Source: Microbacterium psychrotolerans (GTDB lineage: Bacteria; Actinomycetota; Actinomycetes; Actinomycetales; Microbacteriaceae). Taken from it: a stretch of 64,000 nucleotides of DNA. The notes under the pieces were generated by a model. The model saw only the letters and a list, made by a program, of their open reading frames with translations. It was not told where the DNA came from and did not search any database. The stretch spans positions 706,400-770,399 of the forward strand of contig NZ_JAVFWO010000001.1 of the NCBI RefSeq assembly GCF_031085295.1. The letters are read 5' to 3'. Numbering within the stretch: position 1 is the stretch's first letter; the number at the start of each line of letters is the position of its first letter. The position numbers were made by a program, and so were the translations under genes. Shown here piece after piece: positions 1 to 64,000 of the stretch.

Positions 1-1
1 A

Positions 2-715
2 CTCGTGCACAGTGTGCGCGAATTCGGTGTGCTGCAGCCGGTCGTCGTCCGCAGCAACGACAAGGGCGAGTACGAGCTCATCATGGGCGAGCGCCGCACT
101 CGCGCCGCACGAGAGGCCGGACTCACCTCGATCCCGGCCGTCGTGCGCGACACCGCCGATGAGCACCTCCTCCGCGACGCTCTCCTCGAGAACCTCCACC
201 GCTCAGAGCTCAACCCGCTGGAAGAGGCATCGGCGTACCAGCAGCTGCTCGAGGACTTCGGCATCACCCAGGAAGAGCTCGCGACGCGCATCGGCCGCTC
301 GCGCCCGCAGATCAGCAACACGATCCGGCTGCTGAAGCTGCCGGTGCCGGTGCAGCAGCGCGTCGCCGCCGGTGTGCTGACGGCCGGCCACGCCCGCGCG
401 ATCCTCTCGCTCGAGGACGCCACCGCGATGCAGCGCCTCGCCGACAAGATCGTCAACGAGGATCTGTCGGTGCGTGCCGCGGAGGCTGCGGCAAAGCTCC
501 CGGATGCCTCGCCCACCCGCGCGCCGAAACCCCAGGCGGGTTCGCGCCGCGCGCATCTCGACGAGGTTGCCGAAAGGCTCGGCGATCGCCTCAACACCCG
601 CGTGAAGATCTCTCTCACCGCCAGAAAAGGCCAGATCGCGATAGATTTCGCGAGCATCGAGGATCTGAATCGAATCCTGGGGGAGCTGGGCGAGAACGGC
701 TACGGCCCGGCGTGA
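2..715 (+). CDS. parB: Chromosome-partitioning protein ParB, C-terminal part (5' end outside the window)
   Basis: ParB binds parS sites near the origin, spreads as a CTP-dependent clamp and is moved by ParA to segregate chromosomes. The reading frame is open to the left edge, so the start lies outside. Visible parts are the end of the N-terminal ParB/Srx domain with the GERR motif ([13 protein letters not shown]), the ENLHR(S/E)LNPLEEA segment, the helix-turn-helix ([27 protein letters not shown]) and a C-terminal dimerisation segment after a Pro-rich linker. Position next to trxA/trxB and murJ matches the origin-proximal order of many Actinobacteria. Identity is clear; only the missing N-terminus limits the call. 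Confidence 0.96.
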
Positions 716-864
716 TGCCGGGGACCCTCCCACCTATCGGCCCCATGGCTCGCCAGCACCACGGCGGCGCGTCGCCTCACCGCTGACATCGCCACCCGCT
801 GCGGGGCGTCGAGGTCGTGCGTGACAGCGTCGCGATCCTCGAGCTGTCCGTCGGCTCGCAGCAG

Positions 865-2154
865 TCAGCCGTGGGGCGGTGTGCGCCGCGGCGCGGAAGA
901 CGCCGCTTGCGCGGCACGACGCCGGAGGAGTGCCGTCTCGGCGTCGTTGCCGGGCAGAGCAGCGGCTTCCAGGAATGCGGCGGCCGCGGCATCCGTGTTC
1001 CCGAGGCGCTCGAGCAGCTCGGCGCGGACGGCGGGCAGCGGACGGAAGCCGGCCAGCTCCCCCGCTAGCCCATCCACAACGGCGAGTGCCTGCTCCGGGC
1101 CTTCCGCCATCGACAGCGCGACCGCACGGTTGAGCCGCACCACCGCCGACGGGGCGAGGGCGTCGAGCGCGTCGTACAGCCGGAGGATGCGCCGCCAATC
1201 GGTCTCGGCGAATGTCGGCGCCACTGCGTGGCATTGGGCGATGGCCGCCTGCAGGCCGTAGTAGCCGAGACCGCGGGCGGCGGCATCCGCTCGTGTCATC
1301 GCCTCGTTGCCCCGCGCGATCGCGGAGCGATCCCAGCGGCGACGGTCCTGCTGCTCCAGGGTGAGGGGCAGACCGTCGGCGTCCATGCGCGCGCGGAACC
1401 GAGACGACTGGAACTCCATCAGGGCGATGAGCGACCAGATCTCGGGCTCGCGGGGCATCAGCGCAGCGAGCTGACGGCCGAGCCGCACCGCTTCGCGCGC
1501 CACATCGGGGCGCAGCAGCCCCTCCCCCTCCGTCGACGAGTACCCCTCGGTGAAGAGCAGGTAGATCACCTGGAGCACGCTCGCGAGGCGGGCCGGTCGC
1601 TCCGTCCGGTCAGGGACCTCGAACGGCACCCCCTCGTCCGCGAGCGAGCGTTTCGCGCGGACGATCCGCTGCTGCACCGTCGGCACCGTCATGAGAAGGG
1701 CACGCGCGATCTGCTCGGTGGTGAGGCCGGCCACTGTGCGCAGGGTCAGAGCGAGACGGGCCTGCGGCGGAAGGACGGGGTGGCAGGCGACGAACACCAG
1801 TCGAAGCACATCGTCCTCGATCCGGTCGGGGTCGGCGTGGTCGGGCACGGTGTCGACCGACTCCGCGTGCAGCGCCTCCGTCACGAAGAGAGGTTCGCGC
1901 TGCGTCAGCCGCTCGCGCCGGCGCCATCCATCGATCGCACGCCGCTTGGCCACTGACATCAGCCAGGCACCGGGATTGTCAGGGATGCCGCCTACCGGCC
2001 AGCTCGCGAGAGCTTCGACGAGCGCCTCCTGGGCAAGATCCTCCGCCCACGAGAAATCCCCCGTGTGGCGGGTCAGCGCCGAGACGATGCGTGCGGACTC
2101 GTCACGCCACACCGCCTCGACGGCCCGCCGAGAATGGCCGTCGTCGGAGGTCAT
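865..2154 (-). CDS. ECF-family sigma factor with long C-terminal extension (ECF42/DUF6596 type)
   Basis: A 429-aa sigma factor. Region 2 is at about residues 10-85 (HTGDFSWAEDLAQEALVEAL), region 4 at about 135-195 (ALTLRTVAGLTTEQIARALL, then QQRIVRAKRSL). A roughly 220-aa alpha-helical C-terminal extension (LLFTEGYSSTEGEGLLRPD, then TPR-like helices) is typical of ECF42 sigma factors, which lack an anti-sigma factor and are usually found with DGPF/YCII proteins. Such a protein lies 414 nt away on the same strand (2569-2985), separated only by a small gene on the other strand. Start chosen at the ATG directly before MTSDDG; the frame stays open upstream but reads antisense to the next gene. 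Likely target is the DGPF gene. Confidence 0.9.
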   Translation of the reverse strand: MTSDDGHSRRAVEAVWRDESARIVSALTRHTGDFSWAEDLAQEALVEALASWPVGGIPDNPGAWLMSVAKRRAIDGWRRRERLTQREPLFVTEALHAESVDTVPDHADPDRIEDDVLRLVFVACHPVLPPQARLALTLRTVAGLTTEQIARALLMTVPTVQQRIVRAKRSLADEGVPFEVPDRTERPARLASVLQVIYLLFTEGYSSTEGEGLLRPDVAREAVRLGRQLAALMPREPEIWSLIALMEFQSSRFRARMDADGLPLTLEQQDRRRWDRSAIARGNEAMTRADAAARGLGYYGLQAAIAQCHAVAPTFAETDWRRILRLYDALDALAPSAVVRLNRAVALSMAEGPEQALAVVDGLAGELAGFRPLPAVRAELLERLGNTDAAAAAFLEAAALPGNDAETALLRRRAAQAASSAPRRTPPHG

Positions 2155-2199
2155 GCTCTCAGCGTAGGCGGGGCGACCCACGGTGTCGGAATCGCAACG

Positions 2200-2205
2200 T
2201 ACCCT
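2200..2205 (+). promoter_or_regulatory. -10 box TACCCT for a leaderless gene
   Basis: TACCCT is followed by six bases and then the GTG at 2212. This is the spacing expected when transcription starts on or next to the start codon. No Shine-Dalgarno sequence is visible. Confidence 0.55.
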
Positions 2206-2211
2206 GGATTG

Positions 2212-2559
2212 GTGGCGAACGAGGAGCACACCCTGCGACGGCGAGCGAGCCTGGAGCTGCTGCGCGCGGAGGCCGCAGACGAGCTCTCGGTGCTGGTGCA
2301 CGAGCGGCTGCGAGCCGGCGAAGACCCGTGGGAGTTCATGGACGAGCTTCCGACCGTCGACGAGCTCGTCGTGTACCTGCTGCGTGCGGAGAACATCGCC
2401 GCCGACGGGGGATCGCGTCCGAACGCCAGCCGTCACTATCGGGTGCTGCGGCAGATCGCGCTCGAGTACCCGCCGCTGACGAAGGCGGTGTGGTCGCTGC
2501 TGGGCGACGCCAACACGCACCGCCGGTGGGACCCGACGGTGCGCGCGGAGGCGAGCTGA
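2212..2559 (+). CDS. Conserved hypothetical protein (115 aa)
   Basis: Not assigned to a functional family. It is a small, charged, apparently soluble helical protein with no signal peptide or membrane segment; the central part (ENIAADGGSRPNASRHYRVL) and C-terminal part (SLLGDANTHRRWDPTVR) look well constrained. The GTG at 2212 is chosen because a TACCCT box lies six bases upstream, which implies a leaderless message; a TTG at 2209 is a weaker alternative. It is divergent from the sigma-factor gene and convergent with the DGPF gene, so it interrupts that pair on the opposite strand. Confidence 0.75.
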   Translation: MANEEHTLRRRASLELLRAEAADELSVLVHERLRAGEDPWEFMDELPTVDELVVYLLRAENIAADGGSRPNASRHYRVLRQIALEYPPLTKAVWSLLGDANTHRRWDPTVRAEAS

Positions 2560-2568
2560 GGCTCCAGA

Positions 2569-2985
2569 TCACGAGTTGGCAGCGCGCCACTCCTGCTCCT
2601 TGGCCACCCATTCGTCGCTCTGGTCGAAGTCGCTGATCTCGTTCACACGCCGCACTTCGAGCGCCGTTCCCGGACCCAGAGGGCACTTCCGCGCCCAGTG
2701 CTCGGCCTCTTCGCGGGAGGACACCTCGATGATCCAGAAGCCGGTGAAGACCTCCCGCGCCTCGGCGAAGGGTCCGTCGGTCACGGCAGGCGGCACGGAA
2801 TCGAAGTCCACGCGGAACCCCTCTGCGGCGTCCGAAAGGCCCTCGGCACTGAGGAAGACGCCGGCCTTCTGAAGCTCTTCGTTGTAGGCGCCCATGGCGG
2901 CGTACGCCTCCGCCATGTCGTAGGTCTCGGGGTCGAAGGCCGCTGCCGCCTCGGCACCGACCTGCATGATGAGCATGTAACGCAT
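2569..2985 (-). CDS. YCII/DGPF-domain protein, partner of the ECF42 sigma factor
   Basis: A 138-aa protein of the YCII-related fold (dimeric alpha/beta barrel) with the name-giving motif in AVTDGPFAEAREVFTGFW. Sequence starts MRYMLIMQVG after a good ribosome site (GGAAGGGA). Members of this family are the usual neighbours and targets of ECF42 sigma factors; their biochemical role is not settled. An ECF42-like promoter (TGTCGA, 17 nt, CGACG) lies about 65-90 nt upstream on the same strand, which supports control by the sigma factor at 865-2154. C-terminus (EWVAKEQEWRAANS) is intact. Confidence 0.88.
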   Translation of the reverse strand: MRYMLIMQVGAEAAAAFDPETYDMAEAYAAMGAYNEELQKAGVFLSAEGLSDAAEGFRVDFDSVPPAVTDGPFAEAREVFTGFWIIEVSSREEAEHWARKCPLGPGTALEVRRVNEISDFDQSDEWVAKEQEWRAANS

Positions 2986-3049
2986 GAGGTTTCCCTTCCG
3001 TCGGGGCTGGGCCCGCGTCGGGGCCCGAGTGGCCCCTTCACTCTGTGCG

Positions 3050-3075
3050 TCGAACAAGCCTCGTGCAGATCGACA
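3050..3075 (-). promoter_or_regulatory. Candidate ECF42 promoter of the DGPF gene
   Basis: Read on the minus strand, TGTCGA (3075-3070) is followed 17 nt later by CGACG (3052-3048 region). As I recall it, ECF42 promoters have TGTCGA at -35 and CGA followed by C or T at -10. The predicted start would give a leader of roughly 55-60 nt before the ATG at 2985. Confidence 0.5.
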
Positions 3076-3150
3076 TCGAGCGACAAGAAAATGCGGGGCG
3101 TCGTCGATGCCCTGATGGGCATACAGGCGAAAAGCCAGGTGAACGCATGA

Positions 3151-3177
3151 AACCCCGCCGGCAAGGCCGGCGGGGTT
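3151..3177 (-). terminator. Hairpin downstream of trxA
   Basis: Perfect 12-bp inverted repeat (AACCCCGCCGGC, loop AAG, complementary arm) 22 nt past the trxA stop. No T-tract follows on the minus strand, as is common in high-GC Actinobacteria. Confidence 0.7.
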
Positions 3178-3198
3178 CCATGAAAGCGGGGTACGGAC

Positions 3199-3522
3199 TC
3201 AGCCGATGTAGGCGGCGAGGTCCTTCTCGAGCGCGAACTTCGGCTTGGCGCCGATGATCGTGGTCTCCACTGCGCCCTTGTTGAACACCTTCATCGCGGG
3301 GATCGACGTGATCTGGTACTTCATCGCGAGATCGGGGTTCTCATCCACGTTGAGCTTGAGGATGGTGATCTTGTCGGGGTGCTCCGACTGGATCTGGTCG
3401 AGGACGGGCGAGACCATGCGACACGGGCCGCACCACTCCGCCCAGAAGTCCACGAGCACCGGACCCTCGGCCTGGAGCACGTCCTGCTCGAACGTGGCGG
3501 AGGTCGTCGCCTTGGCGGTCAT
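3199..3522 (-). CDS. trxA: Thioredoxin
   Basis: A 107-aa cytoplasmic thioredoxin. The active site WCGPC follows VLVDFWAE, and the cis-proline loop is TSIPAMKVF. It reduces protein disulfides using electrons from the thioredoxin reductase encoded 90 nt upstream on the same strand, so the pair is probably co-transcribed (trxB then trxA). Ribosome site GGAGAAA precedes the ATG. Length is standard for the family. Confidence 0.97.
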   Translation of the reverse strand: MTAKATTSATFEQDVLQAEGPVLVDFWAEWCGPCRMVSPVLDQIQSEHPDKITILKLNVDENPDLAMKYQITSIPAMKVFNKGAVETTIIGAKPKFALEKDLAAYIG

Positions 3523-3612
3523 CTGTGTTTCTCCTTCGATGGAAGTCTGTCGGTTGTGTCAACAGCACCGGCAGGGGGATTGTTCCCGGGCGTGTCGCGA
3601 CGCCGCGGAAGG

Positions 3613-4599
3613 TCAGACCGCGCTCACCTCGGGCAAGCCGGCGATCTGGTCGCCCGAGACGTCCGGGTCGCCCGCCTCGCCGAGCGCGGCCAGGTAGTGC
3701 TCGAGGTCCAGCGCGGCGACCGTGCCGCTGCCTGCGGCCGTCACCGCCTGGCGGTAGGTGGGGTCGATGACGTCGCCGGCGGCGAACACACCCGGCACCG
3801 AGGTGCGCGATGAGCGGCCGTCCACCCACACGGTGCCCTCGGGCGTGAGGTCGAGCTTGTGATGCACCAGGTGCGTGCGCGGGTCGTAGCCGATGGCGAC
3901 GAACACGCCGTCCAGCGGAAGCTCGCGCGTCGAGCCGTCGACGGTGTCCTTCAGGACGATGCCGGTGACGGCGTCCTCGCCGATGATGTCGACGACCTCG
4001 CTGTTCCAGACGAACTCGATCTTCTCGTTCTTGAACGCCCGCTCCTGCATGATCTTCGAAGCGCGCAGCTCGTCACGACGGTGGATGACGTACACCTTCG
4101 ACGCGAACTTGGTGAGGAACGTCGCCTCCTCCATCGCCGAGTCCCCGCCGCCGACGACCGCGATAACGCGCTCACGGAAGAAGAACCCGTCGCAGGTCGC
4201 GCAGTACGAGACACCGCGACCGGACAGCCGGGACTCGCCCTCGATGCCGATCTTGCGCGGAGCGGAACCGGTCGCGAACACGATCGCGTCGGCCTCGTGG
4301 CTCGCGCCGCTGCCGAGCGTGACCTTCTTGACAGGGCCGTCGATATCGAGCCCCACGACGTCGTCGTAGAGAACCTCGGCACCGAACCGCTCGGCCTGCT
4401 CCTGCATCTTCGCCATGAGGTCCGGGCCCATGATCGCCTCGGGGAACCCGGGGAAGTTCTCGACCTCGGTGGTGTTCATCAGCTCACCGCCGGCCTCGAC
4501 CGAACTGGCCACGACGAGCGGGTTCAGGTTCGCGCGGGCGGCATAGATCGCCGCCGTATAACCCGCGGGACCGGAGCCGATGATGATGACCTGACGCAC
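3613..4599 (-). CDS. trxB: Thioredoxin reductase (NADPH)
   Basis: A 328-aa low-molecular-weight thioredoxin reductase. Visible are the FAD-binding motif (IIIGSGPAGYTAAIYAAR), the redox motif CATCD in YCATCDGFFF, the NADPH motif (VVGGGDSAMEEA) and the C-terminal FAD site (GVFAAGDVIDPTYRQ). The GTG at 4599 is preceded by GAAAGG and starts right at the Rossmann strand, so the longer open frame upstream is not part of the protein. It reduces the thioredoxin encoded next to it. In mycobacteria sigM lies between murJ and trxB; here that space is only 171 nt and empty. Confidence 0.97.
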   Translation of the reverse strand: MRQVIIIGSGPAGYTAAIYAARANLNPLVVASSVEAGGELMNTTEVENFPGFPEAIMGPDLMAKMQEQAERFGAEVLYDDVVGLDIDGPVKKVTLGSGASHEADAIVFATGSAPRKIGIEGESRLSGRGVSYCATCDGFFFRERVIAVVGGGDSAMEEATFLTKFASKVYVIHRRDELRASKIMQERAFKNEKIEFVWNSEVVDIIGEDAVTGIVLKDTVDGSTRELPLDGVFVAIGYDPRTHLVHHKLDLTPEGTVWVDGRSSRTSVPGVFAAGDVIDPTYRQAVTAAGSGTVAALDLEHYLAALGEAGDPDVSGDQIAGLPEVSAV

Positions 4600-4770
4600 G
4601 TGCGCACCTTTCCTCGTGAAGCCTTCGAAGCGTTCCGCGACGGACGCGATGGCCTCGGATGCCTCAACACATGGTAACCGCGCGGCATTCCGCACCACGC
4701 CCGCGTGCGGGCGCGCCGAGCGGCCCGGACGGGCGTCGGCTCCCGCCCGTTCGACGTGAGCCGCGAGAGG

Positions 4771-6375
4771 TCAGCGCCTGCCGGGCAGGAAGCGCCGGAC
4801 GAGGCCGGTGGCGACGGAGAGCTCGGGTGCACGCAGCAGGGCCAGCAAGCCGACGTAGACAGCGATCGACACGAGCCCGATGATCGCTGCGCCTACAGCG
4901 CCGAGCAACGGGCTCGACGCCGTCCACCCGTCAGCGCCGCCGAACCACAGGAACACCAGCCATCCGACGGCAGCGGCCGGGATCGCCGCGAGGACGAAGC
5001 GAGCGAGCGACAACAGCCATGATCCGACCGCGAGGTCGCCCAGGCGTCGCTCCAGCAGCCACGTTGCCAGGATCACCTGCACGACGCTCGCGAACGACTG
5101 CCCGAGCGCCACGCCGGCCGCGAGGAAGTCCAAGGAGAGCGTGGCCTGCGCCACGAGAGCCGTCGCAACCACGATCGCGCACTGCAGCACGGTGAAGAAG
5201 AACGGTGTGCGGGTGTCGTTGTACGCATAGAAGGTGCGCTGGATCACGAAGAGCACGGCCAGCGGGATGAGGCCGACGAGGAACGCGAGAAGCACCCACG
5301 CCGCGGCGACCGCTTCATCCGCCGAATTGGTGAAGATGCGGGAGGCGGGTACCGCCGCCGCCGCGAGCGCGAACGTCGCGATGACGATGAACACGCCGAG
5401 GGTACGGATGCTGCGACCGACGTCGGCGCGGACATCGGCGTCGCGGCCAGCCGACGCGTGCTCGCTGAGCTGTGTGAAGTAGGGGGTGCCGATGGACAGC
5501 ACGATGATCGAGTACGGCAGCATGAACAGCAGCCAGGCGTTCTGCGACGCGATCGCCGCCGGCCCGTCACCGGAGGCGCCGGAGAGGACACGCGACTGGA
5601 CGAGCCCGGCGAGTTGACCGGCGAGGACCATGAGGAAGGTCCAGCCGGCGAGCCGCCCGAGGTGGTTGAGTCCCACGCCGCGCCACCGGAAGTCGGGCCG
5701 GAGGTGCAGCCTGGTGCGCCGCCAGAAGAAGAGCAGGATCACGGCCTGCACCACGATTCCCAGCGTCGCGGTCCCCGCGAGAAGGGCGACCATCGATGGC
5801 GTCCACGCGGAGGGGGAGGTGATGGGTCCGCCGAAGAGCGCGATGAAGACGAGGAATCCGGCGATCGACACCGCGTTGTTGACGATCGGCGCCCAGGTGA
5901 ACGGCCCGTAGACGCGACGTGCGTTGAGGGCCTCGCCGACGAGCGCGTACAGCCCGTAGAACAGGATCTGCGGCAGGCACCAGTAGGCGAATGCGGTCGT
6001 GAGCGCGAGCTGCTCGGCCGTGTAGTCGGGAGCGTAGAGCTGCACCAGCCAGGGCGCGGCGATGGTCGCGAGCGCTGTGGTGACGACGAGGACGACCGTG
6101 CCGAGCGTGAACAGCTTGGAGATGAACGCCCGACCGCCATCGGGATGAGCGCCCGCCTTGACGATCTGCGGCACCACAACCGCGGTCAGAAGACCCGTGG
6201 AGATGATCGCGTAGATGTTGTTCGGCAGCTGGTTGGCCGTACCGAAGGCGTCGCCGGCACGGCTGTTCACCGAGCCCACTGCCGCGACCAGCACCACAGC
6301 GCGCAGGAACCCGGTGAGGCGCGACACGATCGTGCCGGCGCCGATGAGGACGCTCGCGCGCCCGATGCCGCTCAT
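4771..6375 (-). CDS. murJ: Lipid II flippase MurJ (MviN family)
   Basis: A 534-aa polytopic membrane protein, about 14 predicted helices, with the family N-terminus (ASVLIGAGTIVSRLTGFLR). MurJ flips undecaprenyl-linked peptidoglycan precursor across the membrane. Its ATG overlaps the stop of the DUF6049 gene (ATGA at 6372-6375), so the two are translationally coupled. The pairing DUF6049-murJ, close to the CCA-adding enzyme and trxB-trxA, is conserved in Actinobacteria. Mycobacterial MurJ homologues carry a long C-terminal extension; this one ends soon after the last helix. Confidence 0.93.
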   Translation of the reverse strand: MSGIGRASVLIGAGTIVSRLTGFLRAVVLVAAVGSVNSRAGDAFGTANQLPNNIYAIISTGLLTAVVVPQIVKAGAHPDGGRAFISKLFTLGTVVLVVTTALATIAAPWLVQLYAPDYTAEQLALTTAFAYWCLPQILFYGLYALVGEALNARRVYGPFTWAPIVNNAVSIAGFLVFIALFGGPITSPSAWTPSMVALLAGTATLGIVVQAVILLFFWRRTRLHLRPDFRWRGVGLNHLGRLAGWTFLMVLAGQLAGLVQSRVLSGASGDGPAAIASQNAWLLFMLPYSIIVLSIGTPYFTQLSEHASAGRDADVRADVGRSIRTLGVFIVIATFALAAAAVPASRIFTNSADEAVAAAWVLLAFLVGLIPLAVLFVIQRTFYAYNDTRTPFFFTVLQCAIVVATALVAQATLSLDFLAAGVALGQSFASVVQVILATWLLERRLGDLAVGSWLLSLARFVLAAIPAAAVGWLVFLWFGGADGWTASSPLLGAVGAAIIGLVSIAVYVGLLALLRAPELSVATGLVRRFLPGRR

Positions 6376-8723
6376 CGCCGCGGCCCGTCGCTCGATGCGG
6401 GGTCGGCGGCAGCCTCGCCGTCCACCCGAGCCTCGCCGTCCACCCGAGCGTCGTCGTCGCCGGCAACCTCGCCGTCAACGGCCGCCTCGCGATCGCCGCG
6501 GGCGTCGTCCACCGTGGCCTCGTCATCGGGCCCGCCCTCGCCGACTGCACCACCCGCGCGCGGGGCCGCGCCTGCGGCATCCGTTCCCCGCCGCCGACGG
6601 CGCATGCGCAGGACGGTACGTGCGATGCCGATCAGCAGAAGGGCGCCGACGAGCACGGCGAGCGCGGCGATGCCGGCGGCCTCCCAGTCGGCGTAGACGT
6701 TCACGTCTACCGATTCCGGCTGGCCGATCGCCACGAAGGCGGGGCTGCGCAGCTGGAGGGTCAGGGTCACGTCGCCGCGCCCGACCCGCGCCTGCACGGG
6801 CACCTCGACCCGCGTGTTGCTCTGAGGTGTCGCGACGACAGGGGTCTCGCTCTGCACGTCCAGGCGGAGGTTGTCGCGTGTGGTGTAGAGCACCAGGTTG
6901 ACCGGGTACGGCAGATCGTTGCGCACCCAGAACCGCAGCGCAGCGCTCGAGCCGTAGAGGTCGCTCGGACTCGTCGGCAGCAGCGCGACGGATGTGAGCG
7001 TGCCGGCGGTCTCGGTGCGGTGGTCGGCGAGCGCGGTCGGCCACGTGTCGTCGCCGATCCAGGCGACGCCGAGCAGCTGCAGGATGTCGGCGCGCTCGGG
7101 TCCCGTGAGCAGCGACGGCTGATCGAGGATCGTCGCGAACCGGGCGATCTCGCTCTCGTCGCCGATGAGAGCGGATGCCGCGGCCGCCCGTTCGGCGGAG
7201 GCATCGGTGCCCACCAGCTCGACCTCGCGGGCCTCGCTGGCGGCGATCGTGGCGATCGTGCGGGCAGTGAGGTTGGGAGCCGACAGGGCGGTCGAGATCG
7301 CGGCGCCGAGATCCACGCGCGAGCGTCCGTCGCCGCGCCCGACCGTCACGAGGAGAGGGCCGTCGGCCTCGGCAGCAGCGAAGGCGAGGTAGGCGGTGGC
7401 GGTCGTCAGCGGCGCTCCGCGGAGCCATGGCACGTCGCTCTGCGAGGCCGCGTCGAGGGCCGACGAGACGTCGCTGTCGTAGACGAGCACCTCGGCGTCG
7501 CCCACGTGTCCGTGTGCCGAGACGGTGCGGCCGTCGGCCCCGGCCACCGTCGTCGCCGAGGGGATCACCGTCGCGGCGGGGGCGCCGTCGCTGCCGAGCT
7601 CGCCGAGCCGCGTCACGATGTCGGCGTCGGCCGTACCGTCGGCCGGCCAGTAGACGCCCGGGCGGGTGGCCGGTCCGACGGCGAGGAGCGCGTCGGTGCT
7701 GGGCAGCGCGTCTCCCGGCGTCGGCGTCGGCGCGGGGGTCGGGGTGTCAGACGGAGTCGGGGTCGGCGTGGCCGTGGACGTCGGGGTGGGCGTGGCGAAG
7801 TTCGACGGCGACATGTACGCGGTCAACGACGTCGGGGCGAGCGGCTGCGGCAGGCCGGCCTGCAGCTGGGCGGTGACATCGGCGTCGCCGAACTGCAGCG
7901 CGAAACGGGAGTTCTGGATGCTCTCGAGCCGGCTGAGCCACTCGAGTGCGGATTCGGGCGCCGACGTGCCGAGCACGCGGATCGCGGCGGGCACCGCCGG
8001 GTCCACCGCGAGGATGGCCGACGTGCCGGTGACGGCGTCCAGCTGATTGGTCAGGTCGCCGTCGGGCGCCGTGAGCTCGGCCAGCTGCTCGGCGGTGAGG
8101 AGTCCTTCATTCAGCGCGCCGGCGCTGATCGGCACGATCACCCCGATGCCGACGTCGGTGGCATCGTCGGCCGGGACGATCATCGCGCTGGTCGAGCTCA
8201 CCGTGCCGGAGGCGCCCTCGTACGAGGCGGCGAGCGGATAGACGCCTGGCGCGAGGCCGCTGAGGGCGGGGTCGTCGGCCGCCACGGTCATGCCCCGCAC
8301 CTGGGACGCGCCGGGCGCGACGGCACTGAGGGCGTCCGAGGCGATCGGCTCGACGGCTACGGTCGAGGCGGTGCCGTCGAGCCAGGCGTCCAGTGCGTGG
8401 CGGTCGGCGAGCGGCGTCCTGCCGAGCGACAGGGTCACCGTCGACGGCGTGACCGGGGCATCCGTCCCGTTCTGAAGCGAGATCGAGACACTCAGCGCAT
8501 CGCCGGGGCGCACGATGCCGTCGGCCTGCGGCGACAGCGTGAACACCGTGGTGCCCACCGGGATGCTGGCCGTGGGGCTCGGAGACGGTTCGGGGTTCGC
8601 CGCCATCGCGGCAGCGGGGAGCAGCAGCCCGGCGACCACCGCCGCCGCCGCAACGGCGGCGGTCACGAAACGCGGGGCGCGGCGCGCGGGACGCTGCAGG
8701 GCTCGCGGTGGGGTCACGATCAT
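6372..8723 (-). CDS. DUF6049-family secreted, membrane-anchored protein
   Basis: A 783-aa protein of the family always found beside murJ in Actinobacteria; molecular function unknown, presumed cell-envelope role. A signal peptide (hydrophobic AAVAAAAVVAGLLLPAAAMA) is followed by beta-rich extracellular domains. A Thr/Pro-rich linker (about residues 310-335) divides the ectodomain, one helix near the C-terminus (GIAALAVLVGALLLIGIA) anchors it, and an acidic, repetitive cytoplasmic tail (VDGEA repeats) ends it. The ATG at 8723 has AGGAG 13 nt upstream; an in-frame GTG at 8762 would add 13 residues. It overlaps murJ by 4 nt. Confidence 0.85.
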   Translation of the reverse strand: MIVTPPRALQRPARRAPRFVTAAVAAAAVVAGLLLPAAAMAANPEPSPSPTASIPVGTTVFTLSPQADGIVRPGDALSVSISLQNGTDAPVTPSTVTLSLGRTPLADRHALDAWLDGTASTVAVEPIASDALSAVAPGASQVRGMTVAADDPALSGLAPGVYPLAASYEGASGTVSSTSAMIVPADDATDVGIGVIVPISAGALNEGLLTAEQLAELTAPDGDLTNQLDAVTGTSAILAVDPAVPAAIRVLGTSAPESALEWLSRLESIQNSRFALQFGDADVTAQLQAGLPQPLAPTSLTAYMSPSNFATPTPTSTATPTPTPSDTPTPAPTPTPGDALPSTDALLAVGPATRPGVYWPADGTADADIVTRLGELGSDGAPAATVIPSATTVAGADGRTVSAHGHVGDAEVLVYDSDVSSALDAASQSDVPWLRGAPLTTATAYLAFAAAEADGPLLVTVGRGDGRSRVDLGAAISTALSAPNLTARTIATIAASEAREVELVGTDASAERAAAASALIGDESEIARFATILDQPSLLTGPERADILQLLGVAWIGDDTWPTALADHRTETAGTLTSVALLPTSPSDLYGSSAALRFWVRNDLPYPVNLVLYTTRDNLRLDVQSETPVVATPQSNTRVEVPVQARVGRGDVTLTLQLRSPAFVAIGQPESVDVNVYADWEAAGIAALAVLVGALLLIGIARTVLRMRRRRRGTDAAGAAPRAGGAVGEGGPDDEATVDDARGDREAAVDGEVAGDDDARVDGEARVDGEAAADPASSDGPRR

Positions 8724-8773
8724 CCTGTCGGGGTTCGCTCCTGTGCGATGGCCTGACCGCACGATCGACTGCG

Positions 8774-8779
8774 ATTCTA
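8774..8779 (-). promoter_or_regulatory. -10 box TAGAAT upstream of the DUF6049-murJ unit
   Basis: A near-consensus -10 hexamer on the minus strand, about 50 nt before the ATG at 8723. No convincing -35 box is visible. Confidence 0.45.
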
Positions 8780-8863
8780 CGGTGAGCGCCTCCGAGCCCG
8801 CCCGACGCCGAGCCGTGAGGGCGCCGACGCCCGCGTCTGCTCCTCGCGGGCGGATCAGCGCGG

Positions 8864-8869
8864 TTGAAT
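8864..8869 (+). promoter_or_regulatory. -10 box TTGAAT for a leaderless methyltransferase gene
   Basis: TTGAAT followed by six bases and GTG at 8876, the same geometry as other leaderless starts in this window. The TTG of this box is in frame but is better read as promoter than as start codon. Confidence 0.5.
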
Positions 8870-8875
8870 GGACTC

Positions 8876-10399
8876 GTGCTCCCCGAACCGGATACCCGCC
8901 TCTGTCGTGACCTCGCCGGCGATCTGCGCGACGCCGGATTCACCGCCGAGGCCCTCCGCGACTCGTGGGGCGCCGCAGCGGACGACGCCATCGCACGCGG
9001 GCTGCGGTCCCCGGCGTCGCGCGGCCTCGGCGACCGCGACGACGCCCTCGCCGTGCTGGGCAGACTGCTGGTGCTCGGGATGCCGCAGGACGCGGCATCC
9101 GTCGACCGGGCGCTGCTGCGCGCCGGCGCGGAGGGACTCGCGCGACTGGGCCTGGCAACGGTCGACGACGGCCGGGTGCGCCCGCTCGCAGTGGTGCGGC
9201 CGCAGTCGTACGCCGACGCCTCCGGATCCGGACAGTGGTGGATCGCCAGCGACCTCGATGAGGCCGCGCTCGGCGGACCGCTTCCCGAGGACCACGTGCT
9301 GGGAGTCGGCGGCGCGTCGCTGACGCTCGCCGGCCTGCAGCTGCCGACGCCCGCCCGGCGCGGACTCGACATCGGTGCAGGATGCGGGATCCAGGCGCTG
9401 CGCGCCCGCGCGCACACGGCGAACGTCGTCGCGACCGACATCTCGGCGCGCGCCCTCGGATTCACACGGCTGAACGCCCTCCTCAACGGCATCGACGGCA
9501 TCGAGGTGCGGCTCGGGAGCCTCTTCGACCCGGTCGCGGGCGAGCAGTTCGACCGGATCGTGTCGAATCCGCCGTTCGTCATCACACCGCGCGTCGCCGA
9601 TGTACCGGCCTACGAGTACCGCGACGGCGGCATGGTCGGTGACGACGTGGTGGCCGCGTTCGTCAGGGGCGTGGGCGCGCATCTCGCGCCGGGCGGAGTG
9701 GCGCAGCTGCTCGGCAACTGGGAGACCCGCGACGGCGTGCCCGGCCTCGAGCGCGTGCAGGGCTGGGTCGCGTCGTCGTCGGTGCCGCTGGATGCCTGGG
9801 TGGTCGAGCGCGAGAGCCTGGACCCGCTGTCGTATGCCGAGCTGTGGGTGCGCGACGGCGGCACCCTCGCCGGGACGCCGGGTTTCGCGCGGCTCGTCGA
9901 CGCGTGGCTCGACGACTTCGCCGCCCGCGGAGTCACCGAGGTCGGCTTCGGCTACCTGCTGCTGAGGCGTCCGGCCGAGGGCGCGCCCACGCTGTCGCGT
10001 TACGAGGCGCTGCATACGGCGCTCGCCGGTGAAGGCCTCGGCGCTCACCTGGCCGCCGCCCTCGACACCCACGACCGCTTGGCAGGGGTCGACGACGCCG
10101 GGCTCGCGGCATCCGTCTTCGTCGTGGCACCGGACGTCACGGAGGCGCGGCATCACCTGCCGGGCGCCGAGGACCCCACGGTCATCGAGCTGCGGCAGGG
10201 CGGTGGCTTCGGCCGTGCCCTGGGCGTGGACCCGGGCCTCGCGGCGCTGGTCGGCGCGTCCGACGGCGACCTGCCGGTCGGAGTGCTCGTCGATGCGATC
10301 GCCGACCTGCTCGAGGTCGACGCCGCAGCCCTGCGCGCCGATCTCCTTCCCCGCGTCCGCGAGCTCGCCTTCACCGGGTTCCTGCGGCTCGCGGAGTGA
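8876..10399 (+). CDS. Class I SAM-dependent methyltransferase with NPPF motif
   Basis: A 507-aa protein. The central Rossmann domain holds the SAM motif (GLDIGAGCGIQALRARAH) and the catalytic-type motif SNPPFV, which in RsmC/PrmC-like enzymes binds the planar amino group of a base or glutamine. It is flanked by a helical N-terminal domain of about 130 aa and a C-terminal domain of about 200 aa that are found together in actinobacterial relatives. The substrate (rRNA, tRNA or protein) cannot be told from sequence. GTG 8876 is preferred over TTG 8864 because of the leaderless promoter geometry. It is divergent from DUF6049-murJ and lies 27 nt before the CCA-adding enzyme. Confidence 0.85.
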   Translation: MLPEPDTRLCRDLAGDLRDAGFTAEALRDSWGAAADDAIARGLRSPASRGLGDRDDALAVLGRLLVLGMPQDAASVDRALLRAGAEGLARLGLATVDDGRVRPLAVVRPQSYADASGSGQWWIASDLDEAALGGPLPEDHVLGVGGASLTLAGLQLPTPARRGLDIGAGCGIQALRARAHTANVVATDISARALGFTRLNALLNGIDGIEVRLGSLFDPVAGEQFDRIVSNPPFVITPRVADVPAYEYRDGGMVGDDVVAAFVRGVGAHLAPGGVAQLLGNWETRDGVPGLERVQGWVASSSVPLDAWVVERESLDPLSYAELWVRDGGTLAGTPGFARLVDAWLDDFAARGVTEVGFGYLLLRRPAEGAPTLSRYEALHTALAGEGLGAHLAAALDTHDRLAGVDDAGLAASVFVVAPDVTEARHHLPGAEDPTVIELRQGGGFGRALGVDPGLAALVGASDGDLPVGVLVDAIADLLEVDAAALRADLLPRVRELAFTGFLRLAE

Positions 10400-10413
10400 C
10401 CTCGGCCGCTCGG

Positions 10414-10419
10414 TAGGCT
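10414..10419 (+). promoter_or_regulatory. -10 box TAGGCT for a leaderless CCA-adding enzyme gene
   Basis: TAGGCT, seven bases, then ATG 10427; no ribosome site. It gives this gene its own promoter despite the short gap to the upstream gene. Confidence 0.6.
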
Positions 10420-10426
10420 GGAACCC

Positions 10427-11854
10427 ATGCTCAACATGGCCGAGGGCGTGGCGCGCCTCGGCGCGCTCGCCGAGTCCCCCGTCGTCGCCACGCTCGCGCG
10501 CGCCTTCGCTGACGCCGGCTTCGACCTCGCGATCGTGGGCGGTCCGGTGCGCGACGCGCTCCTCGGCCGACGCACGAACGACCTCGACTTCACTACGGAT
10601 GCCCGCCCCGACGACATCCTGAAGATCGTGAAGCCCGTCTCGACGGCCCAGTGGGACATCGGGCGCGCGTTCGGCACCATCGGCGCCCGGGTGCGCGGCG
10701 AGCAGGTCGAGATCACGACCTACCGGGCGGACAGCTACGACGGCGTCACCCGCAAGCCGACGGTCGAGTTCGGCGACACCATCGAGGGTGACCTGGTGCG
10801 CCGCGACTTCACCGTCAACGCGATGGCGCTGCGGGTCCCGGGGCAGACCCTGGTCGACCCGACGGGCGGCGTCGAAGACATGGTGCGCGGCGTCCTGCGC
10901 ACGCCGGCGGACCCCGCGGTCAGCTTCGGCGACGACCCCCTGCGCATGCTGCGTGCCGCGCGCTTCGCCGCGCAGCTGGGCTTCGGCGTCGACCCCGCCA
11001 CCGAGGCGGCCATGGCGGAGCTGCGTCGCACGCTCGAGATCGTGAGCCCCGAGCGGATCCAGGCCGAGCTGGTCAAGCTCCTCACCACCGACGACCCGGT
11101 GCGCGGCATCCGATTGCTCGTCGAGACCGGGCTGATGGCAGAGTTCCTCCCCGAGATCCCCGCGCTGCAGCTCGAGGTCGACGAGCACCACCATCACAAA
11201 GACGTGTACGAGCACTCGCTGACCGTGCTGCGCCAGGCCATCGACCTCGAGAAGACGCGGAACCCGGATGCCGCGCCCGACGTGCCGCTCCGGCTCGCCG
11301 CCCTGCTGCACGACATCGGCAAACCGGCGACGAGACGGCTCGAGCCGGGCGGCGGGGTGACCTTCTACCACCACGACGTCAAGGGTGCGCGCCTAGCCCG
11401 CAAGCGGCTGCAGGAGCTGCGCTTCGACTCCGCCACCATCTCCACGGTCAGCCGGCTGATCGAGCTGCACCTGCGCTTCTTCGGGTACTCCGAGGGCGCC
11501 TGGACCGACTCCGCCGTGCGCCGCTACGTGCGGGACGCGGATGCCGAGCTCGAGCGGCTGCACATCCTCACGCGGGCCGACGTGACGACCCGAAACGTCA
11601 AGAAGGCGACGCGCCTCGCCCGCGCCTACGACGACATCGAACGGCGCATCACCGAGCTCGCCGCCCAGGAGGAGCTCGCCTCGATCCGCCCCGAGCTCGA
11701 CGGCAACCGCATCCAGGAGGTGCTCGGCATCCCACCGGGTCGCGAGGTCGGCGAGGCGTACCGGTTCCTGCTCGACCTGCGTCTCGACGAGGGCGTCGTC
11801 GGACCGGACGAGGCGGAGCGGCGCCTCCGCGACTGGTGGTCGACGCGGTCCTGA
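10427..11854 (+). CDS. CCA tRNA nucleotidyltransferase
   Basis: A 475-aa class II nucleotidyltransferase that builds or repairs the 3' CCA end of tRNAs. The head domain shows GGPVRDALLGR (38-48) and the metal-binding DLD (52-54). RRDFTVNAMA and the ERIQAELVKLL segment follow, and a C-terminal HD domain is present (HHHHKDVYEHS near 254-263, LLHDIGKP near 294-301). Length and domain order match actinobacterial PcnA/CCA enzymes, which lie near murJ in the same order in mycobacteria. The message appears leaderless. A second in-frame ATG four codons in is a less likely start. Confidence 0.94.
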   Translation: MLNMAEGVARLGALAESPVVATLARAFADAGFDLAIVGGPVRDALLGRRTNDLDFTTDARPDDILKIVKPVSTAQWDIGRAFGTIGARVRGEQVEITTYRADSYDGVTRKPTVEFGDTIEGDLVRRDFTVNAMALRVPGQTLVDPTGGVEDMVRGVLRTPADPAVSFGDDPLRMLRAARFAAQLGFGVDPATEAAMAELRRTLEIVSPERIQAELVKLLTTDDPVRGIRLLVETGLMAEFLPEIPALQLEVDEHHHHKDVYEHSLTVLRQAIDLEKTRNPDAAPDVPLRLAALLHDIGKPATRRLEPGGGVTFYHHDVKGARLARKRLQELRFDSATISTVSRLIELHLRFFGYSEGAWTDSAVRRYVRDADAELERLHILTRADVTTRNVKKATRLARAYDDIERRITELAAQEELASIRPELDGNRIQEVLGIPPGREVGEAYRFLLDLRLDEGVVGPDEAERRLRDWWSTRS

Positions 11855-11870
11855 TGCCGTCGCGGCTCGC

Positions 11871-12105
11871 CTAGGCCCCCGAGGCGCCCAGACGTGCGCG
11901 CACCCGACCGGCGAAGGCGGGGCAGCCTGCCGCGGAGAGCGCGTGAGTCAGAGGCCCGACCGCGCTGCGCGCATCGGCGCCTCCACGGCGAACCAGCTCG
12001 AGGCCGAGGTTCCGGACAGCAGCGCCGGCGAGGTCATCGACGACGCACAGGAACTCGTCGGGCGTCGAGAGCTCGAACGGCAGGTGGTCGGTGTCCGCGC
12101 TCTCT
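11871..12105 (-). pseudogene. 3' remnant of an unidentified gene
   Basis: Reading on the minus strand, the last about 75 codons (LPFELSTPDEFLCVVDDLAG through RARLGASGA, stop TAG) have normal amino-acid composition and codon use for this genome. Upstream of about 12105 the frame runs into low-quality sequence antisense to the globin remnant. There is no start codon or promoter that would give a complete protein. I do not recognise the family. It is read as the 3' end of a gene whose 5' part was lost together with the 5' part of the neighbouring globin gene. Confidence 0.5.
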
Positions 12106-12369
12106 CTGGCGCGCGACGAGAGCACCCGCATGGTCGACCAGAAGCGCCACATGGCGCTCTTTCTCGCCGCCGCGGCGGGCGGCCCCAACGGCCACAAGGG
12201 TCTCGACATGCGCGCCGCCCACGCCGGACGCGGCATCACCGACGCCGACTTCGACCGTGTCATGGGTCACGCGGCGACGGCGCTCGCCGACGCGGGCGTC
12301 GATGACGCCACGACCGGCCAGGTCGCGGGCGCGCTGATGCCGCTGCGCTCCGAGGTCACCACCGCCTAG
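12091..12369 (+). pseudogene. Truncated group I hemoglobin, 5' end missing
   Basis: Residues TRMVDQKRHMALFLAAAAGG, HKGLDMRAAHAGRGI (with the haem-ligating His) and LADAGV...LMPLRSEV align with the E-to-H helices of group I truncated globins. The A-B-C helices, with the distal Tyr/Phe pocket (about 30 residues), are absent, and no upstream frame supplies them. A GTG at 12091 could begin a 92-aa product, but it would lack half the haem pocket. It abuts head-to-head with the remnant on the other strand, which suggests one deletion removed both 5' ends. Confidence 0.7.
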
Positions 12370-12414
12370 GAGCGCCGAGCTCCGACGCCTCGCCGGGGTG
12401 GCCGACGGCCGTCC

Positions 12415-12420
12415 TACACT
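12415..12420 (+). promoter_or_regulatory. -10 box TACACT upstream of the GAF regulator
   Basis: TACACT 36 nt before the GTG at 12456; transcription would start near 12427 and leave a short leader with GGAG before the start. Confidence 0.45.
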
Positions 12421-12455
12421 GGACGCACGCTCCACCGACGTCGATCGGAGCCGCC

Positions 12456-13832
12456 GTGTCATCACCCTGGTCGCAGCGCCGCGAGGTGTCGCCCGAGACA
12501 TCCCGTCTGCTCATCGAGCGCGCGCACGAAGAACTGGTCGCCGGCAACGCCGCCGACGAACGGCTGAACGACGTGCGGATGCTCGTGCGCGAGTCCTGGC
12601 GCCGCTCGCTCGACAGCCTCGTCGGCGCCGAGGGGCTGCCGCCCCTCGACCTGACCGCCGAAGAGCTTGAGGCGTACCGCCGCGCGCACCCGCTCGCCGC
12701 GGTCATCGACATGGTGCGCGGGCTGCTGCTGCCCGGAGAGGCCTCCGAGTCCGGCGTCGTCGTGGCGGTCGGCGATGCCGCCGGGCGGCTGCTGTGGGTC
12801 GAGGGCGACCGGAACGTGCGGCGATCGACCGGCGACATGGGTTTCGTCGAGGGCGCGAACTGGTCGGAGGACGCCGTCGGCACCGCCGCCCCGGGCACGG
12901 CGCTCGCGCTCGACCGGTCGGTGCAGATCACCGGTGCCGAGCACTTCAACCGGCTCGTCCAGCCGTGGTCGTGCAGCGCCGCCCCGGTGCACGACCCTGA
13001 GACGCGCCGGATCCTCGGCGTCATCGACGTGACCGGCGGCCTCGAGGCGGTGACCCCGCAGGCGCAGCTGCTCGTGGATGCCACCGCCCGGGCGATCGAG
13101 GGAGAGCTGCTGGTCGCGCGGCTCCGCGCCCGCGCCGCCGAGGGGCAGGCGTCTGCGCACGGCCCCACCCGCCGCCGCACGCCCACACGGCGCGCCGAGC
13201 CCACCCGCGCGACGCTCCGGGTGCTCGGACGCGACCGTGCACTGCTCGAGGTGGCCGGCGAGGGCGTCGAGACGGTGTCCGAGCTCGGACCCCGTCACGC
13301 CGAGTTGCTGCTCATGCTCGCCGTCCACCGTCAAGGGCTGTCGGCCGAGCGGCTGGGCGAGCTCGTGTACGGCGCGCCCGCCGATGCCGGCCGAGCGGCG
13401 GCCGGTGCGACATCCGTCACGCTCCGTGCCGAGATGGTGCGCCTGCGCAAGGCGCTCGCGGCATCCGCTCCCGCTCTCGTGCCGGAGTCCCGACCGTATC
13501 GTCTCGGCGTCGAGGTCGCGACCGATGCGCACCAGGTGCTGTCGCTGCTGGACCGGGGCGCGCACCGCGTCGCGCTCGCCGCATACCGGGGCGACGTGCT
13601 GCCGGACTCCGTCGCACCCGGGGTGGAGGAGTTCCGCGACACCGTCCGCGTCGCGCTGCGCGAGGCGCTCATGGCCGAGGCGTCCCTCGATGTCCTCCTC
13701 GTCTTCGCCGAGACGGATGCCGCCGCCGACGACGTCGAACTGCTCAGGCTGTGTCTCTCCCTGCTGCCCGCGCGGTCGCCGCGCCGCGCGGGGCTCGTGG
13801 CGCGGATCGAGAAGCTCGAAGCCGGTCTCTGA
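12456..13832 (+). CDS. GAF-domain transcriptional regulator of aldehyde metabolism (AcoR-like N-terminus)
   Basis: A 458-aa regulator. The N-terminal half (about 20-210) resembles the sensor part of AcoR-type activators: RESWRRSL, a GAF domain with VVVAVGDAAGRLLWVEGD and the conserved FVEGANWSEDAVGTAAPGTA, then the STAR-like RILGVIDVTGG. There is no AAA+ sigma-54 domain or Fis helix-turn-helix; a C-terminal winged-helix-like region (about 250-370) probably binds DNA. Genes of this type lie beside exaC-like aldehyde dehydrogenases and DUF779 in Actinobacteria, as here. The GTG start has GGAG seven bases upstream. Confidence 0.85.
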   Translation: MSSPWSQRREVSPETSRLLIERAHEELVAGNAADERLNDVRMLVRESWRRSLDSLVGAEGLPPLDLTAEELEAYRRAHPLAAVIDMVRGLLLPGEASESGVVVAVGDAAGRLLWVEGDRNVRRSTGDMGFVEGANWSEDAVGTAAPGTALALDRSVQITGAEHFNRLVQPWSCSAAPVHDPETRRILGVIDVTGGLEAVTPQAQLLVDATARAIEGELLVARLRARAAEGQASAHGPTRRRTPTRRAEPTRATLRVLGRDRALLEVAGEGVETVSELGPRHAELLLMLAVHRQGLSAERLGELVYGAPADAGRAAAGATSVTLRAEMVRLRKALAASAPALVPESRPYRLGVEVATDAHQVLSLLDRGAHRVALAAYRGDVLPDSVAPGVEEFRDTVRVALREALMAEASLDVLLVFAETDAAADDVELLRLCLSLLPARSPRRAGLVARIEKLEAGL

Positions 13833-13894
13833 TCACGGACCGTTCCTGTCCGCATTGGGCAGCAAGCTGGAGTCACGACAGAGAGGAACCGCCC

Positions 13895-14311
13895 ATGCTC
13901 CGCGGATTCGCCACCATCAGCTACTACGCCGTCGACCTCGACGCAGCCTCCCGCTGGTACGCCGAGGTGCTCGGTATCGAGCCCTACTTCGTCACTCCCG
14001 CCTACATCGAGTTCCGCGTCGGCGACTACGAGCACGAGCTCGGCATCATCGACGCGCAGTACCGTCCGCCGATGCCCGACGGGCCGGCCGGCGCGGTCAT
14101 GCAGTGGGCGGTCGACGACGTGCACGCGAGCCTCGCCCGCCTGCTCGAGCTCGGGGCGACCGAGTATCAGCCTGTGATCGAGCGAGGCCACGGCTTCAGC
14201 ACCGCGGCCGTGGTCGACCCCTTCGGCAACATCCTCGGCATCATGGAGAACCCGCACTACCTCGAGATCGTCGAGCGGGACCGCGCTCGACGCGCGCCGT
14301 CGTCCGAGTAG
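13895..14311 (+). CDS. VOC-superfamily (glyoxalase/bleomycin-resistance fold) protein
   Basis: A 138-aa cytoplasmic protein with the paired beta-alpha-beta-beta-beta units of the vicinal-oxygen-chelate fold: YYAVDLDAASRWYAEVLGIEP at the N-terminus and VVDPFGNILGIMENPHY near the C-terminus. The reaction cannot be named. Ribosome site GAGAGGAA precedes the ATG. It lies between the GAF regulator and the aldehyde dehydrogenase and ends in a strong hairpin, so it may be transcribed with the regulator. Confidence 0.85.
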   Translation: MLRGFATISYYAVDLDAASRWYAEVLGIEPYFVTPAYIEFRVGDYEHELGIIDAQYRPPMPDGPAGAVMQWAVDDVHASLARLLELGATEYQPVIERGHGFSTAAVVDPFGNILGIMENPHYLEIVERDRARRAPSSE

Positions 14312-14333
14312 CCCGGCCCCGCCCCGCCCCGCC

Positions 14334-14399
14334 CGTCTCGCTCTCGCACGCACAACGGCCATGACCCGGTCGCTGTGCGAGCGCGGAACGAGCGAGACG
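14334..14399 (+). terminator. Long bulged hairpin after the VOC gene
   Basis: Outer arms CGTCTCGCTC (14334-14343) and GAGCGAGACG (14390-14399) pair perfectly. Inside them TCGCAC (14344-14349) pairs with GTGCGA (14375-14380), with a nine-base bulge on the right side. It lies 23 nt past the VOC stop and before the dehydrogenase promoter. Confidence 0.6.
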
Positions 14400-14418
14400 A
14401 AGCGCCCCGCACCCGGTC

Positions 14419-14450
14419 GCAACGTTCTGCAACGTCGCTGGGCCTAGCTT
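14419..14450 (+). promoter_or_regulatory. Promoter region of the aldehyde dehydrogenase with direct repeats
   Basis: Two GCAACGT repeats at 14419 and 14429 (10-bp period, one helix turn) overlap the expected -35 region of a TAGCTT -10 box at 14445-14450. They may be the binding site of the GAF regulator at 12456-13832 (inference). Confidence 0.4.
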
Positions 14451-14499
14451 CGATCCATCGCGACGAGGACCGTCGCGGAACGCGTCGAAGGAGACCAGC

Positions 14500-16050
14500 A
14501 TGACCATCGTCGAAGAGGGTGTCTCGAGCATCTACGCCGCCCCCGGGCAGCGCGGCTCGATCGCCGACTACCGCCCCCGCTACGGCCACTACATCGGCGG
14601 CGAGTTCGTCGAGCCGATCAAGGGGCAGTATTTCGAGAACATCAGCCCCGTCACCGGCAAGCCCTTCACCGAGGTGGGTCGCGGCACGGCCGAAGACATC
14701 GACCGCGCGGTGGATGTCGCGTGGAAGGCGTTCGAGTCCTGGAAGCGCACCACCCCGGCCGAGCGCTCCGTCATCCTCAACAGGATCGCCGACCGCATCG
14801 AGCAGAACCTCGAGAAGATCGCCGTCGCCGAGACATGGGAGAACGGCAAGCCCGTCCGAGAGACCCTCGCCGCCGACATCCCGCTCGCCGTCGATCACTT
14901 CCGCTACTTCGCCGGCGTGCTCCGCGGCCAGGAGGGCTCGCTCAGCCAGCTCGACGAGGACACCGTCGCCTACCACTTCCACGAGCCGCTCGGCGTGGTC
15001 GGGCAGATCATCCCGTGGAACTTTCCGATCCTCATGGCCACGTGGAAGCTCGCCCCCGCGCTGGCGGCCGGCAACTGCGTCGTGCTGAAGCCCGCGGAGC
15101 AGACGCCGGCGTCGATCCTGTTCCTGTTCGAGCTCATCGGAGACCTGCTGCCTGCGGGCGTGGTGAACATCGTCAACGGGTTCGGCATCGAGGCCGGAGC
15201 GCCGCTCGCGCAGCACAAGCGCATCCGCAAGGTCGCGTTCACCGGTGAGACGACGACGGGCCGGCTCATCATGCAGTACGCGTCGCAGAACCTCATCCCG
15301 GTGACGCTCGAGCTCGGGGGGAAGAGCGCGAACGTGTTCTTCGAGGACGTCGCCCGCGACACCGGCGACTCCTACTACGACAAGGCCCTCGAGGGCTTCA
15401 CGCTCTTCGCGCTCAACCAGGGCGAGGTGTGCACCTGCCCCTCGCGGGCGCTCATCCAGCGCTCCATCTACGACCGCTTCCTCGGCGACGGGCTCGACCG
15501 CGTCGCGAAGATCGTGCAGGGCAACCCGCTGGACCCCGCGACCATGATCGGCGCGCAGGCCTCGAACGACCAGCTCGAGAAGATCCTGTCGTACATCGAG
15601 ATCGGCAAGGCCGGCGGCGCGAAGCTGCTCGCCGGTGGCGAGCGCGTCGACCTCGGCGGCGACCTCTCGGGCGGCTACTACGTCGCGCCGACGGTGTTCG
15701 AGGGCACGAACGACATGCGCATCTTCCAGGAGGAGATCTTCGGTCCCGTCGTCTCAGTGACCTCGTTCGACGACTTCGACGACGCCATCTCCATCGCCAA
15801 CGACACGCTGTACGGCCTGGGCGCCGGTGTCTGGAGTCGCTCGGGCGACACCGCCTACCGCGCCGGGCGCGCCATCGAGGCCGGGCGCGTCTGGACCAAC
15901 ACGTACCACCAGTACCCCGCCCATGCGGCGTTCGGCGGCTACAAGCAGTCCGGTATCGGCCGGGAGAACCACCTCAAGATGCTCGACCACTACCAGCAGA
16001 CGAAGAACCTGCTCGTGTCGTACGCCGACGGTGCGATGGGCTTCTTCTAG
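14500..16050 (+). CDS. NAD-dependent aldehyde dehydrogenase (ExaC/acetaldehyde dehydrogenase type)
   Basis: A 516-aa class I-like aldehyde dehydrogenase that oxidises aldehydes, probably acetaldehyde or a related short-chain aldehyde, to the acid. The nucleophile lies in [12 protein letters not shown] (about residue 311) and the general base in [14 protein letters not shown] (about 270). [20 protein letters not shown] and FTGETTTGR bind the cofactor. The GEVC-T-C pattern is typical of the ExaC/AldB branch. Start has GAAGGAGA upstream. Neighbours (GAF regulator upstream, DUF779 downstream) are the usual partners. Confidence 0.94.
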
Positions 16051-16245
16051 ACCGGCCGGATCGGCCGTCGCGTCCCGGATGAATCCGGCGCGACGGCCTT
16101 CCCGCCCCGGGTGGAGCGATTCCCCAGCGGCTCCGCCCGGGTCATCCATGTCCCCCTGACGCTCCTGATGTGCCGAAATCTGTCGGCAGCGCCCTTCGGA
16201 GCGACCGAAAGTGGGACACGCACAGAGAGAGGCGAGGCGATCGCG

Positions 16246-16653
16246 ATGGCCCAGACCCGCACCCACTCGCGTGTGGCGGTGTCGGATGCCGCGGCATCCC
16301 TCCTGCGACGACTCACGGCCGATCACGGCCCGCTGATGTTCCATCAGTCCGGTGGATGCTGCGACGGCAGCGCGCCGATGTGCTTCCCGGTCGGCATGTT
16401 CCAGACCGGCCCGTCGGACGTGCGGCTCGGCGAGCTCGAGGTCGGCCTCGCAGCGCCCGTCGAGGTCTTCATCTCGGAGGCTCAGTTCGAGTACTGGAAG
16501 TACACGCACCTCACGATCGACGTCGTCCCAGGCAGGGGTGCGGGGTTCAGCGTCGAGGGACCGACCGGCAGTCGCTTCATCATCCGCTCACGCATGCTGA
16601 CGGATGCCGAGCTCGACCACTTCGGACTGGGGCCGCACGCCACCGGGGGGTGA
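16246..16653 (+). CDS. DUF779 protein, partner of aldehyde dehydrogenase
   Basis: A 135-aa DUF779 protein with the conserved cysteine cluster QSGGCCDGSAPMC and C-terminal DVVPGRGAGFSVEGPTG. The family is found next to ExaC-type aldehyde dehydrogenases; its exact role is unknown, and the cysteines suggest metal or redox chemistry. The ATG at 16246 has GAGAGGCGAGG upstream; the frame is open further upstream without good sequence. Codons 14-18 contain a 16-bp perfect palindrome, GGATGCCGCGGCATCC, made of the genome's abundant word in both orientations. Confidence 0.88.
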   Translation: MAQTRTHSRVAVSDAAASLLRRLTADHGPLMFHQSGGCCDGSAPMCFPVGMFQTGPSDVRLGELEVGLAAPVEVFISEAQFEYWKYTHLTIDVVPGRGAGFSVEGPTGSRFIIRSRMLTDAELDHFGLGPHATGG

Positions 16654-16669
16654 CGTGCGGCCCGCCCGT

Positions 16670-17158
16670 TCAGTGGCTGTCGCGGATGTCGCGTGCGAAG
16701 CCGTCGGCGTGCGCGCGGAGCGCCTCGATGCGGCGCTGCCGCGCGGCCATCACGTCGAACCCGAGGTACGCGGGCGGCATCGGCCGGCGCGCGTTGACGG
16801 AGCACTCGAAGTTCTCGCACAGCAGGGTGCCGACGGTATCGCCGTTGCGGCCGGCCTTGCCGGCGCGCTTCGCCCCGAACAGCACGACGTCGTTCGGGAG
16901 CGTCACGTCCTCGCACCACGAGCACTGCGGGCGCGTGCGCGTGCGCTGCTCGGCCTGTCGCAGCAGGATGCCGACGGGCTCGTCGTCGACCGGCACGACG
17001 ATGAAGCCGGCGAGCGGCTGCTTCGGATCGCGCCAGCCGAAGTAGTCGAGGTTCTGCCAGTCGACCTCGCCGAGATCGGGGACCACGAGCGCGTTGCGCT
17101 CGCGCAGGGAGGCGTTGACGAAGGACGCGCGAATGTCCTTCTGTGTGTATGCGTGCAT
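16670..17158 (-). CDS. FBP-domain (FusB-like C-terminal) zinc-finger protein
   Basis: A 162-aa protein with a four-cysteine treble-clef type motif (CSWCEDV at about 84-90 and LLCENFEC about 30 residues later) near the C-terminus. This is the arrangement of the FBP domain related to the elongation-factor-G-binding domain of FusB. Actinobacterial homologues are uncharacterised; a ribosome or EF-G interaction is a family-based guess. The ATG at 17158 is preferred because AAGGA lies five bases before it; an ATG five codons upstream would place that ribosome site inside the gene. Confidence 0.8.
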   Translation of the reverse strand: MHAYTQKDIRASFVNASLRERNALVVPDLGEVDWQNLDYFGWRDPKQPLAGFIVVPVDDEPVGILLRQAEQRTRTRPQCSWCEDVTLPNDVVLFGAKRAGKAGRNGDTVGTLLCENFECSVNARRPMPPAYLGFDVMAARQRRIEALRAHADGFARDIRDSH

Positions 17159-17393
17159 GATTCCTTGTTTCACGGAGGATCGTCGCGGTACGACGAGAGA
17201 GCGGATGCCGCGGGCCGGCGGCCCGCGGAGAGTCGAGGCGTCGCGCTCGGCCTCACACCGGGCGACGCGCGCGGCTACCTCCGCTCGGCGCAGGAAGCGC
17301 CGAGTACCCCCTCACGCCCGCCGGGCGTCGTGAACGTCGAATGCACGCCCGACAGCATACGCTCGTACGCGTGGGGGCCGGCTGCGTCGGCGA

Positions 17394-18671
17394 TCAGCGC
17401 AGCAGCGCCCCGCCCACCTGCGAGAAGAGCCAGAACAGCACCACCACGCCGCCGACGATGATCGGCACCCAGGGGACCCCGCGCTGGAGGCGTCTGCCCT
17501 GCGGCGCGACGCCCGGAGGCGGCCGCAGCGCGGCGAGCGGCACGGCGAAGGGGACGGACTCCGCGCCCCCTCCATGCGGCGGTTGGGCGTCGCCCGGGGC
17601 CGCCGTCGGGCGCACGGGCCCAGCCTCCGTGCCATGAGCGGGGTCGCCCGACAGCGGGGCGGTGCCCGGGCCTGCGGCATCCGGTATGGACCCGTGGGCC
17701 GAAGCGGCCAGCCGCTCATCGCGCCAGCGCGCCCACTGTGCGAACTTGTCGAGCAGCGCGCCGACCGCCGAGAACAGCCACGCCCACGTCTGCGGGTCGA
17801 TCGTGGAGAAGTCGCGCTTGGCGTAGAGGAAGAGCCAGTCGTCGACGATCTCGACGTCGAGGGCTGCGGCGTTGTCGATGAAGCGGGCCATGATGTCGGG
17901 GGTGAAGAGATAGAGCGCGTCGCGTTCGTAGCCGGCGGGGCAGTAGAGCGCGAAGTGGCGGTCGAAGTCGCCCTCGAGGCTCAGCCGCTGGTCCCTGTCG
18001 AAGGCGAGGGGCAGGTTGGAGCCGAACAGCGAGTTGTTGCTCGTCGCGTCCAGCACGATGTGGGGCAGCGGGGTGTCGAGCTTGACAGCGACGTAGCCCC
18101 ACTGGTGCGTCTGCCGGTTCTTGCCGGAGCCGGTGGTGTAGCGGTAGTTGGCGAACTCGACGAAGCGCGGCCGGTCGCCGCGCACGAGATCCGAGGACTG
18201 TCTCGCGCTTCCGATCGAGAAGATCATGCCCGGAAGGCCCGGGGCGTTCACACGGGGGACGTACTGCATCGCGTTCGCGCGGGCGAACCCGTCGAGGCGG
18301 TACATGCGTTCGGCCGCGCTGCGGTTGGCGCGGACGGCGAAGATGATCACCAGCGCCACGACGCCGCCGACCACCAGCAGCGGAAGGAGGGCGAAGATCA
18401 CCGCCACCCCGCCCCCGCCCTCGGCGCCCGCGCCCAAGGCGCTGACGACGGCGGTGAGCATGGTCAGCCCCACCGAACCGAAGATGACGGCCACTACGGC
18501 AATCACGACGACCGCGAGCACACCGCTGAAGGACGAGCTCTGCAGACGCCCGGTGCGCCGCAGCTCCTGCACGAAGGCGCGCGCGGCGCCGGGCGGGACC
18601 GGCTCGACCAGCGGTCGCGCATCGAAGGGGTAGGACGGTCTGACGCCGGGCCCGGCGGCGGGGACGCTCAC
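17394..18671 (-). CDS. Membrane protein of unknown function (DUF3137-like)
   Basis: A 425-aa protein. Two hydrophobic segments near residues 50-75 and 85-112 form an N-terminal membrane hairpin. A soluble central domain follows (FARANAMQYVPRVN, GYVAVKLDTPLPHIVLDA, DRHFALYCPAGYERDALYLF). After a Pro/Gly-rich linker the protein ends in a third helix (WVPIIVGGVVVLFWLFSQ). Function unknown. The GTG at 18671 follows TACCGT by six bases, so it is probably leaderless. It is divergent from the sugar ABC operon, with the intergenic ATCGAT-type operators between them. Confidence 0.7.
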   Translation of the reverse strand: MSVPAAGPGVRPSYPFDARPLVEPVPPGAARAFVQELRRTGRLQSSSFSGVLAVVVIAVVAVIFGSVGLTMLTAVVSALGAGAEGGGGVAVIFALLPLLVVGGVVALVIIFAVRANRSAAERMYRLDGFARANAMQYVPRVNAPGLPGMIFSIGSARQSSDLVRGDRPRFVEFANYRYTTGSGKNRQTHQWGYVAVKLDTPLPHIVLDATSNNSLFGSNLPLAFDRDQRLSLEGDFDRHFALYCPAGYERDALYLFTPDIMARFIDNAAALDVEIVDDWLFLYAKRDFSTIDPQTWAWLFSAVGALLDKFAQWARWRDERLAASAHGSIPDAAGPGTAPLSGDPAHGTEAGPVRPTAAPGDAQPPHGGGAESVPFAVPLAALRPPPGVAPQGRRLQRGVPWVPIIVGGVVVLFWLFSQVGGALLR

Positions 18672-18677
18672 GCGACC

Positions 18678-18683
18678 ACGGTA
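18678..18683 (-). promoter_or_regulatory. -10 box TACCGT for a leaderless membrane-protein gene
   Basis: On the minus strand TACCGT is followed by six bases and the GTG at 18671; no ribosome site is present. Confidence 0.5.
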
Positions 18684-18735
18684 CCCGTCGATGCGGCGCG
18701 CGCACGGGGGTGGCGGCATCCGTTCTGCCATCGGT

Positions 18736-18743
18736 TATCGATA
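18736..18743. promoter_or_regulatory. Operator-like palindrome TATCGATA
   Basis: Perfect 8-bp palindrome within GGTTATCGATAGC, 46 bp upstream of the -35 box of the ABC operon. It shares the TATCGAT core of the operator at 18790-18802 and may be an auxiliary site. Confidence 0.45.
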
Positions 18744-18781
18744 GCATCGAGGCCCCACCTCGATCGGTCGCAAGAGATTCG

Positions 18782-18811
18782 TTGATAACCGATTATCGAT
18801 TAGTGTATGGT
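18782..18811 (+). promoter_or_regulatory. Promoter with operator in the spacer, sugar ABC operon
   Basis: The -35 TTGATA (18782-18787) and -10 TATGGT (18806-18811) are 18 nt apart. The spacer carries CGATTATCGATTA (18790-18802), a direct repeat of CGATTA. The same 13-bp word sits at the same offset between the boxes of the 55.3 kb promoter and upstream of the SGNH-gntR unit. A repressor bound here would block RNA polymerase. Confidence 0.75.
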
Positions 18812-18849
18812 CGTGACGTCCCGATGATGTGCCCACGAGAGGATCGACG

Positions 18850-20115
18850 ATGATCAGCAGACGTACCCTCACCGCGATCGGCGCCGGAGCGGCCGCCGTG
18901 ACGCTCCTTGCCGGCTGCTCCTCCACGCCGAGCGGAGGTGAGAGCACCGACGAAGAGCTCGAGCTGCGCGTGCTGGTGAACGTGACCCCGAACCTCACCG
19001 AGGACTGGTGGAACGAGCTGGTCGCGCCGTTCGAAGACGCGAACCCCGACATCGACGTCGTGATCGACAACCCCGGCGCGGAGGGCGTGAGCGCCGCCGT
19101 GCCGCGCCTGCTCGCCGCCGGCCAAGCGCCCGACATCGTGCAGTCGCTGGCCCCGACCCCCGACCTCGCCGAGGAACTCGTCGACCTGTCCGATTACGAG
19201 TGGGCGTCGGGCGGTCCGCTCGCGGACCAGTATTCGATCGACGGCAAGTACTACATGGCGGGCGTGGGTGTGCAGCTGCAGAGCCTGTGGTTCTACAACA
19301 AGGACGCCTTCGCAGAGGCAGGCATCACCGAGTCGCCCGCGACGGTCGACGAGCTCGACGACGCGCTGGCCAAGCTCAAGGACGCCGGCTGGACCGGCAT
19401 CCAGACCGGCGGCGACTGGATGTCGAGCCACGCACTGCAGACCCTCGCCCTGCCCTCGATCGTGGGCGAGAACCCCGACTGGTACGCCGAAATGGATTCC
19501 GGCGACGTGACGTTCAGCGAGAGCTACGGCGACTACACCGCGCTCTACGCGGACTGGATCGCGAAGGGTTACACCAACCCCGACGCACTCGGGGTGAAGT
19601 ACCCCGACGCCGAGCAGAACTTCCTCGCCGGCAACACCGCCCTCTACCCGATGGGCAGCTGGTTCGTGGGCACCGAGGCGAAGGCCGAGAACCCGGCGCC
19701 GATCGGCGTCTTCCGCGGACCCGCTGTCGACGGCGTCGATGATCCTGCCATGGGGGCGAACATCGCGAGCCCCTACGTGATCATGAAGGAGTCGAAGCAC
19801 CAGGATGCCGCGGCGAAGCTCGTCGAGTTCCTCACCACCGACGAGGACGCGGTGATGAGTCAGCTCGAGGTCGACGGCAACTACCGCGACGGCTACGAGT
19901 ACGACATGACCGAGCTCGGCACCGAGCTCCTGGCGATCGTCGCTGACACCCCCGCCTCGGCCTACACACCGACCGGCGGCGGCTACGGCGAGCGCAAGCT
20001 CCCCGACGGCTACTCCGGCGAGATCAACACGCAGACGCAGGCGCTGCTCGGCGGGACCTCTGCGGCCGACGTCGACGCGGCGATGGACGCCTGGTTCGAC
20101 GCCGCCGTCAACTGA
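18850..20115 (+). CDS. Sugar ABC transporter substrate-binding lipoprotein
   Basis: A 421-aa extracellular solute-binding protein (family 1). The signal peptide ends in the lipobox LLAGC (Cys about residue 23), so it is lipid-anchored outside the membrane. The mature part has the usual two-lobe pattern (LVAPFEDANPDIDVVI, LLAAGQAPDIVQSLAP, LYPMGSWFVGTEAKAENPAP). The ATG at 18850 is chosen because it starts directly at the signal peptide (MISRRTLTAIG). It leads a seven-gene operon. No ATP-binding subunit is present in the cluster, so a shared MsiK-type ATPase elsewhere is expected, as is usual for actinobacterial sugar importers. Confidence 0.93.
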   Translation: MISRRTLTAIGAGAAAVTLLAGCSSTPSGGESTDEELELRVLVNVTPNLTEDWWNELVAPFEDANPDIDVVIDNPGAEGVSAAVPRLLAAGQAPDIVQSLAPTPDLAEELVDLSDYEWASGGPLADQYSIDGKYYMAGVGVQLQSLWFYNKDAFAEAGITESPATVDELDDALAKLKDAGWTGIQTGGDWMSSHALQTLALPSIVGENPDWYAEMDSGDVTFSESYGDYTALYADWIAKGYTNPDALGVKYPDAEQNFLAGNTALYPMGSWFVGTEAKAENPAPIGVFRGPAVDGVDDPAMGANIASPYVIMKESKHQDAAAKLVEFLTTDEDAVMSQLEVDGNYRDGYEYDMTELGTELLAIVADTPASAYTPTGGGYGERKLPDGYSGEINTQTQALLGGTSAADVDAAMDAWFDAAVN

Positions 20116-20250
20116 CCGCGTGCCTCCGCGCCGGCACCGCGCCGGCGCGGAGGCGCCACGTATCGATGACGACACGAGCCCCGACGGCGAGACGGACCGG
20201 ACGGCGGAGACCCCGACCGGCGTGTCGCCACGGGGAGAAAGCAGACTGAG

Positions 20251-21201
20251 ATGGCCGACACCGTGGCCCGGCCGGCGGGCACCGCGAGAGCGCGGACGAG
20301 CGCTCCCAGCCGCCGACGGCGCACCTCGTGGCAGGACCGACTCGCCGGCGTGATTATGAGCGGCCCCGCCCTGATCGTCTTCATCGCGATGTTCATCGTG
20401 CCGATGCTGCTGGCCATCGTGCTGAGCTTCACCGACTGGAACGGTTACAGCCTGCACTTCGACTTCATCGGGTTCGAGAACTACGCCGACGCGTTCAAGA
20501 ACCCGCGCACCGTGGATGCGGCCGTCTTCACCGCGATCATCGCGGTGGTGGGCACGGTGCTGTGCAACGGGATCGGCCTGGCCGTGGCCTCCCTCATCGC
20601 CGGCAACACTCGCGGCAACACGGTGCTGCGCACCGTCTTCTTCTACCCGTACATCATCAGCGCCCTGATCATCGGGTTCCTCTGGTCGGCGATGCTCGCT
20701 CCGCAGGGCGCGGTCAACTCGCTGCTCGCCCAGCTCGGGGTCGCGCCGCTGCCCTTCCTCACCGACATGACGTTCGCGAAGGCGAGCGTGATCCTGACGA
20801 TCGTGTGGTCGCACTTCGGCTTCAACATGATCCTGTACCTGGCAGGCATCAAGTCTGTGCCCACCGAGTACTACGAGGCGGCGACCGTCGACGGGGCGTC
20901 GCGGTGGCAGCAGTTCCGCAGCGTCACGCTGCCGCTCATCGCTCCCGTGCTCACCGTGAACCTCGTACTGACACTGGTGGGCCTGCTCAAGGCGTACGAC
21001 ATCGTGCTCGCCCTCACCGACGGCGGACCGGCGGCTTCCACGCAGACGATCGTCTACCAGATCCTCAAGGACTCGTTCGCGCAGGCGCGGCTCGGGTTCG
21101 GCGCGGCCCAGTCGGTCGTGCTCCTCATCGTTACCGCGGCGATCGGGCTCGCGGTGACCTTCGCGCGCCGCGGCGCCGACCGGAAGGCGAGCGAATCATG
21201 A
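20251..21201 (+). CDS. Sugar ABC transporter permease (MalF/UgpA type)
   Basis: A 316-aa inner-membrane permease with six helices and the EAA loop (EYYEAATVDGASRWQQFRSVTLPLI) that docks the ATPase. N-terminal 25 residues are basic and cytoplasmic. GGGAG lies 12 nt before the ATG. Its stop overlaps the start of the second permease (ATGA at 21198-21201). Together with the lipoprotein upstream it imports an oligosaccharide or sugar; the catabolic genes downstream suggest a deoxy-sugar (inference). Confidence 0.93.
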   Translation: MADTVARPAGTARARTSAPSRRRRTSWQDRLAGVIMSGPALIVFIAMFIVPMLLAIVLSFTDWNGYSLHFDFIGFENYADAFKNPRTVDAAVFTAIIAVVGTVLCNGIGLAVASLIAGNTRGNTVLRTVFFYPYIISALIIGFLWSAMLAPQGAVNSLLAQLGVAPLPFLTDMTFAKASVILTIVWSHFGFNMILYLAGIKSVPTEYYEAATVDGASRWQQFRSVTLPLIAPVLTVNLVLTLVGLLKAYDIVLALTDGGPAASTQTIVYQILKDSFAQARLGFGAAQSVVLLIVTAAIGLAVTFARRGADRKASES

Positions 21202-22160
21202 CGATCTCGACCGAGACCACGAGCCCGAACATCGCCGCAGAGGTGTACCTGACCGACCCCGGCGAGCTGCCGCGCCGCAGGTTCGGCCGCCGCCCCCAGC
21301 GCCGTGGCGGACCCGCCGCCGCGCGCACGCCGCTCGCCGCCTCGATCGTGAAGTGGGTGCTGCTCGGCGCCCTCGCGCTGGTGATGCTGGTGCCGCTGTA
21401 CATCCTGGTGATCAGCGCGTTCAAGCCGCAGGCCGACATCATCCTGCATCCGCTCGCGATCACGCCCGACATGTTCACGTTCGAGTACCTCTGGAACGCG
21501 ATCACGAGCGAGAAGTTCAACGTGGTCGGGGCGTACGGCATCACGCTGCTGTTCGTCGTGCTCGTCAACGTGTTCTGCATCGCCCTGTCGGCGCCGGTCG
21601 CCTACGTGATCGCACGGGGCCGCTCGAAGTGGCACGTGGCGCTGCTGCTCGTGTTCGTGTCGGGACTGTTCATCCCCGGCCAGGTGACGCTGATCCCGGT
21701 GGTCTTCGTGCTGCGCGTGCTGGGCCTCATCAACACGATCCCCGGGTTCCTCCTCTTCGAGACGGCGGCGACGCTGCCGGTGACGATCTTCCTGTTCGCC
21801 GCGTACCTGCGCACGGTGCCCCGCGACATCGACGAAGCGGCGGCTCTCGACGGGGCCGGACGCATCCGCGCGTTCTGGTCGTGCATCTTCCCGATCATGC
21901 GGCCGGTGGTCGCGACGATCGTCGTGCTCAACTCGATCGGCGTCTGGAACGACTTCGTGAGTCCCCAGATCATCCTGGGCCCGGGCTCGGGCATCTACAC
22001 GGTGACCACCGGCGTCTACGCCGCGGTGGGCGAGTTCTCCACCGACTACACCGTGCTGTTCCCCACCCTGTTGCTGGCGATCGCACCTGCCGTCGCGTTC
22101 TTCATCATCATGCAGCGGCACATCATCGGCGGCCTCGTCGCCGGGGCGACGAAGGGCTGA
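21198..22160 (+). CDS. Sugar ABC transporter permease (MalG/UgpE type)
   Basis: A 320-aa permease. A cytoplasmic N-terminus of about 45 residues precedes six membrane segments, with the EAA loop DIDEAAALDGAGRIRAFWSCIFPIM and a typical C-terminus ending RHIIGGLVAGATKG. It is translationally coupled to the first permease through a 4-nt overlap, and the next gene begins one base after its stop. It pairs with the first permease to form the membrane channel. Confidence 0.93.
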   Translation: MTISTETTSPNIAAEVYLTDPGELPRRRFGRRPQRRGGPAAARTPLAASIVKWVLLGALALVMLVPLYILVISAFKPQADIILHPLAITPDMFTFEYLWNAITSEKFNVVGAYGITLLFVVLVNVFCIALSAPVAYVIARGRSKWHVALLLVFVSGLFIPGQVTLIPVVFVLRVLGLINTIPGFLLFETAATLPVTIFLFAAYLRTVPRDIDEAAALDGAGRIRAFWSCIFPIMRPVVATIVVLNSIGVWNDFVSPQIILGPGSGIYTVTTGVYAAVGEFSTDYTVLFPTLLLAIAPAVAFFIIMQRHIIGGLVAGATKG

Positions 22161-22161
22161 C

Positions 22162-24129
22162 ATGGGCGACGTGATCCAGGGGCATCCGCTCTCCGAGCTG
22201 CCCGCGTGGGCGGTGCTCGAGCGCCGGCTGTTCGACGAGATCGAAGACGCCTGGCGGCTCTTCTCCACCACCTTCGCCGAGCCCGACGGCCGCCTGCGCT
22301 TCGCCGCCGAGTTCGTCGACCGCGACGGCGTCGACGACCTGTACGAGCCGTTCTTCAACTGGCCGGCTTTCTACCTGCTGGGCGGCAGCGACGACGTGCT
22401 CGCCGCGGCGAAGCGGCATTGGGAGGGCGTGACCGCTCAGCTGACCGCGGCGGGCATGCTCACCGGCGAGTACGAGAATGGCTACGACTGGTTCCACCAG
22501 GGCGAGTCCCTCCTCTTCTTCTACGGGCTGTGCGCCGCCGATCCGGCCGACCGGGACTTCGCGGAGCGGGCACGCCGCTTCGCGGAGCTGTACACGGATG
22601 CCGCGCACGGCAACTTCGACCCCGCGCTCGGCATCATCCGCGCCCCGCACAACGGCGCGCTCGGTCCGCGTCCCGGACTGAGCGACGAACCGGAGCCCTA
22701 CTCGGCCGACCGTGCCGAGATGCGCCCGTACGGACTCCCCCTCGAATACGTCCCCGGCGTCGAGGCGTGGGACGACCTCGCCGATCCCGCGCTCGCGCTC
22801 GCGATGGGCGAGGCGTTGCACCGCGCCGCTGCGGGCGATGTCGCCGTGAACCTCGCCGCGACGAGCCTCGTCGTGAATCGCTGGCTCTACGACGGCGACG
22901 AGGGGTCGGCCGCGTGGGTGCGCGTTTATGTCGACGGCTGGCGCGAGCGGACCGGTGCGAACGGCGGTCTGCTGCCCGACAGCGTCGCCCCCGACGGCAC
23001 GACCGGCGGGCTGCACGACGGCCGCTGGTACGGCGGCCACTACGGCTGGACCTGGCCGCACGGCCTGCCGTCGGTGGGTATGGCGGCGGTGATCGCCGGC
23101 ATCAACGAGGCCTTCGTCACGGGGGACGACGCGGCGCTCGACATGGCGCGCGTCGTGCTCGACACGGTGCTCGACAACGCCATCGTGGCCCCGATCGCAC
23201 AGACCCCGTTCAGCCTCCGCGGCGGCTGGCTCGCCCGCTGGGGAGCGGATGCCGCCCAGCCGGCGCTCCTCGCGCCGCACCGGTACGGCCGCCATGGGTG
23301 GTTCGACTACGGTCCGATGCCCCTCGAGCTGCCGCTGTGGGTCTGGTGGTGGTCTCGCCGCGCCGACGACCTCGCGCGCGTGCGCCGCGCCATCGCGGGT
23401 CTTCCGGCGATGGACGACCCGGTCAAGGCGTTCCGCGACAAGGCGGAAGCCGGACACGAGGCGCCGTGGGTGGCCTTCCTCGACGGCGACCTGCCCGAGT
23501 ATCCGACGCGCGCGCTGTCGATGGCGCTCGGACAGGTGGCGAGACGTGTCGCGCTGATGGCGGCGGCCGCGGACGATCCGGATGCCGCGCACCTGCACTT
23601 CGGGCAGCGGGTGAACCCCGTCGTCACCGAGGTGCTGAGCCAGCTGGTCTCGGGCACTCCGCAGGTGCTCTACAACGGAGGGCTGCCGTTCGCCGCCGTC
23701 GTCTACGAGGACCCGGAGCGCGGGCGGCCCGGCCTGCCGCGCGACGTCGCCGCGCTCGTGTCGCGCCTGGACGCCGGCGACATCGACCTCGCTCTCGTCA
23801 ACACCTCCACGACGCGGACGCACCGCGTGATCGTGCGCGCCTCGCGCTTCGGTGAACGCCATCTCACGGGCGTGACCGTCCGCACGCGGACAGGGGGCGA
23901 ATACCCCGGGCGCAGCACCGCCTACGCCGCGACGCCGGGCACGTCGACCGTCCACGTCCTCGAACTGGACTCCGACGCCGTCGAGTTGGAGCTGCGGCCC
24001 GCCCACGGCGTCGACCTCACTCTCCACACCGCGCCCTCGGATGCCGCGCCGCGGCACCGGGCAGCCGGCGCTGTCGATCGAGCAGCCGCCGCGGCATCCG
24101 TCCGTCCGACCTCCCCTTCGAAGGAGTGA
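22162..24129 (+). CDS. Unrecognised 655-aa protein of the sugar operon, probable alpha-helical toroid enzyme
   Basis: I do not recognise the family. It has no signal peptide or membrane helix, so it is cytoplasmic. The first about 450 residues have repeated helical pairs with many aromatic/acidic clusters (FFNWPAFYLLGG, GEYENGYDWFHQGESLLFFY, WYGGHYGWTWPHGLPSVGMA, LPLWVWWWSRRADDL). This pattern suits an (alpha/alpha)6 barrel glycosidase or lyase acting on imported saccharide (inference). The C-terminal about 120 residues look beta-rich (DLALVNTSTTRTHRVIVRAS). It starts one base after the permease stop and ends one base before the RraA-like gene, so it is firmly in the operon. Confidence 0.75.
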   Translation: MGDVIQGHPLSELPAWAVLERRLFDEIEDAWRLFSTTFAEPDGRLRFAAEFVDRDGVDDLYEPFFNWPAFYLLGGSDDVLAAAKRHWEGVTAQLTAAGMLTGEYENGYDWFHQGESLLFFYGLCAADPADRDFAERARRFAELYTDAAHGNFDPALGIIRAPHNGALGPRPGLSDEPEPYSADRAEMRPYGLPLEYVPGVEAWDDLADPALALAMGEALHRAAAGDVAVNLAATSLVVNRWLYDGDEGSAAWVRVYVDGWRERTGANGGLLPDSVAPDGTTGGLHDGRWYGGHYGWTWPHGLPSVGMAAVIAGINEAFVTGDDAALDMARVVLDTVLDNAIVAPIAQTPFSLRGGWLARWGADAAQPALLAPHRYGRHGWFDYGPMPLELPLWVWWWSRRADDLARVRRAIAGLPAMDDPVKAFRDKAEAGHEAPWVAFLDGDLPEYPTRALSMALGQVARRVALMAAAADDPDAAHLHFGQRVNPVVTEVLSQLVSGTPQVLYNGGLPFAAVVYEDPERGRPGLPRDVAALVSRLDAGDIDLALVNTSTTRTHRVIVRASRFGERHLTGVTVRTRTGGEYPGRSTAYAATPGTSTVHVLELDSDAVELELRPAHGVDLTLHTAPSDAAPRHRAAGAVDRAAAAASVRPTSPSKE

Positions 24130-24130
24130 C

Positions 24131-24922
24131 ATGTCCGAACCCACAGCCCCCTTCCCGCGCCCCGCGTTCGAGCTTCCGGTGCGCGGCGGCGCGTACTGCC
24201 GGGCCGATCCCGAGACGATCCGCGATCTGGAGCGGGTGTCGGCGGCGACCGCGTGCGCGAAGCTGCACGGCATGGGCATCACCCGCTCGTTCGTCGAAGG
24301 GCCACGCGCGCTGACCGAGGGGCAGCGGGTGGTCGGATCGGCCATCACGCTGCAGTTCATGCCGCAGCGGGAAGACCTCGCATCGGGCCATGGTCAGGAG
24401 TATGTCGAACGGCACACCGCACTGTGGGCCGTGCTCGAGGAGGTCAAGCCCGGCGACGTGCTCGTGATCCAGGCGTTCGGCAGCAGGTACTCCGGCTGCA
24501 TCGGCGACATCCTCGCCCGGTATTTCCTGCGCAAGGGCGGTGTCGGCATCGTGGTCGACGGCCGCATCCGCGACGCCGACCGGATCCGCGATCTCGGGCT
24601 CCCGGTGTGGTCCACGGGCACCACGCCGCATTACGCGTCGCAGACCGAGCTCTTCCCGTGGGCCTATGACGTGCCGGTCGCGGTCGGCGGGGCGCTCTGC
24701 ATGCCGGGCGACATCGTCATCGCCGACGGCGACGGCCCGGTCGTCGTGCCGCAGGCGATGGCGGACTCCGTCGTCGAGTTTGCGCAGGATCATGAGAACT
24801 GGGAGTCGTTCAGCCGCCAGCGCCTCGACGAGGGAGCGCGTCTCAGCGACTACTACCCCCTCACCCCCGACTCGCGGGAGGAGTACGAGCAGTGGCGTTC
24901 CGTGCAGGCCTTCGCCCGCTGA
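24131..24922 (+). CDS. RraA-like / HMG-aldolase-family protein
   Basis: A 263-aa protein with the RraA-fold signature: GDVLVIQAFG, then GGVGIVVDGRIRDADRIRDL and LPVWSTGTTPHY. Catalytic relatives are metal-dependent 4-hydroxy-4-methyl-2-oxoglutarate or oxaloacetate-type aldolases/decarboxylases; RNase-E inhibitors are the other branch. Placed in a sugar-acid pathway, an aldolase acting on a keto-deoxy acid is plausible (inference). It is longer than typical RraA (about 160 aa), with an N-terminal helical extension. GGAG precedes the ATG, within the end of the previous gene. Its last 31 nt overlap the next gene. Confidence 0.85.
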   Translation: MSEPTAPFPRPAFELPVRGGAYCRADPETIRDLERVSAATACAKLHGMGITRSFVEGPRALTEGQRVVGSAITLQFMPQREDLASGHGQEYVERHTALWAVLEEVKPGDVLVIQAFGSRYSGCIGDILARYFLRKGGVGIVVDGRIRDADRIRDLGLPVWSTGTTPHYASQTELFPWAYDVPVAVGGALCMPGDIVIADGDGPVVVPQAMADSVVEFAQDHENWESFSRQRLDEGARLSDYYPLTPDSREEYEQWRSVQAFAR

Positions 24923-25860
24923 CGGCCACGGCAGGCGCGTCCGACACGTTCGGACTCGGGTGCGCGCCGATCGGCAACCTGTACCACCCGGTCGCCGAGT
25001 CCGACGCCGAAGAGACGGTCGCTGCGGCGCTCGCCCGCGGCATCCGGTTCTTCGACACGGCGCCGCACTACGGAGCCGGTGCGAGTGAAGCACGCCTGGG
25101 CCGAACTCTCGCCGGCGTGGACCGCGACACGGTCGCGATCGCGACGAAGGTCGGGCGACGGATCGTCGATGCGGACGGCGCCGCCGTGCCGACCGGCCGC
25201 ATCGGGGTCGACACCGTCGGCGATCTGACGCGCGACGGCGTGCTCCGCAGCGTCGAGGGAAGCCTCGAGCGCCTCGGCACCGACCGCATCGACCTCCTCC
25301 ACCTGCACGACCCGCTCGATGTCGACGAGGCGCTCGCGCACGCGATGCCCGCGCTCGTCGACTTGCGGGCGCAGGGCATCGTGCGCGCGATCGGCGTCGG
25401 CATGGTGTGGCCCGAGCCGCTCACGAGGTTCGTCCGCGAGGCGGACGTCGACGTCGTCATGATCGCCGGCCGCACGACGCTCCTCGACCACCGCGGCGAG
25501 ACCGAGCTGCTGCCGGAGGCGGCACTGCGGGGCGTCGGCGTGATCGCGGCAGGCGTTTTCAACTCGGGCATCCTCGCCGACCCGGTGGGCGCGCCCTTCT
25601 TCGACTATCGCGAGGCGACCCCCGGGCTGCGGAATCGGGCCCGGAGGCTCGCCGCCGTGTGCGACGCCCGAGGGGTGCCGCTGCGTCACGTCGCGGCGCG
25701 CTACCCGCAGCGCCTGCCCGCCGTCGAGGCTGTGGTGGTGGGCGCCCGCACCGCCGCCGAGGTCGACGACTTCGCCGACGCCGAGAGTGCGGTGATCCCC
25801 GACGACCTGTGGGCCGAGCTGGAGGACGCCGCCGAGGCGCTCGAGGTCGGCCGCGGGTGA
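24892..25860 (+). CDS. Aldo/keto reductase, probable aldose (L-fucose-type) 1-dehydrogenase
   Basis: A 322-aa AKR. Catalytic residues are visible: Asp in RFFDTAPHYGAGASE, Tyr in PHYG, Lys in AIATKVGRR and His in DLLHLHDPLD. It lacks a membrane or signal sequence. This branch (D-threo-aldose/L-fucose dehydrogenase type) oxidises a pyranose at C1 to the lactone. The adjacent lactonase-like gene supports that direction. The GTG start at 24892 is fixed by a strong GGGAGGAG eight bases upstream, inside the RraA gene, so the genes overlap by 31 nt. Confidence 0.85.
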   Translation: MAFRAGLRPLTATAGASDTFGLGCAPIGNLYHPVAESDAEETVAAALARGIRFFDTAPHYGAGASEARLGRTLAGVDRDTVAIATKVGRRIVDADGAAVPTGRIGVDTVGDLTRDGVLRSVEGSLERLGTDRIDLLHLHDPLDVDEALAHAMPALVDLRAQGIVRAIGVGMVWPEPLTRFVREADVDVVMIAGRTTLLDHRGETELLPEAALRGVGVIAAGVFNSGILADPVGAPFFDYREATPGLRNRARRLAAVCDARGVPLRHVAARYPQRLPAVEAVVVGARTAAEVDDFADAESAVIPDDLWAELEDAAEALEVGRG

Positions 25861-26657
25861 GCGCGGGCATCGTCGACGCCCACGTGCATGTATGGGACCT
25901 CGAGCGGTTCCCGCTCTCGTGGTTCCGCGACGACCTGCGGCTCCCGCGGGCGGCGACGGTCGCTGCGCTGACGGATGCCGCGGCCGCCGCGTCGCGCCCG
26001 CTGGCGGCCGCCGTGGCGGTGCAGGCCGCCGACACGCACGTCGAGATGCAGTGGCTGCGCGATCTTGCACGCCGCGACAGTGTGGTGCGATGGGTCGTGC
26101 TGCAGTACGCACCCGCGACGGGCTGGGCCGGGGTTACTGATGCCGTGCGGGACGAGCGTGTGCGCGGCATCCGTGTCGCGACCCCCGGCGGTTCGGCCGA
26201 CCTGTCGGACCTCGGCGACCTCGACCGGCTCTGCGACGGCGCCGGCGCGACCGGGCGCGTCATCGAGCTGCTGGCGCGGCCGGCGCAGCTCGACGCGGTG
26301 GCGCACCTCGCTCGGCGGCATCCGGGCACGACCTTCGTGCTGTGCCACCTCGGACTCGGCGCCGGCGCCCCCGACGGCGCGTGGGCGGAGTCGCTCGCGC
26401 GGGTCGGCGCCCGGCCCAACCTGGCGGCGAAGTTCTCAGGGCTTGCGACAGCGCCGGGCGACCACGACCGTCTCAGCGCCCTCGCCGAGACCGCCGTCGA
26501 TGCGTTCGGTGCCGAGCGCCTGATGTTCGGCAGCGACTGGCCGATGTCGGCCCGCGTCGTGCCGTATGCCCGCCTCGTCGACGACGTCGAGCGCACGTGG
26601 GCCGCGCGCCCCGACGCGTTCTGGGGTGCGACCGCGACGGCGCTCTACGGACTCTGA
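25857..26657 (+). CDS. Amidohydrolase, L-fuconolactonase-like (COG3618)
   Basis: A 266-aa metal-dependent hydrolase of the amidohydrolase superfamily. N-terminal metal ligands lie in IVDAHVHVWD, further ones in FVLCHLG and the C-terminal FGSDWPM. Members of COG3618 hydrolyse sugar lactones such as L-fucono-1,5-lactone and L-rhamnono-1,4-lactone. It overlaps the aldo/keto reductase stop by 4 nt (GTGA), so lactone formation and opening are coupled. A sugar-acid dehydratase, the next step of the oxidative fucose route, is not in this window. Confidence 0.85.
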   Translation: MSAGIVDAHVHVWDLERFPLSWFRDDLRLPRAATVAALTDAAAAASRPLAAAVAVQAADTHVEMQWLRDLARRDSVVRWVVLQYAPATGWAGVTDAVRDERVRGIRVATPGGSADLSDLGDLDRLCDGAGATGRVIELLARPAQLDAVAHLARRHPGTTFVLCHLGLGAGAPDGAWAESLARVGARPNLAAKFSGLATAPGDHDRLSALAETAVDAFGAERLMFGSDWPMSARVVPYARLVDDVERTWAARPDAFWGATATALYGL

Positions 26658-26767
26658 CCTGAGCCGGCCGCGGTTCGGGTGGCGCTCTTCGTCGCGCCGG
26701 TGTCGCTCAGCGAGCGCAGGTCGGGGCGCTTCGCGTCGCCGGCTGCCGCGGGTCGGGGCTCCGGCGG

Positions 26768-27436
26768 CTAAGTCGTCTCGTCGTCGGGGAGCAGCGTGCC
26801 GGCCGCGTGCGCGTGGAACAGCTGCGCGGCGGCGTCGGGGTCGCCGGCGTCGAGTGCGGCGAGCAGGCTGCGGTGCCACTCGGCGACCGTGTGCCAGTCG
26901 CCCGGATATGACGGGTCGCCGAGCACGTGGAGGGAGCGCAGGCTCGGCTCGATGATGTCCCACATGCGCGGGAGGTAGACGTTGCCGCTCGCCTCGATCA
27001 CGCCGCGGTGGAACGCGAAATCGAGTTCGCGGAAGACGCCGAGATCCTTCGCCTCGGCGGCGTCGTGCATCTGCGAGATGAGGTCCTCGAGGCGCTGGTG
27101 CGCCCCGGCATCCAGGGCGCCGCAGGCGAGGCGGCCGGCGATGGACTCGAGCTCGGCGCGGGCGACCTTCGCCTGGGCGACCTCCTCGTCGGAGTAGCTC
27201 GAGACGAAGTTGCCCTGGTGGCGCACGTGGGTCACGAGGCCCTCGTGGGCGAGCTGCTTGAGGGCATCGCGCACCGGTGCCTGGCTGACCTGCAGCCGGC
27301 GGGCGAGCTGCGACTCGACGAGCTGCTCGCCGGGGGCCAGCGAACCGTCCTTGATCATCGTCTTGACGAGCTCGTAGATCTGGTCCGAGAGCAGACCGCG
27401 CTTGAGCTCGGTCACGGAACTGAGCGCATCCGACAT
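26768..27436 (-). CDS. GntR-family (FadR/FCD subfamily) transcriptional regulator
   Basis: A 222-aa regulator. The N-terminal winged helix is at about 15-75 (GEQLVESQLARRLQVSQAPVRDALKQLAHEGLV) and the C-terminal FCD ligand domain is at about 85-215, with the metal-type ligands FRELDFAFHRGVIEASGN and AEWHRSLLAAL. FCD domains usually bind organic acids, so an intermediate of the adjacent sugar-acid pathway is a likely effector (inference). It follows the SGNH gene by 6 nt and shares its promoter. It is the only regulator in the cluster and a candidate for the CGATTATCGATTA sites, though that word does not look like a classic FadR operator. Confidence 0.88.
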   Translation of the reverse strand: MSDALSSVTELKRGLLSDQIYELVKTMIKDGSLAPGEQLVESQLARRLQVSQAPVRDALKQLAHEGLVTHVRHQGNFVSSYSDEEVAQAKVARAELESIAGRLACGALDAGAHQRLEDLISQMHDAAEAKDLGVFRELDFAFHRGVIEASGNVYLPRMWDIIEPSLRSLHVLGDPSYPGDWHTVAEWHRSLLAALDAGDPDAAAQLFHAHAAGTLLPDDETT

Positions 27437-27442
27437 CGTGGT

Positions 27443-28072
27443 CTACTTCCCCGTGCGTGCGGCGCCGACCGGCACGGACGCGTACGCGGCGAGCCAGGCG
27501 TCGGCGATGAGAGCGGCGCCCTGCGCCGTCGGGTGGACGCCGTCGGGCACGATCGCCGCGGCGCCGTGGGCCGCGGCCGCGGCGCCGACACCGTCGTGCA
27601 GCGGCACGAGCGTGGCGTCGAACCGCTCGGCGAGGCGGCGGACGGCGGCCCGCTTGGGGTCGAGGTCCTCGAGCCAGGCCGCCTGGCCGTCGCTCACCGG
27701 CACGAAGAACGGCTCCACGAGCACGAAGTGCTCGACGCCCGCCTCACGGGCGGCCTCCAGGAGCCCGGCGACCGTGGCCTCGAAGTCCTCGGCCGAGGTG
27801 GGGTCGTCGCTGTCGAAGCGGCGCCACATGTCGTTCACGCCGATGTAGACCGTGAGCACGTCGGGCTGCGCGGCGAGCACGTCGTCCCAGCGGGCGGCGA
27901 GGTCGACGGCGCGGTCGCCGCCGATGCCCTTGTTGATCACGGTCGCGCCGTCGCCGACGGCGTGTGCGATCAGCGCGACATACCCATCCCCCAGCGATGC
28001 GGCGTCGTCGCGGTCGCGTCCGGAGTCGGTGATCGAGTCGCCGGCGAAGACGAGGGTGGTCGAGAGAGGCAT
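27443..28072 (-). CDS. SGNH/GDSL-family esterase
   Basis: A 209-aa hydrolase with all four SGNH blocks: FAGDSITDSG (nucleophile Ser), GIGGDRAVD (Gly), IGVNDMWRR (Asn) and VPDGVHPTAQG (Asp/His). It lacks a signal peptide and so acts inside the cell, probably as a carbohydrate acetyl-esterase that removes acyl groups from imported sugars (inference from the neighbourhood). It forms an operon with gntR, 6 nt downstream, convergent with the ABC operon. An operator-like word lies 41 bp upstream of its ATG. Confidence 0.88.
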   Translation of the reverse strand: MPLSTTLVFAGDSITDSGRDRDDAASLGDGYVALIAHAVGDGATVINKGIGGDRAVDLAARWDDVLAAQPDVLTVYIGVNDMWRRFDSDDPTSAEDFEATVAGLLEAAREAGVEHFVLVEPFFVPVSDGQAAWLEDLDPKRAAVRRLAERFDATLVPLHDGVGAAAAAHGAAAIVPDGVHPTAQGAALIADAWLAAYASVPVGAARTGK

Positions 28073-28108
28073 CCGGTGTGGTCCAATCGACGTGGGACGT
28101 GTTCCGCC

Positions 28109-28125
28109 AGCATAATCGATAATCG
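28109..28125 (-). promoter_or_regulatory. CGATTATCGATTA operator and -10 region of the SGNH-gntR unit
   Basis: The 13-bp word is at 28125-28113 on the minus strand. A TATGCT hexamer (28114-28109) overlaps its end and may be the -10 box. Here the word precedes the -10 box, but no -35 box is seen at the position found in the other two promoters. Confidence 0.6.
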
Positions 28126-28262
28126 CTTGACGGGCTGGGCGCGGACGTCCGCAACCGCACGGACGCCGAGGTTTCCGTGAACATATCGCCTCGGCGGCCT
28201 GCGAGCGAGGAGCGGTGCGAAACGGCGTCGGGCAAGATCGAATCACGACGCGAGGAGGAGCC

Positions 28263-29462
28263 ATGACCGATGCCCGCCGGGACCCCGACGATCTCGACGC
28301 GCTGCGCGCGGCGTCCGATGTGCTCGGCATCGACGCGCTCCTCACTGTGGACGAGCGCGCCGTCCGTGACCGCGTGCGCGGCTTCGTCGACGCGGAGATC
28401 CGCCCGCACATCGCGGACTGGTTCGACCGGGGTCACTTCCCCGTGGAGCTGGCCCCTGCCCTCGGGCGGCTCGGCGTCCTCGGCATGACCCTCGACGGTC
28501 ACGGATGCCCCGGCCGCAGCGCGGTCGAGTACGGCCTGGCCGCGCTCGAGCTCGAGGCGGGCGACTCGGGCATCCGCACGTTCGTCTCGGTGCAGGGATC
28601 GCTCGCGATGGGCTCGATCCACCGCTGGGGCAGCGAGGAGCAGAAGCGCGAGTGGCTGCCGCGCATGGCGGCCGGCGAGGCGATCGGCAGCTTCGCGCTC
28701 ACCGAGCCGACCGCCGGGTCGGACCCGTCGAGCATGAAGACGTTCGCGCGCCGGGACGGCGGCGACTGGGTGCTCTCGGGAGCGAAGCGCTGGATCGGCC
28801 TCGCCTCGATCGCACAGCTCGCGGTCGTCTGGGCGCAGACCGACGAGGGGGTCCGCGGCTTCCTGGTCCCGACCGGCGCACCGGGCTTCGAGGTGGCGGT
28901 GCTCGAGCCGAAGGGCTCGATGCGGGCCTCGGTGCAGACCGAGCTGAACTTCGACGACGTGAGGCTGCCGGCATCCGCTCTCCTTCCCGGGGCGCGCGGG
29001 CTCCGCGGGCCGTTCTCGGCGCTCAACGAAGCGCGGTACGGGATCGTGTGGGGCGCGCTCGGGGCGGCCCGCGACAGCTTTGAGGCGGCCCTCCGCCACG
29101 CCTTGCGGCGCGAGCAGTTCGGCCGGCCCATCGCCGGATTCCAGCTGACGCAGCGCAAGCTCGTCGACATGGTGGTCGAACTGCAGAAGGGCGCGCTGCT
29201 GGCGCTGCAGATCGGACGCGCGAAGGATGCCGGCACCCTCACGCCGACGCAGATCTCGCTCGGCAAGCTCAACAACGTGCGCGAGGCGGTCGCGATCGCC
29301 CGCGAGGCGCGGACGATCCTCGGCGGCGACGGGGTGCTGCTCGAGCACTCCCCGATCCGGCATGCCGCGAACCTCGAGTCCGTCCGCACCTACGAGGGCA
29401 CCGACGAAGTGCACACCCTCATCCTCGGTCAGCACCTCACCGGCCTCGACGCCTTCCGCTGA
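28263..29462 (+). CDS. Acyl-CoA dehydrogenase (glutaryl-CoA dehydrogenase-like)
   Basis: A 399-aa flavoprotein. Visible are the substrate/FAD motifs IGSFALTEPTAGSDPSSMKT and GAKRWIGLAS, the FAD-contact segment RREQFGRPIAGFQLTQRKL and the catalytic Glu in TYEGTDEVHTLILG. Closest in pattern to glutaryl-CoA dehydrogenase-type enzymes, which act in lysine/tryptophan or dicarboxylate breakdown; exact substrate not certain. GAGGAGGAG precedes the ATG at 28263. It stands alone, divergent from the SGNH-gntR unit. Confidence 0.9.
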   Translation: MTDARRDPDDLDALRAASDVLGIDALLTVDERAVRDRVRGFVDAEIRPHIADWFDRGHFPVELAPALGRLGVLGMTLDGHGCPGRSAVEYGLAALELEAGDSGIRTFVSVQGSLAMGSIHRWGSEEQKREWLPRMAAGEAIGSFALTEPTAGSDPSSMKTFARRDGGDWVLSGAKRWIGLASIAQLAVVWAQTDEGVRGFLVPTGAPGFEVAVLEPKGSMRASVQTELNFDDVRLPASALLPGARGLRGPFSALNEARYGIVWGALGAARDSFEAALRHALRREQFGRPIAGFQLTQRKLVDMVVELQKGALLALQIGRAKDAGTLTPTQISLGKLNNVREAVAIAREARTILGGDGVLLEHSPIRHAANLESVRTYEGTDEVHTLILGQHLTGLDAFR

Positions 29463-29626
29463 CCGCTGGGGTCGCCCCCGGCCCCTCGAGCTCACCGAAC
29501 CGAGGGCTTTCCGCCAAGACAGGGGGCCATCGCCCCGGGTCTCGCCGCGAATTCCCGGTCTCGACGGCAGCAACCCCCTGCGCGACCGCCGATCGGGGCG
29601 GGTTCGGCGTCTGGTCGGCGATCCGG

Positions 29627-29632
29627 TACCAT
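29627..29632 (+). promoter_or_regulatory. Possible -10 box TACCAT of the rpsF operon
   Basis: TACCAT about 110 nt before the rpsF GTG; a weak TTCGGC lies 18 nt upstream. Promoter position is tentative. Confidence 0.35.
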
Positions 29633-29695
29633 AGGAGGGTTGTCCGCACGCGTTCTATGCGCGGGAAGTCGGATGACGTGCACACACACCCTCCT

Positions 29696-29718
29696 GCTGT
29701 CGGGAAATGCCCGGCAGC
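29696..29718 (+). promoter_or_regulatory. Leader hairpin before rpsF
   Basis: GCTGTCGGG and CCCGGCAGC pair (one G-U) around a five-base loop, ending 11 nt before the GGAGG ribosome site of rpsF. Ribosomal S6-S18 pairs are known to control such operons through a leader hairpin; whether this one fits that motif cannot be decided here. Confidence 0.4.
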
Positions 29719-29744
29719 CGTTCTAGTCCGAAGGAGGTGGGTTA

Positions 29745-30113
29745 GTGACGCACCAGTACGAACTCATGGTCATCCTGAACCCCGAGATCGATGAGCGCCA
29801 GGTCGGCGCCAACCTCGACAAGTTCCTGAAGGTCATCACGACCGACGGCGGCACCATCGAGAACATCGACATCTGGGGCAAGCGCCGTCTCGCCTACGAG
29901 ATCCAGAAGAAGAACGAGGGCATCTACGCCGTCGTCAACTTCACGGCGACCGCCGCGACCACCCAGGAACTCGACCGTCAGCTCAACCTCAACGAGCAGA
30001 TCATGCGCACCAAGGTGCTGCGTGCCGAAGAGGCCATCGCGATGATCGCGTCGGAGAAGCAGCGTGCCGACGAGCGCGCCGCTCGCAAGACCGCCAAGGC
30101 TGCGAAGGCATAA
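29745..30113 (+). CDS. rpsF: 30S ribosomal protein S6
   Basis: A 122-aa S6 with [16 protein letters not shown] at the N-terminus and the family segment [24 protein letters not shown]. It binds 16S rRNA together with S18, encoded two genes downstream. GTG start with a strong AAGGAGGTGG site; the C-terminal tail is basic and Ala-rich. First gene of the rpsF-ssb-rpsR-rplI set. Confidence 0.98.
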
Positions 30114-30118
30114 GGCTG

Positions 30119-30643
30119 ATGGCCGGCGAGACGATCATCACCGTCGTGGGAAACCTCACGGCTGATCCCGAACTGCGCTACACGCAGAACGGCCTCCCCG
30201 TCGCGAACTTCACGATCGCGTCGACGCCGCGCAACTTCGACCGTCAGGCGAACGAGTGGAAGGACGGCGAAGCGCTGTTCCTCCGCGCGAGCGTGTGGCG
30301 CGAGTTCGCCGAGCACGTGGCCGGCTCGCTGACGAAGGGCATGCGGGTCATCGCGACCGGCCGCCTCAAGCAGCGCAGCTACCAGGACCGCGAGGGCAAC
30401 AACCGCACCGCGATCGAGCTCGAGGTCGACGAGATCGGCCCGTCGCTGCGCTACGCCACCGCACAGGTCACCCGCGCTGCGGGCGGCTCCGGCGGTGCCG
30501 GCGGCAGCTTCGGCGGCGGTGGCGGTCAGTCGCGTCCGGCGCAGGTCGCCGATGAGCCGTGGTCCACGCCCGGTTCGTCGAACGCCGGCGGTGGCGACGC
30601 CTGGGCAGCCCCCGGCGCCTACGGCGACGACACCCCGTTCTGA
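30119..30643 (+). CDS. ssb: Single-stranded DNA-binding protein
   Basis: A 174-aa SSB. The OB-fold covers about residues 1-115 ([48 protein letters not shown]), then a Gly-rich linker, then the acidic tip DDTPF that recruits replication and repair proteins. It starts five bases after the rpsF stop. A GGATGCC inverted pair lies between it and rpsR. Confidence 0.97.
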
Positions 30644-30659
30644 TCTCACAGGCAGATTC

Positions 30660-30684
30660 CGGATGCCCCGTGAAGAGGCATCCG
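30660..30684 (+). terminator. Inverted pair of the GGATGCC word between ssb and rpsR
   Basis: CGGATGCC and GGCATCCG form an 8-bp stem with a nine-base loop, in the 66-nt gap. It may attenuate or process the operon message rather than end it, because rpsR and rplI lie downstream without a clear new promoter. Confidence 0.45.
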
Positions 30685-30709
30685 ATCAAGAAAACGTAAA
30701 GGAACCACC

Positions 30710-30964
30710 ATGGCTGGAAAGGCAACCGGCGACCGCCGGAAGCCGCGGAAGGGCGCGAAGAACGCGGCCCCCGCGAAGGCGATCCGTGTCGGTCTCATCG
30801 ACTACAAGGACGTCGCGACTCTTCGCAAGTTCATCTCGGAGCGTGGCAAGATCCGCGCCCGTCGTATCACCGGTGTCTCGGTGCAGGAGCAGCGTCTGAT
30901 CGCCAAGGCGATCAAGAACGCGCGCGAAATGGCGCTCCTGCCCTACGCCGGCGCTGGCCGCTAA
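30710..30964 (+). CDS. rpsR: 30S ribosomal protein S18
   Basis: An 84-aa S18 with the core [29 protein letters not shown] split over the rRNA-binding region and C-terminal [10 protein letters not shown]. The N-terminal tail is basic. No CxxC zinc motif is present, so it is a zinc-independent form. GGAA lies six bases before the ATG. Confidence 0.97.
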
Positions 30965-30974
30965 GGAGCACCCA

Positions 30975-31427
30975 ATGGCAAAGCTGATTCTCACGAATGA
31001 GGTCGCCGGGCTCGGAAGCGCCGGAGACGTTGTCGAGGTCAAGAACGGGTTCGCCCGCAACTACCTCATCCCCCAGGGCTTCGCTGTGGCCTGGACCCGT
31101 GGCGGCGAGAAGCAGGTGGCGTCGATCCGCGCCGCCCGCGAGTCCCGCGCGATCCACGACCACGAAGAGGCCGTGGCGCTCAAGAACGCCCTCGAGACCA
31201 ACAAGGTCAAGCTGTCGGTCAAGGCCGGCGCCGAGGGTCGCCTGTTCGGCGCGGTCAAGACGGTCGACGTCGCCGCCGCGGTCAAGGCCGCCGGCCTCGG
31301 TGACCTCGACAAGCGCAAGATCCACATCACCTCCCCGATCAAGTCGGTGGGCGAGCACGAGGCGACGATCCGCCTCCGTGACGACCTCACCGCCGTGATC
31401 ACCCTGCAGGTGGTCGCCGCCAAGTAG
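30975..31427 (+). CDS. rplI: 50S ribosomal protein L9
   Basis: A 150-aa L9. The N-terminal domain carries [20 protein letters not shown] and the signature [19 protein letters not shown] long connecting helix and C-terminal domain follow ([16 protein letters not shown]). It is the last gene of the operon, eleven bases after rpsR, and is followed by a strong hairpin. Confidence 0.97.
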
Positions 31428-31447
31428 TCCCCCGGGATACGGCGAAA

Positions 31448-31497
31448 CGGATGCCGCGAACCGGTGCTCTTCACGAGCACCGCGTTCGCGGCATCCG
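31448..31497. terminator. Terminator after rplI built from the GGATGCCGC word
   Basis: Arms CGGATGCCGCGAAC (31448-31461) and its complement (31484-31497), with an inner GGTGCTC/GAGCACC stem. It lies between the convergent rplI and Eis-like genes and can serve both directions. Confidence 0.8.
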
Positions 31498-31521
31498 TCG
31501 TCTCCGGCGCTGCGGGCCGGC

Positions 31522-32796
31522 TCAGAAGATCCAGTTCGCGCCGGCGGCCACCGGCCACGACCACGCTGCGGATGCCGCGCGAAGGGCCGCCGGTGAGCGC
31601 ACCTCTACGAGTCCCGACTGGGCGAGCGATGACAGCGAGATCGCACCGAGATGCGCGGCGCCGAGTTCGCGGATGTCGAGTGCCAGGTCGGCGTCGTCGC
31701 CGGTCGGCGTGATCTCCGCGTGCCCCCACGCCTCGGCGCGCACGCGCCAGCGACCGGCGTTGGCGGGCAGCATCGCGTCGGTCACCTCCAGCACCACGTC
31801 GACGTCGCCCGCGTACCGCCGCTGCGCGAGCGCGGCCGGCAGGTCGACGATGCGCAGCCACGAATTGTCCTGGTAATCGGGCAGTGCGGGCCGGATGTCG
31901 ACGAGCAGTGACACGATCGGGTCGTCGACGGGCAGGTTCGAGATCTGCACCCGAGACGTCAGGTCGAGGTCGAGCAGCACTGACCACATGCGGTGTGCGG
32001 CGGCCGCGGTCAGCGCGACGGCCTCACGCACGTGCACCGTGCCCTCCGCGCCGGCGCGCTCCCACGACGTCGTGCGACGGAAGGTCGCGTAGGCGAGCGC
32101 GGTGTCGGTCTCATCGCGCACGAGCAGCAGCCGGAGCGACTCCTTGCCGCCGCGGAGCGCAGCGGGGTCGGCCTCGCGCGCCGTGCGCTGCTCCGGTGTC
32201 TCGCGTGTCGCCCAGCCCGGCCGCCCCAGACCTTCGGGCAGGCGCGCGTAGTCGCGATGGACCGCGGCGACGAGGTCGCCGTGGGCCTCCGCATCCCACT
32301 CCTCGAGGGCGACGTCGAGCGCGGCCGCACCGAGCACCGGGCGGAGGGCGGCGCCGCGGGGGATCGTCAGGCTCAGCTGCGTCGACGCCATGCCGTAGCC
32401 GAAGCGGCCGTAGATGGGTGTCTCCGCCGCCATCAGGCCAGAGATCGCCTCGCCGTTCGCAAGGCAGACCCGGAAGTGGTGCTCGATCATCCCGCGCAGG
32501 ATGCCGCGACGACGGTGGCCCGGGTGCACGCCGACCCACGTCAGCCAGCCGCACGCCACCTCGGCGCCGGGAACGGGGTAGGCGCGCAGCGGGTAAGCCC
32601 CGTGGAATCCGGCGAGCAGCTCGTCGTCGCCGACCTGTGCGACGCCGTACGTGCGGTGCCAGCTCAGCGGACTCGGCACCTCGCGCAGCGTATCGATGGA
32701 GCGCTCGGTGGGGAACGCCCAGACATCCAGGCGGAGGACGTCGTCGAGCCGGTCGGATCCGATGGGTGTGAGGCAGTAGGAGTCGGGGAGGGGCAC
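31522..32796 (-). CDS. GNAT-family N-acetyltransferase (Eis-like)
   Basis: A 424-aa protein with the Eis three-part layout. An N-terminal GNAT domain (WLTWVGVHPGHRRRGILRGMIEHH is the acetyl-CoA loop) is followed by a second GNAT-like domain (SLRLLLVRDETDTALAYATFRR) and a C-terminal sterol-carrier-like domain ending in a free carboxylate (GANWIF). Eis enzymes acetylate amines, including aminoglycosides and proteins. The true substrate here is unknown. The GTG at 32796 follows CAGAGT by six bases and may be leaderless. Confidence 0.88.
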   Translation of the reverse strand: MPLPDSYCLTPIGSDRLDDVLRLDVWAFPTERSIDTLREVPSPLSWHRTYGVAQVGDDELLAGFHGAYPLRAYPVPGAEVACGWLTWVGVHPGHRRRGILRGMIEHHFRVCLANGEAISGLMAAETPIYGRFGYGMASTQLSLTIPRGAALRPVLGAAALDVALEEWDAEAHGDLVAAVHRDYARLPEGLGRPGWATRETPEQRTAREADPAALRGGKESLRLLLVRDETDTALAYATFRRTTSWERAGAEGTVHVREAVALTAAAAHRMWSVLLDLDLTSRVQISNLPVDDPIVSLLVDIRPALPDYQDNSWLRIVDLPAALAQRRYAGDVDVVLEVTDAMLPANAGRWRVRAEAWGHAEITPTGDDADLALDIRELGAAHLGAISLSSLAQSGLVEVRSPAALRAASAAWSWPVAAGANWIF

Positions 32797-32873
32797 CCCC
32801 CTACTCTGGCGATCCCGCGGGGGGCGCGCAACGAGGACGGCGGCACCCGGTCCGCGCTCGAGGGCATGACGAA

Positions 32874-32909
32874 GCGGATGCCGCGAGCCCCCCGGTTCGC
32901 GGCATCCGC
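32874..32909. terminator. Hairpin made of the GGATGCCGC word, upstream of the Eis-like gene
   Basis: Arms GCGGATGCCGCGA and its complement (13 bp) with a ten-base loop. It is the first of three hairpins in the gap 32797-33130 between two minus-strand genes and so ends transcripts coming from the surface-protein gene. Confidence 0.65.
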
Positions 32910-32978
32910 TCCTGGCATCTCCGCTGCGTCGCCCGCTCCAGGCATGGTCGGACGGCGCAGACGGAGATGGATGATGCA

Positions 32979-33029
32979 CCCCCGATCGCGAGGCGGGTCC
33001 AGGCAGGTCCCGGCCATCGCGATCGGGGG
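32979..33029. terminator. 13-bp inverted repeat in the gap 32797-33130
   Basis: CCCCCGATCGCGA and its exact complement are separated by 25 bases. It is the second of three hairpins downstream of the surface-protein gene. Confidence 0.6.
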
Positions 33030-33039
33030 CGGTTCGAGG

Positions 33040-33070
33040 GCGGGAGGGCCGCTGGGGACGGCCCTCCCGC
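33040..33070 (-). terminator. Terminator hairpin downstream of the chaplin-like gene
   Basis: GCGGGAGGGCC and its exact complement with a nine-base loop, about 60 nt past the stop codon at 33131. It is the nearest of three hairpins to that gene. Confidence 0.7.
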
Positions 33071-33130
33071 TGTGCTCTCACGCGAGTCGGGGCGAGGGGC
33101 GCCTGGGGAACGTCGACTTGCCCCGTCGAC

Positions 33131-34819
33131 TCACGCGGAGCGCCGCCGCGACACGCGCGCGATGGCACCCGCTGCGAGCAGCGAGAGCCCCAGCAGCAGG
33201 AACGGCATCGCGCCCGCTCCTCCTGTCGTGGCGAGCTGGGTGGCCTCACCGGACGCCGCCGCCGAACCGGTGACGGTGGCCGAGCCGCCGTCACCGGGCG
33301 TCCCGTCGTCCCCCGGGTTGGTGGGGTTCGTCGGGTCGGTCGGGTCGGTCGGGTCCGTCGGGTCGGTCGGGTCCGTCGGGTCGGTCGGGTCCGTCGGGTC
33401 CGTCGGGTCGGTCGGGTCCGTCGGGTCGGTCGGATCGGTCGGGTCCGTCGGCACCACGGCGTCGACCGTGGTGCTGTCGCCGATCACCGAGATGGCATTG
33501 CCGCCGATGGTGATGGGCAGCGAGATCGGCGCCAGCACCTGCGTGCCGCCGAGGATCGAGCCCGGGCCGCCGGTGGTGCCGGTGGTCCCATCGGTGCCGG
33601 TGCCCGGCGCTGCGGCCGCACCCGTCGAGGTGCTGTCGCCGATGCCCGAGATCGCATTGCCGACGACCGTGACCGGCACGGCGATCGGTGCGAGCACCTG
33701 CGTACCGCCGAGGATGCCGTCCGTGCCGTCGGTGGTGCCGCTGGTGCCGCCGGTGGTGCTGCCGGTGGACGGTGCCGTGGTCGCGGCATCCGTCGACGCG
33801 CTGTCCCCGATGACCGAGACGGCGTTGCCGACGGCGGTGATCGGGGCGGTGACGGGTGCGAGCACCTGCGTACCGCCGAGGGTGCCGTCCGTGCCGTCGG
33901 TGGTGCCGTTCGCGCCGTTGCCGGTCGAGCCGGTCGACGGTGCCGTGGCGGCACCCTCGCTCGAGCTGTCGCCGATCAGCGAAATCGCGTTGCCGACCGC
34001 GGTGACCGGGGCGGCGACGGGTGCGAGCACCTGGGTGCCGCCGAGGATCGAGTCCTCGCCGCCCGTGGTGCCCATCGAACCGGCTGACGGCGTGCCTGTG
34101 CCGGCGGTCGTGGTGGCGTCGGTGGACTCGCTGTCTCCGATGAGGGAGATCGCGTTGCCGCTGACGGTGACCGGCGCGGCCACGGGAGCGACCACCTGGC
34201 TGCCGCCGAGGATCGAGTCCTCGCCGTCCGTCCGGGCATCGGCCCCCGCGCCGGCGCCCGAGCTCGCGGACGCCGTGGTGGCGTCCTCGCTCGTGCTGTC
34301 GCCGACGACCGAGATCGCATTGCCCGAGACCGTCACCGGCGCCGCGATCGAGGCGATCCCCTGGGTTCCGGACAGCAGGCCGTCCTGGCCCGAGGTGTCG
34401 GCCGGTGCCGCCGGGGCGGTGGCAGGAGCCGGCGCGGAGGTCGCGGCATCCGTCGACGAGGAGTCGCCGACCACCGAGATCGCGTTGCCCGAGACCGTGA
34501 TCGGCACGTTCACCGACACGAGGCCCTGCGTGCCCGAGCCGATGCCGTCGGAGCCACTGGTCGTCGCCTCGGCCGGAGCCGGAGCCGGAGCCGGAGCCGG
34601 CGCCGCGGTGGTCGCGCCGCTGCTCGACGAGTCGCCGAGCACCGAGAGCGACGTGCCGCTGATATCGATCGGAAGGTTGACGTCGATGATCGCCTGGCTG
34701 CCCGAGAGCAGCCCGTCATCGCCCGTCGTCTCGGCCGCATTGGCGACCGTCGCGCCCAGCAGCGTGATGCCGCCGGCGAGGAGCGTGCCCAAGAGGGCGC
34801 GCTTGTAGAAAGTACGCAT
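33131..34819 (-). CDS. Surface protein with eight chaplin-like repeats and a C-terminal sortase signal
   Basis: A 562-aa exported protein. A signal peptide (LLGTLLAGGITLLGATVANA) is followed by eight repeats of about 30 residues spaced by Ala/Thr/Gly-rich linkers. A typical repeat is GTQVLAPVTAPITAVGNAVS followed by VIGDS. The alternating P-V-x-V then GNxxxVIG pattern resembles chaplins, the amyloid-forming surface proteins of Streptomyces, but without cysteines and in far more copies. About 13 TDP triplets then form a stiff wall linker. LATTG, a hydrophobic helix and RVSRRRSA form a sorting signal of the LAxTG (class E sortase) kind. Likely wall-anchored and surface-active (inference). Confidence 0.75.
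   Translation of the reverse strand: MRTFYKRALLGTLLAGGITLLGATVANAAETTGDDGLLSGSQAIIDVNLPIDISGTSLSVLGDSSSSGATTAAPAPAPAPAPAEATTSGSDGIGSGTQGLVSVNVPITVSGNAISVVGDSSSTDAATSAPAPATAPAAPADTSGQDGLLSGTQGIASIAAPVTVSGNAISVVGDSTSEDATTASASSGAGAGADARTDGEDSILGGSQVVAPVAAPVTVSGNAISLIGDSESTDATTTAGTGTPSAGSMGTTGGEDSILGGTQVLAPVAAPVTAVGNAISLIGDSSSEGAATAPSTGSTGNGANGTTDGTDGTLGGTQVLAPVTAPITAVGNAVSVIGDSASTDAATTAPSTGSTTGGTSGTTDGTDGILGGTQVLAPIAVPVTVVGNAISGIGDSTSTGAAAAPGTGTDGTTGTTGGPGSILGGTQVLAPISLPITIGGNAISVIGDSTTVDAVVPTDPTDPTDPTDPTDPTDPTDPTDPTDPTDPTDPTDPTDPTNPTNPGDDGTPGDGGSATVTGSAAASGEATQLATTGGAGAMPFLLLGLSLLAAGAIARVSRRRSA
33327..33456. repeat. 9-bp tandem repeat encoding (Thr-Asp-Pro)n
   Basis: About 13 copies of GGGTCGGTC or GGGTCCGTC, differing mainly at one synonymous position, inside the surface-protein gene. 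Slippage would change linker length in steps of three residues without breaking the frame. Confidence 0.85.
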
Positions 34820-34938
34820 GGTGTTCCCCTTTGTGGATTGATCGGTTCGCAGCGCACGGAGAGGCGCTGCTCAGCGCGTGAGGGCGCGCTGGTTCCTGTG
34901 CCGCCCGCGCTCGGATGAGCAAGGCGGCCGGGGACCGA

Positions 34939-35925
34939 TCAGTCGGGGGAGACGTCGGTGGAGCCGACGGGCGCCGGCGGCGCGTGCTCGTCCTCCGGAC
35001 CTGCTCGACGCACCCAGGCACGGTGTGCGGCAAGAGGAAGGAGGGCAGCGAGCGCCCAGGCACCGGGACCCGCACCACCGGGTCCCGCGGAGGCAGTGGG
35101 CAGACAGAGTCCGCCTGCAGAGCTGAGGGGTCCGCTCACGGCGAGCGCGGCGGACGAGACGACGACCGAGGCGGCAGCGGTGGCGTGCGACACAAATGCC
35201 GCCGCCCACTTGCCGATCGAGCCGGCGGTCGTCGAGAAGAGAGCGGCCGCGGCATCCGTCGGGACGGTGGAAGCGGCGAGCGCGTCGTCCGCCGTCAGTC
35301 CACCCGACGACGACGGAAGGCCCGGAATCGCAGGGATTCCGGGAAGTGCGGGCACCTCGCCGGTGCCGCCGACGGGCGGGAGTCCGACCGTGGCGCCGGT
35401 CTCGTCGACCGCGCCGACGACGCCGGTCAGCGTCTCGTCGACGGTGCCGCCAAGGTCGTTCACCGCGTCGTCGAGGCCGGTGCCGGTGACGATCCCGCCC
35501 ACGATTGGAACCTCGGTCACGAGGTCGACCACGGGCTGGGTGATGCCGCTCACGACGCCGCCGGAGACGACGTCGGAGACCGGGTGAGTGACGTTCGTGA
35601 CGACGGTGCCGACCGTCTGGACCACCTGGCTGACCGGCTGCTGGACCGGCGCCGGAGCGGCGGCGACCACCGTGTTGACGGCGCCGGTGACGCCCGTCGT
35701 CACTGTGGAGACGGTAGTGGTGACGGTGGTCGCGGTCGTGTCGACCAGCGAGGTCACGGCACCGAGAGCACCCCCGAGAAGTCCTCCGTCTTCGGTCTCG
35801 TCGGCGTGCGCCTGTCCGAGGCCGAGGCCGAGGACCAGCGAGACGACGATCCAGGCGAACGCGGTTGCGACCCCGATGAGGGCCAGCCGCACGATCCTCG
35901 GCAGCTGCGAGGTTGCGATCTCCAC
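34939..35925 (-). CDS. Secreted Val/Thr-rich protein of unknown function with C-terminal membrane segment
   Basis: A 328-aa protein. The N-terminus has a signal-anchor (IVRLALIGVATAFAWIVVSL) ending near QAHADE. The body has short repeated Val/Thr/Gly blocks (VSQVVQTVGTVVTNVTHPVS, TQPVVDLVTEVPIVGGIVTG). A C-terminal hydrophobic stretch (AWALAALLPLAAHRAWVRR) and acidic tail follow. Family not recognised. The start is uncertain: GGGAGGTGA precedes GTG 35925, and GTG 35931 overlaps that site. It lies 119 nt before the chaplin-like gene on the same strand, so the two are probably made together at the surface. Confidence 0.65.
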   Translation of the reverse strand: MEIATSQLPRIVRLALIGVATAFAWIVVSLVLGLGLGQAHADETEDGGLLGGALGAVTSLVDTTATTVTTTVSTVTTGVTGAVNTVVAAAPAPVQQPVSQVVQTVGTVVTNVTHPVSDVVSGGVVSGITQPVVDLVTEVPIVGGIVTGTGLDDAVNDLGGTVDETLTGVVGAVDETGATVGLPPVGGTGEVPALPGIPAIPGLPSSSGGLTADDALAASTVPTDAAAALFSTTAGSIGKWAAAFVSHATAAASVVVSSAALAVSGPLSSAGGLCLPTASAGPGGAGPGAWALAALLPLAAHRAWVRRAGPEDEHAPPAPVGSTDVSPD

Positions 35926-36099
35926 GTTCACCTCCCACGACGAAAGAGCCGCACGTTCCGGACGGATCGTGCGTAGGGGTGCCTGGACTTGCGACGATAC
36001 CGCCTGGGCGATCGCCGTGTCCATACCCCTCTCGCAGCGAATCCGATCGGTGCTCCTCGCGCGCACGCGTGCGCGCACGGCGTGTCTGTGTCCCCGGGA

Positions 36100-36297
36100 T
36101 TGTGCACAGGGCACGATGCACACCCCAACCTTCAACCCCGACTTCAATCACATCCCCCTCCACAGGCTGTGGAAAAGGCATCGGCAGGTCAGGAGCGGTT
36201 TCTGCGGCGATTCTGCTCGAAAAGCAGTGAGTTCTCCACAGTGGTTGTTCACAGGCGCGTCGGCGTTTCACGCAGCCTCTCCACAGAGTTATCCACA
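36100..36297. promoter_or_regulatory. Cluster of DnaA-box-like sites upstream of dnaB
   Basis: The gap 35926-36546 holds a perfect TTATCCACA at 36289-36297. One-mismatch boxes are at 36100-36108 (TTGTGCACA), 36168-36176 (complement of TTTTCCACA), 36232-36240 (TTCTCCACA) and 36245-36253 (TTGTTCACA), and a weaker CTCTCCACA is at 36277-36285. A 13-nt inverted element (CCACAG, G, CTGTGG) covers 36160-36172. The stretch is less GC-rich than its surroundings. The canonical origin should lie between dnaA and dnaN, left of parB and outside the window, so this is a second DnaA-binding region or a dnaB control site. Confidence 0.6.
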
Positions 36298-36546
36298 GGT
36301 CGCGTTGCGCGTGTCGGAGGCCGTCCTTAGCGTGGGGTGCGGCCCACTCGTGGCGCGCGCCTCCGTGCTGGACACAACGGCGTGACAGCAGCAGGGGATC
36401 GCACACGGGGGTTCGGCGGGAAAGCGGGATGCTGCGGGCATCCCGCAATCAGCTCGTGCACGCTGAGGCGTGCCCGGCGAGCCGCACCGGCCCGCGCCGT
36501 GACAACTCGGACGATGTGAACGAACGATAAGGAGGACTCGCAGCCT

Positions 36547-37920
36547 ATGTCGATCGCCGACATCTCCGATGAGCGCATGGGGGGTCCCCGCGACTTCGAG
36601 CGCACTCCCCCGCACGACCTCCTCGCCGAGCAGAGTGCGCTCGGCGGCATGCTGCTGTCGAAGGATGCCGTCGCCGACGTCATCGAGACGCTCCGCGGCA
36701 CCGACTTCTACGTGCCGAAGCACGAGCTCATCTTCGAGGCGATCCTCACCCTCTACTCGCACGGCGAGCCGACCGACGTCGTCGCGGTCACCGACGAGCT
36801 CATCAAGACCGGCGAGCTGCAGCGCGCCGGCGGCGCGGACTACCTGCACACGCTGACGTCGATCGTGCCGACGGCCGCCAACGCCGGCTACTACGCGTCG
36901 ATCGTCTCCGAGCGGGCGCTGCTGCGCCGCCTGGTCGACGCCGGCACCCGCATCGTCCAGATGGGGTACTCGGGTCAGGGAGAGGCGCTCGACCTGGTCA
37001 ACAACGCGCAGGCCGAGATCTACTCGGTGACGGGCGCCGAGGCGGCCGAGGATTACGTGCCGCTCACCATCGCGGTGGATGCCGCGGTGGAAGAGATCGA
37101 GGCCGCGCGAGGTCGCGACGGTCAGATGACCGGCATCCCGACCGGCTTCTCGGGACTGGACTCCCTCACGAACGGCCTGCACCCGGGTCAGATGATCATC
37201 ATCGCGGCGCGACCCGCGATGGGTAAGTCGACGCTCGCGCTCGACTTCGCACGGTCGGCGGCCGTCAAGCACGACATGCCCACCATCTTCTTCTCGCTCG
37301 AGATGGGGCGCAGCGAGATCGCGATGCGCCTGCTCAGCGCCGAGGGCGCGATCCCGCTGCAGTCCATGCGAAAGGGCACGCTCGACTCGCGCGACTGGAC
37401 CACCGTCGCCGCGACGCGTGGCCGCATCAACGACGCCCCTCTCTACATCGACGACAGCCCCAACATGACGCTCGTCGAGATCCGCGCGAAGTGCCGGCGG
37501 CTCAAGCAGCGCGCGGGCCTGAAGCTGGTCGTCATCGACTACCTGCAGCTCATGACCTCGGGCAAGCGCGTCGAGTCGCGTCAGCAGGAGGTCTCGGAGT
37601 TCTCGCGAGCGCTCAAGCTCCTCGCGAAGGAGCTCGGCGTGCCCGTCATCGCCCTCTCGCAGCTGAACCGTGGTGCGGAGCAGCGTGCCGACAAGAAGCC
37701 GGCGCTGTCCGACCTGCGTGAGTCGGGCTCGATCGAGCAGGACGCCGACATGGTCGTGCTCCTGCATCGCGAGGCCGCGTACGAGAAGGACTCGCCGCGC
37801 GCGGGCGAAGCCGACCTCATCGTCGCCAAGCACCGCAACGGCCCGACCGACACGATCACCGTCGCGTTCCAGGGACACTTCTCCCGCTTCACCGACATGG
37901 CGCCAGGCGACTTCGGGTAG
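36547..37920 (+). CDS. dnaB: Replicative DNA helicase DnaB
   Basis: A 457-aa hexameric 5'-3' helicase that unwinds DNA at the replication fork. The N-terminal domain (PHDLLAEQSALGGMLLSKDA through about residue 130) contacts primase. The RecA-like C-terminal domain has Walker A ARPAMGKST (about 219-227), Walker B VVIDYLQLM (about 327-335) and ALSQLNRGAEQRADKKP. There is no intein, which sets it apart from several actinobacterial dnaB genes. AAGGAGG lies 12 nt before the ATG. Position after rpsF-ssb-rpsR-rplI is the usual origin-side order. Confidence 0.97.
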   Translation: MSIADISDERMGGPRDFERTPPHDLLAEQSALGGMLLSKDAVADVIETLRGTDFYVPKHELIFEAILTLYSHGEPTDVVAVTDELIKTGELQRAGGADYLHTLTSIVPTAANAGYYASIVSERALLRRLVDAGTRIVQMGYSGQGEALDLVNNAQAEIYSVTGAEAAEDYVPLTIAVDAAVEEIEAARGRDGQMTGIPTGFSGLDSLTNGLHPGQMIIIAARPAMGKSTLALDFARSAAVKHDMPTIFFSLEMGRSEIAMRLLSAEGAIPLQSMRKGTLDSRDWTTVAATRGRINDAPLYIDDSPNMTLVEIRAKCRRLKQRAGLKLVVIDYLQLMTSGKRVESRQQEVSEFSRALKLLAKELGVPVIALSQLNRGAEQRADKKPALSDLRESGSIEQDADMVVLLHREAAYEKDSPRAGEADLIVAKHRNGPTDTITVAFQGHFSRFTDMAPGDFG

Positions 37921-37994
37921 CAGCCATCGTGATCGAGCCGCAGCGACCAAGGCCGGGGATCCAGTCCCGCTAGGTTCTCCACAGGAACCCCGCC

Positions 37995-38159
37995 GTGGAG
38001 GCGATGAGCGCTACGGCCCACGCCGGCGACCTCGACGGGATGCGGGCGATCTTCTCGAACGGGCTGTCCGGCCTGTTCCCCGATCCGGCTGAGGCCGAGG
38101 TGATCGCGCAGGCGCTCGACGCGGGCGACCCGGACGTGCTGCGCCAGATGCTCGCGTAG
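37995..38159 (+). CDS. Small protein, 51-54 aa
   Basis: A short frame with good codon use in the dnaB-marR gap: from the ATG at 38004 it reads MSATAHAGDLDGMRAI, then FSNGLSGLFPDPAEA and DAGDPDVLRQMLA. The GTG at 37995 has AGGAA seven bases upstream and TAGGTT (37971-37976) as a possible -10 box. It is acidic, soluble and helical. No family recognised. It could also be the 3' remnant of a longer gene, but the ribosome site and promoter favour a real small gene. Confidence 0.45.
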   Translation: MEAMSATAHAGDLDGMRAIFSNGLSGLFPDPAEAEVIAQALDAGDPDVLRQMLA

Positions 38160-38197
38160 CACCCGACCACCGAGGTCGACCTGCAGGGACAGCGCTC

Positions 38198-38704
38198 CTA
38201 GGCAGACGATGTGCCTGCAGAGGCAGGCGCCCAGCCTTCCTCCGACCGGATCCCACGCGCGATGCGACGCGAGATGTCTCTCAGCTGCCGCTGCTGCGCG
38301 CTCGTGAGGCGATCGAAGACCAATCGGCGCACGAGTCGGGTATGCCCCGGCGTCGCGTCGTCGACCTTCTGCCGGCCGGGGGCGGTGAGGACCGCCAGCG
38401 TGAAGCGGCCATCTGCGGGGTCCGGCTCGCGGCGCATCCACCCTCTGGACTCGAGTCGCGTGGCAGCGCGCGACAGTCGCGAGAGGGAGCTGTTCGCATA
38501 GCCCGAGAGCACGCTCATGCGCAGGGTCCCGCCGGGGGCGTCGGCGAGTGCGTACAGCACGCCGTACTCGAAGTGCGTCAACTGGGCGTCGCGCTGGAGT
38601 TGGGCGTCGAGCGTCGCCGGCAACCACTCGAGGACCGTGGCCAGGGCGGCCCAGGTATCGAGCTCCTCACGAGTCAGCTCTTCGGGCACACCGGTTTGCG
38701 TCAT
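38198..38704 (-). CDS. MarR-family transcriptional regulator
   Basis: A 168-aa winged-helix repressor: LTHFEYGVLYALADAPGG, the recognition helix region YANSSLSRLSRAATRLESRG and the beta-wing RREPDPADGRFTLAVLT. It is divergent from the SDR gene at 38820, the likely target. The ATG follows TACAGT by six bases, so the message is leaderless. A 10-bp inverted repeat (ACTTGCTCAG ... CTGAGCAAGT) lies between the two genes. Confidence 0.9.
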   Translation of the reverse strand: MTQTGVPEELTREELDTWAALATVLEWLPATLDAQLQRDAQLTHFEYGVLYALADAPGGTLRMSVLSGYANSSLSRLSRAATRLESRGWMRREPDPADGRFTLAVLTAPGRQKVDDATPGHTRLVRRLVFDRLTSAQQRQLRDISRRIARGIRSEEGWAPASAGTSSA

Positions 38705-38710
38705 GCCCAC

Positions 38711-38716
38711 ACTGTA
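38711..38716 (-). promoter_or_regulatory. -10 box TACAGT for the leaderless marR-type gene
   Basis: TACAGT on the minus strand, six bases, then the ATG at 38704; no ribosome site. Confidence 0.55.
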
Positions 38717-38735
38717 ACCGCCGGCGACCGTATTC

Positions 38736-38784
38736 ACTTGCTCAGGAAACTCAATGGACGTACGATTCACTTGACTGAGCAAGT
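38736..38784. promoter_or_regulatory. Inverted-repeat operator between MarR and SDR genes
   Basis: ACTTGCTCAG (38736-38745) and its exact complement (38775-38784) are 29 bp apart. The right half also forms TTGAC-N7-GTCAA. Probable MarR binding sites controlling both divergent genes. Confidence 0.55.
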
Positions 38785-38819
38785 CAAAGTCTCACGCAGG
38801 GCGCGTGGGGAAGGGTGTC

Positions 38820-39611
38820 ATGGAACTGAATCTGACGGGCAAGCGGGCGTTCGTGAGCGGATCGACGCAGGGAATCGGGTACGCGATCGCGGAGACGCTC
38901 CTGCGCGAGGGCGCCTCGGTGATCGTCAACGGGCGCACGGACGGACGCGTCGATTCCGCGGTCGATGCGTTGCGCGCCTCGGTGCCCGGCGCAGAGGTCA
39001 CGGGGATCACCGCCGACTTCGCGGATCCCGACCAAGTTCGTCGCTTGCTCGGCGCCCTCGAAGACGTGGACATCCTCATCAACAACGTCGGGGTGTTCGA
39101 GGTCAAGGAGTTCACCGACATCACCGATGACGATTGGCACCGTTACTTCGACGTCAACGTGATGAGCGGCGTCCGTCTGTCGCGGCACCTGCTGGGGCGC
39201 ATGCTCCAGACCGGTTGGGGTCGTGTCGTGTTCGTCTCCAGCGAGTCGGGGGTGAACGTCCCGGGCGACATGATCCACTACGGCGCCACCAAGGCCGCCA
39301 TGCTCGCGCTGGGCAACGGGCTCGCCAAGCTCACGCGGGGCTCCGGTGTCACGGTGAACACGGTCCTCGGTGGACCGACGTACTCGGACGGCGTCGCACA
39401 GGCCGTGACGCAGATCGCCCGGGCTCAGAACATGCCGCCCGAGGACCTCAAGGGCGCGATCGCCGAAGGCAATCGGACGTCGCTGCTCCAGCGATTCATC
39501 GAACCCAGCGAGCTCGCGGATCTCGTGGCCTACCTGGCGAGCCCTCGCTCCTCGGCGACGAACGGCGCGGCGCTGCGGGCCGACGGCGGAACGCTCACCA
39601 CGATCCTCTGA
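38820..39611 (+). CDS. Short-chain dehydrogenase/reductase
   Basis: A 263-aa classical SDR. The cofactor motif is VSGSTQGIGYAIAE (TGxxxGIG variant with Ser-Gly-Ser), followed by NNVGVFEVKEF and the active-site Ser/Tyr/Lys in VSSESG and IHYGATKAA. NADP or NAD dependence and the substrate cannot be decided. The C-terminal VAYLASPRSSATNGAALRAD is the standard SDR end. Start at ATG 38820 with GGGAAGGG upstream. Likely repressed by the divergent MarR. Confidence 0.92.
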   Translation: MELNLTGKRAFVSGSTQGIGYAIAETLLREGASVIVNGRTDGRVDSAVDALRASVPGAEVTGITADFADPDQVRRLLGALEDVDILINNVGVFEVKEFTDITDDDWHRYFDVNVMSGVRLSRHLLGRMLQTGWGRVVFVSSESGVNVPGDMIHYGATKAAMLALGNGLAKLTRGSGVTVNTVLGGPTYSDGVAQAVTQIARAQNMPPEDLKGAIAEGNRTSLLQRFIEPSELADLVAYLASPRSSATNGAALRADGGTLTTIL

Positions 39612-39685
39612 TCGTCCGCGACCGGGGTTCCGCCACGTCCGGCCCGCGATTACCCTCGTGCCCGAGGCATCCACCCGAGAAGTAG

Positions 39686-39705
39686 TCCCGCGCGACCGCG
39701 CGGGA
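39686..39705. terminator. GC-rich hairpin after the SDR gene
   Basis: TCCCGCGCG and its complement CGCGCGGGA, 74 nt past the SDR stop and just before the next ribosome site. Confidence 0.45.
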
Positions 39706-39728
39706 AGCGGAACGCGCAGGAGGCTCAG

Positions 39729-40298
39729 ATGCAGACCTTGACGGTCGACTTCATCATGTCGCTCGACGGATACGGCGCCGCGGAAGGGTGGCCGGGATGG
39801 TGGGGGCTCGAGGGCCCCGAGTATCTCGGCTGGCTGGAGCAGCTGCCGGAGCAGGACCATCCGATACTGATGGGAGCGACGACGTACCGCGTGATGTCGG
39901 AGCTCACCGCCGGCGGCGAGGAGGGCACCGATGTGCTCAACGGCGTGCTGAAGTACGTCTTCTCTTCGACGCTCGAGGAGCCGCTCGCCTGGGAGAACTC
40001 GGTGCTGGTGCGCGAGGACGCGATCGACTTCGTGCGGCGGCTGAAGGAGGAGTCCGATCGGCCGCTGCGCACGCTCGGCAGCGTCTCGCTCTGCCGTTCA
40101 CTCCTCCAGGCCGGCCTGGTGGACCGTTACCGCGTGGTCGTGTTCCCGGTGATCACCGGCGCGACCGGCCAGGAGCGGATCTTCGACCGCTACCCCGACG
40201 TCCGCCTCGACCTCGTCGAGGCCCGCACGTTCGACCAGCGCAGTCAGCTGCTCGAGTACGTGCCCACCGTGCTGGACGGGCCGCCGCTCGGGACGTGA
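39729..40298 (+). CDS. Dihydrofolate reductase-fold protein (RibD C-terminal family)
   Basis: A 189-aa protein of the DHFR/RibD-C superfamily: VDFIMSLDGYGAAEGWPGWW at the N-terminus, PILMGATTYRVMSE as the nucleotide-site loop, and TLGSVSLCRSLLQAGLVDRY followed by VFPVITGATG. Members reduce pteridine- or pyrimidine-like substrates with NADPH, but most of this branch are uncharacterised. GCAGGAGG precedes the ATG. A complete stand-alone gene. Confidence 0.85.
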   Translation: MQTLTVDFIMSLDGYGAAEGWPGWWGLEGPEYLGWLEQLPEQDHPILMGATTYRVMSELTAGGEEGTDVLNGVLKYVFSSTLEEPLAWENSVLVREDAIDFVRRLKEESDRPLRTLGSVSLCRSLLQAGLVDRYRVVVFPVITGATGQERIFDRYPDVRLDLVEARTFDQRSQLLEYVPTVLDGPPLGT

Positions 40299-40374
40299 TC
40301 GTGCGCGCGGCGGATTGCGGACAGCATCCGTCCTGGTGGGCGCCTACCGTCGGACAACGACGAAAGGAGCCATC

Positions 40375-40915
40375 ATGGCCATCTCCGACCCCGCCACTCC
40401 CGCCGGCTACACCTCGGTCGCCCCGTGGGTCGTCACCGACGACACCGGCGCCCTTCTCGACTTCATCGCCTACGCGTTCGACGGTGAGGAGCTCGCGCGT
40501 CCAGACCGAGGACGGGCTCATCGGGCACGCGGAGATCCGTGTCGGCGACACCGTCGTGCTGGCCTTCGATCGCCGGCCGGAGTGGCCCGCGATGCCGAGC
40601 CTGCTCCGCGTGTGGGTTCCGGATGCGGACGCAGCCTTCGGTCGCGCCATCGAGCGGGGCGCGGCGGTCGTGACGGAACTCGGCGACAACGCCTTCGGAC
40701 AGCGCGGCGGACGGGTCAAAGACCCGCTCGGCAACATCTGGTGGGTGACCCAGCAGGTCGAGACGGTGCCCGACGACGTCATGTGGCGGCGCCTGCAGCA
40801 GCCCGAGTACGCCGAGAACATGCGGTACGCGCAGGAGTCGCTCGACGCCGAACTGAGCGGCTCGGCAGCCGGACGCAGCAGCGCCCCGCGCCAGGGCGCC
40901 GGCGACCGGTCCTGA
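40375..40915 (+). pseudogene. VOC-fold (PhnB-like) gene with a frameshift
   Basis: The first 40 codons from ATG 40375 (SDPATPAGYTSVAPWVVTDD ... IAYAFDGEELAR) continue in another frame as VQTEDGLIGHAEIRVGD ... QRGGRVKDPLGNIWWVTQ. Together they make one complete PhnB/glyoxalase-like protein of about 180 aa. The break is in GCTCGCGCGTCC at 40491-40500, where two bases (one CG of a CG run) appear to be missing. This may be a natural slippage, phase variation or a sequencing error. AAAGGAG is intact upstream. Confidence 0.75.
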
Positions 40916-40950
40916 GGCCACCGCGGCGATCGTGGCCCGACGGTCCGGCG

Positions 40951-40956
40951 TAGGTT
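40951..40956 (+). promoter_or_regulatory. -10 box TAGGTT for a leaderless amidohydrolase gene
   Basis: TAGGTT, seven bases, ATG 40964. An in-frame TTG at 40955 lies inside the box and is rejected as start. Confidence 0.6.
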
Positions 40957-40963
40957 GGAGAGC

Positions 40964-42199
40964 ATGGCTCGAATCCTCGCCGTGACCGGCGGCTACGTCG
41001 TCCCCGTCAGCTCCGACCCCATTCCGGACGGCACCGTCGTCGTCACCGACGGGGTCATCACCGCCGTCGGCGGGGCCGACACGGCGGTGCCGGACGGCGC
41101 CGAAGTGATCGACGCCACGGGCAGCTGGGTCGTCCCCGGTTTCGTGGAGTCCCACGGTCACCTCGGCGTCCACGAGGACGGCGAGGGATGGTCGGGCAAC
41201 GACACGAACGAGATGACCGACCCGAACGGGGCGCGGTTCCGCGCTCTCGACGGCATCGACATCGAGGAGGTCGGCTTCCGCGACGCGCTGCGCGGCGGCG
41301 TGACGACGGCGGTCATCAAGCCGGGGTCGGGCAACCCCATCGGCGGCCGCACGGTCGCCATCAAGACGTGGGGCGGTCGCACCGTCGATGAGCAGGTCCT
41401 CGCCACCGACGTGTCGGTGAAGTCGGCGCTCGGTGAGAACCCGAAGCGCGTGTACGGTGACCGCAAGCAGACCCCCTCGACGCGGCTGGGTGTGGCTTCC
41501 GTTCTGCGCGACGCGTTCGTCGCCGCGCAGAACTACGCCGACAAGCGCACCTCGGCCGCCGACAAGGACGAGCCGTTCGAGCGAGACCTCGGCAAGGAGA
41601 CGCTCGCCGCGGTGCTCGCAGGCGATCTGCTCTGGGATCAGCACTGCCACCGTCACGACGACATCGCGACGGCGATCCGGCTGTCGGAGGAGTTCGGCTA
41701 CCGCCTGATCGTCAACCACGGCACCGAGGCACACAAGATCGCAGACGTCCTCGCCGAGAAGCAGATCCCGGTGATCTTCGGACCGCTGCTGACGTCGCGC
41801 TCCAAGGTGGAGCTGCGCGACCGCGCCATCGGCAACCTCGCCCTCATCGCCGAAGCAGGCGTCAAGGTCGCCATCACGACCGACCACCCCGTGGTCCCCA
41901 TCGACCAGATCCGGCTGCAGGCGATCCTGGCGGTCCGCGACGGCCTCCCCGCCGAGACGGCGCTGGAGGCGCTGACGACCAACCCGGCCGACATCCTCCG
42001 CCTGAACGAACGGGTCGGTGCACTCGAGCCCGGCCGCGACGGAGACGTCGTCGTGTGGTCGGGGGACCCGCTCGCCGTCGACTCGCGCGTGCAGCGCGTG
42101 TTCATCGAGGGGCGCGCGGTCTATGAGCCCGGTACGGATGCCGCTCCCCGCGTCGTCGAACGGTGGGAGCGCTTCGGTCGCACGTCGTGGATGGGATGA
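40964..42199 (+). CDS. Amidohydrolase (imidazolonepropionase-like)
   Basis: A 411-aa amidohydrolase-superfamily enzyme. The N-terminal beta-sandwich begins ILAVTGGYVVPVSSDPIPDG; the barrel starts at WVVPGFVESHGHLG (HGH metal site), and further ligands are in WDQHCHRHDDI, YRLIVNHGTEAH and KVAITTDHPVV. Related proteins are annotated as imidazolonepropionase-like, but the true substrate is not known; no histidine-degradation genes are nearby. Leaderless ATG. It precedes the MFS gene by about 20 nt, so the two probably share a transcript. Confidence 0.88.
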   Translation: MARILAVTGGYVVPVSSDPIPDGTVVVTDGVITAVGGADTAVPDGAEVIDATGSWVVPGFVESHGHLGVHEDGEGWSGNDTNEMTDPNGARFRALDGIDIEEVGFRDALRGGVTTAVIKPGSGNPIGGRTVAIKTWGGRTVDEQVLATDVSVKSALGENPKRVYGDRKQTPSTRLGVASVLRDAFVAAQNYADKRTSAADKDEPFERDLGKETLAAVLAGDLLWDQHCHRHDDIATAIRLSEEFGYRLIVNHGTEAHKIADVLAEKQIPVIFGPLLTSRSKVELRDRAIGNLALIAEAGVKVAITTDHPVVPIDQIRLQAILAVRDGLPAETALEALTTNPADILRLNERVGALEPGRDGDVVVWSGDPLAVDSRVQRVFIEGRAVYEPGTDAAPRVVERWERFGRTSWMG

Positions 42200-42218
42200 C
42201 GACGCGCGGCGCGGCGTC

Positions 42219-43475
42219 GTGAGCGTGCCGGCCGAGGATCGGGGCGCGCCCGACCCCGTCCCCCGATCTTCGTTCGCCCGGTACTGGGCGGCGGCCGCGA
42301 TCAGCTCCTTCGGCACCGCCGTCTCGGCCGTCGCGATGCCGGTGCTCGTGGTGCAGCTGCTCGCGGCGACGCCGGCGCAGGTAGGCATCGTCAACGCGGC
42401 CCAGTTCGTGCCGTACGCCGTTCTCGGGCTGATCGCCGGCGCGTACACGGATCGCTGGCGACGCAAGCCGATCCTCGTGTGGTCCAGCATCGGCCGCGCG
42501 GTGTCGCTCGGCGCGATCCCGGTGCTCTGGCTGACCGGCGTGCTCGAGATCTGGATGCTCGTGGTGCTCCTGCTGCTGTTCGGCTCGTTCTCGGTCTTCG
42601 GGTTCGCGGCGACGCAGTCGTTCCTTCCCCGGCTGGTGCCGCGCTCGCGGCTGGTGCTGGCGAACGCGCGCCTGGATCAGACGGATGCCGCCGCCCAGAC
42701 GGTGGGTCCGGCGCTGGGCGGCGGGCTCGTCGGGCTGCTCGGCGCGCCGGTCGCCCTCCTCGTCGACGCGGTCAGCTACCTCGTCGATGCGCTGCTGAAC
42801 GCGAGCATCCGCGTGGACGAGCCTCGCGAGCGCCGCCCCGAGCGCAATCTCCTCCGTGAGATCCGTGAGGGGCTGCGCTGGGCGTACGCGCACCGGACAC
42901 TCGGCCCGCTCGCGGTGTCGACGCACGTGTGGTTCTTCGCGAACGGCATCGCGTTCACGGTGCTCTCGCTGCTGGCGCTGCGGTCACTCGGCTTCACCGC
43001 GTTCACCTTCGGACTGCTGCTGGCGGTCTCGGGATCGGCGGCTCTGCTCGGCGCCACCTTCGCGGCGAGATTCGGGTCGTGGCTCGGCACCGGACCGGCC
43101 ATCATCGTCGCGCGCGCGGCCTATCCGATCGCCTGGCTGCTGGTCGCGGCGGCGGCGTGGCTGTCGGCGGGGCCCGTACTCCTCTATATAGCGCTCGCGG
43201 TCCACGGGCTCGCGGCCGGCGTCGAGAACGCGAACGAGATGGGCCTCCGGCAGGTGGTGACACCCGACGCGCTGCTCGGACGCGTGAACGCGAACATCCG
43301 CTCGGCCAACCGGACGGCAGCGGCGCTCGGCGCCCTGGCGGGCGGTGCGGCGGTCGGCCTCGTCGGTGATCAGTGGACGCTCGTCGCCGTGATGGTCGTC
43401 TTCGCGGTCGCCGCGCTCATCGCGGTCCTCTCGCCCCCACTTCGAGCCATGCGCAGCCTCCCCGACTCGGACTGA
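42219..43475 (+). CDS. MFS transporter (drug-efflux type)
   Basis: A 418-aa membrane protein of about 12 helices. The loop 2-3 motif is GAYTDRWRRKPILVW, with TAVSAVAMPVLVVQLLAATP in helix 1 and NLLREIREGLRWAYAHRTLGPL in the central cytoplasmic loop. It resembles the EntS/enterobactin-exporter and macrolide-efflux branch. The start is uncertain; GTG 42219 is the first that begins at plausible N-terminal sequence (SVPAEDRGAPDPVPRSSFAR). Encoded 19 nt after the amidohydrolase. Confidence 0.82.
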   Translation: MSVPAEDRGAPDPVPRSSFARYWAAAAISSFGTAVSAVAMPVLVVQLLAATPAQVGIVNAAQFVPYAVLGLIAGAYTDRWRRKPILVWSSIGRAVSLGAIPVLWLTGVLEIWMLVVLLLLFGSFSVFGFAATQSFLPRLVPRSRLVLANARLDQTDAAAQTVGPALGGGLVGLLGAPVALLVDAVSYLVDALLNASIRVDEPRERRPERNLLREIREGLRWAYAHRTLGPLAVSTHVWFFANGIAFTVLSLLALRSLGFTAFTFGLLLAVSGSAALLGATFAARFGSWLGTGPAIIVARAAYPIAWLLVAAAAWLSAGPVLLYIALAVHGLAAGVENANEMGLRQVVTPDALLGRVNANIRSANRTAAALGALAGGAAVGLVGDQWTLVAVMVVFAVAALIAVLSPPLRAMRSLPDSD

Positions 43476-43511
43476 GGCCGCGCCTTCCACCCCGGCGATG
43501 AGGCGCAGGAG

Positions 43512-43880
43512 TCACGGTCGCTGCGCGCGCACGCTTTCGTCGACGGATGCCGCGGCCGCGGCATCCGCCACCGCCTCGTCGTCCGACATATCGGCCATGA
43601 CGAGCGTGGAGCGCTCGGCCGGCAGGTCGGAGCGTTCACGGAGGAACAGGGAGCAGAGGAACTGCCGCGGCGATGACGCCGGCCAGTGCCGCGAACACGG
43701 CCTGCGGGCTCGCGCCGTCGGCCAGCACGCCGAGGAGCGGGGTGAGCAGCCCGCCCAGCGCGGTGGCCATGCCGAGCGTGACACCACTGGCGGTGCCGAG
43801 GTGTCGCGGCAGGTAGGAGTGCGACAGGGTGACGTGCAGCGCGAACGGCAGGAAGAGCGCCCAGCCGAGCACCGCCGACA
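43512..43880 (-). pseudogene. 3' remnant of an Fsr-like MFS exporter, frameshifted
   Basis: Two minus-strand frames together give the last two or three helices of a fosmidomycin-resistance-type exporter. The first frame gives WALFLPFALHVTLSHSYLP, HLGTASGVTLGMATALGG and LLGVLADGASPQAVF. The second continues LFLRERSDLPAERSTLVMAD and a tail to the stop at 43512. The shift is near 43645-43665 (CTCTGCTCCCTGTTCC read on minus). About 300 N-terminal residues are missing; the remnant begins at the 3' end of the LysR gene. The end of this remnant carries a 24-bp perfect palindrome (43544-43567). Confidence 0.7.
43544..43567. repeat. 24-bp perfect palindrome made of the GGATGCCGCG word
   Basis: CGGATGCCGCGG meets its own complement with no loop. 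It lies between the convergent MFS gene and LysR/remnant transcripts and may act as a bidirectional terminator or processing site. Confidence 0.6.
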
Positions 43881-43883
43881 GGG

Positions 43884-44795
43884 TCACATCGTGCGCGCGT
43901 GCTCCACGAACGCGTCGAGCGCGGTGCGCAGCGCGGGCGAATCCTCCTGTGAACGACGGTGCACCGCGAGCACATCGCGCGTCGAGGCCGGCGCGACGGT
44001 CGGGATCGCGACGAGGTCCGCGCCGAGGTCGCCTCGGCCGAGGCGCGGCACCAGCGCAACCGCGCGGCCCGCGCGGGCCAGTTCCAGGTGATTCTGGAAC
44101 TCCATCGACTCGTGCACGATGCGCGGTGCGTTGGGGACGCCGTCGAAGAGCCGCCGAAGCCACTGGCGGCAGATGGTCGCCTCGAACGTCGCGACCCAGT
44201 GCTCGCCCGCGAGCTCTTCCGGGCGGAGGGACTCGCGATCGGCGAGCGGGTGGTCGCGATGGACGATGACGTCGGCGACATCCGTGAACAGCGGCGTCGC
44301 GACGAGGTGGTCGGGCATCGCCAGGGCGACCCCGCCCCAGCGATGCACGATTCCGAGGTCGCGCTGGCCCGATGCGACGATCGCGATGGTCTCCCAGGGC
44401 TCGCTCTCGCGCAGGGGCAGGGAGAGGTCGGGGTGGCGCACGGCCAGCTCGCTGAGCACCGGGATGACGAGGCCGCGCACGACGGTCGAGAAGGCGGCGA
44501 GCCTGATCTCGCCCACGACCCGGTCGTCGGCCCCGGCCGTGAGCTGGAGATCGGCGCGCAGGCGCTCGAGGTCGGCGAGGATCGGCGTCGACGCGACCAC
44601 GAGCCGTGTGCCCGCCTCGGTGAGGATGACCCCGCGGCCCGCGCGCTCGAGCAGGGTGATGCCGGTCTCCCGCTCGAGGCGCTTGACCTGCTGCGACACG
44701 GCGGACGGCGTGTAGCCGAGGCTCGTCGCCGCTGCGACCACGCTGCCCTGTGTGGCGACCGCCCGAAGGGACAGCACCGCTTCCAGATCGATCAT
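43884..44795 (-). CDS. LysR-family transcriptional regulator
   Basis: A 303-aa LysR protein: N-terminal helix-turn-helix (LEAVLSLRAVATQGSVVAAATSLGYTPSAVSQQVKRLE, split over residues 4-42) and a substrate-binding domain with GEIRLAAFSTVVRGLVIPVL and ARAGRAVALVPRLG. It is divergent from the EamA transporter gene; the 73-bp gap is short enough for one set of LysR sites to control both. The deleted exporter gene behind it may have been a former target. Confidence 0.92.
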   Translation of the reverse strand: MIDLEAVLSLRAVATQGSVVAAATSLGYTPSAVSQQVKRLERETGITLLERAGRGVILTEAGTRLVVASTPILADLERLRADLQLTAGADDRVVGEIRLAAFSTVVRGLVIPVLSELAVRHPDLSLPLRESEPWETIAIVASGQRDLGIVHRWGGVALAMPDHLVATPLFTDVADVIVHRDHPLADRESLRPEELAGEHWVATFEATICRQWLRRLFDGVPNAPRIVHESMEFQNHLELARAGRAVALVPRLGRGDLGADLVAIPTVAPASTRDVLAVHRRSQEDSPALRTALDAFVEHARTM

Positions 44796-44868
44796 GAAGC
44801 AACGCTACACAGTTTCATGGCAAAAGCATCGCTTGTCCTTCATCCTGCGACCCGCTGAGGTGGAAGGC

Positions 44869-45855
44869 GTGAAGAGACGCGACATGGTGCTGGCGGCCGC
44901 GGTGGCAGCCTTCTGGGGTTTCAACTTCGTCGTGATCGACTGGGGCATGGCGGGCGTCCCGCCTCTGCTGTTCGTCGCGATCCGCTTCCTGGTGGTCGCG
45001 CTCGCCGTCGTCGTGGTCCCGCGCCCCCGAGCATCCTGGCGGACGGTGATCGGCGTCGGCCTCTTCATGAGCCTCGGGCAGTTCGGACTGCTGTACACCT
45101 CGATGGCGCTGGGGCTGCAGCCGGGGCTCGCGGCGCTGGTGCTGCAGGCGCAGGCGGTGTTCACGATCCTCATCGCCGCCGTGTCTCTCCGCGAACGCCC
45201 GACGATCCCGCAGAGCGTGGGCGTCGGCGTCGGCGTCATCGGGCTCGCGATCGTCGCGGCCGGTCGCGGCGGCGACGCGCCGGCCCTCGCCGTAGCGCTG
45301 GCGCTCGCCGCGGCGTTCTCGTGGGCGATCGGCAACGTCATCTCGCGCCGGGCAGGGGTGGTGAGCGCACCGGGACGGCTCGGCTCGCTGTCACTCACCG
45401 TGTGGTCGGCGCTCGTCGTGCCGGTGCCGGCGCTCGCGCTGTCGCTCCTGGTCGAGGGGCCGGCGGCGGTCGCGGCCGGCATCGGCTCGTTCGGCTGGCA
45501 GTCGCTGCTGTCGACGCTCTACACCGCGGTGCTGTGCACGATCGTCGGGTACTCGATCTGGAACAGCCTGCTGGCGCGCAACCCTTCGGCGGCCGTCGTG
45601 CCGTGGGTGCTGCTGGCGCCGGTCGTCGCGATGGTGTCGGCCGCACTCCTGCTCGGGCAGACGCCCACGCCCGCCGAGGTCGGCGGGGGTGTGCTGCTCG
45701 TCGGCGGGGTGCTCGTCACGGGCCTGCCCGATCGACGCCGTTCGGTGTGGGCTCGGCGTGCGGCCGCCGCGGGCCGCCGCCACGATGTGCACGCAGCGCT
45801 CTCCGGCCGCTCCGGTCGCCGGCCCGACGAGCACGCCATAGACCCGCGCACATAG
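44869..45855 (+). CDS. EamA-family (DMT) transporter
   Basis: A 328-aa ten-helix transporter with two EamA repeats: VLAAAVAAFWGFNFVVIDWG at the start and WAIGNVISRRAGVVSAPGRL beginning the second half. These export amino acids or metabolites; substrate unknown. The GTG at 44869 has GGTGGAAGG upstream; an ATG five codons later is possible. The C-terminal 45 residues are Arg-rich and cytoplasmic. Probably controlled by the divergent LysR. Confidence 0.88.
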   Translation: MKRRDMVLAAAVAAFWGFNFVVIDWGMAGVPPLLFVAIRFLVVALAVVVVPRPRASWRTVIGVGLFMSLGQFGLLYTSMALGLQPGLAALVLQAQAVFTILIAAVSLRERPTIPQSVGVGVGVIGLAIVAAGRGGDAPALAVALALAAAFSWAIGNVISRRAGVVSAPGRLGSLSLTVWSALVVPVPALALSLLVEGPAAVAAGIGSFGWQSLLSTLYTAVLCTIVGYSIWNSLLARNPSAAVVPWVLLAPVVAMVSAALLLGQTPTPAEVGGGVLLVGGVLVTGLPDRRRSVWARRAAAAGRRHDVHAALSGRSGRRPDEHAIDPRT

Positions 45856-45875
45856 ACGACGACAGAAGCGGGTCG

Positions 45876-45894
45876 CGACGAATTTTCCTCGTCG
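45876..45894 (+). terminator. Small hairpin after the EamA gene
   Basis: CGACGA and TCGTCG around a seven-base AT-rich loop, 20 nt past the stop. A weak terminator candidate. Confidence 0.35.
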
Positions 45895-45910
45895 GATGCT
45901 GGTGACTTCC

Positions 45911-45929
45911 CGAATCGATTCGATACACT
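45911..45929 (+). promoter_or_regulatory. Palindrome CGAATCGATTCG next to a TACACT -10 box
   Basis: A perfect 12-bp palindrome ends one base before TACACT (45924-45929), upstream of the MATE gene. It probably binds a repressor; it shares only the ATCGAT core with the sugar-regulon sites. Confidence 0.5.
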
Positions 45930-46015
45930 GGTCGACTGTCGCCCAGGCATCCGCGCGTCGCCTGCTGGTGCGGCATCCTTCCCTCTCCTCGCCTTCTCCT
46001 TCGAGAGCCGCCCTC

Positions 46016-47533
46016 ATGACCACCGCCCTGACGACGGGCCGCCCTTGGCGCGTCATCGTCGTGTTCGCCGTCCCGCTGCTCATCGGCAACGTCGTCCAGC
46101 AGCTGTACCAGTTCGTCGATGCGATCGTCGTGGGCCGCCATCTCGGAGTCGACGCGCTCGCCGCGGTCGGCGCGACGGGCAGCATGCTGTTCCTGCTCCT
46201 GGGGTTCGCGTGGGGCTTGACGTCGGGCTTCGCGATCCCCACGGCGCAGGCTTTCGGCGCCCGCGACTACACGGCCGTGCGCCGGTCGGTGGCGACGGGC
46301 ACCATCCTCACCGGCGCGTGCACGCTGCTGCTCACCGTCGGCGCGCCCCTCCTGGCAGGGCCGCTGCTCGTACTGCTGCAGACGCCGCCCGAGCTTATGG
46401 ACGATGCGGTCGTCTTCGCCCAGATCAGCTTCCTGGGCGCCGGCGCGATGATGTTCTTCAACTACCTCTCGGCGATCATCCGCGCCATCGGGGACTCCCG
46501 CACGCCGCTCGTCTTCCTCGCACTCGCCTGCGGTCTCAATGTCGTGCTGGTGATCCTGATGGTGGGCACGTTCGGCTGGGGTGTCGGCGGCGCCGCCGTC
46601 GCCACCGTCGTCTCGCAGGCCATCTCGGTGCTGCTGTGCCTCGAGTTCGTCCGTCGACGGATGCCGGTGCTCCACGTCCGTCGCGACGACTGGCGGGTCA
46701 GCCGTGCCGAGCTCGCCGAGCACCTGCGTCTCGGTCTGCCCATGGGCTTCCAGGCCTCGATCATCGCGATCGGGACGCTGTCGGTGCAGGTCGCCCTCAA
46801 CGAGCTCGGCGCCGACGCGGTGGCGGCCTACACCGCGGCGTCCCGCGTCGACGGGCTCGCCGTCGCCCTTCTGCAGTCGCTCGGCCTCGCCGTGTCGATG
46901 TTCGTCGCGCAGAACCACGGTGGCGGTCGGCCCGACCGCATCCGTCGCGGCGTCACCCAGGCGACCTGGATCTCGGTGGCTGCCGCGATCGTGCTCGGCG
47001 CCCTCCTCATCGCCTTCGGCGCCGCCCTGGTGCAGCTGTTCGTCGGCCAGGAGGAGAGCGAGGTCGTCGACCTCGCCGCGCAGATGCTCGCCATCAACGG
47101 GGCGAGCTACTGGATCCTCGGCATCCTGTTCGTCCTGCGCGGCGCACTGCAGGGTCTCGGCCACACGCTCATCCCCACGGTGACCGGCGTGATCGAGCTG
47201 TTCATGCGGGTCGGCGCGGCGGTCGTGCTCGGCGGCATCTTCGGCTTCCTCGGCGTCGCGGCCAGCAACCCGCTCGCCTGGCTCGGAGCCGTCGTCGTAC
47301 TCGTCCCCGCATACATCCACGCGCACCGCCAGCTGGCGTCGGCCCCGATCACCCCGATGGTCGCCACGCCCACCACGCCCATCGCCGTCATCGGTCCGAC
47401 CGACGGCTCGATGGTCGTCGATGCGATCGTCACGCAGCCGATCGTGCTGCCGAACGCGGGGCAGGCATCGGGGCGGCGCCCGCGCCGGTTCGCCTTCATC
47501 CCTTCCCGCGACCGGCGGCGCACCCGCGGCTGA
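46016..47533 (+). CDS. MATE-family multidrug efflux transporter
   Basis: A 505-aa, 12-helix cation-coupled exporter. Two MATE repeats are visible: PWRVIVVFAVPLLIGNVVQQ with YQFVDAIVVGRHLG in the first half, and RLGLPMGFQASIIAIGTLSV with ISVAAAIVLGALLIAFGAAL in the second. The ATG at 46016 begins directly before the first helix; the upstream frame lacks membrane character and overlaps the promoter. The C-terminal 80 residues form a Pro/Thr-rich cytoplasmic tail ending in an Arg cluster. Confidence 0.9.
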   Translation: MTTALTTGRPWRVIVVFAVPLLIGNVVQQLYQFVDAIVVGRHLGVDALAAVGATGSMLFLLLGFAWGLTSGFAIPTAQAFGARDYTAVRRSVATGTILTGACTLLLTVGAPLLAGPLLVLLQTPPELMDDAVVFAQISFLGAGAMMFFNYLSAIIRAIGDSRTPLVFLALACGLNVVLVILMVGTFGWGVGGAAVATVVSQAISVLLCLEFVRRRMPVLHVRRDDWRVSRAELAEHLRLGLPMGFQASIIAIGTLSVQVALNELGADAVAAYTAASRVDGLAVALLQSLGLAVSMFVAQNHGGGRPDRIRRGVTQATWISVAAAIVLGALLIAFGAALVQLFVGQEESEVVDLAAQMLAINGASYWILGILFVLRGALQGLGHTLIPTVTGVIELFMRVGAAVVLGGIFGFLGVAASNPLAWLGAVVVLVPAYIHAHRQLASAPITPMVATPTTPIAVIGPTDGSMVVDAIVTQPIVLPNAGQASGRRPRRFAFIPSRDRRRTRG

Positions 47534-47658
47534 CACTGCTGCGGACGTTCTGCGGCGCGCGAGGCCGCCGGTTTCGCCGCGACCGAGGAATCCCGTCGAG
47601 CCGAGCTGCCGGTTGCCTCGGTCTCGCCGTGGATGCCTAGTCGCGGTGCGGCTGAGGG

Positions 47659-48177
47659 TCAGTCGTCGAAGACGTTCCAGCAGATCGGGCTGCGGAGACG
47701 CTGGTCGTCGAGCACCAGCTCGCGGATCGCGGCCGGCAGCTGAGCGCGCTGCCAGTCTCGTTCTGCCAGCCGCGCCGCATTCGCCTCGACCGGCGGGACG
47801 GATGCTGCCACGGCCCTGATCGCGTAGGCCGCCGCGCCGAGCTCGTGGGCGGCGACGTGGGCCACCGCCACCGACTGCCCGGCGGTCAGCGCCGCGAACC
47901 TCGCCGGATCGGGGAGACCCTTGCCCGCGGCGTTGGCGACGAACGCCCGTTGATGCGCCTCGCGCATCGGCACCTCGCCGCGGATCCAGGCCCGCCCGAG
48001 CTCGATCGCGTCGCGCACCCGTCGGTCGGCGGGACGTTCTGCCTCGAAGAGCGGCAGGACATGCTCCGCGCAGACGGCGGCCCACTCGGCGAGCAGCCGG
48101 TGGTCCTGGTCGGTGAGGCTGCCGCCTCTCCGGACGGTGATGAACCGCGGATCGCGCTCGGTCGGAAGGATGGGCAT
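47659..48177 (-). CDS. Putative immunity protein (Imm5-like)
   Basis: A 172-aa all-helical protein. The conserved parts RDPRFITVRRGGSLTDQDHR, HVLPLFEAERPADRRVRDAI, AVAHVAAHELGAAAYAIRAV and the C-terminal LVLDDQRLRSPICWNVF match what I recall of the Imm5-type putative immunity proteins of polymorphic toxin systems. No toxin gene is adjacent. ATG 48177 follows CAGAAT by six bases (leaderless). It is divergent from the ArsR-CDF unit. Confidence 0.75.
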   Translation of the reverse strand: MPILPTERDPRFITVRRGGSLTDQDHRLLAEWAAVCAEHVLPLFEAERPADRRVRDAIELGRAWIRGEVPMREAHQRAFVANAAGKGLPDPARFAALTAGQSVAVAHVAAHELGAAAYAIRAVAASVPPVEANAARLAERDWQRAQLPAAIRELVLDDQRLRSPICWNVFDD

Positions 48178-48183
48178 CCCCTC

Positions 48184-48189
48184 ATTCTG
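48184..48189 (-). promoter_or_regulatory. -10 box CAGAAT for the leaderless immunity-protein gene
   Basis: CAGAAT on the minus strand, then GAGGGG and the ATG at 48177. The GAGGGG directly abuts the ATG and is too close to serve as ribosome site. Confidence 0.45.
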
Positions 48190-48213
48190 TCGCCCACCCC
48201 CGACGTCGAGCGC

Positions 48214-48240
48214 TAGCATATCTGCGTATGAGTGCAGATA
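48214..48240 (+). promoter_or_regulatory. Leaderless promoter and operator overlapping the arsR-type start codon
   Basis: TAGCAT (48214-48219) lies eight bases before the ATG at 48228. TATCTGC (48219-48225) and its exact complement GCAGATA (48234-48240) flank the start codon with an eight-base centre. The right half-site is inside codons 3-5. Metal-free repressor bound here would cover the -10 box and transcription start. Confidence 0.65.
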
Positions 48241-48590
48241 AGCAGGGATGCGGATACGCCGTCGACAGCCCGTTCGTGGAACTGGCGGTCGAGGTTTTCG
48301 CCATGCTCGCCGATGCGACGCGCGTGCGGATCGTCCTGGCTCTGCAGGACGGCGGAGAGCTCTCGGTAAACCATCTCGCCGACATCGTGGACAAGTCGCC
48401 GGCCGCCGTCTCGCAGCACCTCGCGAAGCTCCGCCTCGCACGGATCGTGTCGACCCGCCAGGACGGGCAGCGGGTGTTCTATCGGCTCGAGAACGAGCAC
48501 GCGTCGCAGCTCGTCGCCGACGCGATCCACCAGGCCGAGCACTCGCTGGGCGGGACGCCCCGCCATCACCACGCCGACAGGGCCGGCTGA
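48228..48590 (+). CDS. ArsR/SmtB-family metal-sensing repressor
   Basis: A 120-aa winged-helix regulator (HLADIVDKSPAAVSQHLAKL as recognition helix, RLENEHASQLVADAIHQAEH as the alpha-5 region). The His-rich end GTPRHHHADRAG and the alpha-5 His/Asp residues suggest Ni, Co or Zn sensing of the NmtR/KmtR kind. Its stop overlaps the start of the CDF exporter gene (TGATG), so both are one operon that the repressor would switch on with metal. The leaderless ATG lies within its own operator. Confidence 0.9.
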   Translation: MSADKQGCGYAVDSPFVELAVEVFAMLADATRVRIVLALQDGGELSVNHLADIVDKSPAAVSQHLAKLRLARIVSTRQDGQRVFYRLENEHASQLVADAIHQAEHSLGGTPRHHHADRAG

Positions 48591-49654
48591 TGACCGCGCG
48601 CACCACGCACGGCACGGACTCCGGGCCGCACGAGCACCGACATCCGCACGAGCACTCCCACGAGGACCATGGCCACTCCCACCCGGGCGGGCTGCGCGGA
48701 TTCCTCCACGAGGTGTTCGTGCCGCACTCGCACGACGCGGCGGATTCGATCGACGATGCGATGGAGGCGAACTCCGCGGGCATCCGTGCGCTGAAGATCA
48801 GCCTCGTCATCCTGCTGGCGACCACCGTCCTGCAGGCCATCGTGGTGTTCTTCAGCGGCTCGGTCGCGCTGCTCGCCGACACCGTCCACAACCTGTCCGA
48901 CGCGCTGACGGCGGTGCCGCTGTGGATCGCGTTCGTGCTCGGCCGGCGTGCAGCATCCCGCCGCTACACCTATGGCTTCGGACGGGCGGAAGACCTCGCG
49001 GGCCTGTTCATCGTGTTCGTCGTGGCGCTGTCGGCGATCGTCGCAGCCTGGCAGGCGATCGACCGGCTGCTGCATCCGCAGCCGATCGACAACCTCGGCT
49101 GGGTGATAGCGGCGGGCGTGATCGGTTTCACGGGCAACGAGGCCGTCGCGATCTACCGCATCCGCGTCGGCCGGCGGATCGGCTCGGCAGCGCTGGTGGC
49201 GGACGGCGTGCACGCCCGCACCGACGGCTTCACGTCGCTCGCGGTCGTCGTCGGCGGCATCGGCGTGCTCCTCGGCTTCCCACTGGCGGACCCGATCGTC
49301 GGTCTCGTGATCGCGGCGGCGATCTTCGTGCTCCTGGTGGGCACCGTCCGCAGCGTCGGCCGGCGCCTCCTCGACGGCGTCGAGCCCGAACTCGTGGACC
49401 GCGCCGAGCACGCCCTCTCGCACGTAACCGGCATCGAGCGGGTGGACCGCGTCCGGCTGCGCTGGGTGGGGCACCGCCTGCAGGGCGATGCGATCGTCAT
49501 CGCCGCCGGGGACGCGGATGCCGACACGCTGGCGACCGCCGCCGAGCGCAGCATCCGCGCGCACCTGCGCAACGTCGACGACTTCATCGTCGCGGCACGC
49601 ACCACGGCACCGTCGCCTGGGGGCTCGCCGCCCGTCGCGACCCCCTCGCCCTGA
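48590..49654 (+). CDS. Cation diffusion facilitator, metal efflux (DmeF-like)
   Basis: A 354-aa CDF exporter. The N-terminus is a His-rich metal loop (HEHRHPHEHSHEDHGHSH); six helices follow with the metal sites HNLSDALT (ADTVHNLSD in helix 2) and ADGVHARTDGFTSL (helix 5), then a C-terminal cytoplasmic domain. The HxxxD pattern in helices 2 and 5 points to Ni/Co/Zn transport by proton antiport. It overlaps the metal-sensing repressor gene by one base. Confidence 0.92.
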   Translation: MTARTTHGTDSGPHEHRHPHEHSHEDHGHSHPGGLRGFLHEVFVPHSHDAADSIDDAMEANSAGIRALKISLVILLATTVLQAIVVFFSGSVALLADTVHNLSDALTAVPLWIAFVLGRRAASRRYTYGFGRAEDLAGLFIVFVVALSAIVAAWQAIDRLLHPQPIDNLGWVIAAGVIGFTGNEAVAIYRIRVGRRIGSAALVADGVHARTDGFTSLAVVVGGIGVLLGFPLADPIVGLVIAAAIFVLLVGTVRSVGRRLLDGVEPELVDRAEHALSHVTGIERVDRVRLRWVGHRLQGDAIVIAAGDADADTLATAAERSIRAHLRNVDDFIVAARTTAPSPGGSPPVATPSP

Positions 49655-49744
49655 TTCGATTCCTGCGGCGGCGCTGATTCATGGGGCGCAAGATGTCGCT
49701 GCCAGGGTGGCGCAGGCGTCGGCATCGGCGTCGGCGGATGCCCC

Positions 49745-49750
49745 TACGCT
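49745..49750 (+). promoter_or_regulatory. -10 box TACGCT for a leaderless hydrolase gene
   Basis: TACGCT, seven bases, ATG 49758; no ribosome site. Confidence 0.55.
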
Positions 49751-49757
49751 CGTACGC

Positions 49758-51008
49758 ATGTCCGTGACGACGCGCCGCATGCAGGACCTGACCATCGACG
49801 ACCACACCCTCACCGTTCCGCTGGTGTGGGGCGATCCGGCGGACGCCCGCACGATCGACATACACGCCGCTGTGGTAACGCGCGAGGGCGGAGAACAGCT
49901 CCCGTACCTCGTGTTCCTCCAGGGCGGGCCAGGCCACGAGGCGCCCCGCGCCTTCCACTCGCCGCACGGGCCGTCGTGGCTCGACGAGGCCCTCGAGCAC
50001 TACCGTCTGGTGCTGCTCGACCAGCGGGGCACGGGCCTGTCGACACCGGTCTCGGACCGCGATCTCGAGCGCGGCGCTCCGGAGCTCGCGGAGTACATCA
50101 CGCATCTGCGGGCCGACGCGATCGTGCGGGACTGCGAGGCGGTGCGCGAAGAGCTCGGCGTCCCGACCTGGAGCGTGCTCGGGCAGTCGTTCGGCGGTTT
50201 CACAACCCTCGCCTATCTCTCGACGGATGCCGCATCGCTCGAGCAGGTGTACATCACCGGCGGTCTCAGCGCCGTGGGGCGGCATCCCGACGACGTGTAC
50301 GCCCTCACGTACGACAAGATGCGCGAGGCGTCAGAGCGCTACTACCGGCGATTCCCCGCGCATCGCGACGCGATGCGGCGGATCGTCGACCTCGCGGACG
50401 CGGGCGCCATCGTGCTGCCCGACGGCGAGGTCGCCTCGGTGTCACGCGTGCGCTCGGCCGGCTCCGCGCTCGGGACGAACGAGGGGTGGCAGAAGCTGTG
50501 GAGCCTGCTCGAGCTCGAGCCGCACACCAACGCGTTCCGCCACGACCTCGCCGCCGCGATGCCGTTCGACGCGCGCAATCCGCTGTACTACGTGTTCCAC
50601 GAGTCGAGCTACGCGGACGGGCATGCGACCCTCTGGTCGGCGGAGCGCACCGAGCCGGACGACTTCCGGGACGATCCGACGCTCTTCACCGGCGAGCACG
50701 TCCGCCGCGAGTGGCTCGACACCGTTCCCGCCCTGCAGCCGTGGCGCGAGGTCACCCTCGAGCTCGCCGGTTTCGCCTGGCCGCGGCTGTACGACGCCGA
50801 CGCGATCGCGGCGTCGAACGCCCGCGGCGCCGCCGCCGTCTACGCCAACGACCTCTACGTGCCCTTCGAGTTCTCGATGGAGACCGCTCGGCTGCTCCCG
50901 GGCGTGACGCCGTGGATCACCAGCGAGCACGAGCACAACGGACTGCGCTCGGGTGGCGAGGTGCTGTCGCGCCTCATCGACATCGCGCACGGCCGGCGCG
51001 TGCGCTGA
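49758..51008 (+). CDS. Alpha/beta-hydrolase, proline iminopeptidase-like
   Basis: A 416-aa cytoplasmic hydrolase. The oxyanion-hole segment is LVFLQGGPGHEAPR, LLDQRGTGLSTP follows, and the nucleophile elbow is GQSFGGFTTL. The catalytic His is in TSEHEHNGLRSGG near the C-terminus. The layout matches S33-family proline iminopeptidases, which release N-terminal proline from peptides. The start ATG is leaderless. A strong bidirectional hairpin follows. Confidence 0.88.
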   Translation: MSVTTRRMQDLTIDDHTLTVPLVWGDPADARTIDIHAAVVTREGGEQLPYLVFLQGGPGHEAPRAFHSPHGPSWLDEALEHYRLVLLDQRGTGLSTPVSDRDLERGAPELAEYITHLRADAIVRDCEAVREELGVPTWSVLGQSFGGFTTLAYLSTDAASLEQVYITGGLSAVGRHPDDVYALTYDKMREASERYYRRFPAHRDAMRRIVDLADAGAIVLPDGEVASVSRVRSAGSALGTNEGWQKLWSLLELEPHTNAFRHDLAAAMPFDARNPLYYVFHESSYADGHATLWSAERTEPDDFRDDPTLFTGEHVRREWLDTVPALQPWREVTLELAGFAWPRLYDADAIAASNARGAAAVYANDLYVPFEFSMETARLLPGVTPWITSEHEHNGLRSGGEVLSRLIDIAHGRRVR

Positions 51009-51016
51009 CCGACGAA

Positions 51017-51046
51017 GGGCGGGGGATGCCGCAGCATCCCCCGCCC
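51017..51046. terminator. Strong bidirectional terminator
   Basis: GGGCGGGGGATGC and its exact complement around a CGCA loop, 8 nt past the hydrolase stop and 20 nt before the convergent phytase-like/GDPD gene's stop. It also contains the GGATGC part of the frequent genome word. Confidence 0.8.
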
Positions 51047-51065
51047 TGTGCGGCGTCGTGGGGGC

Positions 51066-53354
51066 TCAGCCCTCGAGGGTCACCGTGTCGATCGTCACCG
51101 CAGCGATGCCGGGGTGGTCGCTGAAGACACCGTCCATGCCGGCGGCGATGAACGCCGTCAGCTCGCCGGCGAGGTCGCCGTACGCGTTCGGGTCGGCGCT
51201 GGAGCGGAACTCCAGCGGGAGGAACTGGTTCTCGGCGCGGAACGTCCAGCCGTGCACCGAGAGCCCCGCGGCGTGTGCGTCGGCGATCACCGTGGTCGGC
51301 GCGCCCAGACGGCCCTCCGCGGTGCGCGGGATCATGACGGACTTCTCGAGGCCCACGCCGTCGGCGTAGGTCGCGATCTCCGCCAGCCCGACGGGCGTCA
51401 CGAGGTCCTTGTACGTACGGGAGTCGCCCGCGAGCGTGAAGTCGTACGGTCGACCGGATCCGCTGACGAGCTGGGCGAGCGTCACATCGGTCAGGCCGTC
51501 GAGATCGCGCAGGTTGGCGGTCTCGAAGCTCTGCACGATGACGGGCGCGTCCGCGCGGTCGACGCCGTTGGCCTGCAGTGCCGCGACCAGCGGCTCCTCG
51601 AGCGACAGGCCGATCGAGTCGAAGTACGACGGATGCTTCGTCTCGGGGTAGACGCCGACCGGGCGTCCGTCGCAGCTCACCGAGTGGCGGGCGAGGTCGA
51701 TGACCTCGTCGAGGGTCGGGATCACGTACAGGCCGTCGAATGCGGTGTTGGCCGGACGCGTCTGGGGCAGGCGTTCCTTCGCACGCAGCGTCCGCAGTTC
51801 GGCGAACGTGAAGTCCTCGGTGAACCAGCCGGTGATCGAGACCCCGTCGATGACCTTCGTGGTCTTGCGCGCGGCGAAATCGGCCCGGGTCGCGACATCC
51901 GTCGTCCCGCTGATCTCGTTCTCGTGGCGCGCGACCAGCACGCCGTCCTTGGTCGAGACGACATCAGGCTCGATGTAGTCGGCGCACTGCACGATCGCCG
52001 CCTCGTATGCGGCGAGCGTGTGCTCCGGGCGCGACCCGCTCGCGCCGCGGTGCCCGATGAGGCTCACGGTCGACGGCTCGATCTTGGTCTTGTCGAGGTC
52101 GATGATCGCGAACTCGGTGTCGTCGGGGGTGCCCGGGATGCGCGCGTCGTTGCCCGGGTAGTTGTTGTCGTTGCCGATGAGGAGGCTGCCGTCCTTGAGC
52201 TGCACGACGGTCTCGAACGACTGCACGGGGAGCGAGTAGATCTCGCCGGTGCCGTAGCCGTCGCCGGCGCCGATGCCGTGGGGGTTGGCGATGCGCAACG
52301 CATCGAGCACGAGTGTCTTCTCGACGTAGCCCTCGGCGTCGGTGCGGCGCAGGTCGACTTGGTAGACGCGCTTGGTGACCGCCTGCTCGCCCTCGAAGTC
52401 GTCGCGCTCGATGAGGATCAGAACATCGTTTCGCACGGTGAACGCGTCGCCGATGACGTTCGGCTCCTGGTCGGTCTGGTAGCTCCAGGTGCGGCCGGTG
52501 TACGCCCCCGCGCGCGTGTCGAACTCGAGGATCTCGCGACGACGCAGGTCGGCGTCGTCGGCGTACGAGCCCTCGACGACCGGGTAGAGGTAGCGGCCGT
52601 TGACCGAGGCGGCCATCGCCTCGAACCCGCGGCTCGCGCGCACCCGCGGGGTCTCGCCCGCCTGGAGGTAAGGGTTCTGCGGCGACTTGGCGCCGTCGAG
52701 CGCGTACGGCTTCTCGAGCAGCGTGCCTTCGGCGTCGAAGTGGAGCAGGAAGGGACCGAACTCCTCACCGACCCAGAACGAACCGTCCTTGGCCTTGACG
52801 ACCGACTCGATGTCGAAGTCGCCGCCGGTGAGCAGCCGCTCGGCGGTGCCCTCGTTCACGATCGGGAAGTCGAGCACGCCGTTGCGGTCGTTGTACGAGA
52901 TGAAGCGCTCGACCCGGATCTCGCCGGTGCCGCCGTCGGCGGTCTGCCACGCGGGACGTACGAGGTAGTTGCGCAGGAGGAAGTCGGCCGAGTTGCCCTT
53001 CGCCCCGAAGCCGTTGTCGGGCTGCGCCCAGAAGGTGCCGTCGCCGTTGTCGATGGCCGCGGAGAACCCGGGGATGACCTGACCGTCCCAGGGTCCGGTG
53101 CGGCCGTTCGCGGAAGTCGCGAGCGCGCCGGATGCCGGACCGGGCTCGAGGTGGTCGGCCGACAGCGTGGCCCGGGCGACGAGCGTCGGCACGTGCGTCT
53201 GCACGAACGGCGACGACGACGCCGCGGGCGCGGCGGGCACCGGCTGGGCGGAGGCGGCGGTGGCGGTGGCGGGGAGGAGGGCGACGGCGGTGACCGTCGC
53301 TGCTGCTGCGGCCAGAAGGCGCGGCAGGACGCGTCGTGTGGGGATTCGACTCAT
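51066..53354 (-). CDS. Secreted phytase-like esterase fused to glycerophosphodiester phosphodiesterase
   Basis: A 762-aa exported protein. A signal peptide (LLAAAAATVTAVALLPATA) is followed by a beta-propeller region of the esterase-like activity-of-phytase family (about 60-420: GFSAAIDNGDGTFWAQPDNG, ERFISYNDRNGVLDFPI, SVVKAKDGSFWVGEEFGP). The second half (about 425-760) is a GDPD barrel: IGHRGASGSRPEHTLAAYE, YIEPDVVSTKDGVLVARHEN and DGVFSDHP. It probably hydrolyses phosphodiesters outside the cell for phosphate or glycerol supply. ATG 53354 is nearest the signal peptide; another is nine codons upstream. Confidence 0.9.
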   Translation of the reverse strand: MSRIPTRRVLPRLLAAAAATVTAVALLPATATAASAQPVPAAPAASSSPFVQTHVPTLVARATLSADHLEPGPASGALATSANGRTGPWDGQVIPGFSAAIDNGDGTFWAQPDNGFGAKGNSADFLLRNYLVRPAWQTADGGTGEIRVERFISYNDRNGVLDFPIVNEGTAERLLTGGDFDIESVVKAKDGSFWVGEEFGPFLLHFDAEGTLLEKPYALDGAKSPQNPYLQAGETPRVRASRGFEAMAASVNGRYLYPVVEGSYADDADLRRREILEFDTRAGAYTGRTWSYQTDQEPNVIGDAFTVRNDVLILIERDDFEGEQAVTKRVYQVDLRRTDAEGYVEKTLVLDALRIANPHGIGAGDGYGTGEIYSLPVQSFETVVQLKDGSLLIGNDNNYPGNDARIPGTPDDTEFAIIDLDKTKIEPSTVSLIGHRGASGSRPEHTLAAYEAAIVQCADYIEPDVVSTKDGVLVARHENEISGTTDVATRADFAARKTTKVIDGVSITGWFTEDFTFAELRTLRAKERLPQTRPANTAFDGLYVIPTLDEVIDLARHSVSCDGRPVGVYPETKHPSYFDSIGLSLEEPLVAALQANGVDRADAPVIVQSFETANLRDLDGLTDVTLAQLVSGSGRPYDFTLAGDSRTYKDLVTPVGLAEIATYADGVGLEKSVMIPRTAEGRLGAPTTVIADAHAAGLSVHGWTFRAENQFLPLEFRSSADPNAYGDLAGELTAFIAAGMDGVFSDHPGIAAVTIDTVTLEG

Positions 53355-53506
53355 GCCTCGACGCAATCGCGACCGCCCCACCGCACCCTGGCCGGCCGGC
53401 GACGAACCTCCGACGACTCGGTGAACGGGGAGCGAGCGGTGCGTGAGAACGCGCTCATCCCGGCAGACGGATGCCGTCGCGCGAGGTCACTGCCAGCGGG
53501 GCCACT

Positions 53507-53558
53507 TGACGGGCGGCCGGCCCATCAGCCAGGGAGAAGAGCGGCGGCCGGCCCGTCA
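53507..53558 (-). terminator. Hairpin overlapping the stop of the TOPRIM gene
   Basis: TGACGGGC (53507-53514) and GCCCGTCA (53551-53558), with extra GGCCGG-rich pairing between them. The right arm includes the stop codon. The rest of the gap 53355-53506 shows nothing convincing. Confidence 0.5.
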
Positions 53559-54032
53559 CACAGCGGCGAGGAGCGCCGCCAGCGGTGCGGGCACCCGGTC
53601 CAGCGGAACGGCGCCGGCCAGAAGCTCCGCATAGCGGGCCTTGTTCCCGCTCCGGCCGCCGAAGAACCGGGCGAGTTGCGCCTCGACCGGCCGGCCGCGC
53701 TGGAAGGGCTGCCGCTGCAGGCTGCGGAACGATGCCAGCTCACCCTGCTCGGCGATGACGGCCTCGACTCCATCGACGCCGAGTGCGCGCACGAACTCGG
53801 CCTCCAGGTCGGGGTCGCAGACGAAGACGTCGTCGAGCACGCGCTCGAAGTCGTGCCGCTCGCCCTGATCGACGAGTCCGAGCAGCCGGGTGCCGGCGAG
53901 CTCGGCGGCCACGCGCCGGGCGCCCTTGGAGCCGCCGACGACGCGCACCTCCGGCATCCGGATCCCCATCCGGGTGGCGAGCGTCTGGAGGGCGATGCGG
54001 TCGCTCTCACCCTCCACCAGCACGACGGTCAT
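53556..54032 (-). CDS. Stand-alone TOPRIM-domain protein (OLD-like)
   Basis: A 158-aa protein. MTVVLVEGESDRIALQTLA carries the TOPRIM glutamate, and LLGLVDQGERHDFERVLDDV with FVCDPDLEAEFVRALG carry the acidic metal residues. The C-terminal half (FRSLQRQPFQRGRPVEAQLA, then GNKARYAELLAGAVP) matches the end of OLD-type nucleases. The ATPase domain that normally precedes it is absent here. Possible DNA/RNA nuclease or nucleotidyl-transfer protein. Its ATG overlaps the stop of a 22-codon frame (ATGA), so its translation is probably coupled. Confidence 0.75.
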   Translation of the reverse strand: MTVVLVEGESDRIALQTLATRMGIRMPEVRVVGGSKGARRVAAELAGTRLLGLVDQGERHDFERVLDDVFVCDPDLEAEFVRALGVDGVEAVIAEQGELASFRSLQRQPFQRGRPVEAQLARFFGGRSGNKARYAELLAGAVPLDRVPAPLAALLAAV

Positions 54033-54097
54033 GCGGCCGCGACTTCCGCGCGCTCCTCTTCGAGAGTGATCAGGTACTCGAGCTGACGGTGCTCCAT
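54029..54097 (-). CDS. 22-aa leader frame coupled to the TOPRIM gene
   Basis: MEHRQLEYLITLEEERAEVA followed by two Ala and a stop. It has a strong AGGAGG ribosome site five bases before the ATG, while the TOPRIM gene itself has none, and its stop overlaps the TOPRIM start by 4 nt. The first residues resemble the start of LysR regulators, so it could be a worn-down remnant, but the ribosome site and overlap favour a translated leader. Confidence 0.5.
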   Translation of the reverse strand: MEHRQLEYLITLEEERAEVAAA

Positions 54098-54150
54098 GAG
54101 ACCTCCTGCCGCGCCGGATCCGGCATCCATTCGCGATGATTCTCAATCAC

Positions 54151-54194
54151 ACAACATACAGTTGTTGGACTTCTTTGTCTCGGCTGCCTAGCGT
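54151..54194 (+). promoter_or_regulatory. Promoter and inverted repeat of the YdhF-like reductase
   Basis: -35 TTGGAC (54165-54170), 18 nt, -10 TAGCGT (54189-54194). ACAAC (54151-54155) and GTTGT (54161-54165) form an inverted repeat touching the -35 box. The stretch 54130-54180 is unusually AT-rich for the window. Confidence 0.55.
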
Positions 54195-54259
54195 GGAGCG
54201 CGCAGGACCGAGCCGACCGCGCGCGGGAGGCCCGGCACACCCGAACCGAGAGCGGACCA

Positions 54260-55195
54260 ATGAAGACCATCGAACTCACCGGCGTCGAGCGTCCCGCACC
54301 CAACGTGGTGCTGGGGCTCATGCGCATCCAGGACCTCGACGACGACGCGGTGCGCACGCTCGTCGGCACCGCCCGCGATGCCGGGATCGACTTCTTCGAC
54401 CACGCCGACGTCTACGGCCGCGACGTGCACGGCTGCGAGCGGCGGTTCGCCGAGGCGATGCAGCTCACCGCATCGGAGCGTGCGCAGATCACGATCCAGA
54501 CGAAAGCCGGCATCGTCCGCGAGGGGCCGTACTTCGACTTCTCGTACGACCACATCGTCTCAGCGGTCGAAGGGTCGCTGCGCGCTCTCGATACCGACTA
54601 CATCGACATCCTGCTGCTGCACCGGCCCGACGCCCTCGTCGAGCCCGACGAGGTCGCCCGGGCTTTCGACGAGCTGGAGGCGGCGGGCAAAGTGCGCGCG
54701 TTCGGCGTCTCGAACCACACCCCGCGGCAGATCGACCTGCTCAAGAAGTCGGTGCGCCAGCCGATCGTGGCGAACCAGATCCAGCTCTCGATCACCCACG
54801 CGCCGTCGATCGCCCAGGGCGTGGCGGGCAACATGCAGGGCGAGGAGCAGGCGCTCACCCTCGACGGCGGCGGCATCGTGGACTACTGCCGCCTGCACGA
54901 CATCGCCATCCAGGCGTGGTCGCCGTTCCAGGCCGGATTCTTCAACGGCGTCTTCCTCGGCTCGCCGGACTACCCCGAGCTGAACGCCGTCATCGACCGG
55001 CTGGCCGCCGCGTACGACGTGCCGGCCATCGCGATCGCGGTCGCCTGGATCACGCGCCACCCGGCGCTGATGCAGGTGGTGCTCGGCACGACGACCCCAG
55101 AGCGGGTGGGCGCGGCAGCCGAGGGCTCCGACCTACCCCTCACCCGCGCCGAGTGGTACGAGCTGTTCCGCGCCGCGGGCTACCGCGTGCCCTGA
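54260..55195 (+). CDS. Aldo/keto reductase (YdhF-like)
   Basis: A 311-aa AKR. Asp/Tyr lie in DFFDHADVYGRDVHGCE, Lys in ITIQTKAGIV and His in IDILLLHRPDALVEP. The C-terminal VVLGTTTPERVGAAAEGSDL is the NADP-binding loop. The pattern follows the YdhF oxidoreductase group; substrate unknown. It ends at a very strong terminator and so is not co-transcribed with the beta-helix gene downstream. Confidence 0.9.
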   Translation: MKTIELTGVERPAPNVVLGLMRIQDLDDDAVRTLVGTARDAGIDFFDHADVYGRDVHGCERRFAEAMQLTASERAQITIQTKAGIVREGPYFDFSYDHIVSAVEGSLRALDTDYIDILLLHRPDALVEPDEVARAFDELEAAGKVRAFGVSNHTPRQIDLLKKSVRQPIVANQIQLSITHAPSIAQGVAGNMQGEEQALTLDGGGIVDYCRLHDIAIQAWSPFQAGFFNGVFLGSPDYPELNAVIDRLAAAYDVPAIAIAVAWITRHPALMQVVLGTTTPERVGAAAEGSDLPLTRAEWYELFRAAGYRVP

Positions 55196-55222
55196 CGATC
55201 CGAGGCTCCGAAGAGCCGTTAC

Positions 55223-55257
55223 GAAGACGGATGCCGCGGCTCGCGGCATCCGTCTTC
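55223..55257. terminator. Intrinsic terminator with 16-bp stem from the GGATGCCGCG word
   Basis: GAAGACGGATGCCGCG, loop GCT, exact complement, then TTT. It is the clearest intrinsic terminator in the window. Confidence 0.9.
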
Positions 55258-55314
55258 TTTCGTGGTGTGCACGCCCGGCACCGCCCGGTTCGTGGTTCGC
55301 ATACTAATCGACTC

Positions 55315-55344
55315 TTGATTGACGATTATCGATTAATGTAGCAT
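55315..55344 (+). promoter_or_regulatory. Promoter with operator in the spacer, beta-helix glycosidase gene
   Basis: -35 TTGATT (55315-55320), 18-nt spacer, -10 TAGCAT (55339-55344). CGATTATCGATTA is at 55323-55335, at the same offset as in the ABC operon promoter. A further half-site TAATCGA is at 55305-55311. Confidence 0.75.
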
Positions 55345-55448
55345 CGCGCTTGTTCCGTCTCCCGTCCGCCACTCGGCGTGCGCGAACGGACCACCTATGA
55401 AGGCGACCGCGACGCCGCGGTCACTCACGAAAGGGCTGGAACCTCGCG

Positions 55449-58400
55449 ATGAAGCGATTCTTGTCAGTAGTCGCGCTCGTGGGCACGCTGATCGCCGGAA
55501 CGGCGACCGCGGCCCAAGCAGCGCCCGACCTGCAGGCCGCGGCAACCGCAGAGCTGTACGTCGCCCCGGACGGCGACGATGCGGCGAGCGGTTCGATCGA
55601 AGCGCCACTGCGCACACTCGAGGGCGCGCGCGACGCGATCCGCGCGATGAAGGCGGCGACCGGGCTGCCCGACGGCGGGGTCACCGTCTCGCTGCGGGAA
55701 GGAACATACCCCCGCACCGAGGCGTTCGAGCTCGGTGCGGACGACTCGGGGACCGCCGAGTCCCCGATCACGTATCGGTCGTATCCCGGTGAGACCGTCA
55801 CGCTGACGGGCGGCGTCGCGCTCGACTCCGGCGCGTTCGAGCCGGTCGCCGACGAGGGTGTGCTCAGTCGCATCGTCGACGAGGCGGCGCGCAGCAAGGT
55901 CGTCGCCATCGATCTGGCCGCGGCCGGCATCACCGACTACGGGCAGCTCAGCCGTCACGGCTACTGGAAGGCGAACGACGTCAGCACCGTGCCGCCGATG
56001 GAGCTCTACATCGGCGGCGAGGGGATGACCCTCGCCCGCTGGCCCAACGCCGGGGCCACCGTGCAGATGGACGAGATCCTCGATCCCGGGCCCACCCGCA
56101 AGGACGCCGACCTCCAGGAGCGAGGCGGCACCTTCAGCTACAACTACGACCGTCCGCAGTACTGGACCGCGGCCGACGACGTGTGGCTCGACGGCATCTT
56201 CGGCTACAGCTGGGAGTGGTCGTACAACAAGATCGCCGCGATCGACACCGAGGCCAAGACGATCACACTCCGCTACGGCGAGATGTCAGGCCTCATGAAG
56301 ACGTGGTTCGAGGACTTCCACTTCGCCGAGAACCTGCTCGAGGAGCTGGACGCCCCGGGCGAGTACTACATCGATCGCGCGACCGGCCGGCTCTACCTGA
56401 TGCCGAACCAGGCGTTCCTCGGCGGAGCAGAGGCGACGGTCACGATGCTCAAGGAGCCGATGCTCCGCACCGACGGCACGTCGCATGTGTCGTTCGAGGA
56501 GCTGGTGCTCGAGTACGGCCGCGCGAACGCGGCCGTCATCCTGGGCGGCAGCCACGTGAGCGTCGAGCGCAGCGACATCCGCAACTTCGCCGACGGCGGC
56601 GTGCTCATCAACTCCCCTGGCCGCTACACGTACGACGGCATCCCGGTGAACCGCGGCGGACGCGACCACGCGGTCGTCGACTCGCACCTCCGTCACATCG
56701 GCGGCGTGCCGGTCGTGCTCCAGGGCGGCGACAAGACGACCCTCGAACCGGGACGCAACCGCGTCGAGAACTCCCACATCCACGACTTCGCGTACTACCA
56801 CAAGGCCTACAACCCGGGCGTGATGTTCGACGGGGTGGGCAACATCGGGCGGAACAACGAGATCCATGACGCCCCGCATCCGGGCATCATCGTGCACGGC
56901 AACGACCACGTCATCGAGCGCAACGACATCTACGACGTGTGCAAGACGTTCCAGGATCTGGGCGCGATCTACATGAACGCCGGCGCAACGCCGCAGCAGC
57001 GCGGCACCGTCATCAGGCAGAACTATTTCCACGACACCGGGATCGGTCGACTGGGCGTGGAGGGCATCTATCCGGACAACCTCACGATGGGGCTGACCAT
57101 CGAGGAGAACGTCTTCTACCGGATGGGCAATGCCGCGATCAAGAGCGGATCGGGTGACTACATCACGTCGCGCAACAATGTATTCATCGACACCCACGTG
57201 CCGTACGACAACTACGAGATGTGGATGGGCGACCAGCCGGGCAACACCGTCGACACCTCGTACATGCCGGGGTGGACCGAGCTGTTCGAGGCGAACAACG
57301 ACTTCGTCGGCACGCCGTATGCCGAGAAGTACCCCGAGCTCCTCACATTCTTCGATGAGAACCACTACTTCCCCGCGAACAACGTGTTCGAGCGGAACGT
57401 GACGTGGAATCCGACGCTCACCCGCTCGGGTCAGGTCAACGAGCACGGCGCGCGCGACGTCAAGAACCTCATGAACTACGCCGACAACTGGGTGGCGAAC
57501 GAGGACCCCGGCTTCGTGGACTGGCAGGCAGGTGACTTCCGGCTGCGAGAGGATGCCGCCGTCTTCGACCAGGTTCCCGGCTTCGCGGCGATCCCGTTCG
57601 AGCTGATCGGGCCGCAGGGCAAGATCGGCCTGCCCCACGCGCCGGACTCCGTCGCCCTCGAGAGCGTGCACCTGCCAGCCGACCAGTTCACGCTCGACCT
57701 CGGCAAGACGGCGTCGTTCGGTGCCGAGGTCGTGCCGTGGAACGCCTCGAACCCCGCGGTGGACTACGCCTCGAGCGACCCCTCGGTCGCGACGATCGAC
57801 GCAGCGGGCATGATCACCGCCCTCCTGCCTGGTGAGACCGTCATCACCGTCACCTCGAAGGCCGACCCGGCGATCACCGATCAGGCCGTCGTGGTCGTCG
57901 CCGACGGTGACGGGGTCATGCACCGGACCGACTTCGAGTCGGGCGCCAACGGCTGGCCGGTCGATCCCAACCGCGCCATCGTCGAGGACCCCGACGGCGA
58001 GCACTGGTACCGCATCAAGGGCGGCGCCAACTCGCAGCTGCCGCGCAACTTCACGGACTACGTGCTCGACTTCCAGGTGCGTACGCCGGCCGTGGTGCCG
58101 GATGGCGGCATCCTGCTCGTCTACGACCGCACGGGGCCGACCCCGGGAGGGTACGTGCGGTATCGGCACGCCGAGACGGGTCCCACGTGGACCATCTACG
58201 GACCGCAGTGGCAGATCCTCAAGGAGGTCAAGCTGCCCGCCGGGTCCGGGCTCGCCCCCGACTCCGTGTACGACGTCCGCATGGTGGTGAAGGGCTCGGG
58301 CGTGCAGGTGACGGTGGACGGCGAGCCGGTCATCGAGGGACCGAACCCGTCAGCCACCGCGTCGGGCAGAGTCGGCTTCTACGTCGAGAAGTTCACGGCG

Positions 58401-59825
58401 CTCGACTTCGACGACGTGACGTTCTCCATCGTGCCGACGGCCGTGACAGCTATCGACGTCTCGCCCGACCAGGCGACGCTCGAGCCCGGTGAGCGGCTGA
58501 CGCTCGACCTCTCGGTCACGCCGTCGGACGCCACCAACCCGCGCGTTGAATGGACCTCGAGCGCGCCCGAGGTCGCGACCGTCGACGATACGGGCGAGGT
58601 GACCGCGCTCGCCGCCGGTCAGGCGACGATCACGGCCACGTCGGTTGCGAATGCCTCGATCACCGCGACGTCGACCATCGAGGTGCGGGCTGCCCAGCAT
58701 CCCGTCATCGATCTGCTGACTCCGCTCCTCGATCCCGCGGGCTGGCCGGCGACCGACGCCGTCGACTTCGACGAGGGGAGCCTCCGGATCGACGCCGAGG
58801 GCGTGTACGGCTACGGCCCCGAGACCTTCGGGAGCGGCCTGCTGCGCTTCCGGGCCGCGGTCGACGGCTTCGACGGCGGCTGGTACGGCTTCGCCGTCCG
58901 CTCCGATCGCGCCGGAGACCCGGCGTGGGTGAACGGCAACAAGGGCTACCTGGTGGTGATCAAGGAGGACACTATCGAGTTCCAGAGCTGGAAACCCCAG
59001 CAGACGATGCTCGACGTCATCCCCAACACCGCCATCCGCGCCGGTGAGGAGCACGAGCTCGAGTTCGGCGCCGTCGAGGTCGACGCGGGCACGCGAGTGG
59101 TCCTCCGTGTCGACGGCAAGACGGTCTGGAGCCATCTCGACGCCGGCGCCTCGAACCCGATCGCCGACCAGGGGCACCTGAACGTCTACCACTACGTCGA
59201 GCAGAACGCGCTGCGGCTGCAGCCGGTCGCGCTCGACGACGGCGCCACCTCGGCGCCGGGCAAGGGCGCGCTCTCGAACACCAGCGGGTGGGAGTACGGC
59301 CTGCACGACGGCAACTACGACGTCGCGATGAACCTCTGGTGGGGGACTCCCGGCAGCATCTTCCGTCTCTACGAGAACGGCACGCTCGTCTCGACGCGCG
59401 TGCTGTCCGACCCCGACGGGATGTCGCAGACGACCGGTGTCAGCTTCACCGGCAAGCCGAACGGCACGTACGTCTACACCGGCGAGCTGGTCAACTCGAA
59501 GGGGACGACTGCGACGTCGTCCACGACGGTCAAGGTGATCCACGCGGCGCCCGGTGCCCCGGCGGTCTCGCACGACGACCGCGATCGGGACGGAGCCTTC
59601 ACGGCGAAGGCCGACCTCTGGTGGGGAACGAACGCCACGTCGTACCGGTTCGAGCTCGACGGGCAGGTCGTGGGGTCGGGCGAGCTGGTCGCCGCGACAC
59701 CGGGTGCGCAGTCGGCGTCGGTGCAGCTGACCGGCATCGCGCCGGGAGACCACACGCTCGTCGCCGTGTTCGCCAACGCCAACGGTGAGACGGCGTCGAA
59801 GCCCGTGAGGCTCACCGTCGAGTGA
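55449..59825 (+). CDS. Large secreted right-handed beta-helix protein with Ig-like and lectin-like modules (GH141-like)
   Basis: A 1458-aa exported protein; signal peptide ends near residue 26 (ATAAQAAPD). The catalytic part (about 35-700) begins YVAPDGDDAASGSIEAPLRT, then VTVSLREGTYPRTEAF, and continues as a parallel beta-helix (GGVPVVLQGGDKTTL, GIIVHGNDHVIERNDIYDV, GTVIRQNYFHDTGIGR). This is the plan of GH141-type enzymes, which include an alpha-L-fucosidase and xylanases. Then follow a Big2 Ig-like domain (about 735-815), a laminin-G-like domain (825-990), a second Big2 (998-1075), a further jelly-roll (1085-1260) and two repeats (1275-1458). No cell-wall sorting signal is seen. Family call is from memory of the pattern. 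Confidence 0.8.
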   Translation: MKRFLSVVALVGTLIAGTATAAQAAPDLQAAATAELYVAPDGDDAASGSIEAPLRTLEGARDAIRAMKAATGLPDGGVTVSLREGTYPRTEAFELGADDSGTAESPITYRSYPGETVTLTGGVALDSGAFEPVADEGVLSRIVDEAARSKVVAIDLAAAGITDYGQLSRHGYWKANDVSTVPPMELYIGGEGMTLARWPNAGATVQMDEILDPGPTRKDADLQERGGTFSYNYDRPQYWTAADDVWLDGIFGYSWEWSYNKIAAIDTEAKTITLRYGEMSGLMKTWFEDFHFAENLLEELDAPGEYYIDRATGRLYLMPNQAFLGGAEATVTMLKEPMLRTDGTSHVSFEELVLEYGRANAAVILGGSHVSVERSDIRNFADGGVLINSPGRYTYDGIPVNRGGRDHAVVDSHLRHIGGVPVVLQGGDKTTLEPGRNRVENSHIHDFAYYHKAYNPGVMFDGVGNIGRNNEIHDAPHPGIIVHGNDHVIERNDIYDVCKTFQDLGAIYMNAGATPQQRGTVIRQNYFHDTGIGRLGVEGIYPDNLTMGLTIEENVFYRMGNAAIKSGSGDYITSRNNVFIDTHVPYDNYEMWMGDQPGNTVDTSYMPGWTELFEANNDFVGTPYAEKYPELLTFFDENHYFPANNVFERNVTWNPTLTRSGQVNEHGARDVKNLMNYADNWVANEDPGFVDWQAGDFRLREDAAVFDQVPGFAAIPFELIGPQGKIGLPHAPDSVALESVHLPADQFTLDLGKTASFGAEVVPWNASNPAVDYASSDPSVATIDAAGMITALLPGETVITVTSKADPAITDQAVVVVADGDGVMHRTDFESGANGWPVDPNRAIVEDPDGEHWYRIKGGANSQLPRNFTDYVLDFQVRTPAVVPDGGILLVYDRTGPTPGGYVRYRHAETGPTWTIYGPQWQILKEVKLPAGSGLAPDSVYDVRMVVKGSGVQVTVDGEPVIEGPNPSATASGRVGFYVEKFTALDFDDVTFSIVPTAVTAIDVSPDQATLEPGERLTLDLSVTPSDATNPRVEWTSSAPEVATVDDTGEVTALAAGQATITATSVANASITATSTIEVRAAQHPVIDLLTPLLDPAGWPATDAVDFDEGSLRIDAEGVYGYGPETFGSGLLRFRAAVDGFDGGWYGFAVRSDRAGDPAWVNGNKGYLVVIKEDTIEFQSWKPQQTMLDVIPNTAIRAGEEHELEFGAVEVDAGTRVVLRVDGKTVWSHLDAGASNPIADQGHLNVYHYVEQNALRLQPVALDDGATSAPGKGALSNTSGWEYGLHDGNYDVAMNLWWGTPGSIFRLYENGTLVSTRVLSDPDGMSQTTGVSFTGKPNGTYVYTGELVNSKGTTATSSTTVKVIHAAPGAPAVSHDDRDRDGAFTAKADLWWGTNATSYRFELDGQVVGSGELVAATPGAQSASVQLTGIAPGDHTLVAVFANANGETASKPVRLTVE

Positions 59826-59912
59826 TCGGCGGTCCGTGGGGGAGGGAGCCGGCGCGCCCCTCCCCCACGGCCCGCGCCGTACAGCGCGGTCTCCGCGCTG
59901 CCCGCGGCCGCG

Positions 59913-60596
59913 TCAGCGGGCGGCGAGCACCTCGACGAGGCGTTCTGCGGTCGCGACGCTCGACTGCGGGTTCTGACCACTCACGAACGAGCCGTCGTTC
60001 ACGACCGTGACCGACCACGGCTCGCCCGACTCGATGACTGCGCCGAGCTCGCGCAGGCGCGACTCCACCAGGTAGGGCGAGCCGTCGCCCAGTCCGCCCT
60101 GGCGCTCCTCTTCGTCGGTGAAGACGGCGAGCCGGCGGCCGGCGAACGCGAACGACCCGTCCGCCCGCACGGCGCTGAGCAGCCCGGCGGGCCCGTGGCA
60201 CAGCACGCCGACGACTGCGTCGCGATCGACGGCGTCGACGAGCAGCCGACCGAGATCGGCGTCGGCGGCGAGGTCGACCATCGGACCGTGACCGCCCGGC
60301 AGCGCGATCGCGTCGTACTCGCCGTCCCGCACGTCGGCGAGCGCGCGCGGGTGCGCCAGGAGGCCGTCGATCGAGGCGAGGTAGTCGGTCAGCGCTGCGG
60401 TGTCTCCCGCGAGGCTGCCGGGATCGACGGTCGGGCGCACGCCACCCGGCGTCGCGACGTCGACGTCGTGCCCGGCCGCGACGAGGCCCCGATGCAGCTC
60501 GACGAGCTCCTCCGCCCAGAACCCGGTCGGGTGCGCCGTGCCGTCCGTCAGGACGATGGCGTCCGCTCCGGTGACCGCCATGAGTACGTGTGCCAT
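59913..60596 (-). CDS. DJ-1/PfpI-family protein (type 1 glutamine amidotransferase-like)
   Basis: A 227-aa protein. The nucleophile elbow is VGVLCHGPAGLLSAV; the glutamate-bearing loop is HPTGFWAEELVELHRGLVAA, and YDAIALPGGHGPMVDL precedes the elbow. The pattern fits the Hsp31/ThiJ branch that includes glyoxalase III-type and methylglyoxal-protective proteins. AGGAGAG lies six bases before the ATG. Divergent from a LysR gene, with a 24-bp inverted element between them. Confidence 0.9.
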   Translation of the reverse strand: MAHVLMAVTGADAIVLTDGTAHPTGFWAEELVELHRGLVAAGHDVDVATPGGVRPTVDPGSLAGDTAALTDYLASIDGLLAHPRALADVRDGEYDAIALPGGHGPMVDLAADADLGRLLVDAVDRDAVVGVLCHGPAGLLSAVRADGSFAFAGRRLAVFTDEEERQGGLGDGSPYLVESRLRELGAVIESGEPWSVTVVNDGSFVSGQNPQSSVATAERLVEVLAAR

Positions 60597-60667
60597 GTCT
60601 TTCTCTCCTGTTCGGCGACTCCCGCGAGCCGCTGTCGAAGGGAACGGGGCATCCATCGCTCTCATTT

Positions 60668-60691
60668 CCTATGCTGTGTACCAGTCATAGG
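60668..60691. promoter_or_regulatory. LysR-type operator between PfpI and LysR genes
   Basis: CCTATG and CATAGG are 12 nt apart, with the T-N11-A spacing of LysR sites, located 23 bp before the LysR start. Confidence 0.55.
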
Positions 60692-60713
60692 TTTCTTGAT
60701 GGATGGATGTCTC

Positions 60714-61613
60714 ATGCAAGAGCTCGATCTGCTGCACACGTTCGTCGAGGTGCATCGCGCCGGTTCGATCACGGCGGCCGCCGCCCGCCTCGGGATGAGC
60801 CAGCCCTCGGTGAGTGAGCGCATCGCCCGGCTCGAGAGCGAGCTCGGGATCGCGCTCTTCACGCGATCGGTGCGCGGGGTGACGCCGACCCCGGCCGGCG
60901 ACGCGCTCGCGGTGCGCGTGGCGGCACCGGTCGACCGGCTGCGCGCGGTGTGGACGGCGCCGGCCCCCGGACCTGTCGAGACGGTGCGGGTGGGCGGTGC
61001 GAGCGACGTCGTCGCGCTCCGGGTGATCCCCGCGCTGGCGCCGCTCACGAGCTCGGGCGTGCGCGTCGAGTTCGGCCTCGGTCTCGCGCACGACCTTCTC
61101 GCCCGGCTCGCGGACGGCGACCTCGATGTCGTCGTCTCGTCGGTGCGGACGCCGCTGCGCGGCATCCGCTATCGAGGACTCGTCGACGAGGAGTTCGTGC
61201 TCGTGGGCGCGCCGTCGCTCGCGCGGACCATCGACCGTGCGCGTCTCGCCGCCGACCCCGCGGGAGCGCTGCAGCACCTGCCGCTCGTCGCTTACGACGC
61301 CGAACTGTCGATCGTGCGGCGCTACTGGCGCAGCCAGTTCGGGCACCGGCCGGCCAACGCGGTGGCGATCACGGTCCCCGACCTGAGGGCGGTGCTGGCG
61401 GCGGTGATCGCCGCCGCCGGCATCTCGGCGCTGCCCCGCTACCTCGCGGAGCCTGCGATCGGCGCCGGCACCGTGGAGATGCTCCACCGATCCGCCGAGG
61501 CGCCCATCAACACCCTGCACCTCGCGATCCGCGCGGATGCGCCGCCGACGGCCGCGACCACGCGGGTCATCGACGCACTCGTCGAACGCGCGCGGGACTG
61601 GGACGTCTTCTGA
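60714..61613 (+). CDS. LysR-family transcriptional regulator
   Basis: A 299-aa LysR protein. The helix-turn-helix (LHTFVEVHRAGSITAAAARL, GMSQPSVSERIARLE) is followed by an effector domain (VRVGGASDVVALRVIPALAP, LADGDLDVVVSSVRTPLRGI). ATG 60714 begins the standard LysR N-terminus MQELDLLHTF; an ATG five codons upstream at 60699 is possible. It probably controls the divergent DJ-1/PfpI gene. Confidence 0.9.
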   Translation: MQELDLLHTFVEVHRAGSITAAAARLGMSQPSVSERIARLESELGIALFTRSVRGVTPTPAGDALAVRVAAPVDRLRAVWTAPAPGPVETVRVGGASDVVALRVIPALAPLTSSGVRVEFGLGLAHDLLARLADGDLDVVVSSVRTPLRGIRYRGLVDEEFVLVGAPSLARTIDRARLAADPAGALQHLPLVAYDAELSIVRRYWRSQFGHRPANAVAITVPDLRAVLAAVIAAAGISALPRYLAEPAIGAGTVEMLHRSAEAPINTLHLAIRADAPPTAATTRVIDALVERARDWDVF

Positions 61614-61630
61614 CGCGCGGCGCACGGAGA

Positions 61631-61702
61631 CGACGGTGCCCGGACACGACGGTGCCCGGACACGACGGTGCCCCGGATCCGCCGGGATCCGGGGCACCGT
61701 CG
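61631..61702. repeat. 16-bp tandem repeat feeding into an 18-bp-stem terminator
   Basis: Copies of CGACGGTGCCCGGACA start at 61631, 61647 and 61663; the third diverges into the left arm of a hairpin. That hairpin is 61663-61680 paired perfectly with 61685-61702 around a four-base loop. The earlier copies can pair with the same right arm over about 13 bases. Serves the convergent LysR and CsbD genes. Confidence 0.85.
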
Positions 61703-61710
61703 TCGGCAGA

Positions 61711-61890
61711 TCACCGATCGTCGGTGAGCGCGTCCTTCACGTCCTGACCGGCCTTCTTGACCTTGGCGCTGGCCTGGTCGGCCACACCCTCGGCCTGCAG
61801 GCGCTCGTTGTCGGTCGCGTCACCGACCGCCTCCTTCGCCTTGCCCTTGACTTCTTCCGCGTTGTGCTTGATGTCATCGTCCAGACCCAT
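61711..61890 (-). CDS. CsbD-family stress protein
   Basis: A 59-aa CsbD-like protein: MGLDDDIKHNAEEVKGKAKE, then AVGDATDNERLQAEGVADQ and KVKKAGQDVKDALTDD. Small, charged, largely disordered; members are induced by general stress, with unknown mechanism. AAGGGAGA precedes the ATG. It follows a membrane-protein gene by 32 nt on the same strand, and the two probably form an operon. Confidence 0.93.
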   Translation of the reverse strand: MGLDDDIKHNAEEVKGKAKEAVGDATDNERLQAEGVADQASAKVKKAGQDVKDALTDDR

Positions 61891-61922
61891 GCTGGATCTC
61901 CCTTCTCGTGGTGGATTGAGGT

Positions 61923-62624
61923 TCAGACCCGCTCGTCGCCGAAGCCTGCGCGGTCGACGCGGCGGTGGTAGCGCATACCGGCCGCTCCGCCGAGGATCGC
62001 CGCGATGAGCGTGATCACGGCTGCGCCGATCGCGGTCAGGATGCCGGTCCAGGTCGCCGCCTCGGGCGTGACGGGGATGCGGGGGAAGATGTCGACGTTC
62101 GCCAGGATGTCCCACTGCGCACCGGCGATGGCCGTCACCACGGCCACGACGATGGCGATCGCGATGGCCCAGAGCCAGACGGCCAGGCCCTGCTTGGCGC
62201 CGCTCAGCCGCGCCATGCGGCCGGCGACGTAGCCGCCGGCGAAATAAGCGACGAACAGTACGACGGCGATCGCGATCGCTCCGATGATGGTCGCCGCGCC
62301 CATGTTCTGGTCGGCGGCGTCGACCGCGTCTTCGACGGTCTCGGGCGATGCCAGACCGGTCGCGGCGCCGAGCGCGGCGACCACGGCGGTGAGGGCCACC
62401 AGCGCGCCCAAGGCTGCGAGCCAGCCGAAGAACGCGGCGCCGAACTTGATGCCGCCGAATCGCTCGTGCTCGCGGGCCACGACGGTGTCGCGCAACGACG
62501 CGTCGTTGCGGGCGGTCACGGCTTCACGGCTGTCGGCCACTCCGTCGCGGTCGAGGTCGGTGTCGGTGCGCCGCGGGGCCACGGGCTCCGTCGGACGTGC
62601 ACCGCGGGGGTTGTCCATGCTCAT
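61923..62624 (-). CDS. Four-helix membrane protein of unknown function
   Basis: A 233-aa protein. The first 60 residues are charged and cytoplasmic (RRTDTDLDRDGVADSREAV). Four membrane segments follow: FFGWLAALGALVALTAVVAA, ATIIGAIAIAVVLFVAYFAG, GLAVWLWAIAIAIVVAVVTA, and TGILTAIGAAVITLIAAILG. The loop GGYVAGRMARLSGAKQGLAV is conserved-looking. It ends YHRRVDRAGFGDERV. Function unknown; envelope-stress context with CsbD. Leaderless ATG 62624 after TAACGT by six bases. Confidence 0.8.
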   Translation of the reverse strand: MSMDNPRGARPTEPVAPRRTDTDLDRDGVADSREAVTARNDASLRDTVVAREHERFGGIKFGAAFFGWLAALGALVALTAVVAALGAATGLASPETVEDAVDAADQNMGAATIIGAIAIAVVLFVAYFAGGYVAGRMARLSGAKQGLAVWLWAIAIAIVVAVVTAIAGAQWDILANVDIFPRIPVTPEAATWTGILTAIGAAVITLIAAILGGAAGMRYHRRVDRAGFGDERV

Positions 62625-62630
62625 GCCGCG

Positions 62631-62636
62631 ACGTTA
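62631..62636 (-). promoter_or_regulatory. -10 box TAACGT for the leaderless membrane-protein/csbD unit
   Basis: TAACGT on the minus strand, six bases, ATG 62624. Confidence 0.5.
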
Positions 62637-62761
62637 TGCGGCACACCCGCGAACGCTCAGCCCGTTGCGAATCGCAGCCGAGGAGCGTAATCTCCGCCGC
62701 CTCGCGGGCGCGGGATCCGATCTGCGGCCGTGCGCGGCGGCCCCAGCGGCGTCGGTGAGAG

Positions 62762-62767
62762 CAGAAT
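62762..62767 (+). promoter_or_regulatory. -10 box CAGAAT for a leaderless hydrolase gene
   Basis: CAGAAT, seven bases, ATG 62775. The same hexamer precedes the immunity-protein gene at 48.2 kb. Confidence 0.5.
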
Positions 62768-62774
62768 GGCGGGT

Positions 62775-63587
62775 ATGGATGCCGTCGCCCCCGTCGTGCG
62801 CACCGAGATGCCGCAGCCGAGCTTCATCATGTCGAACGAGGGGTATCAGCTGGCGACATATGCCTGGGGCGATCCCGACGCCGAGACCGTCCTGTGCGTG
62901 CATGGATTCGCATCCAGCTGCCGCGACAACTGGGTCGAGACGGGCTGGGTGCGGATGCTGACCGCAGCGGGCTACCGCGTCATCGGGGTCGACCAGCGCG
63001 GTCACGGGGCCAGCGACAAGCCGCATGATCCCCGCGCGTACTCGATGAGCGCCTTCGTGGGCGATCTCATCGCGGTGCTCGACACCTACCTCGTCGATGC
63101 CGTGCGGTACGTCGGCTACTCCCTGGGAGCCCGTGTCGGATGGCAGCTGGCAGTGGATGCCCCGGAACACATCGATCGGGCGGTGCTCGGCGGCATCCCC
63201 GACGGCCGGCCACTCGGCCGCCTGCGCATCGATCAGGCCCGGGCGTATGCCGAGGAGGGAATACCCGTGGCCGACGCCGTCACGCAGAACTACGTGCGAC
63301 TCGCCGAGCGGGTGCCGCAGAACGATCTGCGCGCGCTCATCGCGCTCGCCGAGGGCATGCGGTTCGGCGATGCCGACCCGGATCCCGCCCGTCCCCCGGC
63401 ACAGCCGGTGCTCTTCGCCACCGGTTCGGAGGACGCGATCCTCGAGCGCTCCCGCACGCTGGCGGCGACGGCGCCGAACGGCACCTTCGTCGAGATCCCG
63501 GGCCGGCACCACTTCAACACGCCGGGGTCGCGCGCCTTCCGCGACGCGGCGCTGGAGTTCCTCTCGCCCGCCGGAGGCATCGCATGA
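62775..63587 (+). CDS. Alpha/beta-hydrolase
   Basis: A 270-aa hydrolase: ETVLCVHGFASSCRDNWVET (oxyanion loop), VIGVDQRGHGASDKPHDPRA, nucleophile elbow VGYSLGARVGWQLA and catalytic His in IPGRHHFNTPGS. Typical of esterases, lactonases or haloperoxidase-like enzymes; substrate unknown. It overlaps the SelT/Rdx-family gene (ATGA at 63584-63587), so the two are translated together. Confidence 0.9.
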   Translation: MDAVAPVVRTEMPQPSFIMSNEGYQLATYAWGDPDAETVLCVHGFASSCRDNWVETGWVRMLTAAGYRVIGVDQRGHGASDKPHDPRAYSMSAFVGDLIAVLDTYLVDAVRYVGYSLGARVGWQLAVDAPEHIDRAVLGGIPDGRPLGRLRIDQARAYAEEGIPVADAVTQNYVRLAERVPQNDLRALIALAEGMRFGDADPDPARPPAQPVLFATGSEDAILERSRTLAATAPNGTFVEIPGRHHFNTPGSRAFRDAALEFLSPAGGIA

Positions 63588-63913
63588 CGCACCACGTCCG
63601 GGTCGTCTACTGCACGCAGTGCGCGTGGATGCTGCGCGCGGCATGGATTGCGCAGGAGCTGCTCACGACCTTCCAGGCCGAGCTCATGGGCGGCGGCGCC
63701 ACGCTCGAGCCCGGCACGGGCGGCGTGTTCGAGGTCTACGCCGACGACGAGCTCGTGTGGTCGCGCGCCGCGGACGGCGGCTTCCCCGACATCGTCGCCC
63801 TCAAGCGCCGGGTACGGGACCGCATCGCGCCCGGGCGGCAGCTCGGTCACGCCGACCGCGCCGCCGCCCGGGCGGCGGGCGACGGCGCGGGCGACGGCGC
63901 GGCGATGGGCTAG
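63584..63913 (+). CDS. SelT/SelW/SelH (Rdx)-family protein, cysteine form
   Basis: A 109-aa thioredoxin-like protein. VRVVYCTQCAWMLRAAWIAQ holds the CxxC redox motif found in Rdx proteins, where animals use selenocysteine. The C-terminal half has GTGGVFEVYADDELVWSRA followed by GGFPDIVALKRRVRD, the family's beta-hairpin and helix. Function unknown; redox role inferred. Its last 15 residues are an Ala/Gly/Asp tail. Coupled to the hydrolase by a 4-nt overlap. Confidence 0.9.
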   Translation: MTHHVRVVYCTQCAWMLRAAWIAQELLTTFQAELMGGGATLEPGTGGVFEVYADDELVWSRAADGGFPDIVALKRRVRDRIAPGRQLGHADRAAARAAGDGAGDGAAMG

Positions 63914-63916
63914 CCG

Positions 63917-64000
63917 TCAGGCGGGGTCGGCGACGGCGGTCTTCACGAGCTCGGTGATCCTCTTCTCGACCGCAGAGTTCCATGCCACCACCGCGAAGCC
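63917..64000 (-). CDS. 3' end of a gene running off the right edge
   Basis: The minus strand reads GFAVVAWNSAVEKRITELVK followed by TAVADPA and a TGA stop, with normal codon use. Only 27 residues are inside the window, too few to assign a family. It is convergent with the SelT/Rdx-family gene, with a three-base gap. Confidence 0.6.
   Translation of the reverse strand, partial: GFAVVAWNSAVEKRITELVKTAVADPA

Follow-up and report, generated by a model that had tools for sequence, protein, structure and literature searches.

Streptomyces chaplins carry one or two chaplin domains according to the available text of PMC3079736, in agreement with an earlier note on this DNA. The domain has three GN turns at a spacing of about 12 to 13 residues, as described in the accessible part of PMC13251363. 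The same parts of these sources report that ChpE of S. coelicolor has a cysteine-free domain, yet makes fibrils in vitro (PMC3079736), and that ChpB is cysteine free only in its C-terminal domain (PMC13251363). Actinoplanes missouriensis produces two surface proteins, CwpA and CwpB, which are hydrophobic and for which a role in making the surface hydrophobic has been proposed in the available portion of PMC13251363. In rpmI-rplT and the MS2 coat-lysis pair, the ribosome site of the downstream gene is concealed in a structure that opens when the upstream gene is translated; coupling weakens with distance, and rpmI-rplT, at +52 nt, is an example of unfolding (PMC12548453, text available in part).

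The locus described here lies in a 64,000-nucleotide stretch of the Microbacterium psychrotolerans genome (the window). We take the host genus to be non-filamentous. The minus strand of the window carries two co-oriented ORFs, one for a secreted partner (35925-34939, 328 aa) and one, downstream across a gap of 119 nt, for a chaplin-domain protein (34819-33131, 562 aa). The pair is flanked by rplI and dnaB, and the ORF on its rplI side is presumably GNAT-like. A consensus scan of the window found one promoter-like site upstream of the partner gene and no terminator-like or promoter-like site in the gap. The features of the locus are as follows.

33131..34819, minus strand, multi-repeat wall-anchored chaplin-domain protein, 562 aa (ORF; Pfam and NCBIfam profiles)
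34736..34819, minus strand, signal peptide of the chaplin protein, to ...VANA (sequence inspection; similar in relatives)
34607..34735, minus strand, chaplin repeat 1 (degenerate)
34439..34567, minus strand, chaplin repeat 2
34274..34402, minus strand, chaplin repeat 3
34109..34237, minus strand, chaplin repeat 4
33944..34072, minus strand, chaplin repeat 5
33779..33907, minus strand, chaplin repeat 6
33611..33739, minus strand, chaplin repeat 7
33452..33580, minus strand, chaplin repeat 8
33332..33448, minus strand, (TDP)13 linker
33221..33235, minus strand, LATTG sortase motif, followed by a hydrophobic segment and RRR tail
34939..35925, minus strand, secreted partner, 328 aa, V/A/T-rich, C terminus STDVSPD
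35386..35778 (approximate bounds), minus strand, partner region with amphipathic alpha-helix periodicity (periodicity; AlphaFold at low confidence)
34934..34959, minus strand, 5' arm of the RNA element: last codons, stop, and first bases beyond, containing the anti-Shine-Dalgarno CYCCY
34823..34846, minus strand, 3' arm of the RNA element: sequence upstream of the Shine-Dalgarno (SD) and the chaplin SD GGGGA
34823..34959, minus strand, whole predicted RNA structure: closing helix around three hairpins (folding)

The earlier note had read eight repeats, a TDP linker, a LATTG signal, and a complete lack of cysteine from the letters, with a second exported protein encoded just upstream, and all of these were found. 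The chaplin protein has eight 43-aa repeats spaced about 55 aa apart (DNA period of 159 to 168 nt), a single run of 13 TDP units (aa 458 to 496), and LATTG at aa 529; it contains 0 Cys, and the 328-aa partner (34939-35925) contains 1. Repeat 1 is degenerate, with GTSLSVLGDS in place of the GNAISVIGDS of most repeats. The codon array of the TDP run (33332-33448) is a mixture of two nine-base unit versions, a likely source of length variation. The proposed chaplin homology was confirmed by profile search: Pfam ChpA-C (PF03777) matched the protein with an E value of 2.2e-27 and 95.1 bits (cut-off of 21), and eight stretches each passed alone, which exceeds chance by far. Four ChpA-C matches were found in the genome, all inside this one ORF, its single chaplin gene. 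The sortase-anchoring signal was recovered by the LPXTG anchor model TIGR01167 (16.4 bits against a cut-off of 15.9), and the closer LAVTG model scored 20.7, under its cut-off of 27. The class E sortase that the note had suggested looking for is present (240.7 bits, cut-off of 160), together with a class C sortase (268.7, cut-off of 160) and a class F-like one that scored 103, below its cut-off of 166. The class C sortase gene of this genome (L005) adjoins one for an LPLTG-ended, pilin-like surface protein, by inspection a probable sortase pilus cluster. AlphaFold drew strands in three chaplin repeats at a mean pLDDT of 37.7, too low to use, and a PDB sequence search with the repeat alignment gave no match.

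The protein shares the chaplin domain, a signal peptide, a sortase anchor, and a class E sortase in the genome with the Streptomyces long chaplins ChpA-C, but it differs from them in having eight domains rather than two, no Cys, and a truncated profile match, and in being the product of the only chaplin gene in the genome of a non-mycelial host, where long and short chaplin genes were not found together. Its best stretch covers profile positions 5 to 45 of 57, so that the region of the third GN and second Cys is absent. The best matches of a class-level search span positions 2 to 57 and come nearly all from one many-copy family, which we take to be of the Streptomyces kind. Compared with three such domains, the residue preceding the second GN is Ser, Val, or Gly, not Cys, and the first GN is replaced by GT or GS, although the majority of repeats in Herbiconiux and Plantibacter retain this GN. 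In place of the third strand, with its GN and Cys, the repeats of this protein have GDS and a polar stretch. Instead of two Cys and three GN turns, each domain thus keeps no Cys and one GN. Like ChpE of S. coelicolor, the protein has a chaplin domain without Cys, but ChpE is short, single domained, and without a wall anchor, whereas this protein is long, eight repeated, and anchored. Because cysteine-free ChpE makes fibrils in vitro, as the available text of PMC3079736 states, the loss of Cys does not exclude assembly. Cys pairs at chaplin-like positions occur in the last repeat of two Herbiconiux loci (L040 and L041) and in the last two repeats of the Occultella locus (L054); these are the repeats nearest the wall.

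ChpA-C matches were present in 68 of 119 genomes of the genus, in 54 of the 249 genomes in the family draw (25 of 85 genera), and in 67 of 296 genomes of the class, all counted with per-domain cut-offs that miss weak copies. The family draw is Microbacteriaceae, if the named relatives are a guide. No ChpA-C match was found in 14 control genomes. A search for relatives returned 29 loci. Matches were good for Microbacterium, Herbiconiux, and Plantibacter and weaker for Occultella and Geodermatophilus; of the other loci, 19 were similar only from residue 412 on, in the linker and tail. Chaplin proteins of Microbacterium loci, with duplicates removed, contain 4 to 10 repeats (mode of 7), apart from L100, which has two overlapping ORFs of 2 repeats each. 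The multi-repeat arrangement is common in the family and not peculiar to this genome.

The partner has a signal peptide recognized by inspection and a middle region composed of 26% Val, 13% Ala, and 12% Thr. Over 77 loci, its hydrophobic-moment spectrum peaks at 96 to 100 degrees (0.293 versus 0.157 for shuffled sequences), and autocorrelation maxima fall at lags 4, 7, 11, and 15. This periodicity shows a putative amphipathic helix in the middle region. AlphaFold also drew helices there at a pLDDT of roughly 50 to 58, with an overall mean of 40.0 that is too low to use. Nothing in Pfam or NCBIfam matched the partner above cut-off; DUF7217 (E value of 0.028) and Baculo_PEP_C (0.033) were sub-threshold. 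The partner is likely surface active and may act as a surfactant or fibril accessory. Its identity falls to 27 to 41% in many loci, where the last residues remain near TDVSPD, and the C terminus is (S/T)PD-stop in nearly all relatives examined. The residues before SPD (34942-34983 and relatives, often DDxLPxSP) are conserved across genera as well, and SD pairing does not explain them.

The partner end is conserved as DNA, beyond the protein level, and its common Microbacterium form is ACCGACGTCTCYCCYGACTGA. With one mismatch allowed, an 18-base core occurs exactly once in 70 of 118 genomes of the genus, and a reversed control pattern is absent from these 118 genomes. The same search of the family draw found the motif in 19 of 249 genomes, 3 of them Microbacterium. 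Among the other 16, three (G149, G223, and G330, sharing one genus code) have ChpA-C on the same strand no more than about 700 nt downstream; the remaining 13 have no ChpA-C there and may be chance matches.

The last codons of the partner gene carry an anti-SD that is complementary to the chaplin SD and the bases preceding it. In folding of this genome, TGATCGGT pairs with ACCGATCA, and CCCC pairs with GGGG, enclosing three hairpins; the fold of 34815-34985 has an energy of -86 kcal/mol (z of -4.61). In some species, the stop and SD regions are predicted to form one uninterrupted helix. Bulges in the arm pairing differ between clades, the enclosed hairpins differ between loci in length and sequence, and the distance from partner stop to chaplin start is 67 to 136 nt (74 loci). 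In the window, ACCGAC at the 5' end of the arm forms a small hairpin with upstream coding sequence.

Arms pair better with their own counterparts than with those of other loci. The mean for own arms was -25.26 in 51 loci compared to -18.77 (sd of 0.52) after permutation, and duplex energies were -25.95 compared to -19.29 (sd of 0.41) in 77 loci, with 0 of 20,000 permutations reaching the observed value in either case. These permutation statistics ignore descent; 48 representatives cut at 80% similarity gave -25.75 compared to -19.09, again 0 of 20,000. The post-stop side alone gave -13.14 compared to -9.49 (0/20,000), and the coding side alone likewise gave 0/20,000 in the 77 loci and in the 48 representatives. 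Own arms form 20.2 pairs per locus on average and swapped arms form 17.9. At post-stop positions +3 and +5 to +11, pairs are seen as GC, CG, TA, and AT across loci, and SD variants shift together with the arm (GGGG with CCCC, AGGAG with CTCCT). Codon choice is constrained as well: the Pro codon at -2 is CCT or CCC in 77 of 77 loci and never CCG, which makes up 46% elsewhere in the same ORFs, and TCT and ACT together occupy codon -3 in 50 of 77 loci versus 7% of Ser/Thr codons elsewhere. In whole-gap folds, the SD and stop regions paired with a probability above 0.5 in 43 of 45 own combinations, 105 of 180 swapped ones, and 33 of 180 shuffled ones; swapped arms often still pair because the core is strongly conserved. 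Of 49 other gene pairs on one strand with gaps of 60 to 180 nt, as delimited by a crude gene caller, 4 showed such SD-stop pairing.

The pairing is uneven in strength. Against shuffled 3' segments, z was below -2 in 49 of 51 loci, the exceptions being L039 and L042, and the own arm ranked first outright in only 13 of 51 loci (median rank of 6). The minimum free energy fold leaves the SD unpaired in 5 of 51 loci, and just 2 SD bases are paired in L214 and L216. No such element was seen in the Geodermatophilus locus L055, where the start is probably misplaced.

The element and the partner end accompany the locus across relatives. In 40 Microbacterium stretches, a partner BLAST match lies near the chaplin ORF in 35, rplI in 37, and dnaB in 38; in the five without a partner match (L078, L080, L081, L087, and L105), the upstream ORF still ends in SPD and has the arm. 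In other genera, chaplin matches were the sole basis for picking loci, and SPD, TPD, or APD closes the upstream ORF in 20 of 20 (12 genus codes). Occultella gossypii, which belongs to a different family (Ruaniaceae), has a partner-like ORF ending in SPG-stop with an arm pairing of -26.9 kcal/mol, from one locus without a control, and its chaplin has (TDP)n, LAETG, and Cys in the last two repeats. Chaplin and motif were cross-checked in the genus from lists of 119 and 118 genomes, respectively: 57 genomes had both, 11 had chaplin only, and 13 had motif only, and stretches were inspected for all 24 discordant genomes. The element was present in all 11 chaplin-only loci, with more changes. Among the 13 motif-only genomes, five (L139 and L141-L144) have a similar signal peptide and a similar anchor with a different repeat region in between, three (L145, L146, and L148) have chaplin repeats under the search threshold, and five (L137, L138, L140, L147, and L149) have partner and element with no chaplin ORF within 700 nt downstream. 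L149 retains a signal-peptide-like remnant. Because motif-only genomes keep the element with another ectodomain or none, it serves the locus and not the chaplin domain itself, and the ectodomain looks exchangeable, as judged from these sequences. The repeats of L139, L141, L142, L143, L144, and L065 are D/G/L/V-rich, and these loci retain (TDP)n, an LA[TA]TG anchor, and the RNA element. The alternative ectodomain, scanned in L142, had one Pfam match, with an E value of 0.28 that is far under the cut-off.

That an unrelated repeat region stands in place of the chaplin repeats in M. timonense and five drawn genomes fits repeats that are a spacer or display stalk only and form no coat, whatever their ancestry, as do the loss of the third strand and cysteines and the lack of a confident AlphaFold fold (pLDDT of 37.7). 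We consider this unlikely given the whole-protein ChpA-C match (E value of 2.2e-27), its absence from the 14 control genomes, and the several G, P, and GN positions that do not vary among 32 segments of three repeats each, taken from seven loci. A coat function of the repeats, by analogy with chaplins, is the reading we prefer.

The stop-codon arm could also belong to a ligand- or protein-controlled leader, riboswitch-like or a thermosensor, whose overlap with the partner stop is incidental. Such a leader would have a strong fold with enclosed hairpins (z of -4.61) and a single copy per genome, as seen in 70 of 118 genomes of the genus, but a ligand pocket would not be expected to change in length and sequence as the enclosed hairpins do, all of 20 loci that were not selected for the arm have it at the stop codon, and the Rfam 15 covariance models run over 34600-35200 gave two chance-level matches only (E values of 2.5 and 4.3), so we hold it to be improbable. 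That the SPD-stop end is a protein signal, a C-terminal tail for a partner or protease with SD complementarity as a by-product, would suit the residues about 7 to 14 from the end that are conserved in many loci (LPxSP and neighbors) and that the RNA model leaves unexplained, but it is very doubtful and was rejected on codon choice and covariation, since third codon positions are constrained, post-stop bases covary with bases upstream of the SD, and SD variants and arm change together.

We favor translational coupling by RNA unfolding on the computed basis of the pairing, its conservation, and the codon constraint. The locus is probably a two-gene surface operon in which translation of the chaplin is coupled to that of the partner by an RNA element at the stop codon. 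Prediction and covariation together place the downstream SD of two co-oriented neighbors in a structure that reaches into the upstream ORF, the arrangement called for by coupling through unfolding. On a shared mRNA, the last codons and stop of gene 1 are predicted to form base pairs with the gene 2 ribosome-binding site, so that the chaplin SD would be buried as long as the partner is not translated to its stop; a ribosome terminating at gene 1 would cover or melt the arm and free the chaplin site. Chaplin translation would then depend on partner translation, and because the terminating ribosome is what frees the site, the wall-bound protein would be made only with its secreted partner. Co-transcription of the two genes is weakly suggested by the gap, where no terminator or promoter was found. 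Gene 1 would supply a secreted, valine-rich, amphipathic-helical protein that is likely surface active, and gene 2 an exported long-chaplin-like protein with eight cysteine-free, two-strand repeats on a (TDP)n stalk. The signals and the sortase gene suggest that class E sortase attaches the latter to peptidoglycan, where the anchored repeats may, as in chaplins, form a beta-rich, hydrophobic or adhesive coat. Gaps of 67 to 136 nt, which are long for coupling, and the five genomes with partner and element but without a chaplin ORF count against it, as do the uneven pairing and the frequent pairing of swapped arms described above.

As in rpmI-rplT and MS2 coat-lysis (PMC12548453, available text), upstream translation would open the structure hiding the downstream site. 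Unlike in those systems, the site would be hidden here by the region of the upstream stop codon itself, the gap of 67 to 136 nt is predicted to form hairpins, and the layout belongs to a surface-protein operon and is conserved throughout a bacterial family. The locus also resembles that of CwpA and CwpB in having two surface proteins, an apparent operon, and a class E sortase. According to their authors, however, both Cwp proteins are wall anchored and lack chaplin domains, whereas only one protein is anchored here, and RNA coupling does not appear in the available part of that account (PMC13251363).

The chaplin domain, long-chaplin anchoring, and translational coupling are all of known kinds. 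Among the open-licence literature matches listed, none described an eight-repeat, Cys-free chaplin with a helical partner or a stop-codon-embedded, family-wide anti-SD. In PMC8852316, one of these matches, "Chaplin" is a surname. We see about an even chance that the RNA element is family wide and has not been described before, that in it the stop end of gene 1 is the anti-SD of the next gene, that it forces non-filamentous actinobacteria into ordered, ratio-controlled output of a secreted amphipathic-helical surfactant and an anchored multi-repeat chaplin, or an exchangeable ectodomain in its place, and that the coat system is older than or parallel to mycelial chaplins.

Chaplins are usually seen as tools of aerial growth, but a family of simple rods has the multi-repeat form in many of its members. 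A chaplin-like gene has been described in one nonsporulating rod-coccus, where attachment was suggested as a possibly older role (PMC4255298, text available in part). With its two proteins, single chaplin gene, and predicted RNA switch, the present system makes the idea of an older attachment role testable in a non-sporulating host. The locus would also be a natural case of long-gap translational coupling in which the compensatory changes have already been made by evolution.
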